Shown: one piece after another, positions 1 to 43,462 of the stretch | Position numbering within the stretch: position 1 is the stretch's first letter | How the letters are laid out: the number at the start of each line of letters is the position of its first letter | Source: Simkaniaceae bacterium | Lineage (GTDB): Bacteria > Chlamydiota > Chlamydiia > Chlamydiales > Simkaniaceae | Assembly: GCA_028281675.1 (NCBI GenBank) | Contig: JANQJL010000063.1 | Location: 1-43,462 of the forward strand | Direction of reading: 5' to 3' | DNA length: 43,462 bases | The notes under the pieces: model-generated | What the model saw: the letters and a program-made list of their open reading frames with translations, nothing else | Database searches by the model: none | What the model was told of the DNA's origin: nothing | Made by a program: the position numbers and the translations under genes

Positions 1-2
1 CC

Positions 3-212
3 TTCGCCAAGGTGGCCTCACCTTGGCTCGGCACTCAGCTTGTATCTCCGCTAATTCAAAAGGCCGCTGCCGCGAAATAGGTCGCATTCACGGGTATAAA
101 TGATCCGTATGATAGAGCCACAACCTTATTGGAACTGGTTAAAGTTGAAATGCGGTTTAGCAAAGCGGAAGGAGCAATAACAACGGAATCTATTGAAGAT
201 CTACAGTTATAA
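3..212 (+). pseudogene. Decayed fragment, possibly the C-terminal end of an adenylylsulfate kinase (CysC-like)
   Basis: Reading the frame of position 3 gives a run interrupted by one in-frame TAG at 78-80 and ending at TAA 210-212. Around the stop the peptide is LIQKAAAAK, stop, VAFTGINDPYD. This matches, without gaps, the spacing of the C-terminal APS-kinase motif (LYKKARAGE..NFTGID..Y in Escherichia coli CysC, recalled from memory). The residues upstream are less convincing and the palindrome at 6-27 lies within them. I read it as a pseudogene tail with no function. The match rests on about 20 residues, so the family is tentative; the rest of any gene would lie left of the window. Confidence 0.35.
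6..27. repeat. Perfect short inverted repeat
   Basis: A perfect 9-bp stem (GCCAAGGTG / CACCTTGGC) with a 4-base GCCT loop lies at the left edge. No U-tract follows it on either strand, so it does not look like an intrinsic terminator. It falls inside a decayed coding fragment and may be a small palindromic repeat inserted there, or may be chance. Only part of its surroundings is in the window. Confidence 0.5.
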
Positions 213-256
213 AGACTGCTTGACTCAAACAAAGAGAGTACCATAACGTCTTATAT

Positions 257-1465
257 ATGAAAAAGATTGTTATTGCAGGTGGGGGAATCTCAGGGCTTAC
301 AGCCCGCTACTATTTATCGAAACGGTATCCAACCGCTGAGATCACCTTATATGAAAAAAGTAACCGTTTAGGGGGGTGCGTTGAGTCGTCCCAAAAGCCC
401 TTCTTTTTTGAAAGAGGGCCCCGTACCTTTAAGGCTTCAAGAAGTGAGGCCCTCTTAGAGCTTATTGAAGGGGTCGGTCTTTCCGATCAAATGATCTATT
501 CAAGCAAGTGTGCCAATCGGCGGTATCTATGGAAGGATGGAAAACTTCAGAGACTCCATCTTTTTTCTCCTTTAATGCGTCCGGTGATCCCTTTTCTCCT
601 TAAAGAGTGGCGGCAGCCTTACCCATGGGAAGGGGATGAGACGATTGCTTCATTTGCAACACGTCGCTTTGGAAAGTATGCAGCAGAAACATTTTTCGAC
701 CCGCTAGCCCTTGGGATTTTTGCAGGAGATATCCATAAACTTTCGATCTCTACTTGTTTTCCAGAGCTCAAGGAAATGGAAATGCATTATGGGTCAATCA
801 CGAAGGCTTTTTTTAAGAAAAAGAGAAAGAAGAAGAAGCGGGGACTTTTTACTCTTAGAGGGGGGCTTCAAACATTGATCGACCGTTTAGTAGAAAAAGG
901 GGAAGGAGAAATCCATTTGAATACTCCATTAAAGTCGCTCGATGAGGAGGAGCTTATTTTAGCTGTTTCTGCACCCGCTGCAAAAAGGCTTTTTGAAGGA
1001 GATGCAAAAGCTCAGGAATTTTTTAATCAAATTGAGACAGCAAACTTAACGGTTGTGAATGTAGGGTTTAAGGAAAATTTTTTGAAATATAAAGGATTTG
1101 GATACCTTGTCCCAAGTTCTGAAAAAGAGAAGGTGTTAGGGGTCGTCTTTGACTCCTCAATTTTTCCTGAGCAAAGCCGCTCTGGAGAGACCCGTCTAAC
1201 AGTTATGTTAAAAGAGGGAGGGGTAGAAACAGCATTAGAAGGACTTCATAGACATTTAGGGATACAAAATGACCCTACAGAAGTTCATATAAAAGAATAT
1301 GCATCGATCATTCCTCAATATGGAGTGGGCCATCTTGAAAGGGTCAAAGCTTTTGAAAAACATCTAAACGAAAAGTATTCTCATATTACTTGCGTTGGAA
1401 ATTATTTTCGGGGCGCTTCGATAAATGCATGTGTGAATCAGAGCAGATCAAGATTTAAGATATAG
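257..1465 (+). CDS. hemG: Protoporphyrinogen oxidase (HemY-type; named hemG in chlamydiae)
   Basis: A 402-residue FAD enzyme of late haem synthesis that oxidises protoporphyrinogen IX, or in coproporphyrin-pathway organisms coproporphyrinogen III, probably at the inner membrane. The N-terminus has the dinucleotide-binding motif GGGISGLTA (residues 8-16), followed by the flavin-contacting segment NRLGG. The C-terminus keeps the FAD-binding block ending GNYFRGASINACV that is typical of this family. The length is a little short of Bacillus HemY (about 470). A very basic stretch, FFKKKRKKKKRG, sits just before the conserved LRGGLQTL segment. The gene converges on tspo, which starts on the other strand beyond its end and overlaps its last 28 bases. 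The pairing is sensible because TspO proteins bind porphyrins. Confidence 0.9.
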   Translation: MKKIVIAGGGISGLTARYYLSKRYPTAEITLYEKSNRLGGCVESSQKPFFFERGPRTFKASRSEALLELIEGVGLSDQMIYSSKCANRRYLWKDGKLQRLHLFSPLMRPVIPFLLKEWRQPYPWEGDETIASFATRRFGKYAAETFFDPLALGIFAGDIHKLSISTCFPELKEMEMHYGSITKAFFKKKRKKKKRGLFTLRGGLQTLIDRLVEKGEGEIHLNTPLKSLDEEELILAVSAPAAKRLFEGDAKAQEFFNQIETANLTVVNVGFKENFLKYKGFGYLVPSSEKEKVLGVVFDSSIFPEQSRSGETRLTVMLKEGGVETALEGLHRHLGIQNDPTEVHIKEYASIIPQYGVGHLERVKAFEKHLNEKYSHITCVGNYFRGASINACVNQSRSRFKI

Positions 1466-1932
1466 AAAACCCAATAGAATAACATTTTGTAAACAACCAT
1501 GACAAAGTAGGGAATGATGATAAGGGCTGCAGCACGTGATACCAAAAAGCTATAAAACATCAGAACGATCAAAGTCATAAACAAAAGGGTAATAAGAATT
1601 GGGGTCAAGACCGGAAGTGGAATATAAAAAAAACAGATCGGCCAAAGGATATTCAACACAAGTTGAACCACCCAAGCCCAAATTGCAAAGTTTCTTAAAT
1701 GGGTAGCTTTTTTTTCCCAAATAAGAGCTCCTGAAATCCCAATCAAAATATAGAGACATGTCCAAATAGGGATGATCACCTGCAGCGGAAGTGCCCATGG
1801 AAGATTTTCAGTTTTTGACTTAAAAAGCTCTAAGATCCCTTTTTCACTAATAAAAAAGGTAAAGAGTTCCACAGCAAGAACAAGGAAGAGGAAGATGACG
1901 AAGATTTCGACTTTTTGCTTTCTGGTATACAT
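1438..1932 (-). CDS. tspO: TspO/MBR family tryptophan-rich sensory protein
   Basis: A 164-residue integral membrane protein with five predicted hydrophobic helices, the normal size and topology for bacterial TspO. Family signatures are the segment PIWTCLYILIG near residue 55, equal to the PxWxxLYxLMG motif, and WVVQLVLNILWPICFF near residue 87. TspO proteins bind and help turn over or sense porphyrins, and they affect stress responses; their exact role differs between bacteria. Its 3' end overlaps the end of the protoporphyrinogen oxidase gene by 28 bases, so the two genes converge and antisense coupling at the overlap is possible. The link to tetrapyrrole metabolism is inferred from this position and from the family. 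Confidence 0.88.
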   Translation of the reverse strand: MYTRKQKVEIFVIFLFLVLAVELFTFFISEKGILELFKSKTENLPWALPLQVIIPIWTCLYILIGISGALIWEKKATHLRNFAIWAWVVQLVLNILWPICFFYIPLPVLTPILITLLFMTLIVLMFYSFLVSRAAALIIIPYFVMVVYKMLFYWVFYILNLDLL

Positions 1933-1973
1933 ATTAACTTTATTTATCTGAAAAAACAGATTTATTCAAGGGA

Positions 1974-3134
1974 TCATACAACAGATAAAGAGGGCTCTTC
2001 CTTAAGATTTTGAAGAGTTTTTAAAAGATAAGAAATATCCTCTTGAGTATGGAGGGCGTTTATACTTAAGCGGAGACGGGTTGCTCCTTGGGGAACAAGG
2101 GGAGGTTTAAGTGTTTTTATTAAAATCGATTTTTTTATCAGAGCGCTTGAAAGCCTTTCACATTCTAGTTCACTTGAGCAAAGAAGGGGAATAATGTGAG
2201 AGGTTCCACTTCCAGTGTCCCAATGGTTTTCCCTAAGGGATTCGCGAAGGGTCCGACTTAAGAGTTCAATCTTTTGCCTCTCCACCTGCATATCAGGAAT
2301 TAAATCGAGGGAGCCATTAATTGCTCCGAGAACTGCGGGAGGGAGCATTGTTATTTCCATTAGCTCTGGATTAAAGGCGAGCAAATATTCTCTTAGTAGA
2401 TGATTCGAGGCGATATAGGCTCCAAAGCTTCCCGATTGTTTTCCAAAACTCCCGGAGATGAGATCAACGCCTCTCCGGTGAGAAGCAAGTCCCATTCCAT
2501 GCTTTCCCATGACGCCAACGGTATTAGAGTCATCGATATAAGTAAGTGCTCCATATTCTTCAGCAATTTCTGTCAGTTTTTTTAAATCGGTGAACTCTCC
2601 GTCAATGCCAAAAAGGGATTCCGTCACAATCCATTTAATGGAATTTCCCCCAGTTTTCTCGATGAGTGAGGTGAGTTGGTCTAAATTATTATGCTCATAC
2701 CGAAAAACTTGTGCTCCTGAACTGACCGCTGCCTGAATTAAGTTATGATGGCAATACCGATCGATAAAAACCTGAGTCCGACTGCTTAAGAGAGTTGATA
2801 AAATCCGGTCATGCGTTTGGTAAGCCGAGGGAAAAAGGAGCGCTCCTTCTTTCCCCGCTAAATCGGCGAGCTTTTCTTCAACACTTCGGTGACATTCTAA
2901 ATGCTCAGTGACAAGGCGAGAGGAGGTTGTTCCAGCGCCCCATTCCAAAACATACTTAATCGTATTTTTTTTTACGTAAGGGTGTTGGGAAAGACCGAGA
3001 AAATCGTTTGAAGCAAAATTAATCTGACTCTCTGATTGTTTTTTCTCTAAATCGGCTACACACCGAAGTTGTCGGTATTCTTTTTGTTCTCGCTTTTTAT
3101 CAAGAGCGTTTTGGTAATAGTGATACTTATCCAT
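1974..3134 (-). CDS. 8-amino-7-oxononanoate synthase-like PLP enzyme (alpha-oxoamine synthase family)
   Basis: A 386-residue fold-type I PLP enzyme resembling BioF, which condenses an acyl thioester with an amino acid. The start at 3134 is chosen because MDKYHYYQNALDKKRE aligns with the usual BioF N-terminus; an upstream in-frame ATG at 3173 would add 13 residues with no family likeness and no Shine-Dalgarno. Visible features are NDFLGL near residue 43, HHNL (the HASL motif) at 129-132, the PLP-nitrogen aspartate in DDSN at 201-204, and the PLP lysine at K232 in GSFGKQSGSFG. BioF normally reads DDAHG where this protein reads DDSNT, so the conserved histidine is replaced by asparagine. No other biotin gene is nearby, so biotin synthesis is only one option; other alpha-oxoamine synthase substrates remain possible. 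Confidence 0.78.
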   Translation of the reverse strand: MDKYHYYQNALDKKREQKEYRQLRCVADLEKKQSESQINFASNDFLGLSQHPYVKKNTIKYVLEWGAGTTSSRLVTEHLECHRSVEEKLADLAGKEGALLFPSAYQTHDRILSTLLSSRTQVFIDRYCHHNLIQAAVSSGAQVFRYEHNNLDQLTSLIEKTGGNSIKWIVTESLFGIDGEFTDLKKLTEIAEEYGALTYIDDSNTVGVMGKHGMGLASHRRGVDLISGSFGKQSGSFGAYIASNHLLREYLLAFNPELMEITMLPPAVLGAINGSLDLIPDMQVERQKIELLSRTLRESLRENHWDTGSGTSHIIPLLCSSELECERLSSALIKKSILIKTLKPPLVPQGATRLRLSINALHTQEDISYLLKTLQNLKEEPSLSVV

Positions 3135-3252
3135 GACAAAAGGTAGATTACTCTTCTTGAAAAAAAAATTCAATCAGCAATTTGACAGAAATAAAGCTCC
3201 CAAAATAAAATGTTTGCCTCGTCAATCTAACTAACAAGAGAGTAGAGTTATT

Positions 3253-4500
3253 ATGGCTGAAATGACGGTAAAAACACCTCCTTTTATTGAAGGGAGCATT
3301 CCTATTGTGGTGCCAGAACAACCACCAAAAATTGATCTCCACCAAGCCTTTACTGCAATAGGGGAGAGGATGTGCCTTGTGAGAACCCTTAAGGGGCGCT
3401 GTACTGGAATTTTAATAGGGGAAAAAAAGCTTCTTGTCCCATTCCATGCGATTGCGCTCACAAAGGTCAAAGATCTTCCTGAGGGAAGAGGAGAATATAA
3501 GATCTACTCGATTGAAGTGGAGTATCAAGATACGACCTATAAAGCAATCCATTCCATTGAAAATTTAGAGCGGGCCTGTTACTACGATACTTGTGTTTTT
3601 CAGATTGGAGATGATGATTTTGAACCTAAAACCCCTCTTACGTATTGTATGGAAGCACCAAAGCTTGGAGAGAAGGTCTATTTTGGAGGATATCCCATAA
3701 CTCAAGAGGTCCCTTCTTTTCATAAAGCGCGAGTTTCTTCCGTAGAAGACGCAGAAGATGCTTTAAGTTTTCAAATTGATGGAGCAGTCCTTCCGGGAAA
3801 CTCCGGAGGACCTGTTTTTATTCAAAGAGGGAAAGAGCTCTTATTGATCGGAATGATCTTTGCAGAAATGGCAAGTGTTGATCGTGGGTTTGTAAGGGAA
3901 AAAGAGCGGGTTAAGGAAAGGTTGCCGAATGCTAGGGTAATCGTTCATGGCGTGGGTATTCTAAAAGTTATCAGTCATGTAGTAGATGCTGTATTTGATA
4001 ACTTAGCGACAGGAATTGGAAAAGTGATTAGCATTCGGCACGTACAAGGTCTCTCAGAAGAAGCACCACCACCACAGGCTCCTTCTCCATTTGCAATTGG
4101 TGGTTATCCAGTGATCAAGACCGAATGGCTTCCTGGGAAGTTAGCGACCGATCCCGAATATTTCGAATGGTACCACAGGCGGGTCAAAGGAAAGCCACTT
4201 TGTGGAGAGATTATTGGTAAAATTCTTCGTGCCAAAGATCAGATTGATAAAGGTGATGAAAAAAAGCTTCGCGCTTACTATGAATCTCACATTCTCAGTA
4301 GTGCTAGAAATGGGTACACCCCCGCTCAGAGAGCAACCTTAGAAAAATGGGAAACGCTAAGGAATAAAATCTTAGGGGCAAAGCCTAAAGCAATCAATAC
4401 GCATAAAAAAAGGTGGAGAGGGCTCATTGAAGCATACCGACCTAGTCTCCCAGAAGGGATCTATCCACAGCTACAGGAGGCCCTGCAGACCCTTTCTTGA
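3253..4500 (+). CDS. Trypsin-like serine protease with an extra C-terminal region
   Basis: A 415-residue protein whose first 230 residues look like a chymotrypsin/HtrA-fold protease. The triad is visible in order: H65 in VPFHAIAL, D112 in YYDTCVF and S184 in PGNSGGPVF. The remaining 180 residues follow a proline-rich linker near residue 270 and are helical and basic at the end; I do not recognise them, and there is no PDZ domain. No signal peptide is evident, so it is either cytosolic or exported by a non-Sec route such as type III secretion, which chlamydiae have. It stands alone, transcribed away from the AONS-like gene with a 118-base intergenic gap. Protease activity is a family inference and the substrate is unknown. 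Confidence 0.82.
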   Translation: MAEMTVKTPPFIEGSIPIVVPEQPPKIDLHQAFTAIGERMCLVRTLKGRCTGILIGEKKLLVPFHAIALTKVKDLPEGRGEYKIYSIEVEYQDTTYKAIHSIENLERACYYDTCVFQIGDDDFEPKTPLTYCMEAPKLGEKVYFGGYPITQEVPSFHKARVSSVEDAEDALSFQIDGAVLPGNSGGPVFIQRGKELLLIGMIFAEMASVDRGFVREKERVKERLPNARVIVHGVGILKVISHVVDAVFDNLATGIGKVISIRHVQGLSEEAPPPQAPSPFAIGGYPVIKTEWLPGKLATDPEYFEWYHRRVKGKPLCGEIIGKILRAKDQIDKGDEKKLRAYYESHILSSARNGYTPAQRATLEKWETLRNKILGAKPKAINTHKKRWRGLIEAYRPSLPEGIYPQLQEALQTLS

Positions 4501-4514
4501 TCGATCTTTTTAAA

Positions 4515-4561
4515 GTGACACCCGGGAATTCTCATCCCGTTTAGGGGATTGAGAGTGTCAC
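4515..4561. repeat. Long stem-loop after the protease gene
   Basis: GTGACAC at 4515-4521 pairs perfectly with GTGTCAC at 4555-4561. An inner stem pairs TCTCA with TGAGA and TCCC with GGGA around a 6-base loop. It starts 14 bases after the protease stop, where a terminator is expected, but no U-run follows on the plus strand. It also abuts an ATPase gene remnant, so it may be the scar of an insertion or deletion instead. Confidence 0.55.
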
Positions 4562-4591
4562 CTAACTATAGATAGTGTGATCATGAGATGA

Positions 4592-4744
4592 GCATCAGAG
4601 CAAGTCGCATTAGAAGACTTTTCCTTAGAAAAACTTCATGTGGTTTATCCAGGGGAAAAAAGCTATCAACTTTCAGAGAAAGTTTTTGTTGTAGGATTAA
4701 AAGAGTATTTATCAACGATTGTAAACGATCGGATGAGTCGTTGA
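4592..4744 (+). pseudogene. 3' remnant of an AAA ATPase of the DUF4143 type
   Basis: This frame opens just after a TGA at 4589-4591, has no start codon, and ends at TGA 4742-4744. It encodes the peptide VALEDFSLEKLHVVYPG, then EKSYQLSEKVFVVGLKEYL. The pattern LxxLxVVYPGxxxYxLxxxVxVxxL is the usual C-terminus of bacterial ATP-binding proteins with a DUF4143 domain. The upstream nine-tenths of such a gene are absent, so this is a relic. It overlaps by 33 bases the 3' end of the convergent CT296-like gene, so the C-terminus of that protein may have been altered by the same event. The family call is from memory of the motif. Confidence 0.5.
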
Positions 4745-5281
4745 GGTGAGGCGATCGCCAAATCCATAGTCGAGTTTTTTTAGAGCATGGAGGTTAGGGT
4801 CCCGTTTTTCTTGGATATAGATAGCAATGTCTGCGGCATAGGCAATGAAAAGGAGATGGCACCCTTCTGGAAAAGAGAGAGGGAAGAAGGGGTTAAAGAA
4901 AATGCCACTTCCCCTTTTTTTAGGGACGATAGGGTCTTCTCCATCGTAACGACTGAGTTGGATGACAAGCCCGCAAACCACTTTTCGAATGGAGCTCATC
5001 TCAATAAGATTCAGAGGCTCTTTAGAAACAGGGCCATCAATGAGCATGTCGTAACCGATCCGGAGGGGACGGATCTTCGAAAGGTTTGAGGCAACTTCAG
5101 CAAGACTTGGACTAAGGACAACCTTTTTAATCCGGCCATCAGTGCGCCAAAGATCGTGCTTAGTAGAGCCTATCGCATCTTCGATCCCATCAACTTCTTT
5201 GGGGGTGAGGAGATCTTCGAATTCAACGTAGTGGTGGTGGTGGAAGAAGTCATGGTGTTCTTTTGTGAGTCCAAAGCCCAT
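4712..5281 (-). CDS. CT296-like protein, possible 2-oxoglutarate oxygenase fold
   Basis: A 189-residue soluble protein with a histidine-rich N-terminus (KEHHDFFHHHHYVEFEDLL), which resembles the start of phytanoyl-CoA-dioxygenase-like proteins. Its position, divergent from rnc and next to radA, is that of CT296 in Chlamydia trachomatis. CT296 was first proposed to be an iron-dependent regulator, and its crystal structure was later reported to have a non-haem iron 2-oxoglutarate-oxygenase-like fold. I cannot find a clear HxD...H metal triad in this sequence, so catalysis is doubtful. The call rests on position plus general likeness. Only 60 bases separate it from rnc, so the two genes probably have back-to-back promoters in that gap. 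Confidence 0.68.
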   Translation of the reverse strand: MGFGLTKEHHDFFHHHHYVEFEDLLTPKEVDGIEDAIGSTKHDLWRTDGRIKKVVLSPSLAEVASNLSKIRPLRIGYDMLIDGPVSKEPLNLIEMSSIRKVVCGLVIQLSRYDGEDPIVPKKRGSGIFFNPFFPLSFPEGCHLLFIAYAADIAIYIQEKRDPNLHALKKLDYGFGDRLTSTTHPIVYNR

Positions 5282-5341
5282 TATTTACCTTTATACTTAT
5301 TTTTGTTAGAGTAATTATAACGATTATTGACCTAAAGTCCA

Positions 5342-6061
5342 ATGAATACATACGACCATCTCCAAAAGGGCGTTCCACTGATTGAAGCCCAAATTAACTA
5401 CACGTTTAAAGAAAAGTCTCTTATCGAGCTTGCCTTTATCCACCGCTCATTTACCAATGAAAATCGCGCCGTGATCGATGGTCATAACGAACGATTAGAA
5501 TTTTTAGGTGACGCGATATTAGGGCTTGTTGTGAGCGATTTTCTCTATTCCCACCTCCCTGATTATCCGGAAGGGGAGCTTTCCTACCTCCGTTCGAGAC
5601 TCGTCGAAGCACCTGCTTGTACCCTCTATCTCCAAAAGATCGATCTTGAAAAATTCCTTATGGTGGGAAAAGGGGAAGCGATGAATGCAGGGAAAGGGCG
5701 AGGAACGATCTTAGCCGATCTATTTGAAGCGATCATTGGAGCGATCTATATCGATGGGGGAATCGATGCAGTCCGCGCTTTTTTCTTTAATCATTTTAAA
5801 GAGGAAGTTCTTTCCATTATCGAGAAACCTCATCGCAATTGGAAAGCTGAGCTCCAAGACTATTGCCAAAAAAAATACCAAAAGCCTCCCGATTACGTTG
5901 TTCTAAAAGAGGAGGGTCCCGACCATTTAAAGACCTTCTACATTCAGGTTCATCTAGATGGTAAAGAGCTTGGAAGAGGAGAGGGCTCTTCAAAAAAAGA
6001 GGGAGAACAGGCCGCTGCAGAATCGGCCATTCAAGCGATGGAAAGAGGGCAAGGTGGTTAA
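5342..6061 (+). CDS. rnc: Ribonuclease III
   Basis: A 239-residue double-strand-specific endoribonuclease that processes rRNA precursors and some mRNAs. The catalytic domain has the signature ERLEFLGDAIL (residues 50-60, with E53 and D57) and the second metal site D126/E129 in DLFEAIIGAIYIDGG. A double-stranded RNA-binding domain fills about residues 165-235 and ends with the usual KKEGEQAAAESAI helix. Length and domain order are normal. The Shine-Dalgarno is weak. The radA start lies inside the last codons of rnc, so the two are translationally coupled, as in the chlamydial CT297-CT298 pair. Confidence 0.96.
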   Translation: MNTYDHLQKGVPLIEAQINYTFKEKSLIELAFIHRSFTNENRAVIDGHNERLEFLGDAILGLVVSDFLYSHLPDYPEGELSYLRSRLVEAPACTLYLQKIDLEKFLMVGKGEAMNAGKGRGTILADLFEAIIGAIYIDGGIDAVRAFFFNHFKEEVLSIIEKPHRNWKAELQDYCQKKYQKPPDYVVLKEEGPDHLKTFYIQVHLDGKELGRGEGSSKKEGEQAAAESAIQAMERGQGG

Positions 6062-7424
6062 GCAAAAATCTGTTTGGGTATGCACCGAGTGTGGCAATAA
6101 GCAGTTCAAGTGGACTGGTAGTTGCAATATCTGCAAAAACTGGAATACCCTCGCTGAGGAAATTGAAGCCCCAAAAAATGAAGGGCGGTTTGAGTCAAAA
6201 GCTCCTCACACGACAAAACCCGTTCTGATTGCAGAGGTTGATACCGCAAACTTTAAACGGGTCCCTACCGGTTACCAAGAGTTTGATCGCTTGATGGGAG
6301 GAGGAGTTGTTGAAGGGTCACTGAATCTCCTTGGGGGAGAGCCAGGAATCGGTAAGTCAACCATGCTTCTCCAACTCTCCAAACAATTTGCTGATCAAGG
6401 GCTCACCGTTCTCTATGTTTGTGGTGAAGAATCGGCTGAGCAAACCTCGCTTCGTGCAAAAAGGCTCGGCATAAAAAGTGATAAGATCTTTCTCTATAGT
6501 GAAACCCTCTTCTCCCAGATCCGTCCTCAGATTGACAAGATTCACCCCGATATTCTTATCGTTGATTCTGTGCAAATCGTCTATAAAAGTGAACTTCCCT
6601 CTGCTCCTGGTTCCGTGACACAAGTCCGTGAAATCGCCATGGAATGTATGCACATATCCAAGGGATCTGGAATCACCACCTTTTTGATTGGCCACGTCAC
6701 GAAAAGTGGAGATATTGCAGGTCCTCGCATTCTTGAACACATTGTCGATACCGTTCTCGAATTTGAAGGAGATCGGCAACATGGCTACCGTCTCATGCGT
6801 TCGGTAAAAAATCGTTTCGGTCCCACTGATGATGTCGCTCTTTTTCAAATGAATGAAAGGGGACTTGAAGAAATTCTCAACCCCTCTCTCACCTTTTTAG
6901 AAGAGCGGATGACTGATTCACCTGGCTCTGTTATTATCCCAACGATTGAAGGGACCCGCGCCCTTTTGATCGAAGTCCAAGCTCTCGTTGCCCCGAGCTC
7001 TTTTGCCAGTCCTAGCCGTCGCTCCACCGGGCTCGATCCCAAGCGTCTTAGTCTCCTCCTCGCCGTTTTAGAAAAGCGGATGGGTTACCAGCTCCATGCC
7101 CTCGATGTCTTTGTTTCTATCGCAGGGGGGATGAAAATCACCGAACCGGCTATTGATCTTGGAACGATTATTGCCATTGCCTCTTGTTACTGCAACAAGC
7201 CAGTCCCTTCTGACACCGTTGTGATGGGAGAAGTGGGGCTTGGCGGAGAGGTTCGTTCGATTCCCCGTATAGAGAGCCGCATTAAAGAGGCGATCAACCT
7301 CGGTTTTAAACGGATCATCTTCTCCACTAAAAATCTCAGGGGGCTGAGTAAAAAACTGACCGAAAAAATTGCCTTGCAAGGGGTGACCCACGTTGAAGAA
7401 GCAGTTAAGACACTTCTTGGTTAA
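6054..7424 (+). CDS. radA: DNA repair protein RadA (Sms)
   Basis: A 456-residue RecA-like ATPase that promotes branch migration in recombinational repair. The N-terminal zinc finger has C10, C13, C24 and C27; the Walker A motif GGEPGIGKS is at 94-102; the RadA-specific KNRFG motif follows the ATPase core; and the C-terminus is the Lon-like domain. I chose the GTG at 6054 because it leaves the zinc finger at residue 10, is preceded by an AGAGGG ribosome-binding site, and overlaps the rnc stop by 8 bases. The longer in-frame opening back to 5958 lies wholly inside rnc. Its last 20 bases overlap the end of the convergent repeat protein gene. Confidence 0.96.
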   Translation: MVKQKSVWVCTECGNKQFKWTGSCNICKNWNTLAEEIEAPKNEGRFESKAPHTTKPVLIAEVDTANFKRVPTGYQEFDRLMGGGVVEGSLNLLGGEPGIGKSTMLLQLSKQFADQGLTVLYVCGEESAEQTSLRAKRLGIKSDKIFLYSETLFSQIRPQIDKIHPDILIVDSVQIVYKSELPSAPGSVTQVREIAMECMHISKGSGITTFLIGHVTKSGDIAGPRILEHIVDTVLEFEGDRQHGYRLMRSVKNRFGPTDDVALFQMNERGLEEILNPSLTFLEERMTDSPGSVIIPTIEGTRALLIEVQALVAPSSFASPSRRSTGLDPKRLSLLLAVLEKRMGYQLHALDVFVSIAGGMKITEPAIDLGTIIAIASCYCNKPVPSDTVVMGEVGLGGEVRSIPRIESRIKEAINLGFKRIIFSTKNLRGLSKKLTEKIALQGVTHVEEAVKTLLG

Positions 7425-8922
7425 CCAAAGCTTTGATTTCAGCAATTCTTTTTAGTGCAGTTTCTCGAGCTGCATTCCAACCTGACCGATTCCATGTAAA
7501 AGGAGTCGTGTAGATTTTATTTTCCACTTCCTTTTCGGCTTTTTCAAGATAAGCTTTAGCTTTTTCCTGATCAACTGAAAGAAGTAGTTTTGCTGCAGTG
7601 CAAAGAAGATCGACCCATTTAGAAGCAGTATCAAGAGAGTTAGTCTCGTTGAAATGACCATGGAAATAATCTTCGAGCTGATCGATTAAGGCATGCTTAA
7701 TCACTTCGGCTTTTTCAAGATAGGCTTCAGATTTTTCTTTATCAATAGGACGGAGAAACTCAGCCGCGGTCTGGTGAAGTTCCACCCACTTAGAAGCTTT
7801 TTCAGCAGGATCAGTCTCTTTGGAGTGCTCATGAAAATAATCTTCGAGTTCTCCGTTTAAGGCATATTTAATCACTTCGGCTTTTTGAAGGTAAAAGTTA
7901 GATTTTTCCTGATCTATGGAAAGAAGCAACTCTCCTGCATTATTATAAAGTTCCATCCATTTAAGGGCTTTTTCAGGGGGCTCTAATTTTTTGAAACGCT
8001 CATTAAAGTAATCCTCGATCTGATCTAGTGATCCATATTTAGCCACATAAGGTAAAAAATGAATCAGAGGATCTGTTTTTACTTGATGGTTCCAAAATTT
8101 TCCAATAGAAATGCTCTGGAAAAAGATTCCTAATACGTGGCTTTTGAATACTTTATTCAAAAGCTCTGTTTCTTTTTTCTCCTCTAGATAATTGAGGAGT
8201 TTCAGCGTACCTGTAAACAAGGCTCCATTATAAAAAAGTCTTAGCGCTGGATGTTCTCTTCTAAGCCCTAAGCTTAGGATTACTAAATGCACCTCTGCCT
8301 CAGTCGATAAAAGAGCGGTACTTAAGGTAGGAAATCCATTTTTTTCTTCAAATTCATAAACTTGAATAAATGGGTTGATATATGGGGAAGGAGTAGTCGG
8401 TTGATTAGAAAAGGGAGAGAGAAGTTTCATTACTGCAGTTACATGGAACCCAAGAGTCTTTAAAAACTCAACATAAGTTTTAAAAACTTCATTTTTGAGT
8501 TCCTTATGTTTACCTTCAAAAGGGAGCGTTTCATTCTTCTTATCCATGCGAATTCTGATTTCTTGAGCAAGTTCTTTCAGATCGATTCCTGCATTTTTGC
8601 AGTCATCTAATTGCTCTTGAAGAAGATTAATGTCGAGCTCAAAAACCTTCATTAAAGTAGGCATTAAAGATTCTAAAGGCTTTTGATTCTTAATAAGGGC
8701 AGTAACCTCAGCGTCGACTTTTTTCTTTCTTCCCAAATTTTTTAGATTAGAAGAAGTTTCTCGGAGAAGGGCTTCTTCTGCCCTCATCCGCGCCTCACTC
8801 TCGCCCGGTTTTGCCTCCTGCTGAGGAGTGACTATTGGCTCACTGGTCTCTTTGGTTTCTTCACTTGTAATAGTGGGAAGCTCAGTAGTAGCTCCTGTGT
8901 CAATCGCTGAAACACCTGACAT
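7405..8922 (-). CDS. Helical protein with three 57-residue repeats, function unknown
   Basis: A 505-residue soluble protein I do not recognise. The start at 8922 has a good AAGGAG site; an upstream ATG at 9033 would add 37 residues without one. The N-terminus (about 1-60) is rich in T, E and P and looks disordered. The C-terminal third has three tandem repeats starting at about residues 299, 359 and 416. Each has the landmarks xLEDYF, then KASKWxELxxTAxxLL, then DxEKxxAYLEKAE, with an exact 57-residue period measured between the EDYF motifs. The helical pattern resembles TPR or TPR-like solenoids, so protein binding is the likely role. No signal peptide or membrane segment is seen. It lies between radA and a divergent four-gene cluster in a lineage-specific insert. 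Confidence 0.75.
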   Translation of the reverse strand: MSGVSAIDTGATTELPTITSEETKETSEPIVTPQQEAKPGESEARMRAEEALLRETSSNLKNLGRKKKVDAEVTALIKNQKPLESLMPTLMKVFELDINLLQEQLDDCKNAGIDLKELAQEIRIRMDKKNETLPFEGKHKELKNEVFKTYVEFLKTLGFHVTAVMKLLSPFSNQPTTPSPYINPFIQVYEFEEKNGFPTLSTALLSTEAEVHLVILSLGLRREHPALRLFYNGALFTGTLKLLNYLEEKKETELLNKVFKSHVLGIFFQSISIGKFWNHQVKTDPLIHFLPYVAKYGSLDQIEDYFNERFKKLEPPEKALKWMELYNNAGELLLSIDQEKSNFYLQKAEVIKYALNGELEDYFHEHSKETDPAEKASKWVELHQTAAEFLRPIDKEKSEAYLEKAEVIKHALIDQLEDYFHGHFNETNSLDTASKWVDLLCTAAKLLLSVDQEKAKAYLEKAEKEVENKIYTTPFTWNRSGWNAARETALKRIAEIKALVNQEVS

Positions 8923-9019
8923 AACTTTTGTTCTCCTTAAAGAAAGTTTCGGGAAACGATTATACCTAATCAGTCCTTTTTTAGCGAACTCCAACTCGCA
9001 ACTCGCGTAAACTTTATTC

Positions 9020-9048
9020 TTGAATTTTTTCAAAAAGGGCTTTAACCT
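9020..9048 (+). promoter_or_regulatory. Possible sigma-66/70 promoter for the island gene cluster
   Basis: TTGAAT at 9020-9025 and TAACCT at 9043-9048 are separated by exactly 17 bases, and the first gene starts 41 bases downstream with a GAGAGGA ribosome-binding site. Both boxes deviate from consensus, and the region is AT-rich, so this is only a candidate. Confidence 0.3.
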
Positions 9049-9088
9049 ATTGGGAAATTTTTCTTAAATCTAATGATGAGAGGATATT

Positions 9089-9751
9089 ATGCCAGGACTA
9101 GCAGAGGTTACATTAACAGCGTCGACGGAGGTAAGTAGATGGATGGCACAGGGGTTACGTGAAAACCCTGAGTCCCTAAAGAATGTAAGTAGAGAATTCA
9201 TTTTAAAAGTTTGGAAGCATGCGAATCAATCTCCACCCCTTTGGATAACCTGTGGGACAACTTGTGTGCTAGCAGTGGTGGCTAAGTATTGTTTTAAGGA
9301 CAGCCTTCAACAAGACGTTAAAGAAGCTAATGATACGGGAAAGAAGGTGACTTGCGAAATCAAGGGGATAAGAGCTGACCTTCAAGGGATTAAGTTGGAA
9401 CGAGAGGGTGAGATAGAAACAATTGGTAGGATTGCTCAAGCGCTTATTGAGCAAAATAGTGATTTGCAAAGGCTAAGAGATGGTCAGTTGGTGTCTAATA
9501 GTGAGCTTCACGGGCTCATAGAAAGCATGACTAAGCATCTTGGTTTTTATGAGAAAAGAGTCGTGGAATTGATAGACTTATCTGGAAAACAAAGTGAGTT
9601 GGCAAAAGGGCTTGCAGCCTTTATTGAAAGTCAAAATCAGGAGGGAAGGGCGATTAATGAAGAAACCAAAGAGCGTTTAAAAATGGTAAATATGATTTAT
9701 GAGATGATAGTAACCCTTCTCCCCCCAAGCACGGTTGGACAAAGTGTTTGA
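9089..9751 (+). CDS. Membrane-anchored coiled-coil protein, first gene of the island cluster
   Basis: A 220-residue protein of unknown function. An N-terminal soluble part of about 50 residues is followed by one hydrophobic segment (LWITCGTTCVLAVVAKYCF, about 51-69), then a long charged helical region (about 75-210) with heptad-like spacing suggesting a coiled coil. The topology, with no cleavable signal, fits an anchored scaffold or tether. The start has a clear GAGAGGA site. The next gene begins before this one ends, so they are co-translated. It shares its general plan (one hydrophobic region, then coiled coil) with the next gene, but I see no clear sequence identity between the two. Confidence 0.7.
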   Translation: MPGLAEVTLTASTEVSRWMAQGLRENPESLKNVSREFILKVWKHANQSPPLWITCGTTCVLAVVAKYCFKDSLQQDVKEANDTGKKVTCEIKGIRADLQGIKLEREGEIETIGRIAQALIEQNSDLQRLRDGQLVSNSELHGLIESMTKHLGFYEKRVVELIDLSGKQSELAKGLAAFIESQNQEGRAINEETKERLKMVNMIYEMIVTLLPPSTVGQSV

Positions 9752-10490
9752 TTCATTTGTATATCGATATGGAAAATCGATGGCGTTGGGGATTATTAGG
9801 ATTCGACCTAGAGATGTTGTAGAGTATGGAGAGGAATCAGTCAAATATACAGTTTTATCTCTTTTTTCTTTTCCTCCAGATCCCTTCCCACTCATTACAT
9901 TGATTGCTGTAATTTTTATAACGGCAACAGCAATTTCTAAAGTTGCTCAAGGTAAAGGATTGAGGGTGAGAGAATGGGTTCTTGTTATTGGAATATGGGG
10001 AGGACATCATGCGATGAAGGAAAATCGTGTGAGAAAAGAACTAAAGAAAACAGTTGAGGCCTTTTCTGCTGAGCTGAATCATGCTGAGGAACAACTCTTA
10101 AGATGGAAACAAGTAATCGAAGACGAAGAACGGAAAATAGAAACAATGAGGGATGCATCGGGCTTGCTTCAGAAGACTTCATCGCAACTTAAAAGAGCCC
10201 TTGCTATTTTTAAAGAGCAGTTAGACCTTCAGAAAGGGCTTTGCGGAGAATATCTTAAGTTAGTTCTAAAAATGGATGAAGGAAGTCTTCTTACTCAAGG
10301 AACAATCAAACAGCAGCAAGTAAATGCAGAAAAAATCTCTCAAATGATTGCCAGGCAAATTCAAGAGCTTAAGGAAGCTAGAGGAGAACAATTAAGGATG
10401 ATCAAGCTGCAGAAAGAAGGAGAGGCAAGACTAATTTTTCAAATCGAAAGATGGAGAGAGATGCGAAGGGAAAAAGCGGATGTCGAATAA
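9735..10490 (+). CDS. Membrane-anchored coiled-coil protein, second gene of the island cluster
   Basis: A protein of about 251 residues with no recognised domain. Hydrophobic residues cluster at about 38-72 (LSLFSFPPDPFPLITLIAVI, then FITATAIS) and again at EWVLVIGIWGG near residue 84. This paired pattern is reminiscent of chlamydial inclusion-membrane proteins but not diagnostic. Residues 95-250 form a highly charged, probably coiled-coil tail. The first candidate start is a TTG at 9735 overlapping the preceding gene by 17 bases; a GTG at 9744 and an ATG at 9780 are alternatives, and none has a strong Shine-Dalgarno. Its stop overlaps the start of the next gene by 11 bases, so the cluster is transcribed as a unit. 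Confidence 0.68.
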   Translation: MDKVFDSFVYRYGKSMALGIIRIRPRDVVEYGEESVKYTVLSLFSFPPDPFPLITLIAVIFITATAISKVAQGKGLRVREWVLVIGIWGGHHAMKENRVRKELKKTVEAFSAELNHAEEQLLRWKQVIEDEERKIETMRDASGLLQKTSSQLKRALAIFKEQLDLQKGLCGEYLKLVLKMDEGSLLTQGTIKQQQVNAEKISQMIARQIQELKEARGEQLRMIKLQKEGEARLIFQIERWREMRREKADVE

Positions 10491-12801
10491 AGTCAGTGAA
10501 GCAAGCCGATTATTTCGATTTGAGATGGAGCCATGGGCTTTTTCAAAGGTGAAGAATCAGGCCGAGGTGTTGTCAAAGGTTGCTAAGCTAAAAATTCATC
10601 AATTGCTTCCAGAAATTCCTCTAAATTGGATTGGTGAAGGGATTTTTTTTTCAACGCGTGAGCTTGCTTTTGATACGATGCTATTTGGTGAAATTGCTTT
10701 TGGCTTTTTTATTGATTCTCTAAATTCAAAAGTTTGGCGTCAATTAACCAATATCGTGTTGGATGATCTTGCAGATCGCGTTTTTCAACTTTATACGGAA
10801 AGTTCTCTGTGGCCTAAATCTCCCTATAAAATGTTTCTCAATTCGACAAGTCCGAAGGAAGCAATGAAGTATCTAATGAATAGATCTCCAGATTTTAAAG
10901 CGGAAATGGCTGATGAGGGAAGTAGAGAGGCACAAGAGGTCTTTCTGATACGAAATTTTATCTTGGGGAAGTTAATAAGGGAAGGTAGGTTAGGAGAACT
11001 TAAAAATAGAAGAGAGCGAAATGGAGAGAGCAAAAAACCATTAGGCAAGATTGTGGAGGTTCACTTAGATTTTATTTATAAATTAGGATCTGCAGAATGC
11101 TCTCGAGTGACTGCAATACGGAATGAAGGGATCAAGTGTAAAAAGGTGCTGGACAGTAGTATTCCGTTAATCGATTCTCAAGAAAATGAAGAAGCTCGCT
11201 CAGAGGAACAAGAGATCCTTAATTTTCAATTTTCAGCAAAAGAGCTAGGGTTTGAAGTTCCCCTTGAGCTCGCAAGGCGAATTGTAGTGAGTAAGACGAA
11301 AAAAGGGGAGGCTTCGTGGTTTCATACTGGGGTTCGAACAACAGCTACTCTTGCAAGTCGAGTTCTCCCTTATATTCTCCCTATGCTCAATGATGAAGCT
11401 AAGAGTGCGGTTAGGAGGTATCAATCTATTCTAGGAGGACTAAGGGAGGTTTCTCAAAGCCAAACAGAAACGATGCATAAGCAACGGATCCTTGGTGATC
11501 AATTAAGACAGATCAAAGCGGAGCTAGAGACAGTTGCTGCTGATCAAAGACGGATTGCAGAATTGCTCCCATTGCTTTCTGCTGAAACTCAGCGAAATCA
11601 TAACGAAGTTATGCTTTCTTTGGCAATCATTACAGAAGAAGTTGTTTTGTCTCGGGCAGCAGTTTTTACTATGCTTGATCGTGGAGGAACTGCTTGTCGT
11701 CATATTCGTGCGCAACTTAGGCACTATAGAGGATATAATGTTGTATTGAATCGGTTTATTTCTTATGCTGCTTTTGTAAACTTTTATAAAAGAGAGCTTC
11801 TTTATATGGAAATTGGGCTGAAGGAGCTTCCACTTGCTATCTCTTTTTCGAAGTCAAATAATGTAGTGCTTAGTGAGGCTACACTGTTTTCTCATTACTT
11901 CAATGAGCTGTTGAACTTCTACTTAGCAAACTTAGAATATGATGAGGAAAAAGCGTTTGAATTTTTACTAGCTTCTCCCCAGAACGTTGAAAGTTTAGAG
12001 CACTACGTAGAAACATTTCATAAGAAAGAAAAGTCAGTATTACCTGAATGGATGAGAGAGCATTTTCAAAAGCCATTAAAACCTATCTTATCGACTCTTT
12101 ATGATGTTGCGGTTTTAATTGATTATGCAAAATCCGTTCGCACTCTCCACTATTTTTATGAGATGTTAGAAAACCTTCCAGGCGGTCCCCTTCTTCCAAT
12201 TAGTAGGTTGGGAGAACATAGTCATAATGTAACAGGGATAGAACTCCTTCAAAATATATTTATAAAACTAGAGATTGCTGTTGCCCAACTCAATTTATTA
12301 GCGGGTAATGGTATTCTTCCTGCTCTTTATTCATCCTTCAGAAAAGGGAAAAGCTTAGATTTATTAGCTGCCAACTCCATCCTAGCAAAAAATTTTTTGA
12401 TATTTGCCTTTAGAAAGAGACTGAAAGAGAAAAAGAGGCGACTGACTGATTACTATTTTCCTTATAAAATGAGTGAGAATCCTCAATATCTTCAAAGGAT
12501 TCTTGGAGAAGACTGGAATTTTAGGTGGGATAAGGATAAGGAGTTATGGGGGATTGAATTTGCGAAAGGCAAGAGACTTACTTTCCTTCCAACACCTGTT
12601 GAGGTGATTACAGGATCTCTGGAAATCCATCCACAGATTCCAGAGCTACATATTATAAGAAAACATATTCTTAGAGAGCTTGCAGGCTATCAAAAAATGG
12701 ATTTTGAGAAAGAACCGATAAAACTTGAGCATTACGGACTTGTTCTTACTTCTTTATTTTTTAGACAAGTGCAGTCGCCAATGGAAAGAAGTGCATTATA
12801 A
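10480..12801 (+). CDS. Large helical protein of unknown function, third gene of the island cluster
   Basis: A 773-residue protein without a motif I recognise. It looks soluble and alpha-helical. Residues of about 305-385 (RYQSILGGLREVSQSQTETM onward through LGDQLRQIKAELETVAADQRR) form a probable coiled coil. There is no signal peptide; one or two moderately hydrophobic stretches (for example VVLNRFISYAAFVNF) are not convincing membrane helices. It overlaps the preceding coiled-coil membrane protein gene by 11 bases, and the next gene follows after 29 bases. The shared operon with two membrane-anchored coiled-coil proteins suggests a multi-part complex assembled at a membrane; this is inference from position and predicted structure only. 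Confidence 0.72.
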   Translation: MSNKVSEASRLFRFEMEPWAFSKVKNQAEVLSKVAKLKIHQLLPEIPLNWIGEGIFFSTRELAFDTMLFGEIAFGFFIDSLNSKVWRQLTNIVLDDLADRVFQLYTESSLWPKSPYKMFLNSTSPKEAMKYLMNRSPDFKAEMADEGSREAQEVFLIRNFILGKLIREGRLGELKNRRERNGESKKPLGKIVEVHLDFIYKLGSAECSRVTAIRNEGIKCKKVLDSSIPLIDSQENEEARSEEQEILNFQFSAKELGFEVPLELARRIVVSKTKKGEASWFHTGVRTTATLASRVLPYILPMLNDEAKSAVRRYQSILGGLREVSQSQTETMHKQRILGDQLRQIKAELETVAADQRRIAELLPLLSAETQRNHNEVMLSLAIITEEVVLSRAAVFTMLDRGGTACRHIRAQLRHYRGYNVVLNRFISYAAFVNFYKRELLYMEIGLKELPLAISFSKSNNVVLSEATLFSHYFNELLNFYLANLEYDEEKAFEFLLASPQNVESLEHYVETFHKKEKSVLPEWMREHFQKPLKPILSTLYDVAVLIDYAKSVRTLHYFYEMLENLPGGPLLPISRLGEHSHNVTGIELLQNIFIKLEIAVAQLNLLAGNGILPALYSSFRKGKSLDLLAANSILAKNFLIFAFRKRLKEKKRRLTDYYFPYKMSENPQYLQRILGEDWNFRWDKDKELWGIEFAKGKRLTFLPTPVEVITGSLEIHPQIPELHIIRKHILRELAGYQKMDFEKEPIKLEHYGLVLTSLFFRQVQSPMERSAL

Positions 12802-12830
12802 TATTTTAGCAATCAACAAAGGAGTTCAAT

Positions 12831-13247
12831 ATGGCAATACCATCCCAATCTACAACTTTTAAACCCATTCCAACGCTGGATTTAACACAAGTTCATCAAC
12901 AGTTCAAGAGGCAGGAGTATCCCCAAGCTGGCATTAGAGTAGCCAATCATGTGATTCATAATCGTAGAGCGATTCAAATTAATCGAAGGGAATTAATAAG
13001 ATTAATGAGTGAGGTAGTAAAAATGCAAGAGGCTGTAAATAAAGTTATTGCAGAACTGAATGATAATTTAGTTAAAACCCTCGGAGCTCAGCTTACTAAA
13101 GTAACCAGTGAGTCGCTACTCAATAATCCGGAAATCTTTTCTCTCCTTCTTCAAGCAATTGGAGAAAAACAAAAAGAGATGTATGAGCAGAGGATAGAAG
13201 CGCTTGAACAAAAAGTCAAAGAACTTTCAATGAAGAGTCGTTTGTAA
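12831..13247 (+). CDS. Small coiled-coil protein, last gene of the island cluster
   Basis: A 138-residue protein of unknown function, with an AAGGAG ribosome-binding site just before the ATG. The first 45 residues are polar and may be disordered; residues of about 55-80 and 108-136 have heptad-like spacing (MYEQRIEALEQKVKEL). No signal or membrane segment is seen. It lies 29 bases after the 773-residue protein gene and is the last of the four co-directional genes. A weak hairpin (TGCCCTTT/AAAGGCA) follows its stop. Its size and coils would suit an accessory or chaperone-like partner of the larger cluster proteins, but nothing in the sequence proves this. Confidence 0.68.
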   Translation: MAIPSQSTTFKPIPTLDLTQVHQQFKRQEYPQAGIRVANHVIHNRRAIQINRRELIRLMSEVVKMQEAVNKVIAELNDNLVKTLGAQLTKVTSESLLNNPEIFSLLLQAIGEKQKEMYEQRIEALEQKVKELSMKSRL

Positions 13248-13315
13248 TTGCCCTTTCAAAAGGCATTCAGTTATGCTAAAAAATTTAGGATAGAATGCTG
13301 GGAGCATTTGCATTG

Positions 13316-14584
13316 ATGAAAATAAAGATTGGAGCAAGGGGATCAAAACTTTCTAGAAAACAGGTAGAAGAGGTGATGGAGGAGCTCGGTGAGGATTATG
13401 ATGTCGAATGGACTGAGACGGTGGGGGATCGTGACCTAAAGGCCTCTTTGGAGGTAATGGATAAGACCGATTTTTTTACCCGCGAAATTGATAAAATGGT
13501 GCTAGAAGGAGTGTGCGATGTAGGAGTTCACTCTGCAAAAGATCTGCCAGAGCCATTGCCGAAGGGGCTAAAGATGATGGCACTAACAAAGGGTGTTGAT
13601 CCTAGTGATCGTTTAGTCATGCGGGATGGGGACAGTTTTGAAAAGTTAAGAGTCGATGCTATGATCGGATCGTCATCACTCAGGCGAAGTGAAGCCATAA
13701 AACAATTAAGACCTGACTTGCAATGCGTTGAAGTGCGTGGCCCTGTTGATAAACGGCTCGAATTGCTCGATCGAAAAGAAATTGATGGACTCGTTGTGGC
13801 AGAAGCAGCGCTCATTCGTTTGGGATTAACAGGAAGAAATCGGATTGCTCTTCCTGGAGAAACCGCTCCTTTTCAGGGAAAACTTGCGGTGATTGGGCGG
13901 GAGGCGGACGAAAAGATGGAAGTCCTTTTTGGAAAAATAGATAGTCGAAAAAAGGGAAAAGCCCTTTATTTAGGCTTAAATCCTAAATCCTATGGAAAGG
14001 AAGTCTTTCACCTTCCCATTATTGAAATCATTCCAAGGGACTTTAACCGTCCTGAAATCGTTTGTGCTTTTGCAGATATCCCCGATTACACCCATATTGT
14101 TTTTACGAGCAAGAGCGCTGTTGAAATCTTCTTCTCTTGTTTAAAAAAGCAGGGTTTTACCATAGATGATCTTCAGAGAAAAGAGATTATTGCTATTGGA
14201 AAGGTTACAGCGCGACACATTGAAGAGAGGGGTGTAAAAGTCGATAAGGTTGCAGAGGATGAAGTTCAAGAGGGGATTATTCACCTTTTGGCACTGGAGG
14301 ATTTGGATCAGGCTTATCTCTTTCTTCCTCAGTCATCTAGAGCGCGATGCGCCTTGATTCAGTCGTTAATGCTTAGGAATATAAGGCATCAGCGGTGCTT
14401 CCTATATGATACGAAACCAAAATTTCCTGCTGTCAAGCCCGATTTAGAAAATTTTGACGAAATTATTTTTACGAGTCCATCAACAGTTGAGGCATTTAGA
14501 GAAATTTTTGGTAGAATCCCTACGTTTAAGAAAATCACAGCGATAGGGCCAGTCACACAGAGCAAATTAAATATTTATTTATAG
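13316..14584 (+). CDS. hemC: Fused porphobilinogen deaminase / uroporphyrinogen-III synthase
   Basis: A 422-residue fusion of two successive haem-pathway enzymes. Residues 1-205 are HemC domains 1 and 2: GARGSKLSRKQ at 6-16, the active-site VHSAKD (D76), SSLRR (R123, R124) and RGPVDKRL near 141. HemC domain 3, which carries the GGC cysteine that holds the dipyrromethane cofactor, is not visible; the sequence passes directly into a HemD-like part (about 212-422, with HIVFTSKSAVEIFF and IIFTSPSTVEAF). I start at 13316 because MKIKIGARGSKL is the normal HemC N-terminus; an in-frame ATG at 13295 would add seven residues. Chlamydial HemC proteins are short as I recall, so the missing domain may be a lineage trait. 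The position after radA matches CT299. Confidence 0.87.
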   Translation: MKIKIGARGSKLSRKQVEEVMEELGEDYDVEWTETVGDRDLKASLEVMDKTDFFTREIDKMVLEGVCDVGVHSAKDLPEPLPKGLKMMALTKGVDPSDRLVMRDGDSFEKLRVDAMIGSSSLRRSEAIKQLRPDLQCVEVRGPVDKRLELLDRKEIDGLVVAEAALIRLGLTGRNRIALPGETAPFQGKLAVIGREADEKMEVLFGKIDSRKKGKALYLGLNPKSYGKEVFHLPIIEIIPRDFNRPEIVCAFADIPDYTHIVFTSKSAVEIFFSCLKKQGFTIDDLQRKEIIAIGKVTARHIEERGVKVDKVAEDEVQEGIIHLLALEDLDQAYLFLPQSSRARCALIQSLMLRNIRHQRCFLYDTKPKFPAVKPDLENFDEIIFTSPSTVEAFREIFGRIPTFKKITAIGPVTQSKLNIYL

Positions 14585-14661
14585 ACTTATGTAGCTCTAA
14601 GGTTGTATTCATTTGGTAGGTTTGATACCATTTTAGACATTAATAAAGATCGCAGGTAGTT

Positions 14662-15624
14662 ATGGGATTTTTAGGGCTTTTTACTCTGCATAAGCCAAAG
14701 ATTAAAGTCGAATCCACCAAGAAAGATGGATTTAGTGGCTGGGTCAAATGCACTAAGTGTGAGGAGATGATCCATGCTAATGAGCTTCAGGAAAATCACA
14801 ACTGCTGCCCAAAATGTGGGCACCACTACCGTTTGTCAGCTGCGCAGCGTATTGAGCTCCTTGCAGATGAAGAGACTTTTCAAGAGCTCTTTGCCGAAAT
14901 TTCACCAGAAGACCCTTTAAACTTTGTCGACTCTGAACCTTATGTTGAACGCCTAGCAAAAGCGCAAAGTAAAATGGGGCGGAATGAAGCCATTTTAACT
15001 GGTAAATGTAAACTGGGGGGAAAGAGCGCAGCCCTTGGAGTTTTAGACTTTGGGTTTATGGGTGGATCGATGGGGTCAGTTGTTGGCGAAAAAATTACCC
15101 TCCTTATCGAACATGCGATCAAGAAAAAGCTCCCCGTTATTCTCGTTTCAGCATCAGGTGGCGCACGCATGCAAGAATCGATTTACTCTCTAATGCAGAT
15201 GGCAAAAACTTCTGCTGCCCTTGCAAAACTGCATAATGCTGGTATCCCTTTTATTTCTGTTTTAGCAAATCCAACAACAGGTGGAGTGACAGCATCTTTT
15301 GCTTCTCTTGGAGATATTATTATTGCTGAACCCGATGCTTTGATTGGGTTTGCAGGACCACGCGTTGTAGAACAAACGATTCGACAAAAGCTCCCCGAAA
15401 CAGCTCAAAAATCTGAATTCCTCCTTGAAAAGGGGATGATTGACTGCATCGTATCTAGAGGAGAGCTAAAAGAAAAACTCATCTTTTTTATAGAGTTTTT
15501 GATGGGAAATAAGAAGCTTCCTATTAGGCCTGAGAAAAAGGTTGAAAGGGAAAAGCTTGATGACCTGATTACCTTTTCTCAAAAAGAGCGTGAAAAAAAC
15601 GCAATTAAGGTAAGCCAAACATGA
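14662..15624 (+). CDS. accD: Acetyl-CoA carboxylase, carboxyltransferase subunit beta
   Basis: A 320-residue subunit that, with AccA, transfers carboxyl from biotin to acetyl-CoA for fatty-acid synthesis. The zinc ribbon cysteines are C30, C33, C49 and C52. The crotonase-fold part has the family segments [11 protein letters not shown] and [18 protein letters not shown] followed by [12 protein letters not shown]. Length is normal. The last four bases (ATGA) overlap the dut start, so accD-dut-ptsN form one transcript, in the same order as CT293-CT291. AccA, AccB and AccC are not in the window. Confidence 0.96.
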
Positions 15625-16064
15625 GCATGCAAGACGTCCCTACATTAATGGAAGAGGGGGCGGAGCTCCCTTTCTACGGATCTAAAGAGGCTGCTGGCGC
15701 AGATATTCGCGCCCATATCACTAAAGATCTTATCCTCTATCCAGGAGATAGCAAACTGATTCCTACAGGACTTCGATTTGAAATTCCGAAAGGATTTGAA
15801 ATTCAAGTGCGTCCAAGAAGTGGTCTCGCATTAAAACATGGAATCACCGTTTTAAATACACCTGGAACCGTTGACCCCGATTATCGGGGAGAAATTGGGA
15901 TTATTCTAATCAACCATGGAAAAGAGCCCTTTACCGTAACGTCGAAGATGCGGATTGCTCAGCTAGTCTTTGCACCAGTTATTCAGGCATGCTATAGGGA
16001 AGGAGAAACATTAAGAGCTACAGAAAGAGGGGAGGGCGGTTTTGGCCATACTGGAACGCATTAA
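15621..16064 (+). CDS. dut: Deoxyuridine 5'-triphosphate nucleotidohydrolase
   Basis: A 147-residue homotrimeric dUTPase that hydrolyses dUTP to dUMP, keeping uracil out of DNA and feeding thymidylate synthesis. The five motifs are present in order: [32 protein letters not shown] (with the catalytic aspartate), RIAQLVF, and the C-terminal arm [14 protein letters not shown], whose usual GFGSTG reads GFGHTG here. The start overlaps the accD stop by four bases. The downstream ptsN reading frame begins within the dut tail only if a TTG is used; I prefer a later start for that gene. Confidence 0.96.
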
Positions 16065-16089
16065 TCATCTCTTTAAGAAAGGAGACGAA

Positions 16090-16542
16090 GTGACACTCTC
16101 AGAACTTATTCAGGAAGGCGTTATCTGCTTTTTAGATGCAGATAGTCGCGATGTTGCACTGCAGAAACTTGTTGATGCTCTAGGAGATGCTGGAGAACTT
16201 GTCGACAAGGAGAACTTTTTTGATGCTATCATTAAAAGAGAAAAGATCGTTTCTACCGGCATTGGAATGGGAGTGGCCATTCCCCACGCCAAACTTCCAT
16301 CCTTTGATCGGTTCTTCTTAGCTATAGGTCTTCAAAAAGCAAAAGCAGGGATCGAATGGGAGGCCCTGGATGGCGCCCCTGTCCGCCTAATCTTTATGAT
16401 TGGTGGACCAGCTAATCAACAGACGGATTATCTTAAAATTCTTTCCCGATTAACCGCAGCGATTAAAGATGAAGATCGGAGACAAAAACTCCTTGGGACC
16501 AAAACCAAAGAAGAGGTCATAGCTCTCTTTGAAGGGTGCTAA
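16090..16542 (+). CDS. ptsN: PTS IIA-like nitrogen-regulatory protein (EIIA-Ntr type)
   Basis: A 150-residue EIIA domain of the mannitol/fructose/Ntr type, with the phosphorylatable histidine H66 in GVAIPHAKL. In other bacteria such proteins carry phosphate from PtsP/PtsO and regulate potassium and nitrogen metabolism rather than sugar transport. I start at GTG 16090, which has a consensus AAGGAGA six bases upstream; the frame extends back to a TTG at 16042 inside dut, which would add 16 residues. It is the third gene of accD-dut-ptsN, and the position matches CT291. The chlamydial function is not established here, and no upstream phosphotransfer partner is in the window. Confidence 0.92.
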   Translation: MTLSELIQEGVICFLDADSRDVALQKLVDALGDAGELVDKENFFDAIIKREKIVSTGIGMGVAIPHAKLPSFDRFFLAIGLQKAKAGIEWEALDGAPVRLIFMIGGPANQQTDYLKILSRLTAAIKDEDRRQKLLGTKTKEEVIALFEGC

Positions 16543-16553
16543 GGGCTTGTAAA
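16539..16553 (+). repeat. 15-base direct repeat, copy 1 (copy 2 at 17443-17457)
   Basis: CTAAGGGCTTGTAAA overlaps the ptsN stop codon, and CTAAGAGCTTGTAAA lies just after the stop of the following ptsN paralogue, 904 bases further on. They match at 14 of 15 positions. The similar placement relative to two paralogous genes suggests a relic of a gene duplication, or a short processing signal; chance is possible. Confidence 0.5.
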
Positions 16554-16708
16554 CACCATCTTCTATCATTTTTTACCATTTTCAATCATTTTTAATTTGG
16601 TTTAGCCTCAAGCTTTTAAAGCATTTGAGCTAAAAATCGACGGCGGAAATGTTGCAAGAAAGTCAAAAATAATATACGTTCGTCAATAGAAGTACGACAT
16701 AGAGGTGT

Positions 16709-17440
16709 ATGATGGATCTAAAGATCAAAGATGTTGCTGAGCTACTAAATGTTTCAGAGACAACGATTCGACGCTGGCTTGCAGAGGGAAAAATTCCAGC
16801 TTATAGGCTCCATCATCAATACCGGTTCAGTCGGATAGAAATTGAAAACTGGATGCTCAGTTGTCGTCTTCAAAAAGAAACGGGAAACTTCCTCCCCTCC
16901 AGTGAAGAGCAAATTTTTCCTCCAAAAGCAGATAAGAAAGAAGATCAAGAATCCAAGAAAGGGATGCAGCAGTTTAGTCTCTTTCGAGCTGTTCATAGAG
17001 GAGATGTGATTACCGATATTCAATCTACAAAGAAAGAGGAGATCATTCGCGAAACAACAGACCGTGTTTCTGATGATTTAGGAATGGATCCTCTTGTCAT
17101 GGCTGATCTCCTTCTTGATCGAGAAAAGCTTATGCCGACAGCTCTTAACAATGGCATTGCTGTTCCTCATACCCGCGACTTTCTCTTAAAAGGGCCAACC
17201 GATGTTATTGTCGTTGTTTTTCCAAAAGAGCCCATCGACTGGGGTGCTTTGGATGAAAACCCAGTCCATACCCTATTCTTCCTCTTTGCTTGTGATGACA
17301 AACGGCATCTCCATTTACTTGCAAAGTTAGCTCACCTCAGCAGCAATGAGGAAGCCTTAGAACTTATGCGTTCAAAACCGGCAAAGAAAGAGCTCCTGGA
17401 ATATATTAAAGAATGGGAGTCGCGCGTCAGCGATAGGTAA
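16709..17440 (+). CDS. EIIA-Ntr domain protein with N-terminal helix-turn-helix
   Basis: A 243-residue two-domain protein. Residues 4-50 form an excisionase/MerR-type helix-turn-helix (IKDVAELLNVSETTIRRWLA and the wing YRLHHQYRFSRIEIENW). After a charged linker (about 55-85) comes an EIIA-Ntr domain with H154 in GIAVPHTRD as the phosphorylatable histidine. The fusion suggests a DNA- or RNA-binding protein switched by phosphorylation of the EIIA domain. The arrangement matches CT290 (ptsN_2). It starts 166 bases after ptsN; that gap contains AT-rich sequence with repeated ATCATTTT and a TATAC-like box near 16673, but no confident promoter. Target and phosphodonor are unknown. Confidence 0.9.
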   Translation: MMDLKIKDVAELLNVSETTIRRWLAEGKIPAYRLHHQYRFSRIEIENWMLSCRLQKETGNFLPSSEEQIFPPKADKKEDQESKKGMQQFSLFRAVHRGDVITDIQSTKKEEIIRETTDRVSDDLGMDPLVMADLLLDREKLMPTALNNGIAVPHTRDFLLKGPTDVIVVVFPKEPIDWGALDENPVHTLFFLFACDDKRHLHLLAKLAHLSSNEEALELMRSKPAKKELLEYIKEWESRVSDR

Positions 17441-17442
17441 AA

Positions 17443-17457
17443 CTAAGAGCTTGTAAA
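17443..17457 (+). repeat. 15-base direct repeat, copy 2
   Basis: CTAAGAGCTTGTAAA, matching copy 1 (16539-16553) at 14 of 15 positions. Its last two bases begin a 15-base palindrome, AAGAAGTAACTTCTT (17456-17470), that lies between the convergent ptsN paralogue and the M15 peptidase gene. Confidence 0.5.
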
Positions 17458-17524
17458 GAAGTAACTTCTTGGTTTCCGTTGTCAGGGCATTTCGGCTACG
17501 TGGTGAGTGACGCGTGGGGAATGA

Positions 17525-18208
17525 TTAATTCGTGCTTCTATTTAATCCCGGGACAATCTTTTGAAAATGATGCCGATCAATTACTCCGTCTCTTTCATAA
17601 AAACATTCACCTCCCCATTCCCAACCATACGTTTTGAAGATCTGGTAAATGGGAGTTTCTTCAGTAATCATACCTGGGACGAGTTTAGTGCGGTCAAGAT
17701 ATTTTTCCCCTTCAGGCGGTGTAAAAAAAGTTCCTTTAGAATAGGGGTTAATACGCGGATTAATATCTATTGCGCACCCAAAGGAATGATTAGACCAGCG
17801 GTCAGTTCCTGCTACTTTGCGTGCATAAAAAGCACTACTATTATTTGCCTGCATTGATTGAAGGTCAGATCCTTCAAATTCGTCGACGAACCTCATAGAT
17901 TCAATAGGAAATTTAATAGCAAAGAGCTCCGCAAAAATTGACTGCAAGTCTTCGACTACTGCTTGGTGTACGACTATCTCGCCTAATTTAACAGCTCCTT
18001 TAAAGTCATAGTGAGTTATCTTTAGATGCCGTAAATCCTTCTGAGGAACGGGAGAAGATGGTTGCCATGTGTAGGGCATACGTGCAAGAAGTGTCGGCGT
18101 AATCTCACTGACAGAACAAGTAAAGGGATGCTCTTGCAATGATTTTTCTTCCTCTAATGGCTGAGCGCTGGACCAATCTGGTTCGGCTGATGTAGGTGTA
18201 CACTCCAT
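17525..18208 (-). CDS. M15 family zinc metallopeptidase (VanY/endolysin type)
   Basis: A 227-residue protein with the zinc motif of M15 peptidases: H141 and D148 in SNHSFGCAIDIN, the presumed catalytic acid E201 in WEWGGEC, and H213/H214 in DRHHFQ. Such enzymes cleave D-Ala-D-Ala or the L-Ala-D-Glu link of peptidoglycan. The D usually seen after WGG in the L-alanyl-D-glutamate subtype is E here. There is no obvious signal peptide; the N-terminal 45 residues are polar and of unknown role, so periplasmic export is unproven. The start has AAAGGA about 10 bases upstream. It converges on the ptsN paralogue and lies downstream of, and in the same direction as, clpC. Confidence 0.8.
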   Translation of the reverse strand: MECTPTSAEPDWSSAQPLEEEKSLQEHPFTCSVSEITPTLLARMPYTWQPSSPVPQKDLRHLKITHYDFKGAVKLGEIVVHQAVVEDLQSIFAELFAIKFPIESMRFVDEFEGSDLQSMQANNSSAFYARKVAGTDRWSNHSFGCAIDINPRINPYSKGTFFTPPEGEKYLDRTKLVPGMITEETPIYQIFKTYGWEWGGECFYERDGVIDRHHFQKIVPGLNRSTN

Positions 18209-18531
18209 AAATTTATTTTCCTTTAAAAATTGAGTTAAGGCTACATGTTCTAATGATGAATCTTATGTTTGCCTGAATTTTTCTTTTTCTCCAGATCTCT
18301 ACCAGAAAAATGCCCTCTACTTTAGAGCAAGGATGTGAGCATTTTTCCGAATTGAATCTGAAAAAAAATCGGAAATCCTTTCAAGCACCCATAACGCAGT
18401 TTGGGGTATTATTCAACCTGAGCGGTATATATCGCAAGTTTAATGATGTATATCTTGGCAATGCTTAAAAAGAATTGAGCGAATTGCAACTAGTCAACAG
18501 TTTGTTAGCTAAAGCTAGTGCCTGTTATCCT
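18209..18531. other. 323-base AT-rich gap between clpC and the M15 peptidase gene
   Basis: No tRNA, terminator hairpin or recognisable gene is seen. One short plus-strand reading frame of 52 codons runs from ATG 18310 to TAA 18468, without a convincing ribosome-binding site. Its C-terminal peptide, FGVLFNLSGIYRKFNDVYLG, looks protein-like, so it could be a tiny gene or a fragment of a lost one, but a chance opening of this length is plausible. The gap must also hold the promoter of the M15 peptidase, which reads leftward; I cannot pick out one with confidence. Confidence 0.4.
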
Positions 18532-21093
18532 TTAGTCACTTTCTTTGGTCTCTTCGCTCTCTTCCTTAGAGGCTGTTGATCCCGCAAGTTTTTTCTTCTC
18601 TTTTTTCTTCTTTTCATTCGGAAGCTCTTGATCTTTGAAGGTGAGTTTATCTTCTTCAAAGTCAATGAGAATTTGTCGCGGTTCATCACCTTCAATGAGG
18701 AGTTTTTCTGCGAGAGGATCTTCAAGAAGCTGTTCGATGGTGCGGCGAAGTGTTCGGGCTCCCATCTCAGGCTGAAACCCTTTCTCGACAATGTGATCTT
18801 TTGCTTTTTGCTCGAGCTTGATGATGATATTTTTCCGCTCAAGCCGTTTTCTAAGTTTATCGACTTCGATCTCGATAATTTTGACTAGATCGTCTTTATC
18901 AAGAGCTTTGAAAATGACAGTATCATCAAGGCGATTGATAAATTCAGGTTTAAAGTGTTTCTTCGCAGCTTTATCGATCTTCACTTTCATCGTATCGAAG
19001 TCAAGCATTCCCTCTTGTACACCGAAACCAACCTCTGTATTGCGGCGGATCAGTTCAGAACCAAGGTTTGAGGTCATTAAGATGATCGTGTTGCGGAAGT
19101 CTACTTTTCGACCCATAGAGTCGGTCAGTTTTCCATCTTCTAAAATCTGTAGGAGGAGATTCATCACATCTGGATGAGCCTTTTCCACTTCATCAAAAAG
19201 GACAACAGAATAAGGACGTCTTCTTACTTGTTCGGTAAGCTGTCCACCCTCTTCATGCCCGACATATCCTGGAGGAGAACCAGTCATACGGCTCACAGCA
19301 AACTTCTCCATATACTCAGACATATCAACTTGAATAAGGGCATCTTCGCCACCAAACATATGGATGGCTAGTTGTTTAGCAAGGAGGGTTTTACCAACTC
19401 CTGTTGGCCCTAAGAAGAGGAAGGCACCAATCGGACGATTTGGGTCCTTGATATCAGCTTTACTACGGCGAAGAGAACGGCAAACAATATCGAGCGCTTT
19501 TTCTTGTCCAATAATGTGGTCTTTAAGGATTTCACGCATCTTAAGAACTTTCGATGCTTCTCCTTCAGTTAGTCTAGACATTGGAATGCCTGTATGTTTT
19601 GCTACAACAGAGGCGACATCATCTTCATCGACAACCTCTTGGTGTTCCTCTTTATTTTTTTCCCATTTCGCGAGCACTTGTGCAAGTTTTTCTCGTGAGG
19701 TTTTTTCTTTGTCGCGAAGGTTTGCAGCTTTCTCATACTCTTGTTTTCCAATCGACTCTTCTTTAGCCTTTCTAAGCTCCTCGATTTCGATTTCTAGTTG
19801 GTGAATATCTTGAGGTTGGTGGAGCATCGAGATCCGCGCTTTTGCACCTGCTTCATCAATGAGATCAATTGCTTTATCAGGGAGGAAACGGCCTGTAATA
19901 TAGCGATCAGAAAGATAAACTGCGCTACGGATGGCTTCTTCTGTATAGATACATTTATGGTGCTCTTGATACTTTGTTTTAAGGCCACCTAAAATCTGAG
20001 TCGCCTCCTCAACACTTGGAGGAGCCACGTTGATTTTTTGGAACCGACGCTCGAGTGCCCCATCTTTTTCAATATGCTTTCGATATTCATCAAGTGTTGT
20101 AGCACCAATACATTGAATTTCGCCGCGCGAGAGCGCTGGTTTTAAGATATTAGAAGCATCAATAGCCCCTTCTGCAGCTCCTGCACCTACAATAGTATGA
20201 AGCTCATCGATAAAGAGGAGGATGTTTCCATTTTTTTTCACCTCATCCATTACCGCCTTGATCCGTTCTTCAAACTGCCCACGGTATTTCGTTCCGGCAA
20301 TCATAAGGGTCAAATCTAGAGAGATGAGCTTTTTCTTTGCGAGATGATCAGGGACCTCTCCTTTAACGATCGCATGCGCAAGCCCTTCAACAATCGCTGT
20401 TTTACCAACGCCTGCTTCCCCAATAAGGACAGGGTTGTTTTTGCGGCGACGACATAAAATAAGGATAAGTCTTTCCACTTCATTTGCCCGACCAATCACT
20501 GGATCGAGCTTTCCTTCGCGGCAAAGCTCCGTTAGATCATGACCATAGGCGCGAAGAGCAGGGAGTTTTTCAGAACCTGGAGACCCTGTGACCTTTTCTT
20601 GCCTCGGAGTAGGCCCAGGAGATCCAGACATTCCCATTGGTGGAAGCTGAAGGTTAAAGGTTTCAAGTTCCTTAAGGACCTCTTTTCTTACCTCTTTAAG
20701 GTTGATGTTTAGATTTTCAAGGATTTGAGTTGCTACCCCATCGGTTTGCCTTAAAAGGGCTAAAAGAAGGTGCTCCGTTCCCACATAATTATGGTTCAAA
20801 GCAGCAGCTTCCTCATTAGCATACTCGAAGACTTTCTTTACTTTACCGGTGAGAGCTGGATCACCATAGACTTGGATTTCGGGGCCAAATCCAACAAGGC
20901 GTTCCACTTCCGCCAAAACGGTGTCATAATCAACATTGAGATTACGAAGTACATTTACAGCAATCCCTTGTCCTAGTTTTAGAAGCCCTAAAAGGATATG
21001 CTCCGTTCCCAAATAGTTATGGTTAAGGCGCTGCGCTTCCTTTTTTGCGAGTTTTATGACCTGCTTTGCACGGTTGGTAAACTTATCAAACAT
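18532..21093 (-). CDS. clpC: ATP-dependent Clp protease ATP-binding subunit ClpC
   Basis: An 853-residue Hsp100 unfoldase that feeds substrates to ClpP. It has the duplicated Clp N domain (about 1-145), a first AAA module with GEAGVGKT and the Walker [10 protein letters not shown], a middle region with a UVR motif ([14 protein letters not shown]), and a second AAA module with GPTGVGKT and the sensor and C-terminal domains. A ClpP-binding loop is expected in the second module but I did not locate it exactly. The last 40 residues are lysine- and glutamate-rich. The position, next to lplA, matches CT286. A GGGA ribosome-binding site precedes the ATG. No CIRCE element or CtsR-like box is visible upstream. 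Confidence 0.97.
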
Positions 21094-21380
21094 CGTATCC
21101 CTAATTTTAGTATTAATTTAGTTTAACACACTAATCTCTTTCAAGATAAGTATTTTAAGCCAGTGGTTAGTCTACAAAGTTCTTCACCGCTATTAAGCCA
21201 TCTTTTGGCACTCTTTGCATTCTCGAAATTTCGCCTTGTCTATTGACAATGTTCTCAATTTTGATCAAGCAAATGGCGCTCAAAATCTGGCTCACTATCA
21301 GTAAAGGACTTTATAGACTAATCACTAGACTAATCCTCATCCGCTATAAACCTCATTTTGTCTACCCAATCATTTTTTGT
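21094..21380. other. Non-coding AT-rich region upstream of clpC
   Basis: This part of the 522-base gap between clpC and lplA carries no gene I can support; one plus-strand opening (21243-21581) runs into the palindromic element and looks spurious. It contains a 9-base direct repeat, AGACTAATC, twice with a 3-base gap near 21320, and a related inverted copy (GGTTAGTCTA) near 21165. The promoter of clpC, reading leftward, must lie near 21120-21170; TTGAAA is present there but no well-spaced -10 box. Remaining sequence: nothing recognised. Confidence 0.4.
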
Positions 21381-21543
21381 ATACCGAAACTACTTGTAAG
21401 AATCGAGATTTTGGTAAGAAGGCTCCTCAAAATTTCTGCGCGGAGCGAGCGATCATTGCCCAAAGGCAAGGTGCGAGTGAGCGCACAAATTTTGAGAAAA
21501 AGCCGACGCAGCCAAAAGTCGATGCTTCAAGTAGTTTCGGTAT
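21381..21543. mobile_element. 163-bp imperfect palindrome, MITE-like
   Basis: The ends are a perfect 16-bp inverted repeat, ATACCGAAACTACTTG at 21381-21396 and its complement at 21528-21543. The complementarity continues inward with mismatches: AATCGA-TTTTGG against CCAAAAGTCGAT, then CTCAAAATTTCTGCGC (21425-21440) against GCGCACAAATTTTGAG (21481-21496), down to a TTGCC/GGCAA apex near 21460. The whole unit could fold into one long hairpin. It encodes no protein. TA dinucleotides overlap or flank both ends, as for Tc1/mariner-type miniature elements. It shares the terminal ATACC...GGTAT and the length with the element at 29568-29729. A transposase-less element moved in trans is the best reading; a long-hairpin regulatory RNA is an alternative. 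Confidence 0.7.
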
Positions 21544-21615
21544 ATTTTATCTGGTTTCTGTTTTTTTATCTTCATTTCTGATACGTTTTAACCTCTTTAA
21601 CAGGTGCAATTAGCA

Positions 21616-22326
21616 ATGTGGAAAATTTTAAATACAGGAAAGGGATCAGCCGAAGAAAATATGGCCATCGATGCCAAGCTTCTTGAAAAAATGAAGCCCG
21701 ATGACTCTCCCATCCTCCACCTTTACGAGTGGGAAGGGGAGGCTGCAACCTATGGCTACTTTCTCGATCCAGGGAAATTCCTTGATCTCAAGGCTGCTGA
21801 GCGAGCAAAGCTCGCTCTTGCCCGTCGTCCAACAGGAGGAGGAATCATCTTCCATGTGAGCGATTTAGCCTTTTCTGTCTTAGTGCCAGCGAATTTTCCA
21901 CACCATTCAACAAACACCCTCGACAATTATGATTTTATCAATTCTAGAGTTAAAAAGGGAGTAAAGACTTTTTTTGAAGCTGCTGAGGATCTGACCCTTC
22001 TGTCAGAGGAGCCACTCCCACTGGATGAGAATTGCCGTCATTTCTGCATGGCAAAGCCGACAAAGTACGATGTGATGCTAGGAGGGCGAAAAATCGCTGG
22101 AGCGGCCCAAAGACAGCGAAAACAGGGCTATCTTCACCAAGGGAGCATCGCGATTGCCCTCCCTAAAGAAGAGTTTTTATATCAGATCCTCCTCCCAGAT
22201 ACAAAGGTATATGAAGCGATGAACACCAATACCTTTTCGATTCTGGGGCGAGAATGGACGGTAAAAGACCTAGAAGAGGTCCGAGAAACCTTAAAACGTC
22301 AACTTCAAGAGGAACTTACGCGATGA
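21616..22326 (+). CDS. lplA: Lipoate-protein ligase A family protein
   Basis: A 236-residue member of the lipoate/biotin ligase fold, attaching lipoate to lysines of lipoyl domains. Motifs are RRPTGGGIIFH near residue 75 and KPTKYDVMLGGRKIAGAAQR near 147 with the conserved lysine in GRKIAG, followed by GYLHQGSI. The ATG at 21616 gives the usual MWKILNTG beginning; a GTG four codons upstream is in frame. The length is that of short LplA proteins lacking the C-terminal accessory domain. It overlaps the proS start by four bases. The position after clpC matches CT285. GcsH at 29.1 kb is a possible substrate, as are the 2-oxoacid dehydrogenases elsewhere in the genome. Confidence 0.92.
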   Translation: MWKILNTGKGSAEENMAIDAKLLEKMKPDDSPILHLYEWEGEAATYGYFLDPGKFLDLKAAERAKLALARRPTGGGIIFHVSDLAFSVLVPANFPHHSTNTLDNYDFINSRVKKGVKTFFEAAEDLTLLSEEPLPLDENCRHFCMAKPTKYDVMLGGRKIAGAAQRQRKQGYLHQGSIAIALPKEEFLYQILLPDTKVYEAMNTNTFSILGREWTVKDLEEVRETLKRQLQEELTR

Positions 22327-23813
22327 AACCGAAAACAGCGGTGACCCCTACAAGGGCCGAAGACTATCCAGAATGGTACCAACAAGTCATTAAATTAGCT
22401 GAGCTTGCCGAACACTCTCCCGTTCGTGGCTGTATGGTTATCAAGCCTTGGGGGTACGCTCTCTGGGAAAATATCCAGCAATATCTCGATAAGAGGTTTA
22501 AAGAAACGGGGCATCAAAACGCCTATTTCCCCCTCTTTATCCCCCTTAGCTACCTCGAAAAAGAGGCGAAACATGTCGAAGGGTTTGCCAAAGAGTGCGC
22601 TGTTGTCACCCACCACCGCTTAGTAGAAAAAGAGGGGAAGCTCGTTCCTGATGGAGAGCTTGAAGAACCCCTTGTTGTCCGTCCCACCTCTGAAATGATC
22701 ATTGGGGAGATGTTTTCCAAGTGGATCGAGTCTCATCGAGACCTTCCCCTTCTTATTAACCAATGGGGCAATATTGTCCGTTGGGAGATGCGGACCCGTC
22801 TTTTTCTTCGAACTGCAGAAATCCTCTGGCAAGAGGGGCATACCGCCCATGCTACCGAAGAAGAAGCACGCGCCAAAACCCGGCAGATGCTCGATATTTA
22901 CGTTGAATTTGCAGAAAATGTCCTTGCGATCCCAGTCATTAAAGGGGAGAAGACAGAAAGCGAACGGTTCCCGGGAGCTGCGATGACCTACTGTTTCGAA
23001 GGGATGATGCAAGATGGTAAGGCTTTGCAAGCTGGAACCTCTCATTTTCTTGGGCAAAACTTTTCTAAAGCCCAAGATATTACCTACCAAGATAAAGAGG
23101 GGAACCAAGTCCATGCGTGGACGACCTCATGGGGGGTGTCTACCCGACTCATTGGTGGGATGATTATGGTTCATGGGGATGACGATGGTCTTGTCCTTCC
23201 ACCTCGTATTGCATCGGCTCAAATTGTTATACTCCCCCTTATTCATAAACCGGAAGCAAAAGAAAAAGTTCTAGCTTACTGCAAAGCGCTAAAAGAGAAA
23301 CTCCAAAAGATTTCCTACCACGACAAAAACCTCACCGTTCATCTTGATGATCGCGATATCCGCTCCGGTGAAAAAGTGTGGGGGTGGATTAAGAAAGGTG
23401 TTCCGATCCGCATCGAAGTTGGGCCTCGCGAGCTTGAAGCGAACCAGCTCTCGATTGCCAAACGGAATAAGGGGCATAAAGATTTTGAAAAACAATCGGA
23501 AGAGGAGCTCTTAAATTCTATCGGAACACAACTTGATGCGATCCAAGCAAATCTCTATAAGAAAGCCAAAAACTTTCTCACCTCTCATATCAAAGAGGTC
23601 GATACCAAGGAGGAGTTCTACGACTTCTTTAAAAACGATAGTGGCTTTGTCAGCGCCCATTGGTCGGGAGATTCTTCTGTTGAAGAGATGGTTCAGAAAG
23701 AGCTTAGCGTCACCATAAGATGTATCCCTTTAGATGGAAAAAAGGAAAAGGGAACTTGTCCCTTTACTGGCAAGTCCAGCCCCCAGAGGGTCATCTTTGG
23801 AAAGTCTTATTAA
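22323..23813 (+). CDS. proS: Prolyl-tRNA synthetase, archaeal/eukaryotic type
   Basis: A 496-residue class II synthetase that charges tRNA-Pro. The N-terminus VTPTRAEDYPEWYQQVI and the HSPVRGCMVIKPWGY segment are those of the archaeal/eukaryotic-type enzyme; motif 2 is RWEMRTRLFLRTAEILWQEG and motif 3 starts GDDDGLVLPPR. The bacterial-type editing insertion between motifs 2 and 3 is absent. The C-terminal domain has CIPLD and CPFTG and ends in tyrosine (GKSY), as these enzymes do. Chlamydiaceae carry a longer bacterial-type enzyme as I recall, so this copy suggests replacement by transfer in this lineage. The ATG overlaps the lplA stop, with GAGGAA upstream, so it was integrated into the lplA operon. 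Confidence 0.95.
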   Translation: MKPKTAVTPTRAEDYPEWYQQVIKLAELAEHSPVRGCMVIKPWGYALWENIQQYLDKRFKETGHQNAYFPLFIPLSYLEKEAKHVEGFAKECAVVTHHRLVEKEGKLVPDGELEEPLVVRPTSEMIIGEMFSKWIESHRDLPLLINQWGNIVRWEMRTRLFLRTAEILWQEGHTAHATEEEARAKTRQMLDIYVEFAENVLAIPVIKGEKTESERFPGAAMTYCFEGMMQDGKALQAGTSHFLGQNFSKAQDITYQDKEGNQVHAWTTSWGVSTRLIGGMIMVHGDDDGLVLPPRIASAQIVILPLIHKPEAKEKVLAYCKALKEKLQKISYHDKNLTVHLDDRDIRSGEKVWGWIKKGVPIRIEVGPRELEANQLSIAKRNKGHKDFEKQSEEELLNSIGTQLDAIQANLYKKAKNFLTSHIKEVDTKEEFYDFFKNDSGFVSAHWSGDSSVEEMVQKELSVTIRCIPLDGKKEKGTCPFTGKSSPQRVIFGKSY

Positions 23814-23818
23814 GCAAA

Positions 23819-23846
23819 AAAGCGGCTCCTGATTAGGAGCCGCTTT
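23819..23846. terminator. Strong bidirectional terminator hairpin
   Basis: A perfect 12-bp stem, AAAGCGGCTCCT / AGGAGCCGCTTT, with loop GATT. It begins six bases after the proS stop. On the plus strand only TTT and a short stretch follow; on the minus strand the stem is followed by a run of T (complement of the A-run at 23816-23821), so it terminates best for the minus-strand gene ending at 23875 and also serves proS. Confidence 0.9.
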
Positions 23847-23874
23847 GTCCAATGATCTCGATTACACCCTGGTG

Positions 23875-24522
23875 CTAAGCACTAAAGGCAAGATTGTTTA
23901 CCCATTTAATGAAATCTTCTGCTGGCATCATTGTGATTAATTTATCCATTTTTGCGTAGGTTTTGCTACTCGTCGAATATCCTCTGTTAATCACTTCTGT
24001 TCGTGCCCAATTGAGATTGTTTTGTGTAAGCTCAGCACTTCTTTCTCCCAGATTAGGGGATGTGCGTGGAGTATAGGGGTTAGTTTTAGACTTTGGTTTT
24101 GGAGCTGGGGTGACTGAAGAGTGAGGTAGAGTCTCAGCTCTTGGAATTCTTTTTGGTTTCCTGGTAGTTTTTCTCTTGGCTCCTTTTAAACTCCCAGCTT
24201 TGTTTGCTGCTTCTTGACTTATGCGAACTGTTTCAGGCCGTTCGTATTTTTTATTGATGAGATCCCCAGCAACATCATTCACTTTTTCAATGACATCATT
24301 AATACCCTCTGCAGAGCCTGGATTCTTAATCTTAAGATTGACAAGGCCACCCTTAAAATCCATAAGCTCTTTAAGTGTTTTCGTTTTTAAGAAGCTCGTT
24401 CCATCCGAGCGATCAGAAGCAAACATTTGTTTAATTTCTTTAGCGTTTGTGCCAGACAGTTTTTCTGTAGTAGTTTTGTAGTTTGATACTGCACTAAAAA
24501 TAGTGTCTAATTTAATACTCAT
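23875..24522 (-). CDS. Basic hypothetical protein with a low-complexity middle
   Basis: A 215-residue protein I do not recognise. Residues 1-100 look helical and globular (MSIKLDTIFSAVSNYKTTT at the start). Residues 108-165 are rich in K, R, P, S and T, with several Pro-Lys steps, and are probably disordered. The end (about 165-215) is again helical. No signal peptide or membrane helix is seen. The basic linker and absence of an operon partner would suit a nucleic-acid-binding protein or a secreted effector; neither is shown. It has its own very AT-rich upstream region and shares the bidirectional terminator with proS. Confidence 0.7.
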   Translation of the reverse strand: MSIKLDTIFSAVSNYKTTTEKLSGTNAKEIKQMFASDRSDGTSFLKTKTLKELMDFKGGLVNLKIKNPGSAEGINDVIEKVNDVAGDLINKKYERPETVRISQEAANKAGSLKGAKRKTTRKPKRIPRAETLPHSSVTPAPKPKSKTNPYTPRTSPNLGERSAELTQNNLNWARTEVINRGYSTSSKTYAKMDKLITMMPAEDFIKWVNNLAFSA

Positions 24523-24640
24523 AGTTTTTAACCTTATGTTTTTATTATTATGTTTGTTATATATAATATTAATTATACTATAAAACTTTATTTTAATTCA
24601 ATAAAAACTTAAATGACTAATTATGAAAGGTTTAAGGATT
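24523..24640 (-). promoter_or_regulatory. Very AT-rich leader of the basic hypothetical gene
   Basis: The 118 bases upstream of the start at 24522 are almost all A and T, including several TATA-like steps (for example TATAGTATAATTAATATTAT on the minus strand). Any of these could be a -10 box and no single one stands out. The composition differs sharply from neighbouring genes. Confidence 0.35.
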
Positions 24641-24659
24641 TTAAATGGTTGAAAATTAG

Positions 24660-26015
24660 TTATTTCCAGTAGTCTTCGATTTCTTCGAGAGATTTTCCTT
24701 TAGTCTCAGGAATACGGTGCCATATGAAAAAGAACCCTAGAATACCGATAAGACCATAGAGCCAGAAGGTTCCTGATTTTCCCAGGAGATTAATCAGGTT
24801 AAGGAAGGTAGCTGTAACAATAAAGTTTGAAACCCAATTAGCGCAGGTAGCTACACCCACTGCTTTTCCACGGATGTGGAGGGGATAGATCTCTGAGTTA
24901 AGGAGCCAGCCAATTGGCCCTAAGCTGTAGGCGAAAGAGGCGATGTAGATAAAGAGGCAAACAAGGGCAATGATACCGACAAACTCTGCGGAGATCGTTT
25001 GGTGAAATCCAATACCTAAAACGACAAGACTAACCGCCATTCCGCCAAGGCCAAAAAGAAGGAGTGGTTTTCGTCCTATTTTATCGAGCAAGTAGATTGC
25101 TACAAAGGTCATGAGGACATTGACTGCTCCTACCCAAGTCGTGGCAAGGAGAGCTGCTTTATCTGATCCAAACCCAGCAAATTTAAAGATCGTGGGGGCG
25201 TAATAGATAATGGTGTTGATCCCAGTAATCTGTTGGATAATGATCACTCCGATACCGGCAGAAAGTGCTGGGCGGATATTTTTTGACAATAGTTCCGACC
25301 AGTGCGCTTTTTTCTTTTTAATCATCTTTTCAATATGGGAGATTTCGAGTGCTGCATCGTCTTCAGAGCCCCGAAATCGTTTGAGGATTTTTAAGGCTTT
25401 TCCTTTTTCGCCGATATTGGTGAGATAGCGGGGACTTTCGGGGAAGAAAACCATGACAAAAAATTGAATAGCTGCAGGGATTCCTGCAAGGGCAAACATG
25501 ATGCGCCATGCTTGAGACTCTACAAAAAGGAGACCGATTAAATAAGAGGCAAGGATTCCGATGGTGATAAAGAGTTGGTTAATGGTAACGAGTGCACCAC
25601 GGATTTGGCGGGGAGCGAGTTCTGCAATGTAGAGAGGAGCTGTTGCCGAGGAAACCCCAATTGCAATACCGACTAAAAAGCGCCAAAAGATAATCTCAAT
25701 TACTGATCCAGAAAAGGAGAGACCAATCGCACTTACAATAAAGATAAGACTCGAGGAAAGGACAATTTTTTTCCTCCCTAACCTATCGCAGAGAGGGCCT
25801 CCAAAAATGGCTCCAAAAATAGCGCCGAGAGCAACCATACTGATGATAAGCTCTTCTTGTAGGATCGTGACAGCATATTCTTGTTTAATATAAAGAATAG
25901 CCCCAGAAATAACCCCAGTGTCATACCCAAAAAGGAGTCCACCAAACGCTGCAACCGAACTAATGATCGCAAGGAGCCAACGCTGCTTTACACTTTCTGC
26001 TGCCATAATGCCCAT
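24660..26015 (-). CDS. Sugar porter family MFS transporter (XylE/GalP-like)
   Basis: A 451-residue membrane protein with 12 predicted helices in two six-helix halves, at the normal length for bacterial sugar:proton symporters. The sugar porter motifs are GGLLFGYDTGVISGA in helix 1, DRLGRKK in loop 2-3, PESPRYL before the central loop, QQITGINTIIYYAP in helix 7, DKIGRKPLL in loop 8-9 and PETKGKSLEEIE at the C-terminus. The exact sugar cannot be read from the sequence. Chlamydiaceae obtain glucose as glucose-6-phosphate through UhpC, so a free-sugar porter is an additional capacity of this lineage. It stands alone, with a weak hairpin downstream. Confidence 0.9.
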   Translation of the reverse strand: MGIMAAESVKQRWLLAIISSVAAFGGLLFGYDTGVISGAILYIKQEYAVTILQEELIISMVALGAIFGAIFGGPLCDRLGRKKIVLSSSLIFIVSAIGLSFSGSVIEIIFWRFLVGIAIGVSSATAPLYIAELAPRQIRGALVTINQLFITIGILASYLIGLLFVESQAWRIMFALAGIPAAIQFFVMVFFPESPRYLTNIGEKGKALKILKRFRGSEDDAALEISHIEKMIKKKKAHWSELLSKNIRPALSAGIGVIIIQQITGINTIIYYAPTIFKFAGFGSDKAALLATTWVGAVNVLMTFVAIYLLDKIGRKPLLLFGLGGMAVSLVVLGIGFHQTISAEFVGIIALVCLFIYIASFAYSLGPIGWLLNSEIYPLHIRGKAVGVATCANWVSNFIVTATFLNLINLLGKSGTFWLYGLIGILGFFFIWHRIPETKGKSLEEIEDYWK

Positions 26016-26128
26016 CCTAGTTGATATTGTTTTGAAGTCAAATTATTTTTGAATAGGTTCTTGTCTCTGTTGCACGAAAGGGGAGAGTTTGTTAGGATGA
26101 TCTGTTTTTTAATGGTTGGAAAAGTGAC

Positions 26129-28516
26129 ATGTTAGATTTTTTTCGTAGGTATCAACGGTATTTCTTTATTGTAGTCGCAGTAGTGATCATTATCTCATTT
26201 TCATTTTTTGGAACGCAGGCAACACTTAATTCTCCTCAGAAGGTTGAAGATCGCTCTTTAGGACAGGCAATCGATGGCTCAAAAATCATGAAGAGTGAAG
26301 TGGACCGGATGGTCCGTTTTATTTGGAGCGATCGGGGCGATATAACTTTAACCGAAAAAGGGGTCATGCCTAACTTTTTTAATGATGGCGTGATTCGAAA
26401 AGATTTAATAGGAACAGGAATTGGAACGCTTTTAGTCCATGCCTATTTCGATGAACTCAAAGGGGAGTTGCAGGATAGGATGACTCATCATAAAAGGTAT
26501 CGCCCCTATGTTCATCCCACTGCACCCTTTATCAGTGTTGAAAATCTATGGGGACAAGTTCTCCCTGCGCAGAAGATGAACTTGGAGCGTTTCCTAAAAG
26601 AAACAGAAGAAATGACTCCTGAAACCTTTTCCCTCCTTGTCGATCTCTACTTGGGTGAGACCGCCTTTCCTCCAAACACTTTGCGCGAATATCTAATGTT
26701 TCAAGAGAAACACTATCATTGGATTCAAAGGGATCCTGCACTTCAAAAGGCAAACCTGGGCTTATTTCAGTGTCGTTCGATTGAAGATTGGTTTGGCTCT
26801 CAGTTTGTGCAGCTTATGGCTCAATTTATTATCAACTCAGCCGCCTACGCAAAGGAACGTGGCTATAAGGTAAGTTATGAAGAAGCGCGAGTTGATTTAA
26901 TTCGGAATGGATATGAGTCTCTTCAGGTTCAAATGCGAAAACCTGGTATTACGGAAGAAGAGGTAGGGACCCTTTGGCAGGAAGAACTACGTTATTTGGG
27001 AATGCGAGAAAAAGAAGCTGTCAACCTTTGGCAAAAGGTCATGCTTTTCCGTCGCCTTTTTGAAGATGTGGGGGGAGCTGTTTTTGTTGATCCACATGTT
27101 TACCAAACATTTTATGGATTTGCATCAAAGATAGCAGAAGTAGATCTTTATCATTTGCCAGAAGCGATTGAGCTTAAAGATTTTTCCTCCCTGATGAAAT
27201 TGGAATTTTATCTCGATCAAGTTGCAAAAAGTGGAAAAGATACTTTAACACTTCCACAAAATTTTGCCTCAGTAGAAGAGGTTGAAGCAACGTGCCCTGA
27301 ACTTATCGAGCAGCGGTTTTTAGTTGAAGTTGGGGAAGTTCATAAAGATGAGATTGCTCTAAATGTCAGCCTTAAAGAGATGTGGGAATGGCAACTTGAA
27401 AAAGAAAACTATGAGCTTCTAGAAAAAGAGTTCCCTCAGCTCGCCCTTAAGAAAGGGGTCGATGCGGAAGGATACTTTGCTGCGCTCGAAGGAATCGATT
27501 CAGAGCTCCGACTAAAAATTGATAAATTTTCCCGAGGGAAAATTGTCGATCTTCATCCCGAGTGGATTGGGGAGGCACTCAATCAAAAGGATATGAATAT
27601 CCGTGAGGTGAACTATTCCCCAAATGGAGCGAATCGTTTCCCCTTTGAAGGGAAAGAAATCATCCAACTCTTTACGAAAGCTGCTCTCAAGGGGGAGTTG
27701 GCACAAGACCCTGTAGCGATTAAGGCAAGAAAATCTCTTGAGCAATTCACTGCAGATGGGGAAACCTACTACCGTTTCCATGTTTTGGACCGCGATTTAA
27801 CAAAGACTCTCCTTACTTTCGCGGAAGCAAATGAACGGGGAATCCTCGATTCTCTCCTTGAAAAATATTTGGAAGAGTCTTACTCAGAAATCCGGACGAA
27901 AAACCCAGCCCTTTTTAAAACCGAAGAGAATATATGGAAGCCCTTTAAAGAGGTGAAGGATGAAGTGGGGAGACAACTTTATTCGGACACTTTAAAAAAT
28001 TTGGAATCAGAGGTCTCTAAGTTAGGAGTCAAGGTTTCTGAAGATCGGTATGAAAACTTAGATAGCTTTTATCCTCACTATCGCCTTTTTCCCTTCATGT
28101 CTACTGCCCAACAAGACATTAGGAAACTAGGGAACAAAAGCCACTATTTAAAGGCTGATGAGGAAGAAGGGATTGAGGGGAAATTAAGGAAAAAAAGCCC
28201 TTTGGAATCGCAGTGGTCTCTTGTAAAAGAGGCAAGAATCTTTAAAAATCATGAAAAAAGCGACTGGTTTTCTTCTGATATTTTTGCGATGGTCGAAAAG
28301 AGTTGGTCTGAAGTTAGTCATAGCAATAATCACCGTCTCCTTTTTTTCCAACTCCAAGAAAAATCAGTTCCGAATGGAAACTTTTCTAAAGAGATGAAAG
28401 AGGGGCAATCGATTCTCTCAAAAGAAGCAAAACGCTATTTGATGGGCGAGCTTTTAGATCACCTTAAAGAAAAAGAAGCAATCCATTTAGACCATGACAG
28501 TCCTGAAAGAACTTAA
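26129..28516 (+). CDS. SurA/PpiD-like membrane-anchored periplasmic folding protein
   Basis: A 795-residue protein with an N-terminal membrane anchor (FFRRYQRYFFIVVAVVIIIS, then FSFFGTQATL) like that of PpiD and other SurA_N_3-domain proteins, followed by the element ..LGQAIDGSKIMKSEVDRMVRF.., equivalent to VNGEKISRSEFE. The rest is charged and helical. I cannot see a parvulin prolyl-isomerase core, so the protein may act only as a chaperone, or the core may have diverged. It is anchored in the inner membrane with most of its mass in the periplasm. It overlaps the next gene by 23 bases and precedes the CT283-position gene and gcsH, and the three probably form an operon. The specific clients are unknown. 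Confidence 0.72.
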   Translation: MLDFFRRYQRYFFIVVAVVIIISFSFFGTQATLNSPQKVEDRSLGQAIDGSKIMKSEVDRMVRFIWSDRGDITLTEKGVMPNFFNDGVIRKDLIGTGIGTLLVHAYFDELKGELQDRMTHHKRYRPYVHPTAPFISVENLWGQVLPAQKMNLERFLKETEEMTPETFSLLVDLYLGETAFPPNTLREYLMFQEKHYHWIQRDPALQKANLGLFQCRSIEDWFGSQFVQLMAQFIINSAAYAKERGYKVSYEEARVDLIRNGYESLQVQMRKPGITEEEVGTLWQEELRYLGMREKEAVNLWQKVMLFRRLFEDVGGAVFVDPHVYQTFYGFASKIAEVDLYHLPEAIELKDFSSLMKLEFYLDQVAKSGKDTLTLPQNFASVEEVEATCPELIEQRFLVEVGEVHKDEIALNVSLKEMWEWQLEKENYELLEKEFPQLALKKGVDAEGYFAALEGIDSELRLKIDKFSRGKIVDLHPEWIGEALNQKDMNIREVNYSPNGANRFPFEGKEIIQLFTKAALKGELAQDPVAIKARKSLEQFTADGETYYRFHVLDRDLTKTLLTFAEANERGILDSLLEKYLEESYSEIRTKNPALFKTEENIWKPFKEVKDEVGRQLYSDTLKNLESEVSKLGVKVSEDRYENLDSFYPHYRLFPFMSTAQQDIRKLGNKSHYLKADEEEGIEGKLRKKSPLESQWSLVKEARIFKNHEKSDWFSSDIFAMVEKSWSEVSHSNNHRLLFFQLQEKSVPNGNFSKEMKEGQSILSKEAKRYLMGELLDHLKEKEAIHLDHDSPERT

Positions 28517-29096
28517 ACCTTTAAGCCCTGCAGCTTTTTTCGAAGTCCGAGCAAATATCCCCAAAGCAGATAGAAAGCGGACCTTTAAAAAGGGTTTTCT
28601 CCCTGATATCTCTGGACTTACTGGTGAAGGACGTTTAGCAAAAGTTGCAATGTTATGGAGTTTAAGTGGTCTCTTTTTTCAAGTTAATGTGAAGCTTGCA
28701 ATTGAAGAGGAAGACTTTATCGATCTTTTTATCGATACCCGCGATCTTAAAAACTCTAATGTCATTACCCGCTTTTGTCACCACTTTATCTTTTATCCAG
28801 AAGGAGAGGAGGGGGTAGAGGTGACGCGTTTTCGGAGAGATGATAGCCACATACTCGCTGACCCTTCACTGCTCTCTATTAAAACTGAGGTGAAACGGAG
28901 CGCTTATACCTTTGAAATTGGGATTCCCAAAGAGGCTCTTTATGGGTATGATCCAACCGAATTTAAACGTCTTGGTTTTTTCTACCGATTGCAGAAGAAA
29001 AGTGGAGAAAAAAAGCACTTTAATCTCTCTTCTGATTTCTTTCACATTGAAAAACATCCTGCCCTTTGGGCATCTCTAAATTTAACAGAAGGCTAA
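28494..29096 (+). CDS. CT283-position hypothetical protein, possible CBM9/DOMON-like beta fold
   Basis: A 200-residue protein directly before gcsH, which is the CT283 position in Chlamydia trachomatis. Likeness to CT283 itself was not checked. The middle contains DFIDLFIDTRDLK followed by an H-x-F-x-F-Y-P strand and a later GIPKEALYGYDPTEFKRLGFFYRL. This order is similar to CBM9/DOMON-type beta-sandwich domains, where an IxIDTRD strand precedes a final IGFNxR-type strand. That is a pattern judgement, not a demonstrated homology. No signal peptide is evident. The 23-base overlap with the SurA/PpiD-like gene and the 2-base gap to gcsH indicate co-translation. Confidence 0.68.
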   Translation: MTVLKELKPLSPAAFFEVRANIPKADRKRTFKKGFLPDISGLTGEGRLAKVAMLWSLSGLFFQVNVKLAIEEEDFIDLFIDTRDLKNSNVITRFCHHFIFYPEGEEGVEVTRFRRDDSHILADPSLLSIKTEVKRSAYTFEIGIPKEALYGYDPTEFKRLGFFYRLQKKSGEKKHFNLSSDFFHIEKHPALWASLNLTEG

Positions 29097-29098
29097 TT

Positions 29099-29446
29099 AT
29101 GAAGTATACAGAGTCACATGAGTGGATTGATGCTAGGGATGGAGAGGGGCGCGTTGGTATCTCTTCCCATGCTCAAAAGGAGCTTGGAGAGATTGTCTAT
29201 GTGGAGCTTCCCAAAGTGGGACAAGAGGTGAAAATAGGCGAGGAGATTGCAGTTTTGGAATCGACCAAAGCAGCAGCTGATGTCTACAGCCCCGCTTCAG
29301 GAAAAATAACCCATGTGAATGAAAAGCTAAAAGATGATCCCTCATTGATGAACGTTGATCCAGAGGGGGAAGGGTATCTCTATGAGATGACCCTTACCCA
29401 TCCAGAGGAATTAGAAGCTCTTATTGTCCCAAAGGGTGACAAATAA
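29099..29446 (+). CDS. gcsH: Glycine cleavage system H-like lipoyl protein
   Basis: A 115-residue lipoyl-domain protein. The lipoate-bearing lysine is K57 in VLESTKAAADVYSP. The start at 29099 follows AGAAGG and gives the normal MKYTESHEW beginning; the frame extends 11 codons upstream inside the previous gene. The glycine cleavage partners GcvP and GcvT are not here, and chlamydiae in general have the H protein alone as I recall, so it may serve another role such as lipoate relay. LplA, encoded about 7 kb upstream, is a candidate for its lipoylation. It ends the SurA/PpiD-like operon and is followed by a hairpin. The position matches CT282. Confidence 0.93.
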   Translation: MKYTESHEWIDARDGEGRVGISSHAQKELGEIVYVELPKVGQEVKIGEEIAVLESTKAAADVYSPASGKITHVNEKLKDDPSLMNVDPEGEGYLYEMTLTHPEELEALIVPKGDK

Positions 29447-29507
29447 CAAGTGTAGATAAAAAGATGCAAAGCGGGTATAGGGAAAAAGGGAGGCTTAAGT
29501 AAGCTAA

Positions 29508-29548
29508 TGAGGTGTGCAAACACAACTTAAATATTTCTGCACACCTCA
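29508..29548. terminator. Perfect 11-bp stem-loop after gcsH
   Basis: TGAGGTGTGCA at 29508-29518 pairs with TGCACACCTCA at 29538-29548 around a 19-base loop. A second small hairpin, AACCT/AGGTT, follows at 29551-29562. There is no U-run, so this is a non-canonical terminator at best. It lies 61 bases after gcsH and just before the second palindromic element. Confidence 0.5.
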
Positions 29549-29567
29549 TAAACCTAAAGGTTAGGTT

Positions 29568-29729
29568 ATACCAATTCGGAAAAATAAAGTGGTGAATTAA
29601 GATTGAACTTTTCAGTTGAAATAGGGCTTTCAATCTCACTAACCACCAGTGGATAGCGTCGATTTCCAAACCCGATTTCTCCTTGAAAATCCCAGCGCTA
29701 ATTCTGCACTTTATTTTTCGAAATGGTAT
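29568..29729. mobile_element. 162-bp imperfect palindrome, MITE-like
   Basis: The ends are ATACCAATTCGGAAAAATAA.. (29568 onward, 24 bases) and the near-complement ..TTATTTTTCGAAATGGTAT (29707-29729); they match except for one insertion and one mismatch in 24. Complementarity continues inward imperfectly (GAATTA.., TTTTCA.., GAAAT.GGG blocks) to a CCACCAGTGG apex near 29646. It has no coding content. Like the element at 21381-21543, it begins ATACC and ends GGTAT and is about 162 bases long, although the interiors differ. Its right end lies one base before the AGGAG ribosome-binding site of the alcohol dehydrogenase gene, so that gene's promoter must be in or left of the element. Confidence 0.68.
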
Positions 29730-29739
29730 TAGGAGATGC

Positions 29740-30774
29740 ATGTCAATGATAAAGGGTTATTCTTGTAAGGAAAAGGGTAGCGCTCTAGAGTTAATAGAGT
29801 ATGATTTGCCTGAAGTCGGTCCTAATGACGTTTATGTGAATATTTTACATTGTGGAATCTGTCGTAGCGATATATCTTTAATTGACAATGAGTGGAACTT
29901 AACCACTTATCCCTTTGTTCCAGGACACGAAATTATTGGAGAAGTTGCTGAAAAGGGCTCAAATGTAAAACATTTGGCGGTTGGTGACCGTGTGGGTATT
30001 GGTTGGCAAAAAGGGTGTTGCTTTACTTGCGAAAACTGTTCCCAAGGTGCAGATAATTTCTGCAAAGAAATAGAAATGACCTGTGTCAATCATAATGGAG
30101 GGTTTTCTGAAGCAATTGTAGTAGATAGCCATTATACCTTCAAATTGCCTGATAATTTTTCCTCTCCTGATGTTGCTCCTATTCTCTGTGGCGGAATTAC
30201 AGTCTACGAGGCAATGACTCAGCATGGAGTGCAGCCGGGAATGAGAGTAGGTGTTGTTGGGGTTGGAGGACTAGGACATCTTGCAATTAAATTTTTAAAA
30301 GCATTTGGGTGTGAAACAATTGCAATAGGGCATAAAGATAAGTCACCCAATGAAATCTCTGAGCTAGGTGTACATCACTACGTTAATTCAGCTCATTCTA
30401 ACGATATGGCACCATTTTGTAGTTATCTGGACTTTATCCTGATTACAGCAACGCAAGAGGTAGACTATTCCTTGCTCAATACTTTGCTTAAGCCTAAAGG
30501 AACAGTTTGCGTAGTTGGGTTGCCCGACTCCAATAAATTTGAGTTTGAAGCAATTCCCTTTATCATGGGAGGTAAAAAGTTTGTAAGTAGCAAAATTGGT
30601 CCTCGAGAAAGGATCAAGGAGCTCCTCCATTTCACCTCTTTGCATGATATTAGAGCTACAGTTGAGATCTATCCTTTCTCAAAGGTAAATGAGGCGATAG
30701 ATAGATTACGTTCTGGCAAGGCCCACTACCGCGTTGTTTTAAGTAGATCGAATTACAATCCAAGTGGTTATTGA
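29740..30774 (+). CDS. Zinc-dependent alcohol dehydrogenase (cinnamyl/YahK-type)
   Basis: A 344-residue medium-chain dehydrogenase that interconverts alcohols and aldehydes with NAD(P). Catalytic zinc ligands are C41, H63 (in PGHE) and C150; the structural zinc ligands are C94, C97, C100 and C108. The Rossmann motif is GVGGLGHLA near 174-182. Motif spacing matches the cinnamyl alcohol dehydrogenase/YahK branch. An AGGAG site lies at 29731-29735, allowing starts at 29740 or 29746; the latter has better spacing. Substrate is not determinable. The gene interrupts an otherwise conserved gcsH-nqrE neighbourhood and abuts a palindromic element, so it probably arrived by insertion. Its 3' end overlaps nqrE tail-to-tail by 7 bases. 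Confidence 0.9.
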   Translation: MSMIKGYSCKEKGSALELIEYDLPEVGPNDVYVNILHCGICRSDISLIDNEWNLTTYPFVPGHEIIGEVAEKGSNVKHLAVGDRVGIGWQKGCCFTCENCSQGADNFCKEIEMTCVNHNGGFSEAIVVDSHYTFKLPDNFSSPDVAPILCGGITVYEAMTQHGVQPGMRVGVVGVGGLGHLAIKFLKAFGCETIAIGHKDKSPNEISELGVHHYVNSAHSNDMAPFCSYLDFILITATQEVDYSLLNTLLKPKGTVCVVGLPDSNKFEFEAIPFIMGGKKFVSSKIGPRERIKELLHFTSLHDIRATVEIYPFSKVNEAIDRLRSGKAHYRVVLSRSNYNPSGY

Positions 30775-31475
30775 GGTTGAACTGAAAGTTCTTCTTCTTG
30801 AACAAGGAGGGGATACGTATCGGTTTCTGAAACTTTATCAAGAGCGATTCCCGCAAATCCCATGAAAGCGAGTGAGATAAGCCCTGTCATAATAAAGGTC
30901 ATTCCCATTCCGGTGAGCCCTTTGGGGATGTTGGAATAGGTGAGCTTTTCACGGATAGAGGCGATGAGAGCGATGGCAAGCCACCAGCCGAGGCCGGCTG
31001 AGGCGACGTAGACGAGGTTCGGGATAAAGGGGTAAGCACGAACTGTTGCAAAAAGGGAAGCCCCGAGAATCGCGCAATTGACGGTGATGAGGGGAAGGTA
31101 CATCCCAAGGGCCCGATAGAGGGCAGGGGCAAATTTATCGATGACGATTTCGAGAACTTGGACAAAGGCAGCGATTACCGAGATATAGATGAGAAATTCA
31201 AGGAAACCGAGGTTGATTTCGGCAGCATTAATTCCAAGGCTGCTTAACCAAAAAAGGGCATTATTTCCTGTGATAAAAGAATGGACAAACCAGTTAAGAA
31301 CCCCTGAAATTGACATGACAACGAAGACGGCGAGGCCAAGGCCGTTTGCAGTTGTGAGTTTGTTTGAGCAGGCAAGATAGGAACACATCCCTAAGAAATA
31401 AAAGAGGAGGATATTTTGAATAAGGGCCGATTGAATGCCAAGTCCAAGGAGATTTAAAAGTGAGTATGCACCCAT
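30768..31475 (-). CDS. nqrE: Na+-translocating NADH:quinone reductase subunit E
   Basis: A 235-residue membrane subunit of the sodium-pumping NADH:quinone reductase, with about six hydrophobic helices. The family segments NILLFYFLGMCSYLACSNKL and MYLPLITVNCAILGASLF are present; in homologues the two cysteine-containing segments shared with NqrD bind an iron centre between the subunits. The start at 31475 gives [11 protein letters not shown]; a longer opening to 31610 lies inside nqrD. The start overlaps the nqrD stop by one base. It is the last gene of nqrB-C-D-E, equal to CT278-CT281, and ends 7 bases into the convergent dehydrogenase gene. The C-terminal 30 residues beyond the last helix are charged and polar. 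Confidence 0.95.
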   Translation of the reverse strand: MGAYSLLNLLGLGIQSALIQNILLFYFLGMCSYLACSNKLTTANGLGLAVFVVMSISGVLNWFVHSFITGNNALFWLSSLGINAAEINLGFLEFLIYISVIAAFVQVLEIVIDKFAPALYRALGMYLPLITVNCAILGASLFATVRAYPFIPNLVYVASAGLGWWLAIALIASIREKLTYSNIPKGLTGMGMTFIMTGLISLAFMGFAGIALDKVSETDTYPLLVQEEELSVQPQ

Positions 31476-32116
31476 TAACCCTCTCCCTCTTCTTTTGCAA
31501 TGATATTGCGAAGCCAAATCATCCCACCGATAATAAAGAAAGCAGAGGGGGCAAGAGCCATTAAGTTTGAATTGACATAGGCATCGGGATGGGTAGGAGA
31601 GGCGTACCATCCTTTGGGGATAATTTGATAGCCAAAGAGGGTTCCAAACCCAAAGAGTTCGCGGATAAAACCAACACCCAAAAGGACAAGAGCGTACCCA
31701 GAAGCGGCGCCGAGTCCATCAAAAAATGCGGGGAGGGGAGCATTGTTTTTTGCCATCGCTTCTGCCCGTCCCATCACCAAGCAATTAGTGATAATGAGTC
31801 CGACAAAAACGGAAAGGGTGAGAGACATTTCGTAAAAGTAGGCTTTTAGGATCTGATCGACGATGATGACAAAAAGGGAAATGATCGCAAGTTGGGCAAT
31901 CATCCGAACACTTGGAGGGGTCCACTTTCTAATAAGAGAAACAAAAAGAGAGGAAAAGCCTGTGACAAAGATCACAGCAAAACCCATGGTGATAGCAACG
32001 CTCATTTTAATAGTGACAGCAAGAGCGGAACAAATCCCTAGGATAGCCACGAGTATTTGGTTATTATTCCAAAGCTGATCGGTATAAAAAAATAGGGGAC
32101 TTTTCTTACGGGTCAA
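31475..32116 (-). CDS. nqrD: Na+-translocating NADH:quinone reductase subunit D
   Basis: A 213-residue membrane subunit, homologous in fold to NqrE, with about six hydrophobic helices. Family segments are [18 protein letters not shown] near the start, [18 protein letters not shown] in the middle and [15 protein letters not shown] near the end; the cysteines in the first two fit the shared NqrD/NqrE iron-centre ligands. It overlaps the nqrC end by 11 bases and the nqrE start by one base. Length is normal. Confidence 0.95.
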
Positions 32117-32996
32117 TTTTTATTTCTCTTTTTTGTGCACGTAGGAGAAAGGGGCGGTAGGGTGCAAGGGATTTTCTAAGAGCATCACTTACCCCACTAA
32201 TGGTCACTGACGCACCAGGAATCCCATCAACAGCACTATCACCAATTGGGCTATCACCATAGACTTCAGCGACAGTTGTCTTCACAACTTTAATCCCAAG
32301 TGGAGCGGTTTGAAAATTTGTCGATCCGTCAGGACTTTTTTGAAAGATAGCCTTATTTATAAATTGCTCTTGCCACTGTGGGAGGGCAATTTCACCTCCA
32401 AGACCAGGTGTCTCTTTTTGTTCATACCAGGTCATCCCTAAAATTGTATCTCCATTTGCTTTTAACCCCAAATAACCATAAATCGCATCCCAAAGTCCAT
32501 ATCCATTTACGGGAAATACGTAGCCATAAGGGGTAGAGCTTTGAACATTTTCTTTGACAAAGTAAACAAGTTTATAGGGAAGGTAAGCGTATCCAAGTTT
32601 TACATTGTCGTTTAAATAAACCTGCTCAACAAGTCCAGCTTGCTCAAAGGTATAAACAGCTCCCTTGTCGTCGGTCAGGCGAGCTAAGATCCGGGTTTCA
32701 AAAACACTTAAAATTTCACTGTTTTTTGCTTTTGGAGGGGTCCCTTCGTTATAAGGAATGAGTCTTTCCGTTTTATCGTCATAAACAGCGGGGTTCCCAT
32801 CTAAGAGAAAATATCCATCATATCCTAAAATTTGTGCCGCAAGGAGGAGTTGTTTACTTCGGTAGAGCTCTTTAGCATTTTTTTGCGGCGTTTTTAAAAA
32901 CTCTGAAAGGATGGAAAGGATGAGAGCGCAAACAGTGCAAACGATAATGACAAACAAAAGGGTCTGTAAATTGCTAAATGAAGACTTTTTTTCCAT
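32106..32996 (-). CDS. nqrC: Na+-translocating NADH:quinone reductase subunit C
   Basis: A 296-residue subunit with an N-terminal membrane helix (about 9-33) and a periplasmic FMN-binding domain. In other NqrC proteins ApbE attaches FMN to a threonine in an SGAT motif. The equivalent segment here is [13 protein letters not shown] (D257 to V269), placing serine S263 at the attachment position. The upstream [14 protein letters not shown] is the normal family motif. The gene overlaps the end of nqrB by 23 bases and the start of nqrD by 11. The longer-than-usual length is within the chlamydial range as I recall. Serine instead of threonine may be tolerated; flavinylation is not shown. Confidence 0.94.
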
Positions 32997-34485
32997 ACCT
33001 TCTCTTTGCTACAAAATTAAGCGCTATGTGATCGAAAAGAGGGGCAAAAACATTTCCAAATAAAATTGCGAGCATCACCCCTTCAGGAAAAGCAGGGTTA
33101 ACCGCTCGGATCAGAATGACAAGGGCACCAATAAGGATTCCATATGTCCACCTTGCTCCCCGCATATAAGGAGAGGAAACAGGATCGGTTGCCATAAAGA
33201 CAAGTCCAAATGCCAAACTTCCCAAAAGGAGATGTTTGTATGCTGGAAAGGCATACTTTGCAGCGTTAAAGGCCCCACCGTGGGGGCCGAGGTGGAGAGC
33301 GCTCCATTCAAAAATAAGGGCGCAAAGATAGGCGCCAATCGCCATTCCCACCATCGTGCGCCATGACCCAATCCGGGTATAAATAAGCAATAAGGCTCCG
33401 AGAAGACAAGCTAGAACCGATGTTTCACCCATCGATCCGATCCGGTTTCCAAAGAAGAAATTGGAGTTGGTATACTTCCCTTGTCCATACCTAAGCTCAG
33501 CAAAGCGGACGGCATCGGAATAATTATCGGGAGAAAGACCGAGTCCCCCGCTTTGCAGGGGAGAGGTGATAAATTCTTTCCGTTGATCGGGGGTTAAAGT
33601 GGAAAGAGTTACCCCATTTTTCCAATGTTTTAATTGATGCTCGATCACATTTTTTGTAGAAACTTCCTTTTCATAATGGAGTCCAATCGCATCAACATGG
33701 ACCCGCTTAATCTCACTACTAATATTAAACCGATTGAGAGCGGATGCTTGAGAGATCCCATCGATTTCTCCGATTTCTTTGTTCATCCGCTGGATACTTT
33801 GACCAATTTCTGTGGGATTTGTTCCCACCCAAACAGGACCTGTCATTTTTGCGGGGAAAGCAAAGAAGAGAAAGGCGCGGCAAACAAGGGCAGGGTTGAG
33901 AATATTCATCCCCGTTCCCCCAAAGATTTCTTTTCCAATTACCACCCCAGCAGAAACCCCTACAATGACCATCCAATAAGGGATTGTCGATGGAAGGATC
34001 AAAGCAAAAAGCATTCCTGTAACGAGAAAACCCTCCGAGACTTCATGGCGACGAATGATAGCAAAAAGAACTTCCCAAAATCCCCCAACAGCATAGGAAA
34101 GGATCATGACGGGAAGAAAGGCGATGAGCCCTTTTTTTAAAATAGGCCAAAAATTCTCCCAGCCAAAGGCAAAGTAGCCCCCAAAGGTTTCAGAGGCTTT
34201 AAAGTAAGCATCTATGACAGAAACATGTCCGCTTCCATAGACAAAACCTTGAACCCCACTATTCCAAATTGCAACAAGGATACAGGGAACAAGAGCGTAG
34301 ACAACAATCATCATCCACCTCTTTACATCGATCATATCTCGAATGTGAGGCCCCCTTGCCGTTTTTATGGGTACTTCATAAAAAAAAGTATCCAAAGCAG
34401 TAACGAATGGGCGGAGACGATGTAGCCGCTTTCCTTCCTCTGTCAACTGAAGTTGAAAATTTAAAAATTTCCGAAGCATAAACAT
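32974..34485 (-). CDS. nqrB: Na+-translocating NADH:quinone reductase subunit B
   Basis: A 503-residue membrane subunit with about 10 hydrophobic helices that carries FMN, riboflavin and the sodium path in Vibrio homologues. Family segments include LNPALVCRAFLFFAFPAKM, IGSMGETSVLACLLGALLL and FMATDPVSSP. The FMN threonine of Vibrio lies in DGxSGATPL; the matching segment here is DGISQASAL, so S248 replaces the threonine and Q246 replaces the glycine. There is also an extra loop of about 70 residues (about 250-320) after that site. It is the first gene of nqrB-C-D-E and starts 8 bases after a small membrane protein gene. nqrA and nqrF are elsewhere, as in Chlamydia. Confidence 0.95.
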   Translation of the reverse strand: MFMLRKFLNFQLQLTEEGKRLHRLRPFVTALDTFFYEVPIKTARGPHIRDMIDVKRWMMIVVYALVPCILVAIWNSGVQGFVYGSGHVSVIDAYFKASETFGGYFAFGWENFWPILKKGLIAFLPVMILSYAVGGFWEVLFAIIRRHEVSEGFLVTGMLFALILPSTIPYWMVIVGVSAGVVIGKEIFGGTGMNILNPALVCRAFLFFAFPAKMTGPVWVGTNPTEIGQSIQRMNKEIGEIDGISQASALNRFNISSEIKRVHVDAIGLHYEKEVSTKNVIEHQLKHWKNGVTLSTLTPDQRKEFITSPLQSGGLGLSPDNYSDAVRFAELRYGQGKYTNSNFFFGNRIGSMGETSVLACLLGALLLIYTRIGSWRTMVGMAIGAYLCALIFEWSALHLGPHGGAFNAAKYAFPAYKHLLLGSLAFGLVFMATDPVSSPYMRGARWTYGILIGALVILIRAVNPAFPEGVMLAILFGNVFAPLFDHIALNFVAKRRYGKKVFI

Positions 34486-34492
34486 GAGGAAC

Positions 34493-34801
34493 CTAGGTAT
34501 CTAAGTATTCGGCAAACTGAATACCTGATAACACAAGAAGAATAATAGAAGTAAGAAAATAGAAACTCTTCTTTTCCCTTCTCCATTCTATAAACATTCC
34601 GATAGAATATAGAAGAGTTAGAAGGCTAAATGTTAGTCGAATATTTATATAGAAGGGCCACCCAACAAAAGCGAAGAGAAGTATTGTAATACCAATGGCA
34701 AGACCAGTAATTTTCTTTGATGGTGATTTTTCTTTGAAGGAAACATAGAGCTGATAGATAAAATAGGCAAACACACAGAAAAATAAAACTTTTTCAAACA
34801 T
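34493..34801 (-). CDS. Small membrane protein upstream of nqrB
   Basis: A 102-residue protein with three predicted hydrophobic helices (about 4-20, 30-64 possibly as two, and 80-97), separated by short basic loops such as WRREKKS. I do not recognise it. It lies 7 bases before nqrB on the same strand, so it is likely co-transcribed with the Nqr operon, though nothing in the sequence links it to quinone reduction. The start at 34801 has an AAGGAA-like site upstream. Confidence 0.6.
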   Translation of the reverse strand: MFEKVLFFCVFAYFIYQLYVSFKEKSPSKKITGLAIGITILLFAFVGWPFYINIRLTFSLLTLLYSIGMFIEWRREKKSFYFLTSIILLVLSGIQFAEYLDT

Positions 34802-34815
34802 ATTTTTTCCTTGAA

Positions 34816-35148
34816 TCAGTATTCCCTATCCCATGAATCACTATCATTTTCACGGTCTTGAGCATTATCAGAATCTCGTTGGCAATCTTTTTCATATTGA
34901 ACATTTTCATTATACTTTTTAGCCGCACTAATAAAATTTTTTGCACCAGTTGCAACTCCAACAATGGCTCCAGGGATGTTACCGTGTGCAGCTGAAACTC
35001 CAGCAGCAGCAGCTGATGCAACACCCATTCCAACTTCATAAGCAATTTCTCCGCTACTATGAGGTGATTCGGGGTCCGATTTTTGCTGTTCTTCTCCAAA
35101 TGAATTGGAAGTAATGAAAAGAGAAATAATTAATAATGCTTTCTTCAT
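34816..35148 (-). CDS. Small exported glycine/alanine-rich protein
   Basis: A 110-residue protein with a clear signal peptide (MKKALLIISLFITSNSFG, cleavage near residue 18-19). The mature part has a glycine- and alanine-rich segment (GMGVASAAAAGVSAAHGNIP, then GAIVGVATGAKNF), spaced like a glycine zipper, and a very acidic tail (about 82-110). Glycine-zipper segments can pack as membrane helices or form oligomers; some bacteriocins look like this, but the acidic tail is not typical of those. It lies four bases after the next upstream gene and 14 bases before the small membrane protein, all on the same strand. Function unknown. Confidence 0.6.
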   Translation of the reverse strand: MKKALLIISLFITSNSFGEEQQKSDPESPHSSGEIAYEVGMGVASAAAAGVSAAHGNIPGAIVGVATGAKNFISAAKKYNENVQYEKDCQRDSDNAQDRENDSDSWDREY

Positions 35149-35152
35149 TTAA

Positions 35153-35557
35153 TTAGAGATCTTTATTTATGGTTTCATTTAATTTTATTAAGGCTAATCC
35201 CCAATCAACAAATGACTGCGCAAATTCATTTGCGTCTAAATCATAATAAGCTAATTTTTTTTCCAAAGCTTTAACTGCAGCTTGCCTATTTTTATTGACA
35301 AGATGAAATGCAGACTCATTAAATGCATCTTCTATATCCATTTGATCTGTTTTATTGACTGACCAGCTTATAAATTGATCAGATAAATATGCGGTATCAA
35401 GATTTGTGTGTTCAAATGAATAGTTTAGGAACTGCTTTGCATCTTCTTCGTGTCCTTCTTTTGCGAGGGAAAAGCTTAGGTGGAGGTTTTGAGGAGTGAT
35501 AGAGGAGAAAAGTGAAGCCATTCCAAAAAAGCAAATGATTAAAAACAATCTAAACAT
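35153..35557 (-). CDS. Small exported helical protein
   Basis: A 134-residue protein of unknown function. The start at 35557 has a strong GGGAGG site and a signal peptide (MFRLFLIICFFGMASLFSS). The longer frame to 35704 lies over the promoter region of the divergent AsmA-like gene and is not supported. The mature protein is helical with several aromatic residues, including repeated SFxxW/SFVDWG-like ends (QFISWSV near 60 and QSFVDWGLAL near 116), which hints at two related helical hairpins. It is the first gene of a minus-strand group leading to nqrB. Confidence 0.62.
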   Translation of the reverse strand: MFRLFLIICFFGMASLFSSITPQNLHLSFSLAKEGHEEDAKQFLNYSFEHTNLDTAYLSDQFISWSVNKTDQMDIEDAFNESAFHLVNKNRQAAVKALEKKLAYYDLDANEFAQSFVDWGLALIKLNETINKDL

Positions 35558-35698
35558 ACTACCTCCCAGCTTAGGTTGTTGTAGGAGTAATTTATTTTTT
35601 GAACCATTTTTAAAGCAAGGAAAAAATTTTCTAAGTCGTTGCTCGCATTTTTTCTGGGTATGGTCTATTATTAGAAGGAAAAATGTTGAGGTTTGTCT

Positions 35699-38600
35699 TT
35701 GCAAAAAAAGACCCTAATCCTATTTGTTTCACTTTTTACGTTTCTCGTTGCTTTTGGGATAGGGCACCGCCACCTTATTTGTTTTGGGGTGAAGTCCTAT
35801 TTGTCAATCCACCTTCCAAAGGGGGAAAAGCTTAAATTTGCCTATGGTAGCTCAAAATGGGAAGAAGGGCAATTTGTCCTCCATGATGTAACGCTCCATC
35901 GCGTAGAAGGAAAGGGGAGTGCTGAATTTAATGTAAAGGTGGATGATCTTAAGATTGCATTTGATTTTCAATTTTTCCCCTTTCATTTCTCCCCTAAAGT
36001 GATGATGGATCATCCCCAAGTTGCCCTTATTGGTGGAGAACTAGGAAAGGGAAGAAAGAAAAAAGGTCTCTATAAAACGCTGAATAAATACTTCTTCCAA
36101 GCGCCCCTAAATATTAGAGAGGGGGAATTTGCCTTTGGCGATCAAGTGGCGATTTTAACCTTTGTCAATCCGGAAGAGGGAGAAAAGGGGCTCTTGAAAA
36201 TTGGTAAAAAAGGGGAAGAGCCCACCCTTATTACACGCTTTATAAAAGAAAATAAAGAACTCCAATTTGATTTGGACTTTAACGATCTCGATGTGGTTTG
36301 GGCTTTTGAAATTGGGAGGTTTTTCCTTCCTGAGCTAGAGTCCCAACTCACAGTGAGTAAAGGGGCATTAAAAGGGGCGGTATCTCTTTCACTTTCTCCT
36401 CCACAAACCGTTGAATATATCAAGTATGATCTCCATTTAAATGAATTTGCCCTTGCTCATGGAAAATATGGATTTGGGATCAGCATCCATCATTTGGGGT
36501 GGAAGGAGCACTTTCATTCCAATCACGAGATGGGAAGTTTAGAATCTCATCCCTTCTTTGAAAAGGTTTGGCCCTATTTTGTTGGTGATGGAGAAATTAC
36601 TGGAATGCGGATGACTTTTGATGATCCTCATTCCAACCAGGGGTGGAATGCTGCAGAGGTGAATGGAACCCTTCGCTTTAGCCACCTCAATGCCCCGCTC
36701 ATGGAGTTTCATGGGATTTATCATGGAGGAGGAAATAAAGCCCCCTTCCATTTGATAGGTGAGGGGAGGATAGAAGATGAAACTTCTTGGAAAATGGCTT
36801 TTGACACGCACCTATTTTCTGCTGATGAAATGCGGAGTTATTTTGCAATTACATCAAAGGGTAATCGCCGTTTTTATGTGGAGTCTGAGTGTGAAAATCT
36901 AGCACCCGATCAACTAAGTCTTTTCAAACATTTAGCAAGCAATCACCTCCCATTTTTGGATAAACTTCATATCGATGAGGGAAGATTTAGTGGAAAAGGA
37001 GGAGGATGGATTGAAGGGAAAAAATTAACCAGCTTCGAACTTTCTCATTTTGAAGCCTCAAAATTGCAAATGCGTATCCTTTCAGAAAAATTTGGGTGGC
37101 AAGCAAGTCACCTTCAAGGAAAAGGGGAATTTGATCTCTCCACTCCCGATTTTTTTGATGGAACACACTGGGAGCTTGCCCTAACTGATGGAGAAATTGA
37201 AATGGGAGATAAGGGGACAGTCCACGGTGTCACCCTTTCTCTAGCAATGCATGATCAATATATCAAACCTTCCACACTGACTTGTGAGTATCATGGAATG
37301 CAAGGGAAGGTTGCCTTTGAAGGGCTCTATAGTCATCTAAATATTAATATCGATGCTCTCCTTACCCCTGATCACATAGCAGAACTTCTTCAGATAAAAA
37401 AGTATAAAAGCCTCTCCGATCCTTTAGCTTTAGATCTCAGTCTGAAACTCAAGACAGTAGAAAATCGTTTAGGCCTTGATGGGACCCTTGCTTTCATTCG
37501 AGAAGAGGGAAAAGATGATGAGATTGAATTTGGGTGGAATTGGGATATAAATAAGTTAAAAGAGAGAGAGTTTCATAAGGCACTCGAACTTGGATGGTTT
37601 AAAGGGGAAAAAATTTCTGATCGAATCTTCAACCTCCCTCTGATCTTTTTAAATCAGAGATTTTACGGGGAGGGGATGATTGGAGTAGAAGGGACCTTCA
37701 ATGCCCACGCGATAGAATTCAGCATTGATCCTACCCATGTAAAATATCTTTCAAAAGAGATTGATATAGACCCTCAAACCGCTGGGGAAGAGCGGGCACC
37801 ACGTTGTACATTTTTTTATGACTTTAATGAAGGGTTTTGGCGGGGTAAAGTTCCATTAAAAGGGGCCTACCTTAAGGAACACTCTTTTGGAATTGAGTTT
37901 GATTCCTTCACTTCTGAAGTGGATTTAGAGGGGACCGAATTTCTCTTTCAGAATGTTGATGCTATATCCGAAGATGTTCATTTTCAAGCAGAGGTAGCTG
38001 TTGATTTCAGTCTCCCCGATCGGACTGAGCTTAGAATTAATACCTATGCGATTGATGGAGACGCTCCAAGTGTCCTCGCTTTTCTCAGCCACTTTGAAAG
38101 CTTTCGCGGCGTGAACTTTCCTTTAAATGGAAAAATAACGAGTGGTCCTGGGGATATGCATCTCCATGCTTATGTTGGGGACCATGAAGAGCTTCTTGCA
38201 TGGAAAATTGCCCTCCATTTCAATGAGGGTAGTTATCCCTTTTCCCCCACATTTGGTTTTGAAAATTTAGCGGGTGATCTTTACTACTCTGCTGATGAAA
38301 AACGGTTTATTATTGAGAAAGTTGGCGGAACCTTAATGTTAAAAGCAGGAGAGGTTCCGAGATTGTATGAACTCAATGTCCCACTTCTTGAGCTCGATGC
38401 TGGAGAAGGGATCTTGATCTATGACTGCCGATTAGAAGCACCTACTCATGAAATCTGCCGTTTAGTGGGAAGTGGAGCGCAAAAGGGAGAAGAGTTTTCT
38501 TTAACATTTGATAGAGACCGAACCCGCCTTTATGGAGCTCTGATCGATGTGAAAACTTTAACGTTTAAAGAAGGGAGCTTAAATCGAGCAGGAATAGAAG

Positions 38601-40720
38601 CAACCTTATCCGCTCTTGATTTGATTCACCACCTCGATTTTCTCAGTTCTGCAGGGATTATCCCCATTAAAATGGAGACAATCGATGTATTACGAGGTCC
38701 AAATGTACAAGGAGAGATCTCGCTTAAGCTAGACTATGATTTTTCCGGTGAAACTTTTGCTTTTGATGCGAGTAGCAGCCGCTTAGCGTTAGGCCCCATT
38801 AGTCTTGACCATTTAACGGTTCATGGATCTCGAAAGGGCGATCATTTCAATTTGGAGCAATTTGAGATGGGCGCTTTAAGTGTTCATGCCCAGATGAAAA
38901 GGGAAGGGACCAAATGGGAAGTTCCTAATTTAGAGGTCATTTGGAAAAAAAACTTCTTAAGAGGAGGGGCAGGCTCTTTTGATGAGGAGGGTAAATACTT
39001 CGTCCTTCCCCTTGAGGGATTAAGGGTTGAGCTTGAAGAGCTCAGTACCCTTTTTCAGAATTTTGAATTTGATTGGAGCTATTTAACCGGGACCCTTTTT
39101 GCAAGTGGGGATCTTATTTTCGACTTTTCGAAAGGGATGAGGAAGTGGGCCTTTGACTCCCACGTTCATGTGATTGGAGAAGAGTTTGGACGGGGAAAAC
39201 TCCGCTTGGAAAGTTCTGAAGCTTTGAATATCTCCTACGATCCCTATTTGGGACTTTCTATAGGAGATGCAAACTTTAACTTTCTCCATCCTCGTTCCAA
39301 TCAGCTTTGGGCTAAATGTCATTTCGATGCTGTTAAGTACCTTGGAAATACCCTTTCTGGAGATCATATGAAGTTAGTGATTTCTCCAGAGATGCTTTCA
39401 TTTTTAGGGCAGACCCATTCCCTACCACATATGAGCTATGAGGAAGAACGCCTTGTTCTTTTTGGATATTCTTTTAGGTGGGATAATCAAATGGAAGCGA
39501 TGTTTGATTTTTCTTTAGGAGAAGAAAATGCCGCAAAAGGCTCTTTAAAAGAGGGGTATTACTGGGTTGGTGATAAAGCTTGGTATTTAAATGACTTTTC
39601 TTTCGACTATAAAAATGAAAAACTTAAGGTGAATGTCAATACTGTTTTCGATGAAATCCCTTTTGACATCCATGCTGACCTTTCTTTTCATGATCATTTT
39701 AGATCGAGACTTGAGATCAAAGAAATATCTAAAAATTCTCAGAAACAAAACCCCTTAGTTATCACTTCTGATTGGAATAATAATGAAGGGTTTTTTATTC
39801 AAAATATTGAGGGGGGAATTTGTGGCCTTGATTTCTCTTTTCACCACAACCCTAAAGATTCCTTCCTTGATAAAATGGCACTTGCTGGGCAACTCAAAAT
39901 TAATGTTCCACAGTTTGCAAAACTCCTTCCTGAAAATATTCAAAACACGATTGTAGGGTTTGAAATTGGTAATGGATATGAACTGAGTGGCGACCTTATT
40001 TTCTCAAAAACAAACCTTGAGGAGAGTCAATTTATTGGGTACCTGAAAGGGAAAAACTTTCAGCTTATGGGGTCAATGATGGAAACCCTCCTTAGTGAGA
40101 TCAATATCCACCCCAAACATATTGAGTTAAAAAACTTTAACTTGAGCGACTGCTCAGGGATCTTTTCAATGGAGGAGATCCAACTTACTTTAGGGGAAAA
40201 GGAAAAATGGGAGCTTGTTATCCCAGAACTTGCTATTACCGACTTCCGCCCTAGCCTCCTTAAAAAGATTGGACAATATCCAAGCCGCATTAAGCCTCTT
40301 GCTATCCGTGACCTTCATTGTTACAACATCAGAGGAATCCTAGGGGAGGGAAAGAGTTTTGCTGGTAAGGGTGAGTTTAACTTTATCAATACGTTTAAAA
40401 GAGATTATCACATCCTTGATATCCCCTTTGAAATTCTTGGCCGTTTAGGTCTCGATATGGGACTCCTTGTCCCTGTTCGTGGCGACATTGAATTTATCAT
40501 GGTTGATGGAAGGATCTACTTTACTAACTTGAAAGGAAGTTATAGCGAAGGGAAGCGGTCACAGTTTTTTCTTTCTCCTATCGAACATTCCTATCTTGAC
40601 TTTGAAGGAAATGTCAATATCAATATCAAGATGAAACAATATGTCCTCCTCAAAGTGACGGAACCTTTCACCCTCTATATCGGAGGAACCCTTGAAAATC
40701 CTAAATATAGCCTCCGATAA
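35699..40720 (+). CDS. Very large AsmA/TamB-like envelope protein
   Basis: A 1673-residue protein with a single N-terminal membrane helix (TLILFVSLFTFLVAFGIGH) and a very long, mostly beta-structured remainder. The N-terminus (KGEKLKFAYGSSKWEEGQFVLHDV pattern, broken here only as landmarks) and the C-terminus (GKGEFNFINTFKR, then LKGSYSEGKRSQFFLSP and YIGGTLENPKYSLR) resemble AsmA-like and TamB/DUF3971 proteins. In other bacteria these form a hydrophobic groove bridging the periplasm for lipid transport to the outer membrane; that role is inferred. I use the TTG at 35699 because a GAGG site lies seven bases upstream; the TTG at 35693 is too close to it. It is divergent from the exported protein gene and overlaps comF-like by 29 bases. 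Confidence 0.75.
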   Translation: MQKKTLILFVSLFTFLVAFGIGHRHLICFGVKSYLSIHLPKGEKLKFAYGSSKWEEGQFVLHDVTLHRVEGKGSAEFNVKVDDLKIAFDFQFFPFHFSPKVMMDHPQVALIGGELGKGRKKKGLYKTLNKYFFQAPLNIREGEFAFGDQVAILTFVNPEEGEKGLLKIGKKGEEPTLITRFIKENKELQFDLDFNDLDVVWAFEIGRFFLPELESQLTVSKGALKGAVSLSLSPPQTVEYIKYDLHLNEFALAHGKYGFGISIHHLGWKEHFHSNHEMGSLESHPFFEKVWPYFVGDGEITGMRMTFDDPHSNQGWNAAEVNGTLRFSHLNAPLMEFHGIYHGGGNKAPFHLIGEGRIEDETSWKMAFDTHLFSADEMRSYFAITSKGNRRFYVESECENLAPDQLSLFKHLASNHLPFLDKLHIDEGRFSGKGGGWIEGKKLTSFELSHFEASKLQMRILSEKFGWQASHLQGKGEFDLSTPDFFDGTHWELALTDGEIEMGDKGTVHGVTLSLAMHDQYIKPSTLTCEYHGMQGKVAFEGLYSHLNINIDALLTPDHIAELLQIKKYKSLSDPLALDLSLKLKTVENRLGLDGTLAFIREEGKDDEIEFGWNWDINKLKEREFHKALELGWFKGEKISDRIFNLPLIFLNQRFYGEGMIGVEGTFNAHAIEFSIDPTHVKYLSKEIDIDPQTAGEERAPRCTFFYDFNEGFWRGKVPLKGAYLKEHSFGIEFDSFTSEVDLEGTEFLFQNVDAISEDVHFQAEVAVDFSLPDRTELRINTYAIDGDAPSVLAFLSHFESFRGVNFPLNGKITSGPGDMHLHAYVGDHEELLAWKIALHFNEGSYPFSPTFGFENLAGDLYYSADEKRFIIEKVGGTLMLKAGEVPRLYELNVPLLELDAGEGILIYDCRLEAPTHEICRLVGSGAQKGEEFSLTFDRDRTRLYGALIDVKTLTFKEGSLNRAGIEATLSALDLIHHLDFLSSAGIIPIKMETIDVLRGPNVQGEISLKLDYDFSGETFAFDASSSRLALGPISLDHLTVHGSRKGDHFNLEQFEMGALSVHAQMKREGTKWEVPNLEVIWKKNFLRGGAGSFDEEGKYFVLPLEGLRVELEELSTLFQNFEFDWSYLTGTLFASGDLIFDFSKGMRKWAFDSHVHVIGEEFGRGKLRLESSEALNISYDPYLGLSIGDANFNFLHPRSNQLWAKCHFDAVKYLGNTLSGDHMKLVISPEMLSFLGQTHSLPHMSYEEERLVLFGYSFRWDNQMEAMFDFSLGEENAAKGSLKEGYYWVGDKAWYLNDFSFDYKNEKLKVNVNTVFDEIPFDIHADLSFHDHFRSRLEIKEISKNSQKQNPLVITSDWNNNEGFFIQNIEGGICGLDFSFHHNPKDSFLDKMALAGQLKINVPQFAKLLPENIQNTIVGFEIGNGYELSGDLIFSKTNLEESQFIGYLKGKNFQLMGSMMETLLSEINIHPKHIELKNFNLSDCSGIFSMEEIQLTLGEKEKWELVIPELAITDFRPSLLKKIGQYPSRIKPLAIRDLHCYNIRGILGEGKSFAGKGEFNFINTFKRDYHILDIPFEILGRLGLDMGLLVPVRGDIEFIMVDGRIYFTNLKGSYSEGKRSQFFLSPIEHSYLDFEGNVNINIKMKQYVLLKVTEPFTLYIGGTLENPKYSLR

Positions 40721-41276
40721 GGTTATTCATTTTTTCTACCCCACCTATTGTCTCCATTGCGATAAAGAGGTGCGGAAGGCTCATCATCTCCTTTGCTCCT
40801 TCTGTTTTCAGCAAATCGAATGGATCGATCGAAAAGAGCGTTGTTCTCGGTGCTGGGGGCCAAAGAAATGTAAAAGATGTCTTCATCTCCATCCCCATCG
40901 CTCTCTTTTTCAGCCTTGCGGGCCGATCCTTTCCCTTTACCAAGAGTTTCTTAAAACTAAGCGGGGGAAAACACTCGCTTCCCTCATAGTTGTTGCCCTT
41001 TCTAAAACCTCTTGGCCAATGCCCGATAGAATTGTTCCCTTGATTGATAGCCCATTCCCTAAGAAAGAGCCCCTCTATCTCCTTGCAAAAGAACTTGCAA
41101 CTCTTCTCGAATGCTCTGTTGCCCTCCCAGGCCCAAAAGTCCAAGACCAAAAGGTTCTCCTTCTGATCGACCTCCTCCATACAGCAGAAAAACTAATAGA
41201 TGGAAAAAGAACTCTTAGTCTCCATTTCCCTGAAAAAATTTTTACGATGGCCTTGATTGATCATCGTTTGTTATAA
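40692..41276 (+). CDS. ComF-like zinc-ribbon protein with a degenerate phosphoribosyltransferase part
   Basis: A 194-residue protein. Its N-terminal half has four CxxC pairs (C20/C23, C35/C38, C51/C54, C60/C63), as in ComF and related competence-type proteins, where they bind zinc. The C-terminal part is expected to hold a phosphoribosyltransferase with a VVDDVxTTG PRPP motif; the corresponding segment here reads LLIDLLHTAEKLIDG, so the acidic pair and the TTG turn are missing and catalysis is unlikely. The start is TTG 40692 with GGAGG five bases upstream, inside the last codons of the AsmA-like gene. The role in DNA uptake seen for ComF elsewhere is not shown for chlamydiae. Confidence 0.72.
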   Translation: MKILNIASDKVIHFFYPTYCLHCDKEVRKAHHLLCSFCFQQIEWIDRKERCSRCWGPKKCKRCLHLHPHRSLFQPCGPILSLYQEFLKTKRGKTLASLIVVALSKTSWPMPDRIVPLIDSPFPKKEPLYLLAKELATLLECSVALPGPKVQDQKVLLLIDLLHTAEKLIDGKRTLSLHFPEKIFTMALIDHRLL

Positions 41277-41294
41277 TATGCTGAGAGGAACATT

Positions 41295-42542
41295 ATGAAT
41301 TTTATTTTACAAAGCAAAGATTTGATGGTTCAAATCATCTCAATTATCCTTCCCTTTTTAGGTGGAGGGATTCTTTCCTTATTATTGATGAGAAATTTCC
41401 ATCCAAAATCTACTAAAGTGCAAAAGTTCCTCCACGGGTCGAAGTTCTCATTTTTTGCGATCACTTTTTGCTTGCAAACCCTTTTTCTTCCTTTTCTATC
41501 CCTTGTTTTTGAGAGTCCCTCTAATTTAGTGCAGCTTGCCCTTTTTGCTGAGGGGGTCCTTATCTTTACCTCCCTTGTCAATGCCCTTTCTAGCAAACCG
41601 TTGGTTCGTATTTTAGGAGGATCATTTGCCTCACTCCTTTTTGCTTTTCATCTCTTTGGCTTGCTCAGTCCATCCCTGGCCTATTTGCAATCGGTGACGT
41701 TTAAAATTGGATCAACGACTTTGTCTCTTTTCGGAGTGATCAAAGCAATTTTCGCAACTGCTGCATTGGTGTGGGGAGCACTTGGTATCTCTGGGTATTT
41801 AGAGCGGCAGCTTAAGCGGCAAGGGCAGTTAAAACCCTCAGTTAGACTCCTTGTTTCAAAAGCGTTGAAAACAATCCTCATGGCTTTCTCCTTTTATATA
41901 GGGCTAACATTCCTTGGGATCGACCTTTCAGCCTTCTCTATTTTTGCAGGGGCGATTGGTGTGGGAATTGCCTTTGGACTTCAAAATATCCTTTCTAACT
42001 TTTTTAGTGGGTTTATCATCCTTGTTGAGCGATCGATTAAACCAGGAGATGTGATTAGCCTCGGTGATGGGAAAGTCTATGGAGTTGTTGATAAGCTTTA
42101 TGCTCGCTATGTTTCTGTCAGGACTCGTGAGGGAAAAGAGCACCTGATTCCAAACCAGGAGATCATTACTAACAAGGTTGAGAACTGGTCTTATAGCGAT
42201 CCATGTGTCCGGATGGAAATTCCTTTTAGAGTCTCTTATGATTCTGATTTAGAACTTGTCGAAAAGCTCCTTGTCGAAATTGCTATCAACACAAGTAGGG
42301 TGATGAAAAAGCCCACCCCTTGTATAAAGTTTAGCTCCCTTATCGATAATGCTGTCGATCTTAAACTCTTCGTTTGGGTAGAAGATCCAAAAAATGGGAT
42401 GAGCGGCATTAAAAGTGATATTATCTTTGAGGTGTGGAAAGCCTTTAGGGCACACGGAATTCGCATTCCCTATCCTCCACGTGAGATCTATTCTAAAGCA
42501 CAAACTTTTTCCGAAGAAGAAATGGTAGATAGTGTTACCTAA
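41295..42542 (+). CDS. MscS family mechanosensitive ion channel
   Basis: A 415-residue small-conductance-type channel that would release solutes on hypo-osmotic shock. About five or six hydrophobic segments precede the MscS core. The pore-lining helix and adjacent region are GAIGVGIAFGLQNILSNFFS, followed by GFIILVERSIKPGDVI; the beta-domain has YVSVRTREGKEHLIPNQ and KVENWSY. The start has GAGGAA upstream. It is the third gene of AsmA-like, ComF-like and mscS, and it ends three bases from a convergent gene. Extra N-terminal helices compared with E. coli MscS (286 residues) place it with larger MscS-like proteins; the gating threshold cannot be predicted. Confidence 0.92.
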   Translation: MNFILQSKDLMVQIISIILPFLGGGILSLLLMRNFHPKSTKVQKFLHGSKFSFFAITFCLQTLFLPFLSLVFESPSNLVQLALFAEGVLIFTSLVNALSSKPLVRILGGSFASLLFAFHLFGLLSPSLAYLQSVTFKIGSTTLSLFGVIKAIFATAALVWGALGISGYLERQLKRQGQLKPSVRLLVSKALKTILMAFSFYIGLTFLGIDLSAFSIFAGAIGVGIAFGLQNILSNFFSGFIILVERSIKPGDVISLGDGKVYGVVDKLYARYVSVRTREGKEHLIPNQEIITNKVENWSYSDPCVRMEIPFRVSYDSDLELVEKLLVEIAINTSRVMKKPTPCIKFSSLIDNAVDLKLFVWVEDPKNGMSGIKSDIIFEVWKAFRAHGIRIPYPPREIYSKAQTFSEEEMVDSVT

Positions 42543-42545
42543 CCA

Positions 42546-43280
42546 CTATTGAATCTCTACCCCTCCCAATTTGATTTTTCCACTGAGAATGAGCATTTCC
42601 AGCTTATGGATGGCATGGATTGTAGCAAGTTTCCATTCATTGTGACTTTTAAATAGAGTGTTTTCATTTGGTATGGCGTCTAATAGGGATTGGAATTCAT
42701 CGCTTGGAGGCCCTTTTATACTAAGTGAGCACTTAATCTCAGTGAGAATTTCAGCATCTTGGGGATCGTTTAATTCACCTTCAATTTTTTGAGATTTAAC
42801 AATGGCAGTTTTCCCTTTAAGGATTAGCATTTGAACATCATGAAGGGATTTCATGGCTTGTGCAGACCAATCTGAGTAGCTTTGATTGTTTTTAGTTTCA
42901 TTCCTTCGATTAGACTTTAGAGCTTCTAGCTCACTACAATCGTAGCAAAGAAGGTGAAGTGACAGATCGGCACTCCAGAGATTGCTTAGATCTTTCTCGG
43001 TATGGTTGCTAGAGCCAAAATTAACTTGGGCTTTTTCGAAATTACCAGATTGAATAAGAGCTATGATGTGTTCGAGTTCATCAATTGTTGTTCGTGCCCA
43101 CTCTTCACGATTCGGAGATTGATAATCGGGGGAGGGAATAGTCCTTTCTAAGGCATCATATTCAGGACTTGTAGGACACTCCAAAGTAATACTATAATTA
43201 ATAGTAGAAACTTGTTCGTTAGCATGAGTAGTGGTAAAAACACAGCAAAAAGGTATAAGCAAACTAAGCAATGACTTCAT
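42546..43280 (-). CDS. Exported protein with three internal repeats
   Basis: A 244-residue protein with a signal peptide (MKSLLSLLIPFCCVFTTTHA, cleavage near residue 20). The mature part is built of three related units at about 29-82, 107-160 and 182-238. Each runs from an S/L-x-x-L/I-x-C-x-x strand through P-x-x-Y/E..L to a W (W61, W138, W216; spacing 77 and 78 residues) and then a helix of the type xxxxAIHKLEMLILSGK. The repeat is clear by eye, though identity is low. I do not recognise the family. It converges on mscS with a three-base gap. A role as a periplasmic or surface protein is likely because of the signal; a specific one is unknown. Confidence 0.72.
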   Translation of the reverse strand: MKSLLSLLIPFCCVFTTTHANEQVSTINYSITLECPTSPEYDALERTIPSPDYQSPNREEWARTTIDELEHIIALIQSGNFEKAQVNFGSSNHTEKDLSNLWSADLSLHLLCYDCSELEALKSNRRNETKNNQSYSDWSAQAMKSLHDVQMLILKGKTAIVKSQKIEGELNDPQDAEILTEIKCSLSIKGPPSDEFQSLLDAIPNENTLFKSHNEWKLATIHAIHKLEMLILSGKIKLGGVEIQ

Positions 43281-43355
43281 ATCTGATCCATTCCCTTAAA
43301 GGTTTCAAAATTTAATTAAGTAAAATTTTATCAAACATGAATAAAAAAGGTCAAG

Positions 43356-43462
43356 TCACATATTATACCCCTCGTATTTCAAAATTTGGTTTTTCCCTTC
43401 ATCAGCATCCCGATCTTTAGCTCCCTCTGCATCGCTCCTATCTCTTGGATAGGAGGCTGCTT
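43356..43462 (-). CDS. Possible 3' end of a gene entering from the right edge
   Basis: A minus-strand frame is open from the window edge to TGA at 43356-43358, giving about 35 residues ending KNQILKYEGYNM. A second minus-strand frame is also open for 27 codons and no homology is recognised, so the coding call is weak. The peptide ahead of that end is rich in D, R, A and E. A perfect hairpin at 43435-43455 lies inside it, which argues either for a repeat insertion or against coding. Confidence 0.2.
   Translation of the reverse strand, partial: AASYPRDRSDAEGAKDRDADEGKNQILKYEGYNM
43435..43455. repeat. Perfect 8-bp inverted repeat at the right edge
   Basis: CTCCTATC at 43435-43442 and GATAGGAG at 43448-43455 with a 5-base loop. 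No U-run follows. It resembles the small palindrome at the left edge only in kind, not in sequence. Confidence 0.45.

What the first reader, a model, noticed from the sequence alone, without database searches (positions are those of the whole stretch)
7405..13247. Lineage-specific island between radA and hemC with a divergent repeat protein and a four-gene coiled-coil cluster
In Chlamydia trachomatis the homologues of radA and hemC are adjacent (CT298, CT299, recalled). Here 5.9 kb of unrecognised sequence separates them: a 57-residue-repeat protein on one strand and four tightly coupled genes on the other (overlaps of 17 and 11 bases, then a 29-base gap). Two of the four are membrane-anchored with long coiled coils, one is a 773-residue helical protein with a central coil, and one is a small coil protein. 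Four coupled structural-looking genes without enzymes suggest a membrane-associated assembly, possibly for the host interface. Of the regions in this window it is the best candidate for an undescribed system.
Basis: partly seen in the sequence, partly recalled or inferred. Interest (0 to 1): 0.72.

Follow-up and report, generated by a model that had tools for sequence, protein, structure and literature searches.

The report
Chlamydial coiled-coil gene cluster, variable locus
Between two ordinary housekeeping genes of a marine-type chlamydia sits a compact set of four unfamiliar genes that one relative keeps in the same order at the same place while several close relatives have other genes or nothing there, which suggests a swappable kit for dealing with the host rather than a core machine.

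Summary
The island is real. RadA and hemC lie within 250 bp of each other in 90 of 97 chlamydial genomes where both were placed on one contig; here 5.9 kb separates them. Within the genus the locus varies: about 121 bp in three congeners, an MFS transporter in one, 6.9 kb of other cargo in another, flanked by a perfect 54-bp repeat of the radA 3' end. Genes B-C-D-E recur in the same order directly upstream of hemC in congener G067. C, D and E are homologous; B agrees only in position, size and a weak hydrophobic helix. Island proteins are 20-30% identical to those of G067, flanking proteins 63-86%. The cluster is modular: congener G061 has a B-like gene and C before an Rhs gene, without D, and a close relative lacks them at that site; D relatives occur without detectable C elsewhere, several beside effector-like genes. 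Repeat gene A is independent. No searched family library explains A-E. Best reading: a membrane-anchored pair (B, C) and a large helical protein with a small partner (D, E) acting at the host or inclusion surface. Function is inferred; no usable structure model and no secretion test. New variant of a known kind; moderate interest.

The parts
7405..8922 (-). gene A: 505-aa repeat protein, three 57-residue repeats (7534-8046), helical; independent of B-E; overlaps the radA 3' end by 20 bases
   Evidence: ORF and start; repeats; relatives in 4 other genomes of 147; single-sequence AlphaFold2 mean pLDDT 55.8, repeat part mostly 60-75, all helical
9089..9751 (+). gene B: 220-aa protein, one weak hydrophobic helix at 51-69, probable coil behind it
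   Evidence: ORF; hydropathy; positional counterpart in G067, sequence similarity not above noise
9780..10490 (+). gene C: probable start ATG 9780 (236 aa; 251 aa from TTG 9735); two-lobed hydrophobic region about residues 50-92 (numbered from TTG 9735), then a long coil; Inc-like layout
   Evidence: homologues in G067 (blastp 2e-16) and G061 (profile 4e-13); mean hydropathy of three homologues has two peaks
10480..12801 (+). gene D: 773-aa helical protein; conserved coil and C-terminal helical domain (about residues 315-740)
   Evidence: relatives in G067 and G017, distant ones in G150, G162, G067 C2, G017 C45
12831..13247 (+). gene E: 138-aa coil protein, partner of D
   Evidence: homologue in G067 (blastp 5e-5; best of 471 proteins by shuffle score); small proteins at the same place after D in G017 C120 and G162
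5958..7424 (+). radA, left border (core gene)
   Evidence: Pfam; found in 139 of 147 genomes
13295..14584 (+). hemC-hemD fusion, right border (core gene)
   Evidence: Pfam Porphobil_deam and HEM4; found in 123 of 147 genomes

Best explanation
The radA-hemC interval is a site of variable cargo in this chlamydial genus (nearest named relative: the Xenoturbella bocki symbiont, placed in Simkaniaceae). In this genome it carries an unrelated repeat gene (A) and a four-gene operon made of two modules. B and C are small proteins with an N-terminal hydrophobic region and a coiled coil; D is a large helical protein and E its small coil partner. The most likely working is that C, and probably B, sit in a membrane, most likely the host-facing inclusion membrane after type III export in the manner of Inc proteins, with coils exposed, and hold or dock D/E there as a host-facing assembly. 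Shown: locus variability, conserved order, homology of C, D and E, modular presence. Inferred: membrane, export, complex and host role.
For: Same order and place in G067 at 20-30% identity while flanking rnc, radA, hemC, accD are 75, 86, 63 and 83% identical. Conserved tight spacing. Modularity: B-like+C before Rhs in G061, absent from the matching 116-bp gap in G045. D relatives next to a caspase-like TPR protein (G067 C2), a RicinB lectin-like protein (G017 C45), a RasGAP-like protein (G162) and, 3.0 kb on in G017 C120, an Rhs protein. C has the two-lobed hydrophobic region plus coil that Dehoux et al. 2011 (PMC3048545, abstract and passages seen) use to define putative Inc proteins. The genome has a type III/flagellar exporter homologue (FHIPEP).
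Against: No secretion signal test and no reliable fold: D alone gave pLDDT 34. B is not an Inc by the two-helix criterion and its hydrophobic helix is no stronger than one in the soluble control rnc; C's lobes are weak, and in G061 only just reach threshold. B homology is not above noise. The InaC hit of C has E 0.7, which is nothing. FHIPEP does not tell type III from flagellar exporter. D neighbours are few (five loci) and chosen by following hits, not a controlled enrichment. Window D groups with G017 D rather than with the congener's D, weakly (0.85 and 74), which speaks against simple descent of the cluster at this locus.
Confidence: 0.38

Rival explanations
1. A toxin-like membrane-active complex: the D family inserts into membranes (its distant relatives carry glycine-rich hydrophobic stretches before each coil) and partners give binding or anchoring, aimed at host or competitor cells.
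For: Hydrophobic stretches at 84-102 and 398-416 of the G017 C45 relative, 104-122 of G150, 71-115 of G162; neighbours with RicinB lectin-like, Rhs and caspase domains.
Against: Thresholds were lax (two soluble controls, rnc and accD, pass too); window D lacks an N-terminal stretch of this kind; no PDB or Pfam relative.
Confidence: 0.17
2. An internal conflict or defence module (anti-phage, or plasmid/phage maintenance) rather than a host-directed one.
For: Patchy presence, modular swapping, occurrence at a variable locus, one D relative beside a caspase-like TPR protein.
Against: PADLOC gave one weak hit (B to DpdC, E 0.003, whose region covers B's hydrophobic helix and coil) and nothing for A, C, D, E; D not found in 50,697 phage and 72,556 plasmid records nor in IMG/VR by three queries.
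Confidence: 0.12
3. A cell-envelope or cell-shape structure of the bacterium itself (inner-membrane coiled-coil scaffold).
For: Two probable membrane proteins with coils, no enzyme, no signal peptide seen by eye in B-E; operon structure.
Against: Absent from most congeners and very fast-diverging, unlike core envelope genes; BC beside Rhs in G061.
Confidence: 0.18
4. Degenerating or selfish passenger genes with no joint function.
For: Fast divergence; lower G+C (0.37-0.42 against 0.43-0.48 in flanking genes); patchy distribution.
Against: All frames intact in two distant carriers with the same order and tight coupling at 20-30% identity, which needs purifying selection on the frames.
Confidence: 0.15

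Closest known systems
Chlamydial Inc (inclusion membrane) proteins
   Same: C has a two-lobed hydrophobic region with a short loop followed by a coil; chlamydia-specific as far as searched, very diverse in sequence, no enzyme
   Different: lobes weak; B has one helix only in the window and G067; D and E have no such region; export not tested
Rhs polymorphic-toxin loci of the same genus
   Same: B-like and C genes sit 50 bp upstream of an Rhs gene in G061; patchy, fast-changing cargo
   Different: D and E are not Rhs proteins; at the matching Rhs locus of G045 B and C are missing, so they are no fixed part of Rhs loci
Integration of cargo at the 3' end of a conserved gene
   Same: in G083 a 54-bp direct repeat of the radA 3' end flanks its own 6.8-kb insert at this very locus
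   Different: no such repeat in the window, G067 or G078; no integrase recognised in the island

Membership tests
[quoted passage not shown]
   mean hydropathy of three homologues peaks at residues 59 (1.50) and 83 (1.36) with a dip at 74 (-0.46); single sequences reach the 19-mer threshold for one lobe only; no topology predictor available
Inc proteins | two-lobed hydrophobic region (gene B) | tested here: not met
   one lobe only in the window and G067
Inc proteins | type III secretion signal and location in the inclusion membrane | not testable with these tools
   needs an export or localisation experiment
Inc proteins | coil-rich (common, not required) | tested here: inconclusive
   C passes the periodicity test in the window and G067, not in G061; control hemC also passes
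Rhs polymorphic toxins | RHS/YD repeats in the large protein | tested here: not met
   no Pfam family for D up to E 1
Known anti-phage systems (PADLOC-DB 2.0.0) | match to a system's core protein | tested here: not met
   no hit for A, C, D, E; B to DpdC at E 0.003 only
Integrative element at the radA 3' end | direct repeat of the attachment site at both ends | tested here: not met
   window best local score 21 against a shuffle maximum of 30; G083 102 against 27; 54-bp repeat in G083
TPR-like alpha-solenoid (gene A) | tandem helix-pair repeats matching a TPR-type model | tested here: inconclusive
   three helical 57-residue repeats, but no Pfam TPR match

The most novel reading that the evidence does not exclude
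A previously undescribed two-module system of chlamydiae: an exchangeable membrane-anchored coiled-coil pair (B, C) that docks different host-directed or toxin-like cargo, either the helical D/E pair or an Rhs protein, and is passed between loci and lineages.
Probability: 0.2. Interest if true: 0.7.

Novelty: new variant of a known kind. Interest (0 to 1): 0.42.

Why it matters
Host-interface gene sets of environmental chlamydiae are mostly uncharted. If B-E form one assembly, the cluster gives a named protein family (D with partner E, without a match in the libraries searched) and a defined swap site to follow, and it would show that chlamydiae exchange host-facing membrane platforms as cassettes. 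If not, it still documents a variable locus between two otherwise adjacent core genes.

Tried and rejected
D alone was folded by AlphaFold2: pLDDT 34 throughout, so no fold search was made with it. A alone reached 55.8 and no fold search was made either. D-family profiles against the PDB gave nothing or only coil-like matches at E 0.05 and above. Matches dropped as coil or chance: G140, G020 (the SMC-like ORF of L036) and G106; G041 (8.9e-7), G210 and G080, which match only part of the coil region and were not followed; ten genomes at E 6.7e-4 and above, of which I looked only at G150, where the hit is in an 880-aa chain-length-type protein by eye; four genomes at E 7.9e-4 and above. The strong matches of the profile searches include the rows that built the profile, so they are no independent proof; the independent finds are G067 and G017, G150 and G162 and G061.

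Homology of B across genomes: rejected on sequence (G067 B ranks 32 of 471, G061 B 61); kept as positional. Homology of E to the partners in G017 and to the coil tails of neighbours in G017 C45 and G067 C2: not above noise by pairwise score; the G162 partner ranks next after the G067 E, but coils inflate such scores. A beta-trefoil or fascin reading of the repeat protein in G067 C2 found no support and is dropped. Promoter and terminator scans were at shuffle level. IMG/VR gave no relative. Papers: searches; no paper held radA, hemC and chlamydia together, which says little since the library is partial.

Full report
What is there. The window lies in a 1.88-Mb chlamydial genome (G000, 94% complete). 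Its nearest named relative found is the chlamydia of Xenoturbella bocki (hemC 62% identical), which its authors place in Simkaniaceae (PMC11521371, passages seen). Between radA and the hemC-hemD fusion lie gene A on one strand and B, C, D, E on the other. A probably starts at ATG 8922 and C at ATG 9780; with these starts A and B are divergent with 166 bp between them, B-C has a 28-bp gap, C-D an 11-bp overlap, D-E a 29-bp gap. A carries three 171-nt repeats in exact register.

Family searches. Pfam, NCBIfam, PHROGs and PADLOC give no convincing family for A to E; the best are coil-type chance hits (for instance B to DpdC, E 0.003; C to THOC7, E 0.03). Profiles of D against the PDB give no convincing hit.

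The locus varies. In 147 genomes of the order (a sample drawn evenly from a larger group) radA was found in 139 and hemC in 123. I could place both on one contig in the listings for 97; the hemC listing was cut, so some were missed. The median distance is 19 bp and 90 of 97 are at most 250 bp. The seven others are the window (5.9 kb), G078 (1.6 kb, one MFS transporter, Pfam E 2e-51), G083 (6.9 kb: PLD-like, subtilase and unknown genes), G129, G099, G012 (contents not examined) and G127 (far apart). Six of the ten genomes of the window's genus in that sample have both genes on one contig: three with about 121 bp and three with inserts. In the other four (G067, G112, G119, G123) the two genes lie on different contigs. 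In G083 a perfect 54-bp repeat that includes the last 51 bases of radA flanks the insert, which looks like a past integration at the radA 3' end. The window, G067 and G078 show no such repeat, so the way B-E arrived is unknown.

The cluster is conserved elsewhere. D as a single query found relatives in 2 of the 146 other genomes. In G067, same genus, the relative lies on a contig where B', C', D', E' stand in the same order and end 42 bp before hemC; that contig stops 515 bp upstream of B', and radA sits 302 bp from the end of another contig, as expected if the insert lies between them. Blastp gives D 2e-78 (27%), C 2e-16 (24%), E 5e-5 (22%); B is not significant. B and B' agree in length (220, 215) and in the place of a hydrophobic helix (51-69, 45-63). 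The same two genomes share rnc, radA, hemC and accD at 75, 86, 63 and 83%. So the island proteins change far faster than their neighbours, or were exchanged.

It is modular. The C profile found one more genome, G061 of the same genus (E 4e-13). There a B-like gene (two hydrophobic lobes in its N-terminal part by eye, one passing threshold) and C stand 50 bp before an 1803-aa Rhs gene (RHS_repeat E 1e-56), between it and a conserved upstream gene; in G045 the same two flanking genes are 116 bp apart and the pair is missing. G061 has no D match and an empty radA-hemC gap. Whether the pair was gained or lost there is not settled. Nine of 11 genomes of the genus have Rhs repeats, but only three genomes of 232 have a strong C match. 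Conversely D relatives exist in G017 (two), G150, G162 and a second time in G067, where no C match lies beside them; G017, G150 and G162 have no C match at all, with the caution that G017 is 76% complete and its C120 contig starts inside D. In G017 C120 and G162 a small coil-type protein follows D at once (26-bp overlap, 36-bp gap), as E does here. So D-E and B-C behave as two modules that happen to be joined in the window and G067.

History. In a tree of four core proteins the window groups with G078, G112 and G119, G067 with G083, and G061 with G045 and the Xenoturbella symbiont. The three carriers of C therefore fall in three clades, each with relatives that lack it. In the D tree window, G067 and G017 C120 form one clade (support 100), and within it the window pairs with G017, of another family, with weak support (0.85 and 74). 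This points to old exchange or repeated loss; it does not fit a single lineage-specific gain.

Gene A. Its relatives occur in 4 of 146 other genomes (G083, G128, G134, G111), none of which has a D match, while G067, with BCDE, has no A match. In G083 and G134 they lie among genes unlike B-E. A is a helical repeat protein and a separate passenger.

How it may work. C has the best claim to a membrane (hydropathy 2.19) and, averaged over three homologues, the two-lobed profile followed by a coil that defines putative Inc proteins (PMC3048545, abstract and passages). B's hydrophobic helix is no stronger than one in the soluble control rnc. D's relatives lie beside genes of eukaryote-like or toxin-like character: caspase-TPR, RicinB lectin-like, RasGAP, Rhs. 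From this I infer a host-facing assembly in which B/C anchor and D/E act, at 0.38. A toxin-like, a structural, a conflict-system and a passenger reading remain open. No structure, secretion or interaction evidence was obtainable here.

Novelty. The gene families look undescribed in the libraries searched, and the swap of a membrane pair between a D/E context and an Rhs context is unusual; but variable loci with fast-changing, coil-rich, probably secreted proteins are a known trait of chlamydiae. I file it as a new variant of a known kind.

Noticed in passing
L041 (G083) 2793-2846 and 9615-9668: A perfect 54-bp direct repeat of the radA 3' end flanks a 6.8-kb insert with PLD-like and subtilase genes: a possible attachment site at radA in this genus.
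   Followed up: partly
L066 (G061) 7161-8582 against L088 (G045) 6201-6316: A B-like and C gene pair is present before an Rhs gene in one genome and absent between the same two flanking genes in a close relative.
   Followed up: yes
L035 (G067 C2) 2196-9774: A caspase-domain TPR protein, a 1220-aa D-family protein with C-terminal repeats of about 45 residues, and a 449-aa protein with the same repeats stand in a row; the repeats match no Pfam or PDB family convincingly.
   Followed up: partly
L034 (G162) 2070-10007: A RasGAP-like protein, an unnamed 603-aa protein, a D-family protein and a small coil partner lie close together.
   Followed up: partly
L085 (G000 C45) 1-5940, L087 (G000 C58) 533-10371: In the window's own genome Rhs genes are followed by small proteins with an N-terminal hydrophobic stretch, in two tandem copies on C58; similar proteins follow Rhs genes in other congeners.
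   Followed up: no
L042 (G078) 3086-4462, L044 (G112) 2529-3977: An MFS transporter follows radA in both; in G112 hemC is elsewhere, so the locus was rearranged.
   Followed up: partly
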